From positions 1,082,009-1,146,008 of the forward strand of contig CAADRB010000038.1 in the NCBI GenBank assembly GCA_900708905.1: a DNA stretch of 64,000 bases, read 5' to 3'. Made by a program: the position numbers and the translations under genes. The DNA comes from Hymenolepis diminuta. Taxonomy: Eukaryota > Platyhelminthes > Cestoda > Cyclophyllidea > Hymenolepididae. Shown piece by piece: positions 1 through 64,000 of this stretch (positions are counted from its first letter, which is position 1; the number at the start of each line of letters is the position of its first letter). Below the pieces are notes generated by a model. That model made no database searches and was not told where the DNA came from. It saw nothing but the letters and a program-made list of their open reading frames with translations.

Positions 1-288
1 GTTGCATTTTGTCAAAAGAAGGATTTACACATAATCGCTTGAATCGTTATTTAATCATTCGATACAATCATGATAACTCATTTGGCGGCATTTGAGGGTC
101 TGAAAGTCCGAGTTTTAGGCAACAACGAAATCCCTAGATCATATATCCTTATATATCCAAAGGGGAAAGATTTGGATACCACATACTCTCTTCGGTTGTA
201 AAGCAATAATACTACCAGTAAGAATGACTTACTCACAGCGTTAAGCAGGCCGTCGATTATGACTGTATAAATGCTCGAGAGTTGATGA

Positions 289-319
<31 letters not shown>

Positions 320-1214
320 CATGACCTTCAGTGACTAGTTCTGGCGAACTATCTAGGCCTAAGAATAGAAGTGGAAACATTAAAAGTGATGTTTTGTATC
401 GATGATAGGGAATCTGATTACGGCATATACATTGTAGTTGGGAGACACATGCATGCAAGCAATCAACTTGTTGGTGATGGTTTATCTGAATAAAAACTTG
501 CCTCGACATTACCTGCATTTTTCATGCATTCATTAATAGGTGGAGCACGATTTGGCAAAACAAAGCATGCTCTCGGAGTAGTTTAACTAATCTTTAAGAA
601 GATCTGAGATATTTTTTACCTTCGTCGTGCCAATTTGAAGGACTCTTATCAGTTCAATAAAGAAAAGGCAGTTCTTATTTATTAGGATACATGGATGACT
701 TTCAGTAGATCATTATAAATGATCGTATTTTCCTCTTGGACTTGTGGATTCCAGTGAGACTTTTATTAAATATCATTGGCTATTTCTCTTCCATAAAGAC
801 ATTTTAAAACTCTGTGAACTTGGAAGGAACTAATGATTACGTTCTTAATCTTATCAAATCGCCAGTACAAAAGGTCATACTTCCCATTCCAAAATTTAAA
901 ATTTCAAACATTAAAATCACCAAAATAACGACTAGACTACCCTTTTGACAAAGTATGGAAATCATTGTTAACTTTTAAATTATTTAATTACTTTAATTTG
1001 AAATAACGAAAAATATATTCGTAATTACTTTTAATTATATCTGATGGGCAAAAATTTCCCGGCTTGAACTACTTTTGAATTATTATTTCAGTACATTAAT
1101 GCATCTAAGAAGAGGACCGAAAAGTTCTGAACTTTAAAGGTCGTATACAGTCAATAAGCGAGATCAATTGAGATACAAATTATAAAAGTAATAAATTCAC
1201 TTGAATAGTATGTG
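1..1214. other. Gene-poor AT-rich sequence at the left edge
   Basis: No exon, RNA gene or recognisable protein remnant was found on either strand. The only distinct feature is an (AT)n run near 292-319. Short open frames here are broken and have no family resemblance. Confidence 0.6.
292..320. repeat. (AT)n microsatellite
   Basis: An almost perfect AT dinucleotide run of about 28 bases. It is seen directly and has no evident function. Confidence 0.9.
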
Positions 1215-1385
1215 TCGAAGGCGCAACAGTTAACATTGCCTGTCTTCGAAGCCTGAGCTGACGAGCTCAGTGGCCATCAGAATGAACTGCGGTGCTGGTT
1301 AAGTCTGAGTATCCCATCATAAGTTATCCTCCCCCCCCCCCTAAGATGGGTCAAAAAGTGCTTCTCTAAATGGGCTTGGATATCA
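1215..1385 (+). repeat. Diverged SINE-like repeat, copy 1
   Basis: This copy shares blocks with the better preserved copy at 9217-9457. The shared blocks are a CAGAAT...CTGGTTAAG core and the 3' block CTAAGATG...TCTCTAAATGGGCTTGG. A poly-C run at about 1331-1342 sits in the middle and separates the two blocks. It is the most diverged of the three copies, and its 5' boundary is uncertain. Confidence 0.5.
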
Positions 1386-3420
1386 TGGTATTGATAACAT
1401 TAATCCCTCGATTCATCAAACCCATTTTTAATGCAAATGTATTGAAAATAATTGAAAAAGCAATTAGGGACTATTATATTTAGTTACCCAGCAAATAGCT
1501 CAGAGCTCGGTAAAACAACGAGGACTAAAATAGACGTCTTTATGTTTGCACAATTAAAATAAGTCCATTTAAATGAACACGTAACATCTGTAAGTAGGCA
1601 ACAATAACATGTACCACAACATGTAAAATCAGGTTGTTCTTTTTTGATAAAAAATGCTTATTTTTATCCAACAGTAACCTCATGCATAAAATAGAACATT
1701 CATGCCATGTGGTCAGTTTTAATTTAATGTGAATTGTTATGGCAAATTATTTAATTACTCAAGTAAGAGGTTTTCAAACAAACAAGCATTTTGTTAGCCG
1801 TTTTTTCTTATATTGCCCCAAGTATAATGTTCTCTTCCCTTGTCTCGAAAATTCATCTTCCGAGCTCATTACGAATGTAAACGATAAGATTGGTAAATAT
1901 CCAGAAATGAGGTCAGCCTAGTTTGAAGATTATAAGCTATCCTTGATATTAACTGCGTCTGCGGTATTTGCACAGATCAACTCTGGTGTTGGTAGTTTTG
2001 GGAACGCTATTGAGAGAAAAAGAAACTATTTCAAATTCCATATGATATTAATTTAGTAAAAAGGCCAAATCGATTGTTCATTATATTGATTTTCTCTACG
2101 ATTTTTATTTACACTACTTGAGCTTCCTACTGCTAACTGGAACATTTACAGCAGTAAGCAGCTAATCGTAAACGCTGAAATAGTTAAACCACATCCCACA
2201 GCTTCAAATCGCTTTCTAACTTTGAATTTCTCAAAATAGTTTATTTGATATATCCCTATCTCAGGAAGGATATTTTATAATATTCTTAGATTGAGTGCAT
2301 TATATAACACTTAGCAGAATTGCCCATTAAAAAGCCGAAAGGCGCAATTTATACTCTTTTATACTTTGTCTGGTAAGATCACTTATCGTAACAATTTATC
2401 ATGTCAAAGGAACCATCGTGATAGGCATAAATACATCTGTTTATTCTAAACAAGGATACTGTGGACACCTATAGGATTTCAATCATATAGGCAGCAAATG
2501 ATCTGGAGTAAATTAGAAGACTGATTAGAAGCGAATAATGTGAAACAAAGTAAATTTCGAAATATACCGTGGAATTTTGGCATTATTACACCCGATAATT
2601 GAAATAATCCTAGAATAAGCCGTAAATTGAAAATTTCAGAAGAGACCTTTTTTCCATGGATTAAAGTCAGTAATTAAGCATGCGAATTTGTACAACTTAA
2701 CTGTTTGATTACAAATTTGTTTAAAATTTCATTTTCACGAAGTCCTTTGCTTGGTATTCAGGTCTCCAGTATTTGACCATAGAACAAACTCTCTTTGAGA
2801 CACGGCGATGGCAGTGTGGTTGGTTTCCCCATGTCAATCAATCCATCTCGTTCGTCTATCCAAACGGTTGTAATATACTGAGATGTGTCATAATTTTTAG
2901 AAACCTCTGCGTCTTTTGTAAGGTCTTCTATAAGTTACACTTTTTTAGTCATGTAAGCTTTTCCATTGACTAAAATCAGGGTGGATCATTATATTCCACA
3001 ACTCTTTGTAAAGTGTATATGAAAATGCTTAAGCCAATTTAGCTAAAATCCGGCAAATGCTCTTTAGGTAACTGAGGAGATAGACATACGGAGATGTCAT
3101 GCCCGAAAACTCGATTCAGTTTACAAGTCATTCGTCTTCGGATATCACGGATATGAATTATCAGTAAAGTTTGTCATAAAGCAACGAACTATGTCTACTG
3201 ACTATGAATAAACACTTGTACATTCTGATTTTAGATAATTTTAATACCTTTTTAAAGTCCTGACTTATTCTCTATTTTTATCCAATTTACCTAAAGCTCC
3301 TATTTGGTCTCTTTTAATATTCTTTATGTTCAAATGATTTTAAGTGCAGCAAAACGTCTTGCTTTAATGAATAGCACCACATATAATTAATATATTAAAG
3401 GATAGAAGCTGTAGCAGTCC
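1386..3420. other. Non-coding AT-rich stretch
   Basis: No supported gene was found. Open frames around 1739-1921 and 2773-2973 on the plus strand lack family similarity and convincing splice contexts, and are treated as chance. Confidence 0.55.
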
Positions 3421-3816
3421 TTCAGGGTCACCAATTTGTAGTGGCAGAGTCACCAGTTTGTAGAGGGCCACCAGATTGTTGAGGGTCACCAGTATGTAGC
3501 GGTAGATGGCTGACAGTAAATGAAAGAAAAAGAACACCAAGGTTTGCGTTGACCAGGTTGTATTGAACAAGGCTCAGTGCAGAGTCTTAAGGGAAAATAG
3601 AGAATTGGAGGAGAAGGATTGAGCAACGGGAGATGCGTTTGACGAGCTAGGGTCCCCTGTGTGTGTGTGTTGTGTGTGTGTGTGTAGGAAAAGGAAGGAC
3701 CAGTGGAGGCACGACTGGTTAATAGCAGGGCCAACTAAACAGTGTCTGCTACTATCGTCCGAGGTATGCTTACCTTTTCCGATCGATGAGAAATAGGGCA
3801 GCTGAGGACACACGAT
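3421..3816 (+). repeat. Dispersed repeat, copy 1 (inverted mate at 55678-55968)
   Basis: The left part holds four degenerate tandem units of the form GTCACCAGTTTGTAGNGG at about 3425-3502. The middle has a (GT)n tract at about 3659-3687. The right part, about 3688-3816, starts GGAAAAGGAAGG and ends in GATGAGAAATAGGGCAGCTGAGGA. The two outer parts recur in reverse complement at 55678-55968, while the interior differs. This suggests a non-autonomous mobile element or satellite-derived repeat. No coding capacity is claimed, although a short frame is shared between copies because of the nucleotide identity. Confidence 0.75.
3659..3687. repeat. (GT)n microsatellite inside dispersed repeat copy 1
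   Basis: Two GT runs are separated by one TT. The tract is absent from the inverted mate at 55678-55968, where a different segment occupies the interior. Confidence 0.85.
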
Positions 3817-6800
3817 GTTTGTCTATGGAGTGCTTGGGTCAGGAAATGTTAAAAATTTACAGACATTATTATAAAGACAAAATAATTAAATTTAGTGATG
3901 ATTAGAGAGTATGTAAGATAAATATTATGGAGAAGAAAGATTCATCCTTCAAAGCAAAGCAAAGTCGTATTGTTTTTAACAACAGTAATATAATTTTTCC
4001 GATGACTTTTAATGATAAGAGGAAAGACGTTGACAAGACGCTGCTTCAGTGTTTGCTTTGTTATCATTACGTGCAACATTATAAATGACATAAGACAGCC
4101 GTTTATTTTAATCAGACTGGGGTTATTTTAGCTATTTCCCTACTTGAATGAAACCATCTTATACCAGAACAGTGATAAATGCGTTAGCGAAACATTAAGC
4201 TGCCAACCATTTCTCGTTTATTCTTTTAAAATTCTCGGAAAATAAACTCGCGATTTAAATATATGATTAGGACAGAGTGAGAACAATCTATACTTTTCAA
4301 TTTATTTTTGGATGAAGTTTAAAGGTAAGTTTACAGAAAAATTTTTGAAGAACATGCTGATGACAACTATCACAACAAAAAAATAAATTTACCATCGAAG
4401 AATTCCCAAAGTACCTGACATGAGAAATACGCCGATTTTCTTAAAAGATGAAATCCTATTACCTCACTTAGGATTGGTTAACGAGAACGGTAAGAATATG
4501 AGTGCCATCCGTATTTCAGCCTTATATTTGATCTCAATTTGAACTAATCTTCTACTTCATGAATTTCACATAATTCAATTAGAATATTTTTACTTGAAGA
4601 CCTGGTTCTGTACATTTCTGTCGCTGGGGCATTAGCAGAACCGCATGAAAACTTTCATCCGTCCTGAGAACGACATAATCAGGTGCTCTACCTAACCTAC
4701 TGGTTGTCCAACTCGATTACGTATTTTTACTACGTGACTCAGCATGTGTTGACAACCTTATATAGTCATGGTGCTTTCTTATTCGTTAGTTTTTAACTGC
4801 TGCTTATCAGTGAACAAAAAACACAAAATATTTCAACTGCCTTATTGTACCTGTATAAGCCCTATTTATGCAACCTTCCAATTCCCTATGCCTCATCCTA
4901 CGACCTTTTTCTTTCCTCTTTCAATCCAGTACGATTGCCAAATACAACAGTCTTCCAGCTCAACTCCCTTTCTTATGATTTTTCTGGAAGAAGGGCAGCT
5001 TTACAACAAACTCTGTCGGACTCTTGAAGTATTTTTTCCCATGGGATTAGTGCTACATATCCAAATAAAAAACAGATTGCTAATTAGTAATTTGGTGATC
5101 GAGAGTCATTTTTGAAGGACCGCCTAATGTTGAGTATAAAGAGTATTCGAAAAAGAGTCGAAAAAATTTCCATCCTTTACTCTAAACTGGATGCAATTTA
5201 CTTGACAGTTAAAAGGAGTAAAAATAATCGGATTCGATTTCAAGAATGGCGAGGTATTGTAACGCATCAAAATTTGGGACTTCGCAAACGGCATTTTGGA
5301 CTAGAATGAAAAAAATTTTTCTACGTTAAGAGATGGAACTGTAATTATCCATAGAGGGATGTAATATATATTGACGGAAAACACAAGAATTTGTAGTGAC
5401 CGAAAAAGATGTCCAGGAAGAGAACGATGGAGGTAAAAGAGGGTGTGAAAACTAGGCCCATGTGTAGAGCGTATTAAAACTGACGTATGTAAAACAGAGG
5501 AAAGAAGCCAAATCATCGAAAGGCAGAGGGAAATGAAAACCGATAGTTGATACGCTGTATTGAAGCTTTAGTCTGAGAAAGTTGAAATGTAGTGTTCACG
5601 CCAGACACGATCGTAAAAAAAATTGCGTGTAAATTTTATCAAGTTGAAATGCTGTTAGAAAATAATTTTGATATGCGCTTAGGCAGTTCACGTTCATGGA
5701 AACCTGATAAGCATCATTTGCTGACATTTCGCATATTTCTTCTCAGAAATCTATTAATCTAGAGAAAGCCTACTGTGACTCGATAGCTGTTCATGTTGTT
5801 AGGAAAAAAATCACTAAATTGCATCAAGAGCTATGGAAAAATTCCCGTTTTATTTCAGTTTGAAAACTTTCTCAAATTCAAAATTTTCAAGCTTATTAAA
5901 TGTATTAAAAGTTTTAAATGTGTACAAATATTGTATTGTAAGCCACCAAGTACGATGCTACTGAGAAATTGGAAGCAGACTAAGCTATCAACTTTTCCAC
6001 CAGTAAGGAAGCACGCAGTCTAATATGAACGCAGAGCGTGGACAGGGTGAAATACCCTCATCTTTATGTTTTATGCTGAGTCGATTTCGGCAAGATGTTC
6101 GCTTTCTCCCACCTTTGAAATCATAATGCCTCTTGGTCCACCATCCCATCTTTCACACCTTCATCTTTATTCTTTTATATTAACTTACCTTATCTATATG
6201 ATCTTCCATTTTAAAAACTTATTCAAACCGTTCTTTCTACAGTATATCACCTTTCTCGTGCCAAAATTCACTGACAGCAAAATAAAACATCAACCACTGT
6301 ACTATATCCTAAAAAAACTCTGTCAACGGACTTATCTCCACATAAAATTTGAAGTGCTCCAGTGAATGTTTAAATCATAGTTATTATAAATTACTAAGAT
6401 AAACAAACTGAGGAATTTTACAGATGGTTTTGATTGGTCATAACATAAGCATTTCATCAAGATGAAAGGCTTTAAAAATACGCCTTTGATCTTGATAAGG
6501 CATTCGATAATAGCAGTTCACTTTCGTTCGTGGTGTCTTATTCTCATTAATGGGTATATTTAGAGGATTTTTGCTCTTTATTAGCCATTTGAGACCCTTT
6601 AATTACTCGAATCTATCTCCAGTGAAGTAGAAGCTCTATTACTTAATGGCATGTTTTCTTTAGCATTAGCATCAGCCTATAGATAATAAATAGAAGATAA
6701 AATTAAATAATATTAAAAACTCGCCTCCGGTTTGTTATTTTTTAACCTAATCTGCATGGCCCAATAATACATAAGTGAGTAAATTTAGATTTCATGAAGC

Positions 6801-9216
6801 ACTACTTGTCACCAAAGTATGTCAGATACTAGATTCGGTAGAGTAGACAATTTCGCTTACTTTCGGTGTTAATCTCTCGAATTTGTAATTGAATTTGTGT
6901 TAGGTTATTTAAAAATGAGTAAGCGTAATCTTGAGTGAAAACAATCCAGTGAGCTCTGCTAAGTTAAAAAGTTTTGGCGGGTTTCAGAGTCGTAAATGCT
7001 AGCTTATACCGATTAAACGCTCTGCAAAGCAAAGATGGGAGTGGTGGAACCGCCCATTCTTTAAATTTGCAATATCTCAGAAGTTGGCTTTCTTCTTGAA
7101 TCAGACAACCAAAATCTGGATCGTGAAATATGTGACCATAAGCCTATAAGAAAACTCAAATCTCTGTTCGTGAAGACCGATGCAATTATCTCCGATAGTA
7201 ATGTTCTTCTCATATACGCTAAAAATGTTAAGGATAACTCAAGCTCCAGAGACATCCTTACTTTTCAAGAAAGATATCTTCATATTTTGTCTTTCACCCG
7301 ATTTGGTAACTGTAATGTTTAAGGCTCTACACCTTTATGACCTAATCGAGTTTGTAATAGAAACAATAACTAATCTTTTTTATTGATCAAATGAGCTTAA
7401 TAGTAATCCATTATCATATTATAGGAATAATTTCAAAAATAATAATCTTCTTCATAATTAAATATCCTTTTAATTGCTTTATTAGCTAACATTTTTTTCA
7501 AACAGAACAAAATCTACCGTCAGTCTCGAATAACGCATACCATCTTAAGGTGCATGTTCTTAACTTTAATTAATGCAGATCTTTTGTAAAATTACAGCCA
7601 ATTAGAAGTGAATTGGTGACTGAAATGATTGCAAAGGTTTGAGCTTGCTCCATGAGCCATGAAATATTTCGTTTCCTTTTAAAAATGACCGTTCGATGAT
7701 GCACTTAAAAGACTACTTGATGAAACTCATGGAAAATATTTGTCGGTCCAACAGTCCTTTTATGGTCCATAGTCACAGTCACTTGAGTTTCGGACCCTGA
7801 AATAGCAAAAGTGTATTTGGATGAGGTTACTATTCTAAAATTTAGGGAGCTGTTAATTACAAAATGGTATGTATGAATGCATAATCAAAATGTTATTTCA
7901 AAGGTACGAATTGAACAAAAAATGTTTCGCAACAGGAAAATTTGAACCTAAATTCCAACAGTTTATATTGATAGATCAAACAAAATTACCATAAATAAGT
8001 TATATAGGATGAATGTCCCAAGAACTAAAGATTTTCACCCTCCTTACGTTGTTTTCATTAGAAAGATAAGAACTTGGAATCTTTTATTACTACAGTCTGA
8101 GACTTGACTTCACTTTATAATATATTTCCATTTATTTAATGGGTTATTTCATGGATTCGGTAAGATTAGGCTTAAATATTTATAACACATCGGCAGAACA
8201 CTTTATATAAAGAATTTTAAATGACAAGAGGTCTGAAACATGGATGTGGAAAAAAGATATCGTAGCCAAAATAGAAAGAAATCAACTAATTGCCGTTTAT
8301 TGTTCTACGTCTTCATCAAAATGAGAACCAATATTTGATATGAAATAATAACAATATTTAATAATTAAAATAAATAGTTTCGAATCGAGTGATTTCTCTA
8401 CAACTCTTATTCGGCGCGGCAAGAAATATGAAATCAAATCGCTTCTCATTTGCACAGAGTTGAAAGGACTGAACACACCATATACGTAATAATTGGTATT
8501 CAGTCGTTAAGGTCGCATTGTCAACAGGTGCAAATGCCGGACACCGGTCTAGCAAAATGAGGTGAAACATTAAAAATGAAAGCAAATTCTATTTGAAAGC
8601 ACAATAAATCTTAAACCTTGCTTACTTTCAAACAAAATGAGGTAAATATTGAAAAAATCCTAATTTTGTTCTTTATTGGTAGTACAAGCAAAAATGAAAC
8701 GGAGCAAATAAACTTAAAGGAAACAAATATTGTTTTTATTAGAGCTGTTTCACATCTTCCGAGTTATATGATGTTTCACATGATAGAACAAATGTCAGTC
8801 TATTAAAAACATTATTCGTTGCCATTATAAAAGTTAATTCATGTTGATTAAAAACTGTAGGATGCTAGGGGTTAAACTCATATTGTCTTAATACTGCCAA
8901 ACTGGTGGGGATAAGAACACTAGAACATATAATAGTCAGTAATTTCGGCACGAAATTAAACCTTTCTACTACTTCCAGGATGCCCTACCAGCCGTGAAAA
9001 CTAGGTATGATTACACACCTCATGTCATTATATTGCTAGCCCCATTGCACTTCAAAATCAGAAGACTGAGAGTGTCTGAATGTGTCTATTCAATTACGAG
9101 TACAAAAGGGCTGCATTTCTGAGTCTGTTTCCCTAAGTTTTAACTAATGAAGAAGGGTGTTTCTAGAAAATATTCATTGTCCTAGATTCAAGGCAGGATG
9201 CAAAATTTTTATCGGA
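3817..9216. other. Gene-poor AT-rich stretch
   Basis: No gene could be supported in about 5.4 kb. Several 60-115 codon open frames exist, for example 4768-5115 (+) and 6066-6365 (+). They have the composition of random AT-rich DNA (rich in F, L, I, Y, S) and show no motif. The minus-strand frame at 8358-8585 looks slightly more protein-like but is unrecognised. Confidence 0.55.
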
Positions 9217-9457
9217 TCGGGTAGCGATGCATTGATCACCGTGCACGTCTGTCATATCAGAGATCACGGATTCGATTCCCATCGATGCACCTCCAGTGAG
9301 CAGAATTGCCAACCGCGCTGGTTAAGCCTGGCTTATATAAGCAGTGGCAAAATTCGAGTCTCTCATCAATGAGGCTTCACGATACCCTGCCTGCCTAAGA
9401 TGAGCTTCGGGAAACGCTCTCCTAAATAGGTTTGGGAATTATTATTATTATCATCAT
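9217..9457 (+). repeat. tRNA-derived SINE-like element, copy 2 (best preserved)
   Basis: The 5' part resembles a degenerate tRNA. A box-A-like TAGCGATGCATTG lies near 9222-9234 and a good box B, GGATTCGATTCCC, lies at 9268-9280, as expected for an RNA polymerase III promoter. A tRNA-unrelated body follows (GCCAACCGCGCTGGTTAAG..., GAGTCTCTCATCA...). The element ends in CCTAAATAGGTTTGGGAAT and a (TTA)n tail at about 9437-9457. The body and 3' block recur at 1215-1385 and 50278-50457. The simple-repeat tail is the usual sign of LINE-assisted retroposition; the partner LINE is not visible here. Confidence 0.7.
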
Positions 9458-12427
9458 ATTGGGAGACGGCCGAAAATATGATGATTGACACCTCAATGTC
9501 AACACTACGTGGAAGCACAAATGGTACTGAAATAGTATTAGCCACTTGGCTAGAATCCGAATGATTAGAAAACAAGATTGTTCACCCTTGTTGTCAACTT
9601 TATTTCAAACAAGTGTAACTGACACAATATTTCAAAATACAGTTTAGTTAAAATGCTGCTTTGGATCTCCCTATGCAGTTTATATTACTTTTCAATGATG
9701 AATTGTGATCTAATTCTTTATTCAATGAAATTATTACCATTTCAAATGACTTTTGCCGTAATCGCGCTATTAAATCAATATTCAGAATTCAAAGAACTTA
9801 CACCACGTTACTGTTTTAAGTTGGATCAATTCGAATATGTGTTTCAATATCTTCTTATTTCACAACAAGGGTGTCAAATGTTGTATATGCAAAGCGATCT
9901 TATTAAAATTATCTTGTATTTGACTTCTTAATGGCAAAAACAGAAAATAGAAGAGTTCAAAAATTGTAAAGATTAACCTATTTCAGTTCACTTCTTCGAC
10001 AGATTGGAATTTGCAATCCCTAACATGGAGAAGAATCCCCAATCAAAGTTTAAAAATTTAAACTTTAATGAACTTAAGAAAATTTTTACTATTCTGACCA
10101 TCTCCTCATAATCTGCAAGTATTGTCACTTGAATATTTCTGACGAGGTTATCACTTCAAAATTTTGAGAATGGTAAATTACGCACTGAGTGCAATAAATA
10201 TTAGCTATATATATGTAAATATGTGGGTATTTAAATGAATAGGAGTACAATATGAAATTAATTAACCAAGTGTTGAAAACCAAAGATAGTGAAGGATCGT
10301 TACAGATCGATGTAGAAGCTGCTATAGTAAACTCAAGAACTAAAATTGAATCTCGAAACTGCAAGAGAGTACTTACGTACATATGGAATCCCACTCAAGA
10401 TCGATAACCCTATTTAGTTCATTTGATCGTAAACGACCAGTAGCAGAATTGCCATTAAAGCAGAGTAACGTGTGACCTTCAGCATTATATTTACAGACGT
10501 GAAAGAAATTGAAATATGAAGGTTGTTTTTGTGAAATGTGAAAAAATTTTGGTAGTCCGATTTGTTAAAGATACCTTGGGTTTTATATTTTAGTTCACGG
10601 CCTCACTCCCGTCTACTATGGTTGGAGAGCGTTAAGCTCATATCAATGGAGGTTTGCAGCCCTGATCTAAACCTTTTGTAGCCTCTTAGCTATAAATCTT
10701 TACTATATTTTAACAACAGGTATTGACATAACAAAACAGAAGGGTCCAAAATAAGTCTCTACACAGATTTCTAAAGTATTAACATCTAATATATGAGGAT
10801 GAATTTTGACAAAACTCAGAGGCCATAGTTGCTAAATAAATTAAATAGCGTTAATTAAGATTCGTTAAAGCCTATTCTTTACTTGAATCTTCATTCTAAA
10901 GTTCTAAAACTTATGATAACGCCCTGAATGGTTTTAGAATGGATATTTAAGGTGCGCTCTCTGATAGAGTCATTGCATTCAAATCAAATAATATTGTTTT
11001 ATGCCTTTCGACTATTTCGTTCAAACAGTTGGGAAAACCCATCATACCTTAAAATAGTAAGATATGCTATCAAATTTTAACTTAGGGTAACACCATTCAG
11101 TAGTGGAGAACTCGGCCTTTAAAATTTAATTATCTTTACTACAATGATCGGGTTAGTTGTCAACTTGCCGGCCCCGTATAATGTAAACTTACTTAAGTGA
11201 ACATGGAAAACAATGGCATCAAGAATTATTCTCCTAGGCCCGTTTTCTATCTATCAGAAAAGTATTTTTACGCAGATGCTCCACTTGGTAAACATATAAA
11301 ATAATTTAAAAAAACATATGAAACATGAGAGAAAACTGCGTTAAAGAGAAGATAACTAAATTGACAATGTAAGTTGACAAGATTTAAATATAAGAGGAGT
11401 ATAATGCACCAAAGAAGATCTAGTATTGTAATTAAATCACATTTATCAGACCACTCGATTTTTGCGAATTTTAATCAAACGTTTAATAAAAGTTATTTAA
11501 AATATATTAATTCGTTTGACTTAAAATGTCTAATTGGTTGAGCGCTCACATTTGGCAAAATTTTTAAATATTTGTAAATAGCTGTTTCATTTTGTGTATT
11601 AATAAGCTCTACAAATTTCCCGATGGGTATTATCAAATATACCCTTGTATTAAAACGGGTTGCAGTTCCTCTGAATCTATAAAATATAATTATTCTGTAT
11701 AATAAGCTCTTATTGTTTATAGTCCACAAAATATGTATTCTTCAAAAACAAATTATATGACAAAAGAATTACGATTTAACTAAACCCATATATTCAGAAA
11801 TGTCGAGATACTTTAAAGCGAACTCTTTTGATGATATTTTAAATTAAAACTTTGAAATAAATAAGATTGAAATTATTTTTTTCACTTTGAATGAACATTT
11901 TGAAAAAATAGCAAAAATATTTACCTACTCCCTACAAATTATTGAAAAATTATTAAAGGGGGGCATTGAGATTTTGCTTCAAAAATAAGTGTAGACTTAT
12001 CAAAAATAGAAATTTCAGAATTTCTTGTTAAATTTTATTAATGAAGTGGAAAAAAGTGTCCTTTAACATATTTGTTAACGTATGAATAAAATATTGTATG
12101 CCGCAATTAAATATCAGTAATACTTCCTGAAAATTATGCCGCTTTTTTTTAAAAATGAAACAAATAGAGACATCCATTCCTAAAAACAGATACTCTGTAT
12201 TCACTTATGAAACTGGTATAAATTACATCGATTGGATAGACAAATACAAAAATAGACAAAAAAGGCGTTAATTTTGCAGGATGGATAAAGGTATTCGAGT
12301 TACGGAGTTCGAGATTTAAACTGTTTGTTGCTCCATTTATATTGACGATCATGTTTTACCACTTTCTGATACATATTAAGCATAACAGCACGCACTTTTT
12401 GAATGATAATGTTGATAACTAATCATT
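9458..12427. other. Non-coding AT-rich stretch
   Basis: No exon or RNA gene was found. Plus-strand 9653-9931 stays open for 92 codons but encodes a low-complexity hydrophobic sequence without recognisable motifs, and is judged accidental. Confidence 0.55.
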
Positions 12428-12715
12428 TTAACTAATATTTGGCAAATCATTTGCAGATAAACATGATGGTTCAACTTTTTCGCTATTGCTATTGCTTTCA
12501 ACGAATCTACAAACGAAAGGGCACGATAATATAGTCAATGCATATGAACCATGTCCATCATAATTTTCGTGCTTACTGGTACGCCTCCGTTCATTTACAA
12601 CCCCCTTATTTTCAACAACAAAACTACCGCATCTGGCCAATGGACTGTCCTTCTTCCCCCTTTCCAACTTGCTCGTCGCGGATTGGTTAACAGTGTGCAA
12701 TAACTCAGTGGGCAA
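12428..12715 (-). other. Open frame of unknown status upstream of the KChIP-like gene
   Basis: The minus strand stays open for 95 codons in the more GC-rich sequence just upstream of the KChIP-like gene. The translation is polar (K, E, R, S, N) and contains an RRR cluster, unlike the hydrophobic chance frames elsewhere. The first codon is TTG, so there is no ATG start. It could be an exon of a divergent transcript, a decayed exon, or a by-product of promoter composition. No family was recognised. Confidence 0.2.
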
Positions 12716-12760
12716 AAGCTCTTATTGGCCAGAACTTTTAAACGGCACTTTAGATAAGAG
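12676..12760 (+). promoter_or_regulatory. Candidate promoter of the KChIP-like gene (two inverted CCAAT boxes)
   Basis: Two ATTGG motifs (CCAAT on the other strand) lie at 12682-12686 and 12724-12728. They are 117 and 75 bases upstream of the first ATG, in locally GC-enriched sequence. The spacing fits a CCAAT-driven promoter with a short 5' UTR. No clear TATA box was identified, and the transcription start is not known. Confidence 0.35.
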
Positions 12761-12798
12761 TAGGAAAGTAGGCGGTATTTGGTGACAGATTTATAAAC

Positions 12799-15700
12799 AT
12801 GTACAGCTCAGTGGCCTCGGGAAAGCATGATCAAGGTTTGCCAATTAAAAATATCTTTATAATATTTCTATATTCGTTTAATTTTGAATTCATTTATTTA
12901 TTTTGGCGATTAAATAATTTTATAAATGAATTATATATTTTCATGTTAATCATCAACTGATATGCACTTTCACAATTGTGGTTAAGAATTTTAGGGTAAA
13001 AATATTGCACATCCTTATTGGGCTACATTTATGAAGCATTTTAATTTATTTATAGGAAACTAGTTTAAAATTTTACTACTCTGTTGTAAAAAGTGTGCAT
13101 TCTTTTAAGTCCAGAATAATTGAACAGACAATAAAACATAAATTAATGAATTATTAACTTTATTTATCAGCATTTACGTGCATAATGCTCCATTAAATAA
13201 GTAATAATCGCAAATAATGTTCCTCCTTACAGTAGCACTTTTTACACATTAACACATAAAAAATTATTATAGTATACTTACGAGTTTATCTTAAATGAAT
13301 TCCAGTTTACAAAAGGTTATAAAACCTTTTTAGTAAACTCTAACTAGACCTATTATGTCCGTAAATAATACTATCACGCATCAGCTAGCTACTCTTGTCT
13401 ATCAAAGGAGACATTTTAGTGATTTCGTGAACAATCACTCAATTCCATATAATGGTCACTAAGTTCTGGACCTTATCTCGCTCAGAAACCCGAAGAAAAA
13501 TTCCCAGAAATTTGAGATTCAGAACTTTAAGGCATTGTGAGGTAGATTTACTCATTAATTTACTATTGAAAATTTGATGGATCTAGAATTCAAATAAAGG
13601 TTCCTTTGATGCACTAATACCAATCTCTATATTTGATTGGAAGTGTTAGTTTAAATTTAATTCCCCTTTAATCCTAATATTTTGCAAAACATATTCATTA
13701 ATAATTATTCGAAATGCTTGATGAAGTAGATTAAATTGTAATTATTCATCCATTTTAATTCCCAGTCGAACTAACTTAATTTTCATGTCCAACTTTCACT
13801 GTCATTATTCTGAGTGCACATATATATGTGTATGTATATTTATATTTACTGTGGTCTTTCATTTATATACACAAATAGAAGTTATTTATAAATAAGCTTT
13901 CTATTTTACCGATTGCATATTTAAAAGGGCACCTAAACTATGAAATGAGTCAAATACATTGTAATACAACACAATGCATTCAATTGGCATGAACGTTGCG
14001 GACGTGAAATATAAAATGCAATAGTCATGTTTAAGCGGCAGACAATTTATACAAATAAACAGAGACCTTTGCATTCATTAATTAAGTAATAGACAACATG
14101 ATGAAGCGATAATAACTCTGGGCATTTTCGATGTTCTCACCTTATTCATAACTTCCTGATAATTCACTTTACCTTTTTTGGATGTTTTAATGTGATCAAC
14201 ATTACGAACAATTTGTTTTTTTCCACACTAATTTTTACAAAGTTTATGTTTGAAGGTACACTTCCCTACGTTTTTCAAAAATTTAAAAAAACATAATCTG
14301 GTCAATGATTTAGTCATTAAATTCAAAATCCCACTCACTAAAAGTAGATTAGAACTTTTGCGAACGTTAATTTAGGTTTTTCTGTCTGTCTTCCAGTCCT
14401 TAGCTTGATCATATTTTATTTCATTTCATTTCATTTTATTTCTCTTATTATTGCTTTTAAGATATTACTCATGATTCCGACAAACATGAGGATCCCTATG
14501 TCTCTCCTCCACCCATACGCACTCTGTTAGCACGGACAAAATTCTCGACAAGCGAACTGAGATACCTCTACAAGGCCTTCAAAAATGTTAGTTTTACGTA
14601 TTTATGTATTAAAAGAAATATATGAGCCCCCTCATATTTGTGGATGAAATCTGAGACATCGAACATTGATATTTGTACTTTCTAAGTATTTTAGTAATAT
14701 ATTGGTTCCAACACTACTGAATAGTTAGTTAACAAGTAGAATAATACAAAAAGGTAATCTCTAACCCAAAGCATTTAGGCTTTAAAATTTTTATGCTTAA
14801 TTAATACGCGAAATTTCCTTATATCTACCAATTTAAGCTCATCGATATTAAACACCAGTGGATAGCAAATTAATGCATAAGACGGTCTACTCATTGTATC
14901 ATTAATAATCAACTCTGTTTGCATTTTAAAACTAATATTATCGAATAAATATTATTGGTCTGGTTATAGTAGTGATAAAGCAAACAGGGATTATAATGAG
15001 ATTTTACTGGAAGCGAATAACTCGAACTAATCATAGCATAGTTTTAGTTTATCACTATTAACTAATGATAGGCAATTACTGATGGTATTTATATTAACAA
15101 ATATAAGCCTGCATGATTAATCATTTGATGGAATTTAAGATGATTTTTAGGTCGTTTTTAAGTTATTCACTAAACTTTAAACTAATACTGCCTTTTTGAA
15201 TATGCACATAAAATGCTACCAAATATAACCAGTTCAATTTTTATGCAATAACAGATGGGGCACAGGGGTTAAAGGAAGTTATTCTGTTTATCTGGATTTC
15301 TTATGGATGTCGTTTTTGCCCTGATACTTTAGGCCTGTCACTCTGGAATTGCTACTAAGGAGACTTTCTGTTCAGCATTTGACTGCATTTTCCGAGAAGC
15401 AGGTGAGTATTTTCACGTTAATTTTGTTTATTTCGGAGAGAAACTTGGCATTTATATTTATTTCCTGAATATTTTATAAAATTTTTGGTGTACTTAACAA
15501 CTGCTTAGTATTGCTTATTAATAATTCGTGTTATTTAATTTTACTTGTACGCAATTCTTTTTGATTGGTGATTAACTTAATTTTATTATATTTATACTTC
15601 CTTTAATAGATTTATAACTTATTCAATCAGTAAACATGTTTGTTCATATATTATAATTTTCCAAATAAACAATATGATCTAATATATAAATGTATACATA

Positions 15701-18700
15701 TATTGGACTAGAGGTCAATTTGAAGTCTCACGAAGATAATAGACATGGATACTTTTTTCCGCTCCATTCATTTTGAGGTAAATAAATGGAGCCTGAACTT
15801 GAGTTAATGCTAATATAAGGTGGCCCTTTTGAGAAAGTTAATGTACACCTTTTTTCCTATAAGCGTTTCCTGACCAGAACTAAGCCTAGTCAGTAAAGGG
15901 AAAGAAGTGGTGTTAACATAGTTAGCAAAGTATGCAGAGGATGGGTAGAGTTGAGTAGGCTTGCTTAAAGCTTAAATAAATAGGCCGTGAAGGTAAATCG
16001 TAAACATAAACCGAGAGAAAGGATTTGGCATTCGCCATTTATAACAGCAAATAAATTTTATTTAATAATAATTATGTCGAGCGGATGCTACAGACTTCAG
16101 ATATTAATATAGTATATTTTTAAAGCAATTTAAGCAGCTTTATTCTGCAAAATTTCCTGCGGTACGCAGAGTAGGTTTTTAACTAGGTTCACAAAATTTG
16201 AATGTGACCGATAAATTTAGAATCATAACGACCTCCAAACAAAATATTTTTTCCTTTTACTACGGTAATTAAGAAAATATTTTCCTCCCCAATTAAAAGA
16301 AGACAAACAATATATAATCAATGTGAGATGTAATAACTGTACGTAGATAATTTAGTAAAATATTAATTGGCATTAAAAGTAACTGAATATAAATATTAAT
16401 CGAATGAAAAATATAGCAGAATGGAAATTCAGACTTTGTTTTATAATCCGATTATATATTTCTATCGTTATTCACATTCAGATTGATAAAATCAAGCGCA
16501 TTTTTTAAATTCCGAATAGGGAAAATTATCCAAGAACATTAAAAATTAATCTTCTGACAGGAAAATAAAATGTTATAATTAGATAGTCATAGAGATGGAA
16601 TCTTTCTGACTTCTTATCAGATAATAAAAAACACCTTTTTAGGTTTTCATACGATAAATAGTCATAGCTAAGTGAGGGACACAAAATCATGTCAAAAGGG
16701 TGGTAACTAATACTCCATAGGGTAGAATCGCTCAGTCGGCAAGAGCAGAAAGATTGAACAGTCATTATTTTGAGGATACGAAATTAAGAGAGCATATGTG
16801 GAAAAGAGTAACTTTGGGAATTACTATGTTAAAAAATCAATCGAGCTATGAACACTGTGAACATGACTGCAACCGCAAATGATGGAGTTAATTAATAAAA
16901 TTTGAGCAATAGGGCATTGCATAGTAAGCTATAAATTCTTATGAGAATATGGATAATTAAATGCTTTCATAATTCAATCTAACTAAGACTCTTGATGCCA
17001 TCATTTCACTGACTGCTTCTTCTCCCATGCTTATTGACCACGTTTGCTTCCTGCCTTATGCGTATGCTTTACTATGATTAAAATTAAATTTAAGTTCTGT
17101 AATACCGTGGAAAATAATAATAAAATATCTGAGAAGCGTGAGAGGATTCAAATTGGGATGAAAAGGAGATCCCATATGATGAACTGGTGCAGAAGCTGTG
17201 CATTGACGTAGACACTCCAAATATTACTGAACATCAATACAACACACTTCTCTCCATCAAGAGACTAGTGCATTTTCATCAATGACAAACACTGCAAAAT
17301 ATTTGTTGAAAACCACCATTCATTGTTTTTAACTTCTGCTCTGTAATATTTATAACACTTATAATTATCTCCTCGGAATCGTAACTAGCACAATATAATA
17401 CGATGTGATTTAGGTAAGACAATGCCTTTCTGGCATCTTCTAGGTCTTTTGTGCATAGCTCCCATCATGTTACAACTACCAAAGCTGTGCTGTTTTTATT
17501 TTGCATAGAATAAGCATTTAATTTCCTTGGCACAAAGATGGCTTCCAATTGATATCTTAAGGATACAAAATGGTAATTTAGAAATTCCAAAGATAAAAAT
17601 GCATAAATAGGTAGTCCGAAAATAAAATAGTTTCATTTTTATAAATGCTGCAAGATTAGCGTTGACAACTTTTTCTCACTTCCCTTTAATTGTCCTTTTT
17701 AGCATCACATAGCTATGCCATTCTCACATTCAGTGCATTCGATCGCAGCTCGCGAGGATATATAACGTTTTCGGTGAGTTTAATTAGGTTTGATTCATAT
17801 TTATTGGCTTATTTAAGCACCACCTATTGGCTATCTAGTACAGAATATTTGGAAAATAATTTTTTTGCTTAATGAATGCTAGTTGAATTATGAATTTAAA
17901 AATCGTATTTTCAGTTAGAAACAATTTGGCCCTTTCCTTTTCAGTCTTTGCTCATCTTAATCATAATTAATTTTAATGAAATATCGGAATCCATTTACTT
18001 CGCTATACATGAAGTATTAGAATTGCAGTGGACTTGTTTAATTATAATGTCTTCTGAAGCAGTATTTTCTTGCTTATTGGTATAAGTGGGCATATTGCAA
18101 TAAAATATGTTCGAAATTTTGTAGAACAGATGAAATATTCCTTCCATTTAATAATCCAAATTTGATGCTACCACGGGTTTTACTTCGGAGTTTTTCAGCG
18201 TTATTATTAATAGAAAAGAGTGGGTTTGAAAACATTTTTTCAAAAAAATTCTTCATTATCATATAAGGACAAGGGTTTTGAAGACGCTGTTTTTCTGCAA
18301 ATAAATTAATTTGTTGATTGTTAGTTTTAACGAACTTTCAAAAGATCTCCTGTAAGTTTTAAAGAATATTAATGAAAGGAAAGTAGCTCTCTATTTTGAA
18401 AATTAGAAAGTTTAATTATGCCTCATGTATTTTAAGGAAAAGAAGCTTAAAGGACCGCATAAGTTTTTACTTGCAATTCGATTTTTAAATAATCAAATGA
18501 TTATATAGGCTACCTGTTACTCCATAGAACCCGCGATCATGAGTTCCTCTTGATAATTCTTAATAGCATTTGCATTGATAATTTGCATAGAATAATTTTT
18601 CACCATCTTCGCTGATAATTTGCCACGTCATTGAATAATCAATCCTCTGGATATATTCGCAGAGAGTAACTTTCAATCGTTCTATATCTTAACCTTATAA

Positions 18701-20859
18701 ATATAGTAAATTATTTATCCATTTTGCCAGATGATTTTGTAATGTCAACGTATATTTACTCCTTTAGGATTTTGTTCAAACTCTCTCTTGTTTAATACAT
18801 GGAACTCAAGAGGAAATATTGAATTGGGTGTTTGACCTCTACGATTACGACAAGGACGGATATATCTCAAGGCAGGAACTTGTTGTCCTAATTCGAGCAG
18901 TGAATGACCTACTAGGGCCCACACATAACATCAAAGAGTTGATAGAAAATGTGGACGAAAAGGCTAATCGGATGCTAAATGTAAGATTCTTATAAAGTAA
19001 GGTTAAATAGTATTATTTTCCTTAAATAGAATAGTGCATATAACTAGTCCCTTCGTACTTCCAGACAGAATGCAGTTGTAATAAAGTTTGTATGTAATAA
19101 GTGAATATTAAAAAATCTGTAAAATGCCAATTTTTATATGAGATGGTATTGTAAAAGGCTCTTGTTAAGATCAGGATGTCAAATACAGTATGATGTTAAT
19201 TTTCAATACGTAAGCTTCCATTAGATTTCGAGATTACACAGCTGCTGCGGCATAACGCGTACCCTAGAACAATATCACAAAAATAGACGCTGTTTTGGTT
19301 AGAAACCGATTTATATTGTGAGAGTTCAGATGCATAAACTCAAATTAGCGTATAATCTAACCATATATATTTCTAATAATGCCAAAATTCGAGGGTATTT
19401 CGCTTATTATTTATGCCCATAGTTAAAACTTGGGGACTTTTAATGCTTGTGAGGCACAATATATAAGTCTTATATTGTCCCAAATATTCTTTACAGTGGA
19501 ACTATGTATTGTTCTTGTAATGATGTGAATTAGATTAAGAGAATCAATGAGAGTTGTGAAATCGTTCATCTGAACTATGTTTATTCAATATTAAGTCAAG
19601 GTAAGCCGTGACCTTTTGGAAAGTACTGAAAAATACAGATTGAACACGCCTTGACTCGATCACATCTTAGTGGCACGTGACAAGTTACAACTGTAGGGGC
19701 ATATTCAAATGTAAGTTAGATCAAGTGTTTTCAGCGTTCCGAGTCCAAAATCACAAAATTATCAACAATTTTCACTTAAATGTTTTATAAACTCTTAAAC
19801 TGATTAAACTCTGCGATTTTATTCGATATATCACATTTTCAAGTTTTATATAAAAGTGTAAATTACGACTTTATTTGCGGTTACCAGTTTGGTGATCACA
19901 ATGACGATAAAAACACCATAATAGAATCATGTTTAATAAAATTTTCTTCCAAAATCCCTGAGTTTCGACAATATCTGTTGACTAAGTTTCCTCATTCTAA
20001 TCACTCACCTCTTAACTCTCATGAAATTCTATTCATATATACATACGAAAATATGCACATCTGCAAAGTGAGAGGTCGAGTCTTATCAGTATGCACCCAG
20101 TACAGGTCATGGCCAACACTACTAGTTAATGCTTGACAAGAGAGGGTTAAGTGCAGGATTCTCTTCAGCGGAACCCCAGAATTCCCAGAGAGTTGGGAAT
20201 TTAATGACGGTAAGGTGAAATGAACTTATTTTCCTCCATATTTGCATTTAAGGAATATTTAATCCAGACACCTGCATTGCTATTGTTATTTTGCACTAGT
20301 GGGCATCTCTTTTATTAAGCATTTATTAATTACCGTTATTTGCTGCTTATCGAAAATATTTACAAAAAGATTTACTGTCAGGCATATCTCTTAACTTATT
20401 CACACCTTCGAGTAGTTAAAACGTTACAAGTAACAAAAAATTCAATAATTAATTTCATCATGTTATGACGGCAGTTTAGTGCTCCTTTTAAGGGATACCA
20501 TTGGTTTTAATTTGTATTTCTCCCGTGCTTAGCGGAGAAGTGAATTCGACCACTTCAATAAGCTCAGTTCTAATAAATGAAAATGAATTGATAAACTGCG
20601 ATAAAAATAAGCATTGAACTGTCGATATTAAAATAACCTTTAGATTTTAATTACATCCTAATTTTTATTCTTATTAATTATTCTTCATTTTTTAAATATT
20701 AGAAATTTGATACGGACCGAGACGGAAAGATTGAGAGAAGGGAATTCATCTCCGTATGTCTTCAGGTAAGTATTCAGGTGTTTTTCTAAATATAATAATT
20801 TTCAATTTTAGGATGAAACCATATTGGAGTCATTAACAGCATTTGGAGGCTCATTTTAA
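12799..20859 (+). CDS. KChIP-like EF-hand neuronal calcium sensor (Kv channel-interacting protein family)
   Basis: Seven exons keep frame throughout: 12799-12835, 14462-14586, 15333-15402, 17703-17773, 18768-18980, 20703-20765 and 20812-20859, giving 208 residues. All introns are GT-AG, and an in-frame TAG lies upstream of the ATG. Residues 40-54 (KFSTSELRYLYKAFKN) match the conserved KChIP motif before EF1. EF1 is degenerate (CHSG in place of CPSG), as in the family. EF2 (91-102) has D at positions 1 and 12, a typical KChIP variant. EF3 (127-138, DYDKDGYISRQE) and EF4 (175-186, DTDRDGKIERRE) are canonical calcium loops. The C-terminus, DETILESLTAF, matches the KChIP D-NI--LQ-F tail. The start is MYSS, so there is no N-myristoylation glycine. 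Known family role: a calcium-sensing beta subunit of Kv4 (A-type) potassium channels; KChIP3 is also a transcriptional repressor. Recoverin or neurocalcin is less likely because those start MGKxxS. Confidence 0.88.
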
Positions 20860-22835
20860 TATTCGGTCAAAATTATTTAAACCCGTTGATCATATGACTG
20901 TACACAAACTTTGACATATTTCTTGTTAAAATATAATAGATTTTACCATTCGTTTCTTAAAGCTCGGCAGATGCTGGCGACTAATAGAAGAGATATGTTA
21001 AGCTTTAAGCTCTCTTAACAATAGCGGCTTATTGAAAAGTAAAATAAAAGTCTAAATAGAATTTAGTTATGCGTTAGTGAGAAAAAGTGATCAGACAATT
21101 ACCGCATTCTGAGCCATATGTTTCAGAACAGTGGGTGAGAGAAGTAGCATTTTCATGAGAAGACTGATAATATTACTGTGTTATGGATAGAGAGTAGATT
21201 GGGAGACGCATGTGAATAAGCACACATGAACACCAGATAGAATTGAAAATCAGTAGACAATAGTTTTATTGTGGGTAGTAACAACAGCAATATGATTTTA
21301 TGCATTATGCATTTCGGACTAGCGGATGGTAATGGTATAAAATTATAGATTTGAACAAAAGGCGATGAATATGTCCAATGATTTTTTATCTTTGCTAAAA
21401 TAAAACAACATAAGCCGATATTTTAGGTTAGCCCTTCGTTTTTATTTAAACTAATTAAGCTTCTTCTTAAAGCTTCAAGAAGAATTACCAGTCTTAAGAA
21501 TATCGTTACGAGGGGCGATGTTTTAACATCCTTGAGCATTCAAAGAATTGATTTATCTGTGTATACGGCTTTTAAGGCAGAATGATATCTTCTACAGTGT
21601 TCGAGCCTTGCCTTCTTTTCCAATAACTTTCACACAAAATTAGAACCTACGATTGACTTTATCGGATTTGGTAGAATGATTTCACCAAAACTCTTCCTAC
21701 ACTTTGTTGATTCGAGGAATATTTATTTGCTGTTGACTCTCTAGGTCATAACTATCGGACAAATTTACATGCCTGTTCCCGTATGATGAAAAAAGTTTAT
21801 AAACTAGGTACGGTTATTTTTCCTTTGCCTCTTAAAAATAAACTGAATTCGATTTTATCTTTGCAAACGTGTGAACTCGCGGTGCTATCTCATATGCCCC
21901 TTCGGTTTTGTTTATTGTTGATTTAGTGAGGTTGTTTCAAACTCGTAATTACTATACATGAAAATTTCTCTTGATAAAAAGCAACATGCTTCAGCTTTAT
22001 TATTGCCAAATTTTTATGATACCGATTTTATGTAGGAAGTTAAAAGTACACAAGAACTTAATTCTTTTGGGATAATTAAATAGAGTAAAGAGCAAATAGT
22101 AACACTTGATTTTATGCATTTTGATTGAGTATCAAATTCTTTTTAGAAGAAAGTCTTTTTAAAACTTTATTTTCTGACGTTTACTACTACATTGAATATT
22201 TTGCAGTGTGCAAGTTACGTTTAAAGCGTAAGAATATGCATCGGTCTTCTAAACCACGAAAGGTTAATCGGTTTGACATTTAGTTGACATTACCGGGGCC
22301 TTTGGATATCTCCAGGACAGTTAAAACGCTTTAGTAGGTCATGGATAGCCTTTAAGTAGGTGGCACAGCAACCTACAAACTAACGTAGAGGTATATTTCA
22401 AAGCATAGTACGTGTAGTGCCCCAGTTATAGAGACCTTAACGTTTTAGAAGCTGCAAAATTTAAATATTTTTATCCCGGAAATACATTTCATTATGCGGA
22501 AACATAAGGATAATTGAGGTTAAGATAGAAAGGTGGGGTTAATTTTCAATTTAATGTAATCCTATTAAGAAGATTAGACAAGAATAACAGATTCGAATAG
22601 AGGTGAGAATAGATTTTGGTTTATAAAACTGACAATATTATCAAATGAAGGTTTGGACGTAATTCAATACATCTTTTCAGAAACTAATTCAAGTTTAGCC
22701 GAACATCAGACTTAATAATTATCTGCTACTTAAAGAGAGAAAAAGAAATAAATAGAAACGTAGATTTAGTAAATAATCTGTAGGCTTAATTTACAAAAGT
22801 CCTGAGATATACAATAAACAAGTTGGTAAAAATGA
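20860..22835. other. Intergenic region between convergent KChIP-like and SDR39U1 genes
   Basis: The two genes end toward each other across this interval. One AATAAA lies at about 21043-21048 on the plus strand and could serve the KChIP-like transcript, but its use is unproven. Nothing else was recognised. Confidence 0.5.
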
Positions 22836-24565
22836 CTAGTCAGTTGGCACTGGCGAAGGTTTCCTTCCATACAGATTTTCAAGAGCAGATTCAAGATTTG
22901 GGTAATGGAATCGAAATCCGGCAGCAACGACCTTAGCAGGTATGACACGTTGACCTTCAAGTAGTAACGGGGCTCGATCCTCACCAAGCATGGCCTTCAC
23001 AACAAATGCGGGTGTCGGAATGCGTCCAGCGAAGAATGGTGCTCCCAAGGACTGGCAGAGAGCTCGGGAAAATACACCTTGGCGAACAGGATTCGGAGCT
23101 GTGCCATTAACTGGACCGTCCAGCTTTTGACCTAAAATATGTACATTTTAGTTAATTTTCTATGCAAATACACTTTCGTCTGAACATGGCGTCGTGGTAA
23201 AAATGGGAGGCACCTGGTTAATTGATCGCAATTAATGTCGATTAAGAGTATAGGGTAGATAGTGGCCAAACTTCCATCTAAACATTAGATTAAGCATTGG
23301 GACTTTTTGGACGACATCTGTCTGTAGGCTCTCTATAAGGTAACATTGTGGAATTTTAATGATGATAAACATACCCTGTCAACATCAGAATATGAGGTTA
23401 TATAAATATGTTAATCCACCAGTGTGAGTTTAGTCGTAAATAAGCTGTTGCAGCATAACGCTTACTGATTCCTAACTCTATATCCAGGCTGTATACATTT
23501 TCTAATATTCAGTTAGATGAACGTTTTCACCCTTCTATCGCAATATACCTATTGACAATAAAGAGAATATGTGTTCAATTGAGTAAATTACAAATAAAGA
23601 TCTTATTTGTAAAATTGGATGGCTTAATCAATAATGAAGATATCCCCATTGTAATTCTGTCTCTGTCATATCTACAAGTTTTAAATTATACGTACCAGAA
23701 TGATCTGTTAGTAAAAAACAGAAAATATTGACAAGATCATCAATATGAATCCATGAGAACCACTGCTTTCCATCACCAATAGGCCCAGCCAAGCCCAGAC
23801 GATGAGAGACGTACATATTCGTCAGGGCGCCTCCATCCTTTGATAGGACAATTCCTATAACAAGTTACTAAAAATTGAGAATCGTAGACGCAAATAGAGA
23901 AACCGGAATATAGACTTCAAATACCAACTCTAACAAAAACGCGTCGAACACCACCTAGTTGTGGACCGGAACAAGCGGCTTCCCAGTCATGAACGAGATG
24001 AGAAAGAAAACCAGATTCAACATACTTGTCCTCCTCAGTGTAACTAATGGATAGATCGGGCTTATAAAATCCTAGAAAAAATTAAAATAAAACATTAAGG
24101 TATACCGATAGCTGATGCGTTGATAAAATGCTTCGTTGACTTCGAAAGAGATTTGACCAAAGTTTTAGTAGTCTCTATGCGACTGCTATGAACTTCTTCT
24201 AGAAACTCGTTGTAAGAACTACTAAAATAGAAAAGAACATTAAAATAAATAAGTGAACAAACTTAGAGAAAAGAAACTTGGAATTGATTTCACCAATACT
24301 TCGGCCCGATAAATTTACAACAGCATGAGTATCTTCCGGAAGACCGGAGGACTCAACAGTTTTCTGGTGAATGAATTAAGTCCAATGGAAGTAAATTTAT
24401 ACCCAGGATAGATCTTCACTGCGCTTTGGATCACGCGATATTATTCGGACATTAATACCTTTTGCAAGCAATTTCGCTTTTAAAGCTTTTCCAATCAGGC
24501 CACTTCCACCACCTGAATTAAAAATATAAATGACCAATACATGACAAACCAATAACGACATTCAT
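22836..24565 (-). CDS. SDR39U1: SDR39U1-type epimerase family protein (extended/atypical short-chain dehydrogenase)
   Basis: Seven exons on the minus strand: 24550-24565, 24403-24512, 24263-24363, 24106-24221, 23925-24071, 23696-23854 and 22836-23131. They total 945 nt (314 residues plus stop) with every junction GT-AG and in phase. The 16-nt first exon encodes MNVVIG and joins to complete the nucleotide-binding GGGSGLIG motif at residues 6-13. Other family marks are NLSG after the third strand, SRIETTK, NASAIGFY, GGALTNM, RLGLAGPIGDGKQWFSWIHIDD, NGTAPNPV and the C-terminal LLEGQRVIPAK. Known family: YfcH/SDR39U1 proteins with a Rossmann fold binding NAD(P)H; the substrate is not established. 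Length matches the human protein (about 300 residues). The four 5' introns are only 34-41 nt and the last is 564 nt. Confidence 0.92.
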
Positions 24566-25586
24566 TTTTTAGTCGTTATATTGATATAAATTTATTCCGA
24601 TAAACTTTAGTGGGTCAGATCAAACAACGAGTATCTCAAAGCTGCAGATCAAATTATCCTTGAAATACCCGCTTTATATCCAGCTGTAAAACAAAAGTCT
24701 GAGTTTTTCAAGGTCAAATATATAATGTTTTAATGTATTGTGCATATTAAACTCTGTTAAAGTTTGCAGTTTCTGATAGTCTCATGACGAAAATTAAATT
24801 AATTTAGAATTTCCACTATTTATGTGGTGCAAATGCAGAAATTTACTCCTTGATAAGCATAAATATCGAGTTTGATCGATTCTATTTCCATTTAATTTCC
24901 CTCCGTAATCAAACATTGAAGTAGCGAGTAACAACAATCTCACTCCCAAACGGTGACAAGTTTCAGTCTTCTCCTTTTAATAAATACTAGATAATATATG
25001 AACAGCTTTTGGTTTTGAACATAGTTGTAAATGTTCCTTAATACATAACAATAATCCTAAATTTATTCAGACATTTACCGCCTGATTGTTAGATTTTACT
25101 TGAGAATACATGTTCTAAGTTTTCAAATACTTATCTGGCAGTTAATTGACGAAGAAACACTCATTTATCCCATGAATTAGTTCTTATTGTCCCTATATAG
25201 CAGGCTCATAATCACCATCATCATATGCATTGCATATACCCAAAATTAACTATGACCAAAATCCAAAAATCCGCTTAATTCCCAGGTTGTTCTTATACTT
25301 ATGATCCCTACGTTTTCTTTAAAGTAACCGCACAATATTCTGTATATTGTGCCATATTCGCACGCACCCAATTTCGTGTCCTTGCCTTATTAACAATATC
25401 ATGAAATAGTACACGCCAATATTCCCTTCATCATCCGAAAATATCCATATGACCAAATAACAATAATAATAATCAGTGAAAACAGTAAAATAATACAATA
25501 TAGATGCTTTATTATGAGCGACAAATTATAAAATAAAATCTCGTCTCTTACAAATATATATACACAAATATTGTTTTTTGATTTCG
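24566..25586. other. Intergenic region between two minus-strand genes
   Basis: About 1 kb without a recognisable exon or repeat. It should contain the promoter of the SDR39U1 gene and the 3' UTR of the OB-fold gene. No defined motif was seen. Confidence 0.5.
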
Positions 25587-28502
25587 TCATTCCGTAAAGG
25601 CGAAATTATTAAAATAATCCGAAAAAGGCTGTGCAGGCTCAATTTTACACAGCTCATCAATTGCACGAGCAGTCTAAGAAATGAAGAAAAAAAGTTTTAC
25701 TAACTACACCAAAAAGGCGTCCAAAAAAAATTCAACCTCCACTAACTTCTTCTAGATAGCATATTTCGACAGTCGGTTCCTGTGTACTCAACCAGGCGAG
25801 GAAATTGGTCTGCTAAAATATCAGGAAAAAAGTTGTCACAAAAAATTACTAGTGAGAGCTAAGATCAAAGCAGTTTGCATTTTAACAAACAGCGCAACAA
25901 TCCAGTGAAAACTTTAGTCATTTCACAATTAGACGGCTTGATGATAGGTAAATAAGAAAGTTTATGTAGGATAATAACATCCTCTGGTTTATACCTAGCA
26001 CATCTATGATTCATAAATAAAGCACAATGCTATTTAATAATAATTCAGTAGAAGAGGTCGAAAATTACCAATTCTTGTGGAGGATGTGAACAAGTCGAAG
26101 TAGGTGGGTAGGACGATGCAAAAGGAGAAGAGTTGCTGCGAGAAAGAGAATTATTTTGTGGAGTATGAATACGAAGAGATGCATTTGCACGATCCAGATC
26201 ATCAGAGTAGCCGCTGGTGGGAAGACATCTTTCTACTGAAAACAATCAGAATGAATAGGGTTAATTATAAATTATTGACTTTCAAATGATTTTGTCAAAA
26301 GGGAAAAAGTATTAGTTTGCTGAAATCGTAGAAGCGTAAAAACTTCCTCAATCAACAATTTCCATAGTGAGATTGGGTTAATGAAAACGATCACTTATTA
26401 AACGAAAAATCTGCCTCTATTCCCACGAAAGTTCAACTTTGTAGCGGAATGAGCAAAATATCGGTTAAAAATATACATTCGACTTTGGCTCTCTATGGGA
26501 TATTCAATTTAATACCATAGATACAAAACTCACGATTGTGCTGGGATTAGACAGAACATATAGTCAGATCTATGCATTTTCATAGCTGGGATACAAGATT
26601 TAAACTGTTATTTTGATAAAAACCTATCTATTTAATAGATTCAAGAACTGTTTGAATGATCAACCGAAACGATATTAAATTATAAGATGCTTGAATATAC
26701 ATGTTTTTATTCAAAATAGAGCCTGGATATCATAACCTCTAGAGGTTCAATATTTATTTGATTGAAAGTCAACTTCATACCTAGTAGATTGTGTTCATCA
26801 ATTACATGGATATTTGACGTCTTTCGTGGAATTGGTGAAACACGGTCGGAAATTGCTGTATCATCCGATTCATCTGAAAATGTCAACAGAATTTGATCGA
26901 TTACAAAAAATAAAAAAACGACATCTATGCTTGGCTTATTCACACTCTATTGGCTAATAAGACTATAACTCATTCAATAGAACATATCTGAAGATGACGA
27001 TATAAGGAAAGACTCCCCTGACAGATTTTAAATGAAATCGAATGAAATGAATTTACCAAAGAATCTTGAGAGCAAATCATAAAATTTGAATTTAGGAACA
27101 TTGAACAGGAAACTATGTCTACTAAAAAAATTGGACAGCCGAAAGCATAAAAAATCGAATACAGGACTCCATTATCTATTTTCACTCGATTTCTACTGTT
27201 TAATCACTAAATGGACTAATTTATATTTCTTAAGCTCAAATGCTTCACCATAAATATAACTAATGGAAATTTAAACTTTGCTCCAGCTAATAATAGCCAC
27301 GACGAAAATGGATACTACTAATGATAATAAACCAGTAGTATTGATTATCACGTATCACATACCTTCAACAGAGATGTTATCTATATCGTCACCAAAGCTG
27401 AGTGTTTCGAAACTAGGATTCTGTGTTGGTATCCACGTATCTACGATAGAACTCTGTTCCTGTGGCAGAGCACTGTCCTGTTCTAAGGAAAGAGATGGAC
27501 AATTATTATTCTCCTAAAAAGAAAGGAAAGATAATTATTTGATCAGATTTGATCCCAGCAAGATTTGGATTTAAGTAAATCTCATCACTTTTTTAGCATC
27601 GGATCCAGATCCGTCATTAGTGATGAGATTGGAAGATTGGACACTTTTTTCAGTTATAGAAATTGGCTGAGGATCGATATCCACCTAAATATTTACAGAT
27701 ATGTATAGGATCAAAATAAAATCACTCACTGTCTCAGCAACGGATCCTGATTTTTTCTTACTGTTTTCGCTCTCACCATCTTCACAACTTGAGCGCGAGC
27801 TCAATCCACACCGTTCAATTTCTTCAGATGGACTAAAACACGTGAGAGTAAATTCAAACTGCTTACGGTGAGAGAACGACGGCCAACAAATCTTTCTCTG
27901 CACTTTTACTATAAAAAGAAAGTAAAATAAAATTTGTTCAACATACATGGAAGGAATAGATGAAAAAGCCTCAGAAAGACAGTGAGTATCCTTGACTATT
28001 CTTAGATCCTTAACACTCGAAACAAAAGTTTGCTAAAACATCAACGAATATATAACGACATACCGAATTGGAATCATAGTTAATGAGGTATTCATCTAAG
28101 AAGACAATGAAAAAGCAAACATCTCGATTTCGAAATTTATTTCTAAAATGAGAAGTAAATCAATTTAAGAAGACATACCTGCATACCAATACTTCCTGCA
28201 GGCTATTATCGACAATTAAATCAATCCAAAATTGGCCATCACACAGTCTAAGCGACTAAAAGATTAAATTGTTGCATTATTCAATTTACGTCTGTGTCTT
28301 TGACTACAAGTGCTTTGGGACCTTCAGGCATATTTGCCCATGACTGCTCAGTTACGGAAAGCTTGCAGCACAAGTAAATAAATGGTCTGACATCTGCCAA
28401 TTCACTTACGATATTGGGTACATTAAGACCAACAATCCAGGGTCTTAAAGGTCTAACACGTTTGCGTAAATTCTTATAGCGCAAAGAAGCACTATTTCTC
28501 AT
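25587..28502 (-). CDS. Candidate TPP1/ACD-like shelterin OB-fold protein
   Basis: Twelve exons were reconstructed by splice phase: 28290-28502, 28179-28255, 28064-28142, 27947-28032, 27867-27908, 27730-27832, 27589-27684, 27363-27513, 26781-26873, 26069-26235, 25747-25812 and 25587-25673. They total 1260 nt, 419 residues. An in-frame TGA lies just before the ATG. Residues 19-23 (LRPWI) reproduce the entry motif of the vertebrate TPP1 OB fold. A beta-rich domain follows with ALVVKDTDSLRLCDGQFWIDLIV, then KFRNRDVCFFIVFLDEY and SQTFVSSVKDLRIV. These match in order and spacing the TPP1 strands LLVSDGTHSVRCLV, GFRGTEGRLLLLQD and FYLQVDRFSLL. Residues from about 150 to 370 are a Ser/Glu/Asp-rich linker, followed by a short C-terminal segment with TNFLAWLS. 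This layout (N-terminal OB, Ser-rich linker, short C-terminal binding segment) is that of TPP1. Known role of TPP1: partner of POT1 and recruiter of telomerase. Functional assignment is inference; another OB-fold protein remains possible. Six introns are 31-45 nt. Confidence 0.5.
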
Positions 28503-29912
28503 TACCGTTCACCGTTTTGATATTTGCGGGTGAGCAGAACATTGCTACTTCATTAAATATAAACATTTTAAAATCGAGGAAAATCTAAGAAAAATTAATT
28601 CAATAGGTCCGTTAACAAATTATATAAAGTATTTCAGTTTTGATATGCTTAGGAACTTATTTTTCGAACGCAAAATACTCTATGCAATATCAGTCAACAT
28701 AATTACGGTTTCATTATGATGGTAATTCTCAAGCCCATTTAGGAAATCGTTTTCCATCTCTCATCTCGAATAGGGAGTGTCATCATTAAGTCTGTTCTGC
28801 CATCCTTCTTATTAGCCAGACTTAGCCAGTGCCGCTGGCCATTCCGTTCACTGGGTGCTCGCTGATGGACGTCGAACTAATGACCTCTCTCACGGCAAGC
28901 CTTCACGGTGACCAATGGGATACCGTCGCATTAAAGCTAATCTATCTTCTTGTTTATATTCTACAAACTATTAATCTTTTATTGCATTTTAAGAATCAAG
29001 ATCGTGCTCGAAATAACGAGCACGTTTGTTGCTTAAAATAATTCAATTTTCTACGCAGCACGTTTGTTAAGCTACAAAAGCATCCGCCCTGAGTTCTTCA
29101 GGGAAAAAAGGACTTCAGAAATTTATTTTCAATGTGATATTACTAAAAAGAAATATTGAAGATATATTTTCTATTTTTCATCTCATCTCCTCCTCCGGAA
29201 TACGCTCTATTCCCTTTTCTCCTAATTTCTCTCTGAATGACACCTCAAAATTTATGTGAACACAAAAATAACTAAATAAAAAAATGAATATCTCTTTGAT
29301 TTTTTGATTTGCGCTAATGAATCGTATTGCTTTTCCCAGATACTTATGCAAAGTGAAAGTAATTACTGAATAAATTGATGCTAATATATAATGAAAGCTA
29401 AATAGCTCACAGCAACATGACCTACCTTAATATATTATTATCATTTTGGATATATTTAGCAGGTAGCACTAAGACCTAAGGCCATCTGCTGCCCACTTGC
29501 AATTTCTTAACTTTAAAAAATCGCCTTTCCCAAATAAGAATATGCAGAGCTGAGGTGAGTCAAAGAAAATTGCCGGTTAACGATGGATATATAGACAGAA
29601 ATGAGAATGGAGAAGATATTAATGAAATTGAGAAACAGGCTTTAGAACTTTGTGTATAAAAATTGAGTGTGTGCAATTCATAGACGAGTCAGTTGAAGCG
29701 AATGAAAAGCGATAATCGATATGCTGCAGGCGAGAGGGAGGTGAATTACAGTTTTTGCATTAGGTTTATACAAGAAATCGATCAGAAATGTAATTTTGCA
29801 CAAAACCTTTAAGTTAATACGTCGTTCGAAAATAATTTGCAAATATGCAGAGGTAAATAGGTAATTTTATTTGAATACTGTACCACATAGGTGTTATAAC
29901 GTTATGAGTGTC
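28503..29912. other. Upstream region of the OB-fold gene with a GC-rich patch
   Basis: No gene was assigned. At about 28795-28950 there is a conspicuously GC-rich patch containing a CCAAT motif, 300-450 bases upstream of the OB-fold gene start. It could be a promoter or a mobile-element fragment. A perfect hairpin at 29003-29024 is listed separately. Confidence 0.4.
29003..29024. repeat. Perfect GC-rich inverted repeat (8-bp stem)
   Basis: CGTGCTCG and CGAGCACG flank a six-base AAATAA loop. GCACGTTTGTT, partly overlapping the right arm, is repeated directly about 40 bases downstream. The stem is GC-rich in an AT-rich background. It is not followed by a T tract, so it does not look like a terminator. 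The role is unknown. Confidence 0.6.
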
Positions 29913-30199
29913 TATCGCGGCCATATCGATCGAATAGATGAGATAAGTCAAGTCACTCATGTCGTCAGACCAGTTTAAAGGTGGCAGACAAGCCACCCCA
30001 GTTTATTAATTAGTAAATTAAGTTTATATACAAAAAATTTCTTCGTTAGTCGTCAGTTCTGTGTCGTCGCCGGTGTCTCGGCGTGATGATCGACATCTGT
30101 CTAGGTATCTATGTGCAAACATGCAAACACACAGCGGGACCACCTGTGGACACTATAGTAGAGATTATATCGCCAGTCAATCGTTTCTAATCGCCAGGT
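29913..30199 (+). repeat. Dispersed repeat family B, copy 1
   Basis: About 290 bases with clear nucleotide identity to 42109-42401 in the same orientation. Shared blocks include GGTGGCAG, CTTCGTTAG, GTCTCGGCGT, CTAGGTATCTAT, CACTATAGTAGAGAT and CGCCAGTCAATC. A few small indels separate the copies. No Pol III boxes and no protein match were recognised. Confidence 0.8.
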
Positions 30200-31622
30200 G
30201 TTTACAGACATCTGCAGGCTATAGCAGCAGGGCTAGAATATATAGATAATGACTAGTCCAAGGGATAATTTATTAGGGGATTAACACTATTTGGTTCTGA
30301 TTAAACGATGGAAGTATTCACTTTTGTATATTCATGATGAACAGAGAAGTTTTATCAGCTTTATTTTGAACACACGGTCAAAAACTAGTTATGTTTGGCT
30401 AGGAAACTTGCTTCCAGTATTTTAAATATACTGCAAAACATAATTATATAATGACAGATAACCTTCAATAAAAGAGTGTGGTGGAGAAGGTCGAGACCAC
30501 TAAATGTAATACGAGTGGGAGAGTTTAGGGAGAATTTTTTTGAAAGTTTATTTAGTCGGACGAGTGTACTTTTAAGTAAAATGAGACCGCTCGGAACAAC
30601 AAAGAAATGACTCAGGATATGTTAACGAAGAACAGGGCAGTTTGGAGCTGAATATGTCAGCACACATTAAGGTTTTAGTGCAAATGTTTGTTTTATGAAC
30701 AATTTGTGTAGATGCCGGAGATGTTGCATTTTCGAGAATCATTAGCAATACATGGGAAGAAACTTTTGGGAAAACATAAAACTAAAAAGACACGAAGACA
30801 TAGAATGTAATGACAAATGTGACAAATCAATTTAAGCTAAACAAATTATTTTGAAAATGGACTGAGCAGAGAGAAAGCAGATTATCCGCGTTGAAATCAT
30901 AAATAATGGTATTTGACAAATTATAGGGTATTTTAATTTTTCTAGCTGGTTGCATTGAATAAAGCCATTTTGATATAATTTGAAAGATATTTCAATTGGT
31001 CATAGGTAATTAGACTGTTCGCCAACGGCATAGTCGAACAATGTTCCGTAATTGATTCTGCAGACCTTGACAGCATATAATTTTCGTTCTAATTATTTTA
31101 GTTGCTCTCGTGTCGACATAGCATCATTTACCTTGATCAGTAATGATCCTTCATAAACAGTATTTAAAAAGGCAAATGACTAATGTGAGGAGCTGAAATC
31201 TCTAATTATCAATGTCACCGCTCACGATTAAGTATTATTGTAATTTCTGTAGTCAAATAAATGGCTGGAGTTTCCCGACCTTTACTAAAACTAATAAAAC
31301 ATGTATGGTCATTCATACAAAAGTATTTAGGAAATTTTGAACTTTTTAATCTTATTTTTAAACTCCTGATTGAGCTTTATACGAAGCTTTCGCTTGGCAG
31401 AATGAGAATCAGGAATCTGTCCACTTAACGGACTCAATTGAATGGCTGTCATTGTAAGAATATAAGTTAAAATAAAATAATTGTGTTTCACCTCAATAAA
31501 CTAGTAATAATATTTATAACTTGAAAGAGTTTATATATGCAGCGATTGCCCCACTGTTTTAAAATTTCTGGTCGTCTTATAGTGCGCTGTGGTTGGTGCG
31601 CGTTGTTCTCACTCAAGAAAAA
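30200..31622. other. Intergenic region upstream of EFL1
   Basis: No gene or repeat was recognised. The final 60 bases before the EFL1 ATG are locally GC-enriched (around GTGCGCTGTGGTTGGTGCGCG) and may be part of the promoter or 5' UTR. Confidence 0.5.
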
Positions 31623-34600
31623 ATGAGTATTGCTAGTCGGATTTTACCCCCTATGTCGTCCTTAACGGACAGGATTCGAAACGTCTGTATTCTTGCACAC
31701 GTTGATCACGGCAAGTTACATCTATTTTTATCTTTATAACCTGTAAAGTAATTTAGACAGATTTTGCGGCTAGCTCAATAACATAGAAGTTTAAGAGAAT
31801 ACGTTGCCTTTTCTTCCTAGGGTATCCTTTTAAAGATTTGGTGCATTTTATTAAGGTAAGACAACACTCGCAGATGCACTGCTGGCCACCAATGGAATTA
31901 TTTCATCTCGTCAGGCTGGCCAAGTGCGTTACATGGACAGCTTAGAGGCTGAGCAAATGCGTGGCATCACAATGAAGTCCAGTGCAGTGGGTCTATTCTA
32001 TAACCCTACCATTCAATTCAACCGCCAGACTAATCCAGAAACCGCTTCATCTGATCCAAACTCCTATCTCATCAATCTTATCGATTCTCCCGGCCACGTT
32101 GACTTTGCATCAGACGTTTCTACTGCAGTCAGACTATGTGATTGCGCCTTAATAGTTGTCGATGTAGTGGAGGCCGTCTGTCCCCAAACTAGAGCAGTTT
32201 TACGCGAGGCATGGAATGAACGCCTCACCCTCATTCTAGTTCTCAACAAAGTCGATCGTCTGTTTATCCAGCTCCGTCTCACTCCTCTTCAAGTCTACGA
32301 CAGGATCTTACGTCTTTTGGAGCAGGTTAATTCCGTCCTTGCGGAATTATACAAAGCGGATATTATGCAGCAACAGCAACAGAATGTAACAACCGAGGGT
32401 ACCATGGAAGGTGCTGGAGGAACGTACACTTGGAGCACAGGACTTGAAAATAAGGATGATTCTCACGTTTATTTCTCACCAGATCAATCTAACGTCATTT
32501 TCACATCGGCTGTGGACGGCTGGGGCTTTCGTATAAGCGATTTTGCAGATCTATGGGCAGAACGCATGAAAGTTCCCAAAAAGGGTCTTTTGAAGGCTCT
32601 GTGGGGAGATTACTACTTTGCGCCTTCACCAGATGGTGGTCCACCTCGTGTCAAGCCGAATGCTCGATTGAAAAATAAAAATCCTGTCTTCGTTCAGCTC
32701 ATTATTGATCATCTGCACCATATTTATAATGTATGTTTACTTTTCACTGTTATTTGGCACTCTTTTTCTTAGATGCCTCTTTAAGATTAGATTTAGATGA
32801 AAGTGAAAAGGTGGAAATTACTTTATGACATTATCTGTTCGAATTTTCCTCTACTTTTTCGATTTATTAGGGGATAAATAGACCACTGATGACGAATGAT
32901 TTCTATATTCAATGTTGTCTAATATTGTTGTTCAGATGATTTATCATTGCCAAATCATGAATACCTAGCTTTCAAGTCTGGATTTGCCCGTAGATTCCGA
33001 AGTTCAGGTCAGATTTGTTATGCCAGCATTTTTATGTCATTATCGGATGCTGGTTAGGAGTAGCCAATATGTATTTTATTATTTTTTTTTCATAATATGT
33101 GGAAGGCACTAGGTTTAGAAGAATGATTCGCTGTAAACATATCCTTCTATATCTTATTGTCGGTCGGCATTATATAAATATACAGACAGGGTTTTGATAG
33201 GAAGCTAAATAGTGTTTTACCCTACACTGGAAGTACAATATCGCTATGTCGATTCCGCACCATAAAATGGCAGATTATGTCATGAAGAGATTAACCGTTA
33301 TTCATCTATTGGTTGTTTGATTGATTGTTTGATCAGTCATATTGTTCCACATCGAACATGGGAGTCCAGTAGCCATGAGTGTTTGGTTCAGCCTTCTGTG
33401 GCCAATCGTAACCATTTTAAGTCAATAAATGACTAGTCTTGCTCAGTTCAGTCTTTTATCTCTCTGGAGTCGGAGTAACTGGCACAGTTTATAACCGTTG
33501 GCTGACTATACCTTATAACAGTTTTGTTTTTGCTTAAAGTTCTATGTTAGATTGGTATTAACCGGCTCATTATTTGTTCGGTTCCAGTGGCGAAGCGAAA
33601 ATTTTGATCAAAGAGGACCATCTAAACACGTAAGAGGAGAAAGATAGTTCATGTTTAAAGAAGGGGGAGGATAACAGGATTGAGTGTCAGGTCATCTGCC
33701 TCCTCCATTTTAATTGTCAGGCTTGTCTTATCGTAAACTTCGTATAGAAAATCCGGATCACATGGTTTGATGCGATTCCGTCAACTGATGTTTGATTTTT
33801 CGTAGGCTATTATTCTATCTCTCAATTCTGCTAGGAAGACGAATGAATGCTTTGCTAACATCCATGACAGCTCATGGCATAGTCTAATCAGCCACCATTG
33901 ATGAATTAGTCTGGTGTCAGACTGGTCATATTTTGCACACCGTGTGCTGAAATCAGTTACCATCAACAATTATTTCCTCTTCAATCACTCTCGTAGCAGT
34001 GCTTTTTGCATAAATTTCCCTCTTTTAGAAAATTATTCTGGAGGAAAATCGAGAAGCCGCTGGTCACATTGCTGGACGCTTAGGAATTAAGCTGGAACAG
34101 CGCTATCTTCAACAGAATCACAATGTCGATAATCGCGGTATATTGAGATCAATCTTGGGCTCATGGCTTCCTCTTGGCCCCGCAATGTTCCGCTCCATCG
34201 TGGAGATTTGTCCCAGCCCTCAAAAAGCCATCACACCCGAGCGAGCCCGTTTCATGATTTTTGGTGAGACTGCTTCTGCTGATCAGATGATGTTAGAAAA
34301 TGATGCTGTGGTAGAAAATGATGAGGCTTTTCCTGCCCTAAGTGCTCTGCAGAAGTGTGGTTGCAGCTCTGACGATCCTGTTATAATATTTGTTTCGAAG
34401 GTATTCTGTTCTGACTCACAGACTAATACTACTTCCAGCGTCACCTTTCCTAAAATTAGCCAACCCACAAGGCAAGAGAGCAAGGCTCTCATCTCAACCC
34501 CTAGACTTCAAGGGGCCTCAAATAATTCGGTCACTGTTCCGAATAATGAATTTGTCGCCCTCTCACGTATCTACAGTGGTCGCGTTAGACTTGGTCAGCG

Positions 34601-37600
34601 TCTATTTGTTCTCGGACCGAAATTTGATGGAAGCAATGTGCCCGATTGCCTGTTGGACACCAATCCAAATGACCTTCCCCTTGGACAACTGAGAATTCCT
34701 GATAGTGAGGAAGATGAGGAGTGCGAGCTACGGTCTGTATCTTCTTCCCGCCACAGGTCTGTTTCTAATTCGTCTTTGTCTTCAAATGCGTCTGATGCCG
34801 CCTCTATGGGCACGGAGTATGCTGGGCATGATGACCGCTTTGTTCGACATGCCTACGTAGGAGAAATCAGTGATGTGGTGCAGTTCTGTGGTGGGCAGAA
34901 TAACGTCATTAGGTTAAAGAATGTCAAATATCCAGACGATTCACTCTCTGCTGGTAATGTTGTGGGCCTTGTTGGGACATCAATTGTGAGCAATTTACCA
35001 AAATCTGGACTCTTGGTGTCGAGTCTACGTATGGTCACTTCAGTTTCTTCCTCTACAGAATCTGGGGATGAATTTAGACGCAGAATTCAACCACTGGGAG
35101 GTCTTGCAGTATGGCGCGGTGTCCCTGTAATTTCCCTTGCGATTGAACCCGTTAGCACCACAGAATCGGACATGTTACTACTTGAAGAAGGCCTAAAACT
35201 TCTTGAACGATCCGATCCTTGTGCCGAAGTTACATTCACTTCTAAAGGTGAATGCCTACTTCATGCTGCAGGTGAAATCCATATGCAAAAATGTCTTGAA
35301 GATTTGACCAAGTACTTTGCTCCTGAGTTGGAGCTGCACACATCTCCCCTTGTAGTGCCCTTTCGTGAGACTGTGACTCAAGGATGTCCTCCCGATGCCT
35401 ACATGCCCTTTGATTCTCTTGCCTTTGCTAAAGCCCAGTTGGAAAGAGAGTTAAAGCAGAAAAATCTTGTGTACGATGAAGTACGAGAGAACTGTGTACG
35501 TAAAGGAGGTGCTGAAGGGGCTGCCGAATTCCAGCCCCCAGAACAGGAATCTGAAACATGCGATCCAACGCCCTTCCTTCCTCTTGGAATGCTCCAGTTA
35601 CCTCATAGCAAATTGAGAACGCGTATTTTTATTCGTGTGACTGCTCATCCGATACCCGAAAACCTCCTCAACTGGCTTGAATCTCGTGGTGCGACCTATG
35701 TGAAGGTCCTTATCGGCAGTGTTAAACGCAAGTCATCATCATCCCGTCGTGCGGTGGCTTATCTAAAGCGATTTGAGGAGGAATTTTCTGCTCAATTGGA
35801 TGCTATCCCTCCAGAGTCTTGTGTCAGCCTGGATTGGCGTTCACTTAAGTCAAGGTTACTTTGCCTTGGACCCCAACAAGTGGGCCCCAATCTCTTATTC
35901 TCGCGTCTACGTTCGGGCTTATTTCGTTTGGACACAGCTTGGGGTAAACCGATGCCCCCATGGTCAGACGATAATGATCCTGTCCAAATAACACCAAGTG
36001 ACGTTTATGGCGGGGGAAACGTCTACCTCATGCACTTTCTCAGCTATAGTAAGGCAATTCTTAGAGGTTTCCAAATGGCGACTGAACAGGGCCCACTTTG
36101 TGCTGAGCCACTACGAGGTGTAGCCTTTGTTCTTGAAGAGATTTATGCTGAAGATCGTATGCATTTGCCTACTCCTCGAATCTTAACAGCTGCTGATCTG
36201 CAAGCAGAAGCCTCAGAAGAGGCTAAAGCTACAGAGGAACAAAAGTCGGATACCACCACTAAGGAGGAAGAGAAGGCTAGGAGTGAGGGGGATGATCCAA
36301 TATTGACCAAATTGATGGCGAAACAGGCGGCTATCAATAAGCGGCAAAAGGCTGCTTCCTCTATGTCCTGGCTAATCTCAGACGATGAGGAGAGTAATAG
36401 TGAAGATGGAAACAGCGACGATAATTATGATTATAATTACTCTGATAATGAATGGAATGAAGACATTGAAGATGAGTATAAATCGAAATCCGAAGAAAGT
36501 GTAGCTTCGGAAGAGGAAGAGGAAGAACAGGTTGCTGAAGTCGAGGTAGATTGAAATTTCTTTTACTCATGTGCATCATGTTCGATACCGTATATACTTT
36601 CTAGAAGACTGCAGCTTCTAAATCGATAGTGTAGAATTGAATATTCTTGCTAGGTTTTTCGATTTTTACCATTATATGGGATAAGAGATAGGGCGCTAGT
36701 GAACCGAAATTGTGGAGACTTAGTTGTATTGCGNNNNGGGGGGGGGGTTCATAGGAGTTCTAGAGGATGGGTTAATTGTGAGTGTAAGTGCATATAGGGG
36801 AATTGATAGAATATTTAAGGGGACAGCTAATATTGGTAACTTCTTGGTCGTTTATTTCTGTGTCACGTCAGAGGTCATTGGATCTAGATCTATAGATATG
36901 CATTCTGCTATTGAAATGGCATAAAGTACATTGCAGACGAGAACTCCAAGATATCACCACTATACCTGTTAAGAGGGGTTAAAGGGTATTTGGAATCAAC
37001 AAAATCTGTCAAACCAGAAGTCACGATATCGATACTCATTGTTGCACCCATTGGTATAGACCACTAACCGTACTTACTAATTCTGGTCAGGTACCTCTAC
37101 TCAGGTTAAGTGTTGTTAATACTTTCCTTAATGGATTTAGATATTTTATAAAACCATTCTATATGCACTCGGGGATTGGAGTGACAAGCGGAGTGATAGC
37201 AGAGTGCGATTTGTTTATTTTGAGAGGTCTATGTGTGCTCGAGATAAGCGTGGAGAAAGAAGCAGGTAGAAGTTGCATATATATAAAGCTTCTGTTTTTA
37301 GTCCCAGGAATGTATCAGATGTTGCAAAATTACCATTGGCAGAGTAAGGAAATCAAGTGCCGGTTATGGGTGAATGACACTTTAAGTGTAATCGATAACT
37401 ACTGAATTTGGAAAAGCTTAAAAGTACAACTTAGGCAAAATGGGGTGGGGGATGAAAACTTGAAGAATCAACCGAAGAGTAGAGCAGAGAGAAGAGTAGG
37501 CTGATGAATTGCTATAACTTCTTTAACTCTCCTCCCTCGTTTATTTGCTAGAAAAAGCTCACAATAAGTGATCATTTTTACTGGCAACGGCGAAGCAATA

Positions 37601-38367
37601 ATAGTTGGTTATCCGAGAGTAAACCGGAACTCTTGACTTCTGTAATGAATCGTGCCTGTATAGCAGCGTTTATGGCTTGTCCTGCACAGAGGCTCGTGCT
37701 TTCAATGTACGATGTTGAGTTACTGGTACGTTGACCTCCGTTATCTTTGCGTGTTTTCTTTTGGAATATAGTTGGGTCTGAAATTCTCCGTTTTATTTTT
37801 TTCTAGTGTCGCAGCGATGGACTAGGTCGTATGTACGCCGTTCTACGAAAACGCTGTGCTCGTATAGTGAATGAGGATATGCGGGAGGGCGAAGAGTGTT
37901 TCGTGATCCACGCTCGTTTGCCAGTTGTGGAGAGCTTTGGCCTTACTGATGATCTGCGAAAACGAACTTCGGGTCAAGTCTCCATGCCACAATTACGACC
38001 TGGAGGCTGGGAAGTGCTGGATATTGATCCCCTTCAACGAGATGCCAGTGGTAAAATCGCTGTTTTAGGAGAGACACATATTAAGATGTGGCAGCGTCAA
38101 CAAGAAGCTTTAAAGAAGTTGAAATTACAAAATACAGAAGTTACTGATGCTGCCGGACAGAATGACGCCCAACCGTCTTCTCCTATATCAGATACGGACT
38201 CAGACGATAGCCAGGTTGAGGAGGAATTGGCCAAAGATGAAATTATCACAGATTTGAATCGTATACGGGGTTACTTGAAAGATGTGAGAAAGCGCAAGGG
38301 TCTCAACATTAATGAACAGCTGGTGGTGGAAGGCGCCAAACAGAGAACGCTGACAAAGAATAAGTAG
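31623..38367 (+). CDS. EFL1: EFL1: elongation factor-like GTPase 1 (60S ribosome maturation)
   Basis: Five exons: 31623-31710, 31856-32730, 34029-36545, 37552-37725 and 37807-38367, giving 1404 residues. It is an EF-2-like translational GTPase. G1 is AHVDHGKTTL (25-34), followed by the switch I region RGITMKSSA, G3 DSPGHVDF (106-113) and G4 NKVD (160-163). The EF-G-type domains II-V continue to the C-terminus, where MREGEECFVIHARLPVVESFG and RKRTSG are highly conserved. The last residues, KQRTLTKNK, are the family signature (human KQRTLSKNK). Known role: with SBDS it evicts eIF6 from cytoplasmic pre-60S subunits. The protein is longer than human EFL1 (1120 residues). Extra length comes from a Ser/acid-rich insert in domain II and a long Lys/Glu/Asp-rich insert at the end of exon 3. 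The first intron uses a GC donor; the exon 3 donor (GAG|GTAGAT) was chosen because it alone ends the frame in phase before a stop. Confidence 0.95.
36734..36737. other. Short assembly gap (4 N) beside a G run
   Basis: Four N bases are followed by about nine G. It lies in EFL1 intron 3 and does not affect the coding exons. Probably a homopolymer that was not resolved in assembly. Confidence 0.95.
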
Positions 38368-39357
38368 TATGTTTGTGCATGTATGGAGAAGAGAAATGAC
38401 TTCTGTGATCTTTTGATATATTATATTAAATATGTATTGCTTTCTTTTGTACTAACCCATTGATGCATTTGTGTAGTAAAGTTCCATCTAAGATTCCTTG
38501 TTCTGATTACCACTTTGAAAACTGATCACATATATTATGCTAAAAATATCCCAGCTTATCGTTGCCCTGCTTAAGGGACAATACATACTGTCTAAGATAC
38601 TGTTAGAATCTTGAATAGACAGCTTGGCGCACTCTTAATCCTACAGCGATGTACAGCTATTGGATGTTTGGTCATCTGGTAAGTCAATAATGTAACAATG
38701 AGGAGACTTCATTACTAGGTATGAGCAAAGGCGGGTTGTGAATGAGGAATCGGGTATTTGAGGAACAAATTCTGTTTTAAACATTTGTGTATCGAATACT
38801 TAATGACAGTAGTGAAAATGAAGTTCTGTATAAATTGTGTCTCCATTTGTGCTATTTATTTCTGATGGATGATTAGACCTGAGGTTATTAGGGGATAGAC
38901 GAGATTAACGACTGATTTGGATTCCGACTACCTCAGCCTTTAATTAGCTAAGAAAGATGTTATGGAAAATTTGGGAATGAATGTTAATGAGCGGTCGGGA
39001 ACGTAAGGACCAATCGTCACGGAGTTATCTTCATATCCTTTTCTGGTACCTTGAACATCATCTGTGCCGGTCATACTCTTATCAGCTTCGATGAGCCAAC
39101 TGCAGACTTGGTCACTTGACTCGTGTTATAAGAAGAATCGTTTCAAATTCTTCTGAATGAGGATAGAGCGACATTTTCACAATCTTTTGACAATTTGCTC
39201 GCTTCGTCGCCTTTGTATTAAGGCTGCATGTGAGTGAGACAGCGTAGGTTAGTCAGTGCAGCCGAGTTCGCAATATGTTTGAGAGCAGTCAGTGCACAAC
39301 GTGTAGGTGACCACTTTGCTAGTCAGACACATTAATCACCAGTAAAATCGGCTGGTG

Positions 39358-39387
39358 GATTCAGCATTACTAGCTAAATGCTGAGTC
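39358..39387. repeat. Imperfect 11-bp hairpin
   Basis: GATTCAGCATT pairs with AATGCTGAGTC (one G-U wobble) across an eight-base ACTAGCTA loop. It is clear in the sequence; no function is implied. Confidence 0.55.
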
Positions 39388-41094
39388 TAGGCAGTACTGA
39401 CGAATATCGATACCATGCAGCCATAACCGAATAAGCTTTGAGGGCAAAATTCCGTTTGCAATTTCTGAAATAACGAAGCCGTCTTAAAACGATTGGTCTT
39501 AGATCTGCAGTTTTGCTCGACCTGATTGCCACATTGGGTTACATTAATATGGCTTTCGTATACGATTGACTGTGTGACCTGTAAACTAGGTCCAATTCGT
39601 TTACATCCTATTTCATCCTCTAATAATTTCGCACAGTCACACGGTAAGCACAGCTTAAAATTTTTTGTTATCTCATCTCTGCTATGCTAAGGCTGTCAGC
39701 TGCTGAATATCATTAAAGATCATCTAGCCTTCTCGATCATTGGAAGGAAAAATGAATTTAAGTGGTAAGACTGACCGTCAAAGTTCAAAAATGGTTATCA
39801 GGTAGTGGGCATCATAAAAAAGCTTTTGCTGTAATCCAGGGGACGCACCAAGAAATTTAATTTTTGAAGGTGAACTTCCCATTTAGTAAAAATTGCACAA
39901 CTCTAATCGAGAAACCAAATGAAATAAGACTCTTCGATGTCTTTACGTTGCTCTCAGTATCTATCTGATGCCCTCCCCTTTATCATTTGGTGGGCCTTCT
40001 GATAACCGATTTCAGTTGTAAAATTTTATTGTACTACTGTGGGTAATAATAACAGACAGGTGCCACAGATTTCCTTTTCTCCATTGAGGTCTGATTAAGA
40101 GATATTGACCCACTGACAGCCGATTTTCTTTTGCCTATTTTTCGGCATTAGGTATCTCGTCAGATATGGGAGTCTACAAAAATTGATCATTTTCCTCCAA
40201 ATTTAATCAACTGAAAATACGTCTGAGCATTATGTAAGAGTATTTATTCATTTATTCAGTTAATAAATATAGTACGCATTGCAACAACTATTTATTGTTC
40301 CTCATAATACTCTACTCAAAATCATGCAGGAGGTGCGAAGCCGGACCCGATGAGTAATAGCCAGAATAATGATGTGTAATAGCCCTACACACTTCTCCCC
40401 TGTTACGCTATAACCCATTCATTCCCCTTAAACGTTGTCCTTGAACTATCCCCTTTACATATATTTCTCTCTCCGTTGGTTTTTTATTGACATTTCCTAT
40501 TCAATAGACGTCTTTTTAATGAACCGCCAAATTTGTAGAGAGCTGAGTGATAATAAATTAGTTACAGTTCATTTATATTTAAATTCACTTTATTCATGTA
40601 TAGTTAAGTTGGTAGTAACCTATCCAAGTTAGGTATATTAATTTAGCGTTTATGTGGCTAACTTTGCAGATCATACTTTACTAAAATCGAATTATAACGA
40701 ACATCTCATTTGTTACAAAGTTACGTGCGCATATTATTGAGAATTCCGTTTATTGAATTCTATCCTTTTCATGACTGAATATTTAAAATTCAACTCATAC
40801 AAAAGGCGATAACTTCTGGGAAATAGGTGAGTTTCTTGATTAAAAGGTTAAATGGACGAGAAGAAATTGTAAATTGCTTGGTAGTAATATATGTTCCAAA
40901 TAACTGTATTGTTTCCGATCAAAAGCCTGTTCTGTAGACCAATTTTTCAAGGAAAGAAATGATGCAGATCGAAAATTACTGAGCAACTTTCCTCTTTGTT
41001 TAAGTACTAAAGTGAAGTAAACCAATAAAATGCCTACTTTTTTTGACGCAGGATGTAGACTGAAATTGTGATGGGAAGCCTTTATTGATGGCTA

Positions 41095-41160
41095 ATACGC
41101 ATATCTGTCACTAGGTCAATGCCCATTGGTGCACATTCAATGATGTGGGCGACCAACCCC
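41095..41160 (+). repeat. Fragment of a diverged dispersed repeat (relative at 62500-62560)
   Basis: TGCCCATTGGTGCACAT at 41120-41136 is identical to 62514-62530. In both places GTGGGCGACC or GTGGCGACC follows within about 25 bases. Weaker similarity around 37050-37140 may be a third copy. Boundaries are not defined. Confidence 0.4.
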
Positions 41161-42108
41161 TTTAGTTAATTCCGATCAACAAGAGAGGTGGAAGAATGTG
41201 TTTCCATATATGCAGCTCCAGGATACCTTTCCTCCGCTCAATTCAAGTGCTGTAAACACTTTCTGTAATGGATTGATTGAGCGAAAAACTGGAATTGTAG
41301 TGATGACAGATCTGGAAAGCTCTGAAAAACTTCATTACCTTTCAAATGACTTGACCGATTATTTATCTGCAGGTAGTTTAAGTACTTCAATGTATTGAAT
41401 TCCTGCTAAAAAATTTTAGCAAGAGAAAAAAAAGGTCGATTTTAAGATAGTATGTATTTGCTAAGTAGCGTAAAGGTCAATGCTAAACTAATCAACTGAG
41501 GCATTAATAAAATCAAATATAATCTATTTCTTTTTTTAAATTACCAATTTCCGTGTTGGTTAATCTACTGTTATTACGTTCATGATCAGCATTAACAATG
41601 ATAATATTTAGCGGAGAGGTAATCAGTCAATATTACATAAAGAACACTTAAATCATGCCTAAACAAAGAGTTATCTCTAAGGCATTAGGAGAGGTGATAT
41701 TAGTAGCATGTATAGGGAATCAAATAATTGTTAATGCATATAGAAAGCAGCAAGATGTTATTGGTAAAATGAAGGGAGGGAAACCATATAACTGGAGGCG
41801 TTCTTGATTGATTGATTGATTGTACCATAAACTGAATAAAAATTACTTTTTTTAAATACTATATTAATAATAATGACAAAAAATATATGGAGATTCATTC
41901 ATCAAAGTATTTTAAAAATGGCTACGAATTCCCTAAACTATGTAGGATAAGCATCGAGGAATTTGAATTTAGTGACATCTAACTCAATAGAAATGTTAGT
42001 TTCCGATGAGTAGAAGACGTAAATTTAAAAAAAAGTGCACAGAATATTTTTCCTGAATATGATGATCTCTATAATGATTTCCTTCTCTCATATTGTAAGA
42101 ATGTTAGG

Positions 42109-42401
42109 TCTACCAAGGCCGCATTCATTGAATGGACAGAATAAGTCAAACCACTCATGCCGCCTGATCAGTTCGGAGGTGGCAGGCAAACCATCCCAAT
42201 TTATTAATAAGTAAGTTGGGTTTATATACAACCCAAATATATATATACATTTCTTCGTTAGACGTCAGTCATGTCCCATTGTCGGAGTCTCGGCGTAATG
42301 ATAGACACCTCTCTAGGTATCTATATGCAAACACGCAAACACCGCCTGTGGGCACTATAGTAGAGATCACATCGCCAGTCAATCATTTCTAATCGCCAGA
42401 T
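42109..42401 (+). repeat. Dispersed repeat family B, copy 2
   Basis: Second copy of the 29913-30199 element, same orientation. It carries a short (AT)n expansion at about 42237-42248 that is absent from copy 1. Identity runs almost end to end, so both probably derive from one mobile or duplicated unit. Confidence 0.8.
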
Positions 42402-44911
42402 GGTTTGACTTACTATTACAGTAGGTGTAGCACCTGCGCACGCTGATTTAGCCTTTACTCACAAAATCATTTTCGTGTGCCAGTTTAGACATTTCATATA
42501 TCTAATTTTTCATTAATTAATTGTTTTCCATTACATTTTAATTAACCCTTCTGCAATCTCTCTTTCAAGTTATTTTTGTGTTTACCATTCGATATTTCGT
42601 TCTACCATCATATGAAAGCCTCCGATTCTCGCATCTAATTCTTACAACCACCCAAAGAGTGAGACTTGTGCCTTGAACGGGAAAATTACACTCGGACCAA
42701 TTCAAAGCCTAACATTTGTGTAGCCTTTATGTACCTGAAGGCTGGGAGGCGGCTTCAGAATAAATCCCTAAATTTCCAAAATTTTTATCTAGATCATCAT
42801 TAATCTTTGAAACACAATTACCTTAACTTCACGGTGGCGCTTGGACTGTCTGACCCTGCTCCAACCTTAACTTCCCCTTAGGGAACCGTCGTGTGTCCTG
42901 AAGTGGTTTACTTTCATTAGCGAGATAAGGTAGTTAAGTGGTCCTTGAATGAGCACTATTAATGTTCAATTTCCTCGATCAGCGATGCCCGGACCCATTC
43001 CATATGTTTATGTTACCCCATTCAATGAAACTGTGTTATGTTCCCTTTTATACACACACAACGAGGGGAGGAGGAAAGGCACACACATGCTTGGTATTTA
43101 CCAGCCCCTACGCTTCGGCCTCATCTCTCTTGAAGAATTCCTCAGAAATTCCTTAGTAATTTTGAGTAGTAATAATATTATCCGTTTTTATCAAAGATCA
43201 TGTTTACGTTTTTGTGTTTACTTGAACTATTTTCAAACACTTCAGTTGGGAAACATTGATTAGCTATTTGTACTTGCCTCATCAGACTGGTCGGTTACAT
43301 GACCGGTGGCGCAAACGTTTGATTCTCTCGTCCTCACCATATCCAACTGCTTTTCTTGTTCTTACACTTCCTCTATCTATCTCGACTTTCATTGCTACTG
43401 CATAATATAATTTCGTTTACTCTCATTTCTTGGCTCCCTAATTTGAAAATTGCGCTTGTCTGAGGTTAATTGATAGCTGTCAGCCTTAGCTCCGGAACTC
43501 TTACCCCCTCAACTCCTTATCTTGGTTTGTTCAATGAAATTTAGCATACATAACTCTTTGATTCTACTTTAAGACATGTCGTTTGCTGTTGCTAGCTGTT
43601 AGCCCTTAACTGTTACTCCATGATCGTATGTTCAAATCTAAATCCATTGGAGATATTCGAGTAAGAATAAATAGAAATTCATAAGGAATGTTTGTTCAGA
43701 TAGTTGTTCTGAAATATAGGGTACCTCTCACTTAAGAATAAATCCAAACTGTTTTAAGAGTTGAAAGTGTACTTTAAATAAGAAAGGCATCCTAAAAGAA
43801 GCTACTGGTTACACTTCATGTCTATCTATGCCTTGTTCATTTCTAAGCTGTTCGATTATTATTATTTTATTTGTATTTATGAGACTATGAGGTAATTTAC
43901 TGGGTGGTAATATGTATGGCAATGATTAGCAAGAGTTCGTTAAAACTATTGCTCGAGAAGAACTGATATGCATTAAATCAGAAGGAATATTATTATGTAG
44001 AAATTTTTATCTAATATAGACTCGAAAGTAAAAAATTTTTGGCAGAGGAAAATAAAAGTCGAATGCAAGAGAAAAAGATAAGTGAATGGGATGGTTGGAA
44101 AGAAGACCCAATATCATCGACTTAATATCAGAGAAACGGTAATCAAGACAGTGCTTGAATTGATGAAATATGCGAAATACAATACTTAACGCTGGTAAAT
44201 GAAGACCTTCGTTAAAGAAAACTCATGCTAATAATTGGCAGAATGCAAAGAAAACCTCTACGATTGTATTCATAAATGAAAATTATGCAAAGGTTGCATT
44301 AAATAAAAGACTAAATATTCCCTCCAAAAGGTGTTTAAATAGGAAATAAAATGATGAAAAACTTCATCTGTATTCGAGATTTGATTTTGTTTTTATAATT
44401 TGAGTAGTAGCTTTGCCAGTAGAATCAAAGTATTTGCTAGTAGCAGAGAGGCTAAGAATCATAACTGATAAGATGAGTCTAAGGGAGAGACTGGCTAAGT
44501 GGGTATGGCTAATGAGTGACTGAATAGTAATCAGTCTGAGATTTTAATATTCATTTGCTATAACGCACATCATGTTTAATTGTACGCATTATACAATATT
44601 CGTATAGATTTGCAGTATTATTATTAAAAATAAAAACCGTGTAATAGAATTACATCTTTAAAGTATTTACATTAAATTTTCGAATAGTAATTTTTAATGG
44701 ACCATATTAGATCAAGCTATTCTGTAAATTACGTTGAAAATTAAATGTATTCACTTCTTTTACTAAACCACATAAATGTAAAATTACGAATAGCTACTTA
44801 GGCTCCTGATTTTAAACTCGCGAACCACGATTCGAGCAGCAAATGCCTTGTATTTTCTAGCCTTTTCGTTTCTAGAAGCTCGATGCACTCTTCCAACTTT
44901 CGACCATTTTC
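42402..44911. other. Intergenic region upstream of the LMBR1-family gene
   Basis: No exon or RNA gene was identified. Plus-strand open frames at 42949-43263 overlap in two frames and resemble chance ORFs. The LMBR1-family promoter should lie at the right end, but no motif stands out. Confidence 0.5.
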
Positions 44912-47900
44912 ATGGACGTATTTGACGAAATAATTGATCACGAGGCAAATCTGTTTTATGATAATGTTCGAACATTCATTGTTGTATTTCTCACAGTTGC
45001 ATCCCTTCTTCCGGCATCCTATGTTCTTCTTAACTCAAGACGCAAAAATAAGGAGGCCTACTTATATAAAGACGATGTAACTGTTCATGGGTTTGTGTTT
45101 TTAGTATGCATGACTACTGTGTCATTATGCATCATAATGGTTTTTATGCTTCCTTTGTCCATTCTTGCCAATGAGGTTTTGATACTATCCCCGGATCGCT
45201 ATTATGTTCAGTGGATAAATGCAGGATTGTTACATGCTTTCTTTGTATTAGTACGTGTGGCATTTAAAGGATCCTGCTTTGTGATACCGTTTAGTTTTTT
45301 TCTGCTGTTCTCCCATAGCGTAAACAAAGGCAACAAGAGTTTATCGTCTCGCTGTTTGTATTCTATGCTCTATGTCGCTGTTACCTACATCGCTTCATTT
45401 GGCTGTCTAATAGTGTTTGTTTCTACCATCTTGGATACTTTTAATTCCTCGAATTTCACAAGTATACATGGCTCGCTTTCTCATTTCATCTCTAGAGCCT
45501 GTTTCTCATCACCAAACTTTTACTATTCCTGGCCAATTCAATTTCTTGGTGATATCGTTTGCTGCATTGATAGTGCCTTACTACTCACCCAGCAATCTAT
45601 TTCATACATTGGGTTGACGCTGCTTTTAATATGCATGCCCAGTGGAATTTGCGGTCTCATTCTCAAAATGATCAGTTTTTCTCATTCTGCTCAACCGCAT
45701 TATCAAATGTCGTCAACTGCAACTTATCATATCGACAGGGAGTATCGATCTCAGTTGGAAAAGTGCCTACAATATATAAGATCGCTCAATAAACCATTTC
45801 ACCAATCTACAGATCAGTTGGTCTATCGGACAGGTACTCATTCGGACATCAATTGCCAACTTCCTCCCGATGGAACGGCGCCGCCTCTAAAGTTAAACGA
45901 AGCCTCTCTCAAGCGTCCTAGTTCTGTCCTTTCAACTATCGCATTCGTCCTTCTCACGATTGTTTTCATAGCCTCTGTTATATCAACATCAGTCAATATT
46001 ATCGCCATGCTTTATAGTCTTCTGATACTTCGCGGTGAGGAAACTGCAGATCGGTCGTCGGTCAGCGACTGCATCATCCTTGGTCATGAATCAGTCTCAA
46101 AGTTTGGATTTTTTGGAGCTTTCTTACAGGTGAGTCATGTATTTACTTTTGTGAACTTACTGTTTTCAATTCAAATTTTAATTTGAGCAAAGGCGTCACT
46201 CAATTTCTGTCCGCCCTATCGAAGATCGTGACTCAGTTGCCATCATTTTTCACTTGATCCGAATATTTACCTATATTGCCGCCATTTAGACGATGAAACA
46301 CAGGTTTTACGGGCAAAATGGTTCTAAGATCTCAAGATGGATTTTGTAAGAAACAGCTCGTCAATGACCTTGAGAGTATTAAATAAAATTGAAGGTTTAG
46401 TAGAGTCTATTAGTACATATTTACGTTTCCTTTTATGCAAATTAATATTTTTCTATTGTATGAGCGACTGACTTATAAAGTACTAACGTAAGAGAGAGAT
46501 CATGCTAAGCTGTTATCCTTAATTGCATTAATAAGACTAGAGAAGGAAGGCAAAAATGGTGTCTGGATACCTGTATTAAAAGAAAGTAGAATTGAGATAA
46601 CGGTTACACCTGGGTAAGAAATAAGGTCACTACATCTCCATCACCTAGTTGTGACATGTAAGGAATCGGTCTAAATGTTTGGTCACAATTTAAAATAACT
46701 ACTTGCGCCTTTTCCTTAAATGCTTCAAGTAACCATTACTTAACAGGATTATAATAAAATACATGACCCATTTTAGGGTATTTAGATCATCTAGCCTTTC
46801 TTCGTCCTTTTTTAGCACGTTTTGCGCAGGTATTAATGTTGTTTGTTGTGTTTGCGTTTTTACCGGATAATCGGCATTTCCATCTTGTTTATACTTGAGG
46901 TCATGTCCTCCAACTATCTGAGTCCCTTTTTTTCTAATTTAACTTAAGGCCTACTTGATGGTTTTATCGAGACGCAAATTTTTCGCACTTCTATTTCCTT
47001 GAAATCTTTTTTTTCTAAGTTCGCGACATATTTCATGTGGTCGTTCAAGTAAACTTTCACCTTTTATGGTTTTATTAGAGTTCCATAAGCTTTTAATGAA
47101 CACCCATCTCGGTCTGACTCCTGGTTTAATTCCATAGAGTGATTTATCAATCATCGAAATTATTTTCATTATAAAAAGCTGTCAGAATTATACATGCAAA
47201 TTCACCTATTTGGTCTGATTTTTTTTAGCGAATAAACCTTTCCTTTTAATCTCTGAATTTTAAACAACTTTCTACCTACTGGGGGAAGCTCTTATATAAC
47301 TTTTGATTTGGATAGTTTAAAAACCATATTATCACTGCAAGTAAATATCATAGTGTACATGCGATCATAACTAACAGAGTTTTAGGCACTCTTAATATCC
47401 GTCTGATTAAAGGTTGATCTTACTGGGTACCAGGATTTGGCGTTTTTAATAATCTTGATGATTTTATAACCTGTCTCCATCTTAAAACCATTATTAAAAA
47501 CGTTTTATGAAATCACTCAGAGTTTATTTTGCACTTCTGATTACGTGGGAATTCCATTCACAAATTCCTTAAGTCCAAGAGAAAACTCGTTTACTACAGC
47601 TGTGTTGGCTGAGATGCGGTGTACTTTTAGCAGAGCTTTTTGATAGAAAGTAAATGCTTAATTCTGTAATTTGAATTTCAGTCAGACTGGCCTGCGACTA
47701 GTTTTCTGATATTTACTTAGATAGATTCTATTTCCATTAAAAGTCAACGTCTTTTATTTTACAATAATTGTGCTCAATCCTGTGACAGTTTAGTGGCTTT
47801 CTGGTTCATGTATTGTCATATGCGCTCTTCTTGCTTGTTAAAACTGAATTGGACTTTCTTTTGACATTTACAAATCGAAGTCTTTTGGGAATATCCTTGT

Positions 47901-50900
47901 AGATTTTTAGTTCTGTTAAGTGGTCATATTTGCCCATGATTGTTACTCATGACAAAACGAAAGAATTTTTATATTTTAGTTATGGAAACCAGATGTAAAA
48001 CAGTTCAGTAAAGGATGAAAGAAGAACTATCAAACAGAAGTAGAGAATAAAATCAGTACATCAAAAGAGTCATGCTTCATTTGATCCATGAAATCTTCAG
48101 CTTATTTGCTCCCCTACCTAATGTTTTCAAATTCCTGTGCTTGGAATCAACTCTTAAGTACTGCATCTCTTGATTAAGGGATTATAATCCTTATTGTGTT
48201 GTTAATGTCCACCAGCACGGGTTAGTATAGGGATGATATAATGTGAGTCTCCCATAAGGGATTTTCTTAGACGTCTTAGCTCTTTTCATAATGCTAAAAG
48301 GTATGTTTGATGGGCTTGGAGATGAAAATTCTCTTAATGTAGTCTTGTAATTAACTGGTGATCTTTGAACCTTCCATGTTTATCATTTTTAGATTTTTAC
48401 CATATGCTGTACAAATTTCATTTTTATTCTCCATTTAACCTGAATTCGCATTTATTTTGCGATATTAAATTGATAAAATCGAATAGTTGATATTATGGAC
48501 ATATTTTGTTGTATTCGACTGCATAATTGGTGTTGATTTAAAGTAAAATTTCGACCGGTTGTCAGTGTGATGTTTAATTGCCTTCAGAAATATTTGCACG
48601 TCATAAACTGACGTCACTTAGTCCACGTAATTTATGGAACTACGTGTTCGCAGTTGTTTTGGAATACTTGGGGAACGATCTTTGTGGCTGACTTATATCA
48701 TCTTCGATTTTTTGTGCTATTTGTGCTAATGCTTGGAGATTCACAGCTTTGTGTTTACGTTGACAACTAAACTAATGATTGGTTAGTAGAGTTGCGCTTT
48801 TCATTAAAAAAACCGAAAGAAATAATGCTCTCAATAAGAAGTCTTCATTTATTTTCAAATGTTTATGGGCCATTTCATTATATAGGTTAAATATGTTACA
48901 ATAAGCTGTATCTGTTCTGCAAAACACTTCATCATTAGTACAGTTTGATCGAAAATTAGCTGAATTACTTGAAAATCAAAACTTTACCTATTAGCAAGTT
49001 CTATTTACTAAAAAATCGATTTATATACAAGCTTTCGTCTTTCGTTTCCTAAACTGTAATACCTGCATCCTTGAGTGTTCTTTAGGAGCTATTGGGGGTC
49101 TGTACGAGTCTCTGTATGTATTTATTCACTCGAAAACCACTTTCTAACGTCAAGGGCTGCTGATAATTTGACACTAACTTAAACGTTTGAGTGTCTTAAG
49201 ATGTCTATAGGATTTTAAAAAATAATCACTATTAGAACTATACAGTTCTAATTAGGCAGTTAATTACACTTGCGTGAGAATCAGCATTAATTTGCGGTCA
49301 GCTATTCTGATTTTTCGCAAAATATGTGCTAAGGTGACGACTGTTACAGCATTGCGTTCGTAGTTTTTTTATATTTTTCACCCGACACATTCCCACTGGT
49401 TTTTTGCGTCATTTCGCCAAATCACTGTCACCTCATTGTCGCTGCAATTTTGTAAATTAAATTAAGTAACAATTAGCATAGTCAAATAGTTTGCTCGGCG
49501 GTATTTTAGACAAAAATATTTAGGTTAATCGCCTTTTTAAGTGAGATAAGTATTTGGCTCTGCTTATACTCTTGATGCTATCATTCGATTCCAGCTGTGC
49601 TGATTTCAATCATAGAATTGGTGATAGTTGCTTACTCTAAATTTTGTTTTTATTATTAAATAACTCCAAATCTTACCTCTTACCATCTAAAAGTATCGCT
49701 ATTCTTGAAATAAACTTCATTACTTCTGTTCGTGTGCTTTCTTTCGCCTTAAGGTGATTTTTTGACCGATTTTGAAATAAAAACTCATATAGAAAATAAA
49801 ATTAAAAGAAAATAAAAAACCTTTGTTCTAGAAAACAGCCACCAATTAAAACTTCAGATGTATAGGAATCCCATGTTTCTAGACCGAACTTTTGAAATAT
49901 CACTTCACTTGTATTCCCCTGCTTATTTGAATCATGTCTTTGATACGGCAGTTTGAAAGGTTAACTGGCTTTGAAAAGGAGATTTGGAGTATATTTCGTT
50001 TATCCGAATTGCTGATAAGAAAAACATACGTGTTTTCGTACTTCCCACCCCATATAACATTTTTACATATACTTTTCCGGGAAATGAATCTGAAGCCGTT
50101 TCATTATCCTGAATTGTCAAGTACTATGGGCGCTTATTGGTTGGCAGGAGAAGCTAATTAAGAAAGTTTCATCTCTAAAATCCCCCTTAGGTTAAATCAG
50201 ATCAAATTAGAAATTTAAAATTATTTTGTGGTGAAATCGTGTAATAGCATTCAGTTTAGTAAGGGATAAAGGGATGAATGTGGTCACGAGTTAGATTTTC
50301 ATTGGTGTACATCCAATAAGCGAAATGGCCAACCGCACTGGTTGTCTGGCTTACATAGAGAGTGGTAGAATTCGAGCCTCATCAGGGAAGCTCTATGCTG
50401 TCACTCTCTAACCGAGGTAAGCCTTAGAAGACTTTTCTAAATGGGTTTGGGAATTTGTTTGTTGCGTCATTACATTAATCGCATTCATATCTGCCTTTGC
50501 TAATTAACAAAAAATATACTCCGGAGCTGTTTTTAACAAAATTTTGATTTTAATCGCTTTTAGATGTGTGATGCCTGCTTGACTGCGTTTATTGCTATCT
50601 GATGTCATCACAATTGAGTATAAATGGCTTTCGTAGTGATGGTTTTAAGGAGTACTTGTCTGAATTAATGTGCTAATAACAGTTACTTCAGCTTGAAATA
50701 GTTTATATGCGACTGCTTGTCACACGTGGATTATCAATAGCCATAGGAATCTGTCTAACTTATAACTTCTATAATAATCTCACAGAGCAGCTTGTAGCAC
50801 TTATTTTAGGCTGATGATAACGTTCTAAAGATTTGGATCAACAATCTATTTAAACTCTTAGTTGAGTAGAGCCAATTTTTCATTCTGTTTATTAACCGAT

Positions 50901-52109
50901 CAGATAGATTTCGACCTCATGTCACATGCTATTGTTTCGCCAAAAAATAATTTACATTGTTAAATTGGATGGTTTAGTGATAACGCGTACGTCTGCTAAC
51001 TCGAAGTGGTTAAAACTTGTCATTAGAAGGGTGGTCGAATACAATTTCCTCATCAGAGCTGCCTTGATTTGCTGCACATTTGTCTTAAGTGGCAGTTACT
51101 ATTGATCGAAATTATAAGCCTAAGGAGAGACTAATTGTCTTTTTGTAAGTACAAGTAGTGAGACTGTGTTTAAGAGGGTTAGCATTTCTTCTGTATATCA
51201 AAGACTGGCATTAGCTCAAGACTCTTCAGGGTGTTGAAATCGAAAGGCAGTGAGATAATCGTCGTCTCATGAGAGGTCGGAATCACTTCCATAACAGCAT
51301 GTGGTTTCGTTTTATCATATGCCTACGCTCGTATGTCATAGTACCTCTTGTTAAAAGAGGTACTACTCTTACAGTTCGTTTCTGCTGTTAAATCTCGTGA
51401 CAACTTGTACCATTTCCTTTTCTAGGCACTGATGGTGACGTTGGTGATATTTACAAGTGTAATCGGATTCTATTCGCTACCCTTGGTTAGCAAGCACATC
51501 TATCCTCAGTATCATGGGACCAGTATGAGTCTTCTGCTCTTCAACGTCACCTGTATTCTTGCAATGTCATCTGCTGTTCCCCTCCATGCATCCCTTCTTG
51601 GTCTTGTCAACCCCTCATTTCCACTTGTTTACTATTCCTCTTTTCTTGATAATAATTTCTGTAGACCTTCTTCTGATCTCTGCTTCCATCCTTCTGAATC
51701 CGTCTCTTCATCTGCCATATCAGTCCTTCCTCCAAGCTCACTTCAAGAATCTAAACAACCGTCGACATTATCTTACGTTCAAAATGATCCTTCAAGAGAA
51801 AGTGCCTACTTGATGCGTCGACAACAGATCTTGCTTGCGGACATACTTCTGGATCATAGATCAACATCTACTCTGACTCCACCAGTAGCTCATCGAGCTG
51901 GAAGCAAGCTGATGGCTCTCTCGTACAGTGCAATCTTTCTTCTGATCTGCTATTGGTTTCTACACAAACGTGGTTTGGAATTAATGCGAATTAAGGATCA
52001 AGCGACTTCTCTGTGGTGTATGGTTGGTGAATGGTGGCTTGAAGACTCTCCTTCCGCTCCTTCTTCTTCATCTGCAAATCCTATCGTCATTACGCCATCT
52101 CCCACCTAG
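44912..52109 (+). CDS. LMBR1-family multi-pass membrane protein (LMBR1/LMBR1L-like)
   Basis: Two exons: 44912-46129 and 51426-52109, joined in phase 0 by a GT-AG intron of 5296 bases. They encode 633 residues. Family landmarks in order are an N-terminal membrane helix after a short acidic start, an LPLSILANEVL segment followed by YYVQWINAGLLHAFF (human LPFSIISNEIL...YYIQWLNGSLIHG), CMPSGICGL (human CTPVGLSRM), SKFGFFGAFLQ at the exon end, and VIGFYSLPL then SSAVPLHASLLGL after the intron. About nine hydrophobic segments are visible. Known family roles: LMBR1L is the lipocalin-1 receptor and a regulator of Wnt/ER-associated degradation in lymphocytes; LMBR1 itself is best known because its intron hosts the ZRS limb enhancer. 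The protein is longer than human LMBR1 (490 residues) because of a Ser/Pro-rich insertion near residues 475-520 and a Ser-rich tail. The exact paralogue is not resolved. Confidence 0.9.
46699..47169 (-). pseudogene. Antisense coding-like remnant in the LMBR1-family intron
   Basis: On the minus strand one frame is open for 157 codons apart from two adjacent stops near 46940-46953. The translation is Lys/Arg/Asp-rich (for example HDLKYKQDGNADYPVK and RLDDLNTLKWVMYF). A second frame over 46970-47070 also reads like protein (YLNDHMKYVANLEKKDF), suggesting a frameshift. A further frame at about 47937 downward (MGKYDHLTELKIYKDIPKRL) may belong to the same remnant. A KSLYGIKP string recalls the Ty1/copia reverse transcriptase motif KSLYGLKQ, but neighbouring motifs are missing. 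Family unknown. Confidence 0.25.
50278..50457 (+). repeat. SINE-like element, copy 3, in the LMBR1-family intron
   Basis: It shares GGCCAACCGCACTGGTTGTCTGGCTTA, AGTGGTAGAATTCGAG and the 3' block CTAAATGGGTTTGGGAAT with the copy at 9217-9457. The Pol III boxes are not recognisable here, so the 5' end is decayed or truncated. Confidence 0.65.
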
Positions 52110-55100
52110 TTACATTCCTGGTGAAGAGGAAAATTTACTGGAAAATGCAGCATTTACTGTTTCTTTCTCTTCAAGAAGTGTTGTGGTGTACAGAATATAG
52201 GGTTCTGATTATTTTGTATATATGTGCACCTTCCTGTTGCCTTTTTATTATTATTTGTTTGATAGATCCTCAATTCTTACAGTATTAAATGGGAGACTTT
52301 CATTGCTGTTCTTTTCCCATCTTCGAAAGTCCATTCCCTTCCTACAAGTTCAGCAGATTGAAAGCAAACTTTTTAGAACTGTCCTCTAAATGGGACTGAT
52401 AGAGGAACATTAGAGTTTGGTGTTTCTAAATGATTCTGTCTTATGTTGGTCTCATTTCTATTACGTAACGTGTGATATTGTCGCAAACAGCAGTGTGGTT
52501 ATTTAGAAGCTTTCAAAGGGAATTTGGCCTGGTTTTGCCTTAGCAAAGCTGAATAATGTGTGTCAGATTACTAATTATTATTTGTTTGTAGGGAGAAGGC
52601 TATAATTTGGGATGAGACAGATTTTGAGATATTGCTATTCCCGCTCATGAGTGCGAATAGTGCTCATAGTTCTATTAAGCTGAAATTTTCAGCAAATACC
52701 AATGATGTAAATTTCAGCTAACGCTCCGTAATAGTAGAGAAGAGAGTGGTGGATTCTGAAGATTTTGAGGTGTAAGCTTCCTAATTTATGAAATTTGTGA
52801 AGATTCCAAGCTTCGGTCATGAGGACCAGCACTACTACATCTCAGTATCTTAAGTAAAGTGGAAGTAAAAAAGACGGGGAGGTCTATTAAAAGCTTTACT
52901 TTTCAAAAGTGAATTCTTCATATTTTACCTTCCTTATTCTTCGCTAAATAAAAGACTGAGATCTTACTTCTTTATGTCCGAGCCGTGTTTTAATTAGAAC
53001 GTTAACTGACCAATTTGTCCACAAAATGTGCAAGTAAAAGTATTAGAGGAGAACAGATTGATGACAGTCTCGTAACCAATGCATTGGAGTGGTGCTAGGA
53101 TGCGGGTAAAGATCGCTGTGCGGACATTAGATAATGAAATTATTCATAGGAAGAATCACATGACTGTCAGTGTTTGGGCGGAGAAAATTTGTTATTGATT
53201 TAAGAAAAGTTATAAGTCTCTATGAAACTGACTTTCAAAATACCATTAAGTAAGGTACACTACACCGGAGAAGCCAGGTTGGGATTTATGCACCTAAAAG
53301 ACTTACATGTAAGTTTTTGCCATTGGAACATTTTGAATATTTTTAATCGAGTTAATAGGATTTTTCGCATCGAAAGTACAAAGAAATTATAGCCATGCGT
53401 TTATATCCGCAACATCATTCCTCTCATTGGTGGAATGCTGTTGATCTAGATCATATTCATAAGCAACTGGTTAAAAAATCATTTAGTCTAATGTTATATA
53501 GTTTACTTTGAATATTAATGACGTTATGAAAGATCGACACCGCTCGCTCCAGCACAAGGCTAAGCGTGGAGTTTCTAGTTTCCCATCTGCGAGAGAGGCT
53601 AGACACTAATAACTAAACTAGGTTTATAATCAGAATCCAAAGGACCTAGAGAAGGGAACAAAGTACGTAGAATACCCGTTACATTTTCTGCACAATTCGC
53701 TTTGTGTAGATAGAAGAAAACCTTTTTAAGCTCATCCGCTTTCAATTTATGTACGTGAAAAAGAAAGGCGTGTTGCAGTCTAGTAATAGATTAGCTAAAT
53801 TTCTTTTGATATATGAAGACTTGCACCATAGTATTTTTGGATGAACATTACAGCAAATTGCGATTGCGATTTATTTACGTGAAGAATGAGAATTCTACCG
53901 AAATAAGCATTACTGACTACTGAATAGAGAGAACTAAAAGTCGGCCGCGTATAATACTACATTATCACTGGAATCGATATAGGCCCCACGTCATCAAGAT
54001 CGGTCTAACGTGGTAATGATGGCACATCTATGACTTCTGACTACCTTTTAATGATGTATACGCTTTCAAAGCCTTCTAAACTTATTAAGGTATGTGTTAA
54101 CGACAATTGGTTTGCACAGACCGAATCGCTTCTATGAGAATCACGCAATTTTACCCCTCTTATCGATCAGAATTAATGATCTGCAATATGAAATGTGCAC
54201 AGATGATTATTGATTTCGTAGTGTCTGATTTGGTAGACTGGCGTCTTGGCAACTGCTTCACTGGGCGCAAGTAAAATGTCTCGTAAATTTTCCAATTTTC
54301 AATATTATCCGGTTTGAGCTGGATAGTAAAATGGATTGAAGAATAATTAGGGAAACTCTCCATTTCTGACTCATCTGACCAACCAGAATGAAATCTAATA
54401 ACTCTAATACCGTTATTTATGGCAAATATGAAGGTGTGGAAATTCCCATGGGAAAGCATCTAAGCATTGGGGAAGGTAAAAAAGTCCGACAGGTGGTGAA
54501 GGACGGAAAGGGGGCAGGTGGAATCAGGTAGGAGTTCATTTAATCTAATGAAAGCTCTTATTTCTGTGAGTAGTTTTTTTAACCTTATAGGCCGTCTTAG
54601 AGTGATAGTGCTTTTGTCATCTTCGGATTTAATTCAGATGTGGATTAGCGGTATCTAGAGCAGTACCTAGATCACAGCGACAGAAAATTGGCTTCCCAAA
54701 TACATAACTGAAAGTACAACTATAACTATAACTAAGCCAACCTATTTTCCAACTTACCTTCAAATTTTTGGTAATCGAAAGTACGAACTTGGTTTTGATT
54801 ATGTGATAACACGAAACTTCTAAATGAGTTTGACTAGGTGTGGAGTCAAAATAACCACATCTATTTTAGTCACTGGAATATCAGGTGAACACACAGATAG
54901 TGTACTTGATTGTATAAGGACATATCAAAAGGGAGCACAGGACAGAGAAACATAAAGAAAGGATAATGTGGCACGAAAACGTTAATTTCAAGACGTGTTC
55001 TTTGGTTAGAATAGTTCGGGATGCTGCATAGATGAGTGAATCTTAATGTCAGTCTTACAAGAATCAAAATATATTAAATAAGTTCGGATGGTAGTCTAAT

Positions 55101-55612
55101 TTAAAAGGTTGAGAAATAAATTTATCAAAGTAGACCGGTTTAATTTGGTAACGGCATTTTTAGCAACCGGTTGTCTGACTAACGGACTCTTTTGATTGAA
55201 TCATTATTATGAGTAAGAAATATCAAAAACTCAACGCTACGTACCGTTTTCCATTAATTTATATGGGATTCTGACAATCTGTTATTAACGTAAGTATAGT
55301 GAATTATTGTACGTCAATTTTCCCATTCATTTTAAATTTAAAATGATTGATTTACTCATTATGCAACTGTTTGCTTAGATATTAGAAAAGCTTAATCGCG
55401 GCAATATTATTATGAGTTATTATATTTAATGGATTTTGAAGCTTTCTGGCAATATTTAATTTATTAAACGATTAGTTTACTTTGTGCTCTATTCTTTTAA
55501 GATATTCATATCATGGGCATTTAATTGATCATGGGATCGGATTATGTTGAAGGATGAATCCCTTTTCTCCGAAATATTTTATCTTACACCATCTCTAATC
55601 ATCACTAAATTT
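52110..55612. other. Gene-poor region downstream of the LMBR1-family gene
   Basis: No gene was found. An ATTAAA near 52283 and an AATAAA near 52946 are possible polyadenylation signals for the upstream gene. The minus-strand frame 54160-54459 (99 codons) has no recognisable motif. Confidence 0.5.
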
Positions 55613-55677
55613 NNNNNNNNNNNNNNNNNNNNNNNNNNNNNNNNNNNNNNNNNNNNNNNNNNNNNNNNNNNNNNNNN
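55613..55677. other. Assembly gap (65 N)
   Basis: A run of 65 undetermined bases directly abuts the repeat that starts at 55678, which suggests the gap is caused by that repeat. Confidence 0.99.
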
Positions 55678-55968
55678 CAACATCGTGTATCCTCAGCTGA
55701 CCTATTTCTCATCGATCGGAAAAGGTAAACATACCTCAGACGATAGTAGCAGACACCGTTTAACCCTCTATTAACCAGTCCTGTCTGCACCGGCCCTTCC
55801 TTTTCCTACAATCATTTCGACCAATTAAGCACGCATGCGACCATATCCTTATGCGTGTCCTCATCCAAAATGTCGATTATAAATAGCCTCCATCAGACAC
55901 ACACACCAAGGTGACCCTCAACAATCTGGTGGCCTGCTACAAACTGGTGACTCTGCCGCTACAATGTC
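55678..55968 (-). repeat. Dispersed repeat, copy 2 (inverted mate of 3421-3816)
   Basis: In reverse complement it carries the same right block (GGAAAAGGAAGG... to GATGAGAAATAGG.CAGCTGAGGA) and the same tandem CACCAG units as copy 1. Between them the (GT)n tract and 150-base interior of copy 1 are replaced by an unrelated segment of about 80 bases. The left edge runs into the 65-N gap, so the full length is unknown. Confidence 0.75.
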
Positions 55969-57035
55969 TAGAATGCACTTTGTTTGATCTCCTTAAAAGG
56001 AAAACACAGTTAATTTTATCTCTAAGGAAAGCTGAAATTTGGTTTGAAATTTCATCTTTTCTATTCATGGAAATGTTTCGTTTAACTTGGCAAGAACTAT
56101 AATGAATTAAACTTATTTACATAGTGAGAGAAAGTTCAGTTTTGTAAAATACTTTTTACGCATGCTTAATACAGGTAGATTATTACAGTTATGACGAAAA
56201 ATATTCGCATCAACAAAGAATATCAGTCACCAAGTTCCCGGCTAGTGTACTCCAAATTTCTTAATTGGTGTTTTTTCGTGCTCAATTAAACTCACTTTCA
56301 CAGTAGACAGGTAGACACATTTGGTGTTATCAAAATTGATCTAATAGTGAAGATAAAAAATAAGCGAGTTTTCTTCTTCAAGTTCTACCATATGTTATCA
56401 TTTGTGGAAATCTTTGCGAAAATTATGTTAACCAACCAAAGTTATCGCCTTGGTAAACATTTGTGTTTATAGCGAGCTAAAGAGAGAACCCGCATATTAA
56501 TTTCATATGCGCAGCTGAAAAGTCGAGTTAACATAAAATGCAAAATTCAGCGAATAAAATATGCCAGATAATAAATACACTAATCAAAAATGCATCAGCA
56601 GATTATTTTATAAAATCTTACCTAACTAAATCTGTGAAGCTTAAGATCTATTAAGAATCATTTCTATTAATATGAATGCGATTTTGTTTAGGCAGTTTTT
56701 CTTGCAGACATATTTTAATAAATAGCCTAAAAGATGCGTGGATTTCAGATTTGATAATTTTAAAAGCCATGATCCACAGAAATTAGGAACGTAAAGCAAA
56801 ATAGTATAAGGAATGTAAGGTCACGTCTTTAGTGTCAACAGAATTTCCAGCTTACAAAGTGGTTATAAGCAAGGTCTGCTGTTTTTCGGCTGAAATGGCA
56901 CAAGGTGGATATTTTCTTTTATCAAGTTGCTATATAAAATTACCATGTATTTTTTCCACTAACTATCCAAGTATTAGTGCTATCAATCATTTTCATCTAT
57001 CGAGGCCAAAATGAAATCTATTTAGAATGCGCTGA
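55969..57035. other. Non-coding AT-rich stretch
   Basis: No gene was recognised. GCTGAAAAGTC at 56514-56524 is the reverse complement of part of the putative mariner 3' end at 58997-59007; see findings. Confidence 0.45.
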
Positions 57036-58027
57036 CTCATAGACCTGAGCAATCTTTCTATGTATCGCGCGTCTACCGGCTCATACCTCTGCCCTAACTG
57101 TAAACGAATAAAGAACGCGAAATCAGTCAACTACCTCATATTTTTCTGCCCTTTCAAAGGGCAATTTCAAATGTCACTTGGTTATGAGTGGTCTTCGAGA
57201 ATTTTTTTAAACTGATGTTTGCTGTTAAATTCTCTGACTAATCAAAGAAAGCAATAAGATCAAATTAAAGGATTTCACTAATGAATGCATGGAATTGGAC
57301 ATCAAGTGTGACAGTGGTGTGAATCAGCAGAAATCTGGTGAACACAGTCATGTACATAAAATTTTCAGTGAAAATGTGCCCCAGAATGTTTCCTCCTTGC
57401 AAAAACCTCCGAACTGAACGTAATTATTTGCAATTTGCCTGATTTTATCTATATTAATCTCACAAATGCAATTTTCATGATAAACGGGGACATAAGGAAA
57501 CAATGTTCAGAACGGAACCGGAATCCAGGAAGAAGAACGCCAATCAGAAGGTTAAACCAAAAATTGATAAGATGACTGAACCAATAGTTAGGTCTAAAAA
57601 AGAGGCAAAGCGTAATGGAATTCCGCGGAAGAACTCCCACGAACATATTACATGAACTGTCGGAAAGAAGGAGGAAGAGAAATTAGCTTCCTAAGCTAGT
57701 CCCTGAAATAGTTTCAAAGTTGAAACCTGAATCAAAAGTGAATTCTGTCGAGAACACAGTGAAAGAAGTTATTCCTTTGAAACTAAAAATGACTGTACTA
57801 TTTCGTTCCAGGCGTAAGAGGCAAAATTTCCGATGCAAGAGAAAGAAATAGCACAGGTTCTATAGAAGGAGGAAGTAAAACTGTTCTCATGAACTTCTGG
57901 ACAGCCATGAAGGAATGGAAAACCAACTGAAGGACTTCATCCAAACCCCAAAGTGAAGTTCTATAAGGAAATTGAGACTTTAAAAGAGAGATACCAAGGG
58001 GAAAAGATAATTAATCAAAACCGTTAA
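57036..58027 (+). pseudogene. Frameshifted Lys/Glu-rich coding remnant
   Basis: Successive coding-like frames on one strand follow one another in different phases: 57036-57215, 57238-57417, 57503-57655, 57687-57851 and about 57917-58027. They are rich in K, E, R, S, N, Q and Q/P, unlike chance AT-rich ORFs. Examples are YLCPNCKRIKNAKSVNYL, SGVNQQKSGEHSHVHKIF, VPEIVSKLKPESKVNSVENT and KVKFYKEIETLKERYQG. Splice signals do not restore a single frame, so a decayed gene or retrocopy fits best. The CPNCKR string hints at a zinc-binding module but lacks the full C2H2 pattern. No family was recognised. Confidence 0.4.
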
Positions 58028-58338
58028 GCATTTTCCATTGACAAAATTAATATTTATTTTCTGTTTTTAACCCACTTATTGAAATAACGTCTAACCTTCA
58101 TATTTTTATATGAACTAATATGAATTACTATATACTGTATAGTCCGAATCGAATTTTAAATATTTTCGCATTAACATTTTCGCATTTGTATTTGTCCTTC
58201 TTCTACCTGGGATGCCGGCTCGTAGATCGTAAAACTATCTTTTCCTCTTATTTCCTTCATTTGCTATCGCCTCACCTAAATAATTTCTTCTATAAAATTT
58301 CATTTAGACCACGCTTCCTACAAAAGTCTACATTCAAG

Positions 58339-58539
58339 CTACTTATCGTCATTAGGTGTAACAAGGCTAGCGCCAATGCACAACATCAGATAAAATTTGA
58401 GTATGAGCTTTGAATTATCATGAACAAGTTTTATAGGTGCTACTGGATTGCAAGCACTTATCATTGTTTTTGCAAAAATGAGACATTGATATGCTGCCCC
58501 AACTGCGATAGCTTTAGGTGACAACCGAGTTAGCAACAT
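58339..58539 (-). other. Unrecognised protein-like open frame
   Basis: The 66-codon minus-strand frame contains AIAVGAAYQCLIFAKT and LVHDNSKLILKFYL, which look more protein-like than the background. It sits between the coding remnant and the mariner fragment. No splice pattern, start context or family supports a gene. Confidence 0.15.
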
Positions 58540-58849
58540 GAATATAGTGAACAGAGATTGAAGTTTTTCAAATTTTATTCAAATGCACGGACAAAGGTCG
58601 ATCTGGCTTCCTAATAATAACGTACTGTGAATTTCATTAATCTTTTCCTCACCGAACAACCGTCTTTTCTTGTTCTTTGAAATATTTACATATTGTTCGG
58701 TGTTAGTTAGGTTGTTTCTAACTTATTTCTTAAATTAACATTCATTCGATATCTCCGTCACCGATCTTATCTATACGAAATTGCCAAGTAAAAGCCTTAG
58801 TTGAAGTTTATTTTGTAGACACAACATCAAAGAATTTAACTAAACATAA

Positions 58850-59013
58850 ACAACATGCTATTTTGGGGCAAAAGATAAATCATTCTACAAAAGTGGTATT
58901 GAAATGTTAGAGTGGCACTGGAATGATTGCGTTGCTCTTGATGGAGATTACGTTGATGAATAAAGCTAATTTTGAACCAAAAACTGTGTTTTTGGGGACT
59001 TTTCAGCCCATGT
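58850..59013 (+). mobile_element. Mariner-type transposase C-terminus with putative 3' terminal inverted repeat
   Basis: Frame 58850-58963 encodes the end of a mariner transposase: YFGAKDKSFYKSGIEML followed by HWNDCVALDGDYVDE and a stop. This matches the family pattern FF--K---FY--GI--L--RW--C---DG-Y. The upstream DDD catalytic domain is absent in frame; a stop precedes the fragment. About 30 bases after the stop lies GGGGACTTTTCAGCCCATG (58994-59012), positioned and composed like a mariner 3' terminal repeat. It is a dead, 5'-truncated or interrupted copy. The assignment rests on recalled family pattern, not on a database search. Confidence 0.6.
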
Positions 59014-62000
59014 GTTATGAGTGGCCAATGACAGTGCTATGATGGATACCTAATCTTTAGTAAAATTATCTTTTTAATTTCGTTATCATTAACTGAATAA
59101 ACCATGCTCAAACACGGAAAATTCTTTCACAATCACAAGGAGGCTGCCTACATAAACACTATTCCTATTGAAACTGGGTCCTTCAAGTGGTTACGTGCCT
59201 GGATGTTTGCATGCTTAGGTCATTTTTCATAAAGGTTACGGTCATAGGCATTTTCAGAAAGATATGATACCTTATTAACTAAAAGTTATTGCGTTTAATT
59301 AATATCATGTAAAAGATAACGCAAAGATTTTCTGTATGTAATAAGATTGAATTCCAAATAACGAAACATACAATACAACTGTATACACGTGTTTTGTATG
59401 ATATAAGGATTTAGCCAAAGAAACCATTTCGAATTTCGGAAAAAACTGCCTTTGCTAGGCAATGGCTGCAAAAAGCCATTCCGTTTGATCTATTGTCAGT
59501 CAACATTACGCTGTTCTTTTTCGGAAACATAAGTGCCAGAATGTAGGAAGTATATAAATAGAGCAGTTCTTCCAATGCCAGGGATAAGGAAACCTAGTGC
59601 TGACTGTACCAGGCAACATGATTTATTAAAATATTGCTTAAAAGAGATGTTTAGAATTTTTCTAACAACTAGATTGAGAATGAATGGCATCCATTATTCT
59701 GCTATTTGCTGCAAGTGGAATGAATGGATTTAATATATATTGATTTACCGAGAGGGTTAACACTGTAACTTTCACATAACTGACAAATTCACAGAAAATC
59801 ATGAGGTAAACTGGAAAGAATTTCTAAAATAAATGGTTTAAGTGGAAGAGAAATTTAGTAGGCCAAATAATCCCGAACGCCTCAAGGTATTATTTTAAAA
59901 ATAAAGTGATCAGAGAATGGACATAAACACAATAACTTATAACCGAAAACTCTAGTAAATGAACCACTATGACTTTTCAGCGTTACTCTATCTTCAACAA
60001 GAATCATAATATTTAGACATCTAGTTACTAGAAACCGAGACGTATCCTAAGTGACCGTTAAACGTGAATCTTTGTTGGATTATTAAGGATTTCTATGTGA
60101 GAACTGTTATTTATTTTGTAATTTATAAACAATCTTCATTTGTCCTCTAACTCTCTACGGTAGTAACTGCCCATTACATTATGGATGCAAATAAATTCAA
60201 AGAGCGGCACTGAGCAAAAAAATGTAAAATAATATAAGCTTCACTAATTTATCTAGATATAAATTTCTGATATATAATAAAGTTAAAATGTCCTCAATTG
60301 TATTATTAACATGTTATTAACTGGCAGTGCGATATGTCATGATTTAACGCAAATATATCAAAATGAATGAAATATATGCGCCTTTAAATAAAATGTCCAG
60401 TTCATTCATGCTGTCTCTGGTTAAAAGCGTATGCTTAATACATATTCGTGTAAATTACTTTGCCGCCAACGTTTCATTTGATCAGAATATCCAAAATGCC
60501 AATCAAAGACATAAACATTGTCCAATGGCATATAACTGTGTTAGTGTTGTAAGGCCTTCAGAAAATCTATCTATCACAATTCCATATCTTTTAATAATAT
60601 AAATACATTTTGTTGTATTGGATCAATGAGTCTTATTTGAGCAAAAGTTAATTGTGACTCTTGATACCAGTCGATGGCTTATTGATTTCCCATTCCATAC
60701 GCCAATGAACTGAAAAACTTGGAACTTATCCCGCTCATTACTTCTCATGATTAGTTTGATGAAACAGAGCTAACATCGAGGTTCCATGGTTGTGGACAAG
60801 CGAAAAGAAAATTTGCTATTTATCAAGGGCAGAAAAACAATAAGATTAATAAATAAGGTTGTTGATATTTGAGGTGTCTTATATGTCTAATTTTAATCCA
60901 AGTAAAATTAAGTATGAGTATTTCACATAAGGAAGCAAAATTCATTCTGGATCAAGGCAAAGGAAGAGACCCAATAAAAGCCTTTAAAATAAGACAGCAA
61001 ATAAACATATTTTTTTGAAATACGTCGATAATTGCGATGATATCCTTTTAAATATCTGTTGAATTTGCATTGAGACAGCTTGTTTTGTAAGTTAAATACG
61101 AAAAAAGAGTCTTAGAAATGAAAAATCAAATGAAATTTGCTGGGTATAACCGAATTTTATCATGTTTATTGTAATTGATCTGAAATCACATGATGTTCGA
61201 TTAGATAAAATACTGGATGGAGAATTGTACAAATCTTTAAAAGCCATATTTTTTTAATAGAGGAAAAAAGTGGAATGAAACGAATATTTTTCTCAGAAGG
61301 TGGAGACATTTTAGAAGCTAGAGCTGCAATCGATACTACTTAAGATCTTTTCACCCAGGAAATTAGACTGAATTAGTGTTTGCTGCAGTCAAAAGACAGT
61401 TGCACAAACGAGAAATAAACTCCGTTGAGAATAAATTGAGCTATCTTATCTAAACGAAAATAATATTTTGTTTCTACGTTTTTCTTTTCTGTACTAGAAA
61501 TAAAGGTAAAATCCATTTTAGTTTTTTATCAAAACTAATTTGAATTTTATGTCATTGGCGTAGCTCACTTTAATTATAGTTGAATCCAAACTTTTCAAGT
61601 AATTATATTCAAAATTCTCTAATCGTCTTCTCTTTAACAAATTTCACTATCAATTCATCGCATAAATCTTACAATGGAAATTTTTACCTTAAAACCCCAT
61701 TGTCTCATCCATTATCAAACACATAATGTCAATCCGTGCACTTTTTCTGGACCCTCTTTAGATGTAACCGCAATTTTTGATAACAACGCCATAGGTTGGA
61801 GTTTATACCACCAATTAACTTGAATTGAAATAAATTTTTCTTTGCTGGCAGCTTTCCAAGATTCACAATAGCTAATATTCGAAAGCTAAATATATAACAT
61901 TCATTTCTATCATTTAACCTAGCTAACTGCGTTTGATCTAAACAACTTTTAGGAGATGTAGCCGACTTATGGACAGTTGAATTTTATTAGTTCACAAAAT

Positions 62001-64000
62001 TAACCATTTTAATAATGCCCTAGAAATTAGATATATGCTTTTATATTTCTTATTTGTTTATTTTTTCTAGAAAATTGCCGTATTTATCCGTTAGCATTTG
62101 GAAATAGTGTTTAGGGTATGTTGTTGATCGATTTTATTCGTAAGTTCGTATTCTAGGGCATAAAATAATCATTTCATACCGTTATTTATTAGAATGTCAT
62201 CCCAAATAATGAAACCACAGGTGAAGTTAATGTAACTTTGTGAGAATTTTAACGATATACCTATTCGATTTTGCAGACGAATAAAATTAATTTATGCCCA
62301 AAACGAACGTAAATATGCCAGCTCATGCTCTTCAATTTAAGATAAAAACGATTTAAAAAATTCTTCAACTCCTATAACTGATTTCTCCTATCCTTTTCTG
62401 AACATTTAGATCATGCTCGATCCAAATAATTTATAGCTAAACGATCGCCATAATGGATTGTTTGTGCAGTGGTCAATGTGCACGCTAGTTAATTTATAAA
62501 ATCATGAGATCAGTGCCCATTGGTGCACATGTAGTGGTATGGGTGGCGACCGTCGTGGATAGATTTATTTAGCAAGTGGGATGCTAAAATGCAAATATCT
62601 TATACGAGAGATATACGAAGATACCTTCTCATTATTCATGAGAAGTTTTTGAACATTTCATCTAATAGGGTTGGAAGGTATTTCTTCATTTATAATTAAA
62701 CGGGCTTTATATGGTCTTACATGCTTGCATTATTTTCACGACCAACCTCTATGTCTATGCACAGTTCATTATATACCAAAAAGAACCATTGATAAGCTTA
62801 TAAGCATACAAAAATTAATTGCTCAAATAATTTACTTGTTTTTCTATCAACTTATTTACGTTTTTATGAATTGAAGCACACTTTCAGTAATAGCATCCTA
62901 GATCTGGCAGATCTCTTCTGAATCCTATTTACTCTGCTACATACTGAATTAAAGAAGAAAAAGAAAGCAGAGCCTGTAACAGTACCCTTTGACTTAGGTT
63001 TCCATTTGAAAAGTCAGGAAACATCTTACGCATAGGTAATGGTTAATTCCCTTAACATAAGCTAACGGTCATAATATTTATAAGGAAATTCCTTTTAATT
63101 TTCAGATGATTTTGGATTGGAATTTGTTAGCTCTTTCAATTAAACTTCCACAAATTAAGACTCATTGCTATTCTAATCAAATAAACTTTATCTCATCCCG
63201 GAATCAACGGAGAAGATGTGCAAAAATATCTCCTCTATTTTTTCTTTCACAAAAATCTGCAACAAAGGGTATCATTTTGGAAGATTCAAGATACGCCTTT
63301 TGATTGGCAAGCTGAATGATTTTGATTGTTTTCACTAAACAAGTGTTATATTTGCTTATTCAAAACAAAACAACAACTGACAAATTCTAAGTGGAAAGAA
63401 TTTACGGTGGTCTTGGAATAGAAGAAATAATCGCTTTTTCTAAATATCTTGAAGGCTAGAACTGTGCTTAACATGCGATAATCAGTTAAGGTAGAGAAAC
63501 TAGTGTTTCAATTATAGAATATTTCACGGAACAATTACTTTGAACTTATTCAGAACATGACTTTTATTCAACCTATGCGTTTAAATAATGGTTCAAAATT
63601 TTACTGCGGCTATATATTTTGAATATTTTAAATTGTTGCTTCAAATATGCTGTTTTGCTTAAGTCTTAGGCCAATGAAAGTGAAACCATTCTTTTTCCTT
63701 TTTCAACTTACAAATTGCTGTAATGTAATTAAATATGTCATTTAATTTTGTAATCAGATTCATCACTGATTGATCCTTTGGCGTAATGCGGGCATGCAAG
63801 TCTCTCGATGAAGTAAGTTTTAAGGTTTAAATTTAATATCACTCGACTGTCCTGGATATTTAGGTGAAAGTAATGACCACACATCTGTTCTCAGAAGTGT
63901 GCTTTCTTTAGATAGTCCGATATGGTTTTTGATGAATGAATATTACACATCCATAAAAATGAAAGAGAATATATGTATTTAGATGTAATATTAATATCCT
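59014..64000. other. Gene-poor AT-rich right edge
   Basis: No gene was supported in about 5 kb. Around 59533-59733 the plus strand has a polar 66-codon frame (QHDLLKYCLKEMFRIFLTTRLRM), and around 60770-60860 and 61190-61340 there are short coding-like snippets. All are too short and broken to annotate. A fragment of the repeat seen at 41095-41160 recurs at 62500-62560. Confidence 0.45.
62500..62560 (+). repeat. Fragment of diverged dispersed repeat (relative at 41095-41160)
   Basis: It contains TGCCCATTGGTGCACAT (62514-62530), followed by GGTATGGGTGGCGACC. The identical 17-mer and ordered downstream match indicate common origin. Confidence 0.4.

Follow-up and report, generated by a model that had tools for sequence, protein, structure and literature searches.

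A gene of 12 exons lies on the minus strand (28502-25587) of the window, the 64,000-nucleotide stretch of Hymenolepis diminuta contig CAADRB010000038.1 that was analysed here. Sequence comparison confirms it as a real, poorly annotated tapeworm gene, one gene with one predicted product. The most likely reading of this product, and one that we put forward tentatively, is that of a TPP1-like shelterin subunit. We therefore call it a TPP1-like candidate; its membership in the TPP1/ACD family is not established.

Structure of the gene and its neighbourhood

The splice model was rebuilt from the sequence (Table 1). Its exons add up to 1260 nt including the stop codon and encode 419 residues, the introns are GT...AG in 11 of 11 cases, and the reading frame is unbroken across all joins. 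A preliminary description had drawn 12 scattered short frames together into one 419-residue frame with GT-AG introns throughout, and this assembly was recovered, with the Taenia solium protein P0001 aligning over 100% of it. The stretches quoted at that time (LRPWI, VVKDTDSLRLCDGQ, FRNRDVCFFIVFLDEY, and FVSSVKDLRIV) are all present in the rebuilt protein. The term micro-exon used for the parts was loose, since the exons span 42-213 nt; what is tiny is the introns, the first six of which measure 34, 36, 31, 38, 34, and 45 nt in succession (28289-27685, minus strand; range 31-45 nt). The introns among exons 8-11 (489, 545, and 256 nt) could be taken as a sign of two adjoining genes or of a chance chain of frames, but that explanation is very improbable and nearly refuted already, given that P0001 is a single protein spanning both halves of the query and that the Rodentolepis nana and Hymenolepis microstoma proteins (P0002 and P0004) extend from exon 3 or 4 through exon 12. 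Judged exon by exon against four orthologues, most exons are well backed, and exons 7 and 9 weakly to moderately so.

Three other features of the window were recorded alongside the gene. The neighbouring gene on the opposite strand is probably EFL1, because its predicted product matches an elongation-factor GTPase domain and, below the cut-off, EFG_III, EFL1, and EFG_IV. The downstream gene on the same strand has a DUF1731 match at its end and presumably resembles an SDR39U1-type epimerase. An open frame of 436 residues contains many hydrophobic stretches and has no Pfam match at E 0.001.

Table 1. Exons of the gene and neighbouring features in the window. Identities are residues identical over residues compared.
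Feature	Length	Position	Strand	Content	Identity or domain match
Exon 1	213 nt	28290..28502	-	Start codon, LRPWI (28434-28448), NIVSELADVRPFIYLCCKL	44/71 to T. solium P0001
Exon 2	77 nt	28179..28255	-	SLRLCDGQFWIDLIV	15/25 to P0001
Exon 3	79 nt	28064..28142	-	FRNRDVCFFIVFLDEY	19/27 to P0001
Exon 4	86 nt	27947..28032	-	TFVSSVKDLRIV and conserved stretch downstream	14/28 to P0001, 22/28 to R. nana P0002
Exon 5	42 nt	27867..27908	-	Conserved N-terminal domain ends here	11/12 to P0002
Exon 6	103 nt	27730..27832	-	Ser/acid-rich linker	14/34 to P0002
Exon 7	96 nt	27589..27684	-	Linker	Best, 10/32 to H. microstoma P0004
Exon 8	151 nt	27363..27513	-	Linker and conserved WIPTQN island (~27418-27435), candidate POT1-binding motif
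Exon 9	93 nt	26781..26873	-	Linker	15/31 to P0004, 14/31 to P0002, only 1/15 to P0001
Exon 10	167 nt	26069..26235	-	Linker, Ser/Pro-rich	27/54 to P0004
Exon 11	66 nt	25747..25812	-	Conserved C-terminal block NFLAWLSTQEPTVEICYLEE	16/22 to P0001
Exon 12	87 nt with stop	25587..25673	-	Conserved C-terminal block ARAIDELCKIEPAQPFSDYFNNFAF	15/28 to P0001
Opposite-strand neighbour gene		31855-36554	+		GTP_EFTU E 3.4e-40; below cut-off, EFG_III E 9e-5, EFL1 E 4.2e-4, EFG_IV E 8.5e-4
Downstream same-strand gene		22839-24560	-		DUF1731, E 1.9e-20
Open frame	436 residues	44876-46186	+

Orthologues and public annotation

Some 5.8 billion proteins were searched and 4142 candidates obtained; 7 of these had E ≤1, and all 7 carry tapeworm names. 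The profile search returned 9 proteins at E ≤10, adding Echinococcus granulosus P0008 and a fragment, P0009. With the fragment left out there are eight tapeworm orthologues, namely those of T. solium (P0001, TSMEX_007458), T. asiatica (P0005), T. crassiceps (P0006, TcWFU_006445), Hydatigera taeniaeformis (P0007), E. multilocularis (P0003), E. granulosus (P0008, EGR_00828), R. nana (P0002), and H. microstoma (P0004). The 376-residue T. solium protein is 38% identical to the query over its whole length (E 2.6e-76) and has aligned residues in all 12 exons, and identity is 51% both to the H. microstoma protein (65% of the query aligned) and to that of R. nana (74%). The named relatives in both searches are cyclophyllidean tapeworms only, and among the matches listed no orthologue bears a telomere-type name.

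These uncharacterised tapeworm proteins represent the same gene as the one in the window, differing from it in that the models of six of the eight do without N-terminal exons. At least one of exons 1-4 is absent from each of the six: exons 2-3 are missing in P0005 and P0008, exon 3 in P0007, and exon 1 in P0006, while the P0002 model begins in exon 3 and the P0004 model at the end of exon 4. The P0007 model also stops short of the C-terminal block. In most of the relatives found, automatic annotation has handled this gene badly, in line with the earlier suspicion that such a gene is easily missed. The six models break within or ahead of the stretch of small introns and lack exons from the same N-terminal region, an example of how introns of very small size may disrupt public gene models. 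No near-identical protein was returned from the 5.8 billion searched, which suggests that the H. diminuta gene has not been annotated or that its annotation took a form that escaped the search. When the H. diminuta protein was compared with its own genome (170.6 Mb, 203 contigs) at E 0.1, every one of the 9 matches fell at its own locus, and the gene is apparently single copy at that search sensitivity.

Anatomy of the predicted protein

The first 160 residues of the protein are conserved. They are followed by a variable linker rich in Ser and acidic residues, and the protein ends in a C-terminal block of some 49 conserved residues; the preliminary description had given this layout as a Ser/acid-rich linker followed by a conserved-looking tail. 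The motif in exon 1 reads LRPWL in P0001, P0003, P0005, and P0008 and LTPWL in P0007; the remaining three public models (P0002, P0004, and P0006) lack exon 1 and hence offer no comparison at LRPWI. Within the linker, 10-residue blocks score 0.38-0.62, the exceptions being 0.75 at residues 241-250 and 0.85 at residues 261-270. The latter belongs to the one clearly conserved island, WIPTQN (residues 259-264; consensus W[IV]PTQN), whose W, P, T, Q, and N do not vary among the nine rows of alignment A2 or among the eight rows of alignment A1. This is a fast-evolving protein with a probable nuclear location.

Motifs shared with TPP1

The feature that would mark a family member, an LRPWI opening the putative OB domain, is present at residues 19-23; it starts at residue 19, compared with residue 9 in the 455-residue human TPP1 sequence (P0012). 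The spacing of LRPW, DG, FR, and F is 58/23/26 in both the H. diminuta and the T. solium protein and 53/26/28 in human TPP1. When LRPW was held fixed and tolerances were set, DG, FR, and F-hydrophobic occurred in order in 49 of 200,000 shuffles of the H. diminuta protein and in 56 of 200,000 shuffles of the T. solium protein, figures that overstate the case because the choice of anchors was made once the match had been seen. When residues 2-61 were shuffled 200,000 times, LRPW[ILV] itself arose 121 times.

Alignment with MAFFT over 160 random row sets placed LRPW on LRPW in 157 of the sets, DG on DG in 124, and the fourth strand in register in 68. In none of the 160 did the fifth strand come into register, and no set had all five anchors together. 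In a hand-picked set (A7) the fifth strand came into register, but LRPW was then off by 10, and when set A8 was stripped of six rows (five named primates and one unnamed) LRPW was kept and the other register lost. The linker tryptophan fell on a TPP1 tryptophan in 91 of the 160 random sets. Because of its position in the HWAAS stretch, the TPP1 residue is Trp293, and the tryptophan of the W[IV]PTQN island may be its match. According to PMC5394241, Trp293 of human TPP1 occupies a pocket in OB3, the C-terminal OB fold of POT1, and another, first helix module is the essential one.

Unbiased comparisons with TPP1

Searches that were free to find any family did not find TPP1. No PF10341 match was present in the H. 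diminuta protein, for which hmmscan at E 10 returned zero families of any kind, and TPP1 was likewise absent at E 10 from the Pfam matches of alignment A1 (8 rows, 7 public and the window protein, several of them incomplete) and of the six N-terminal rows of A6. PDB sequence searches with the protein and with the alignments gave no TPP1 either, so the profile searches proposed earlier as a check on the TPP1 assignment went against it. A PF10341 scan of the whole genome was empty, as were its control profiles. What did appear was unconvincing, namely single-member Pfam matches to SPX (E 0.28) and SNAP (E 0.028) and PDB sequence matches to a sigma factor (E 1.3) and an endonuclease (E 0.31).

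Direct comparisons gave a similar picture. Against 120 TPP1 sequences, hhalign aligned five columns, those of LRPWI (E 0.024, probability 2%), and against one human sequence it aligned seven columns at the same motif (E 0.041). HMM scores in both directions lay within the range of shuffles, the score of the H. diminuta protein being reached by 246 of 1478 scored shuffles; profile-profile z-scores against TPP1, set on shuffles, ran from -0.44 to 0.87; and dipeptides shared with TPP1 around the expected offset showed no excess over chance. All six pairwise scores of the H. diminuta protein against TPP1 were not significant (reached by 51-214 of 1000 shuffles), and the same was true of the local scores of the T. 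solium protein (53, 160, and 307 of 1000). Under three matrices, 4, 1, and 20 of 1000 shuffles attained the global score of the T. solium protein, a result that was discounted, as the alignment was out of register at LRPW. Past the LRPWI motif, these sequence-comparison routes lend no support to TPP1. The TPP1 set comprised the best 120 of 212 sequences, and diversity was low in both families compared (Neff 1.59 and 1.76); as the set is mammalian where named and held no invertebrate TPP1 as a positive control, a true orthologue could have failed in these comparisons.

An alternative is a tapeworm-specific protein of unrelated function in which the N-terminal domain is something other than a TPP1-type OB fold, and LRPWI and the anchors are an after-the-fact coincidence. 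We regard this as a serious possibility, if a less probable one than a TPP1-like subunit: every unbiased test of TPP1 similarity came out at chance, none of the Pfam and PDB matches (SPX, SNAP, sigma factor, and endonuclease) is convincing, and the named relatives are confined to cyclophyllidean tapeworms. Against coincidence stand the order and spacing of the three anchors after LRPW, which are rare in shuffles, the placing, in 91 of 160 alignments, of the tryptophan of the best conserved linker island on the POT1-binding tryptophan of TPP1, and an overall layout that fits TPP1. The preliminary reading is supported in part: there is one tapeworm gene with one product, and the order and spacing of its motifs are TPP1-like, but unbiased similarity is at chance, and the assignment to a flatworm TPP1/ACD-like telomere protein is still a hypothesis.

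Mammalian TPP1 has an acidic run, EEKE, which is part of the telomerase (TEL) patch. This run has no evident tapeworm counterpart; DNKK lies opposite it in T. solium, in an unsure register. The C-terminal block gave no stable match across alignments to the TIN2-binding motif of TPP1. A strongly diverged tapeworm TPP1 that has kept LRPWI and a shortened POT1-binding motif, with an acidic telomerase patch that is either remodelled or gone, is a more specific proposal that we consider unlikely. Such a TPP1 would fit the lineage, in that a hymenolepidid relative has TTAGGG-type repeats at only one end of each chromosome and centromere repeats at the other.

Structure predictions

The AlphaFold model suggested earlier as a check was made in two ways, and owing to low confidence it neither supported nor refuted an OB fold. 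With eight tapeworm rows as input, AlphaFold2 gave a mean pLDDT of 31.1. With three tapeworm and 11 TPP1 rows the mean was 39.9 and the 10-residue blocks of residues 61-100 reached 59-74; the 11 TPP1 rows bias this second model towards TPP1, and its confidence was poor nonetheless. The two low-confidence models contain eight and six predicted strands besides helices, and the succession of these elements would be consistent with an OB fold. No TPP1 chain was among the best 50 matches of these models in either Foldseek or VIA-align, and neither had a structure match at E 0.001. With models of such poor quality, the absence of a structural match to TPP1 is not evidence against an OB fold.

The predicted strands and helices, and a linker of disordered appearance, would also suit an OB-fold protein other than the TPP1 orthologue, one that works at telomeres or in single-stranded DNA metabolism as STN1, TEN1, or RPA do. 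This is improbable in our judgement, because none of the Pfam OB families was matched and because, to our knowledge, LRPWI and a linker tryptophan are not hallmarks of the STN1, TEN1, and RPA families.

Telomere context

Contig 111 of the H. diminuta genome (943000-950500) encodes a POT1 candidate; both of its DNA-binding OB domains are present, divided among several open frames. PF02765 matches it in two pieces (E 1.0e-4 and 1.6e-4) and PF16686 at E 6.7e-9, with the OB2 piece at E 1.7e-10 in a further scan. A telomerase RNA-binding domain is encoded on contig 59 (E 7.6e-5), a TTAGGG array occupies bases 1-42 at the start of contig 149, and contig 3 has a five-unit TTAGGG match near position 2822828. 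With POT1, telomerase, and TTAGGG repeats in the genome, a partner protein of POT1 would be expected somewhere. Genome scans for TRF and TINF2_N were empty, and their control profiles were silent too.

If the product is the TPP1-like subunit that we tentatively prefer, we would expect an N-terminal OB fold in contact with telomerase, a WIPTQN motif inserted into the OB fold at the C-terminus of POT1, and a C-terminal block linking the TPP1-like/POT1 pair to double-strand telomere proteins. According to PMC7653826, the telomeric repeat of H. microstoma is found at a single end of each chromosome, in canonical form on five chromosomes and as a variant on one, and the opposite ends carry a repeat (median 179 bp) taken as the centromere; the authors present the adaptation of telomere proteins to such ends as still a question. 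A TPP1 candidate beside POT1 and telomerase genes would make that question testable in a laboratory tapeworm.

Comparison with known telomere proteins

The tapeworm protein resembles vertebrate TPP1/ACD (PF10341) in its N-terminal LRPWI, in the order and spacing of DG, FR, and F-hydrophobic, in the linker tryptophan, and in having a C-terminal block. It differs in lacking significant sequence similarity in the tests run, in the distance from the last anchor to the linker motif (101-133 residues in tapeworm proteins versus 90 in vertebrate TPP1), in showing no EEKE run, and in a C-terminus that does not align confidently with that of TPP1. No counterpart of the first helix module, essential in human TPP1, was identified.

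Among the matches listed from the openly licensed literature, we found no description of a flatworm TPP1. The abstract of PMC5032016 describes the telomere protection proteins of planarians as not yet identified before SmedOB1. As presented there, SmedOB1 is the planarian homologue of POT1 and hence a flatworm protein of the complex to which TPP1 belongs in other animals; it is POT1 and not TPP1, and a POT1 candidate occurs in the H. diminuta genome too.
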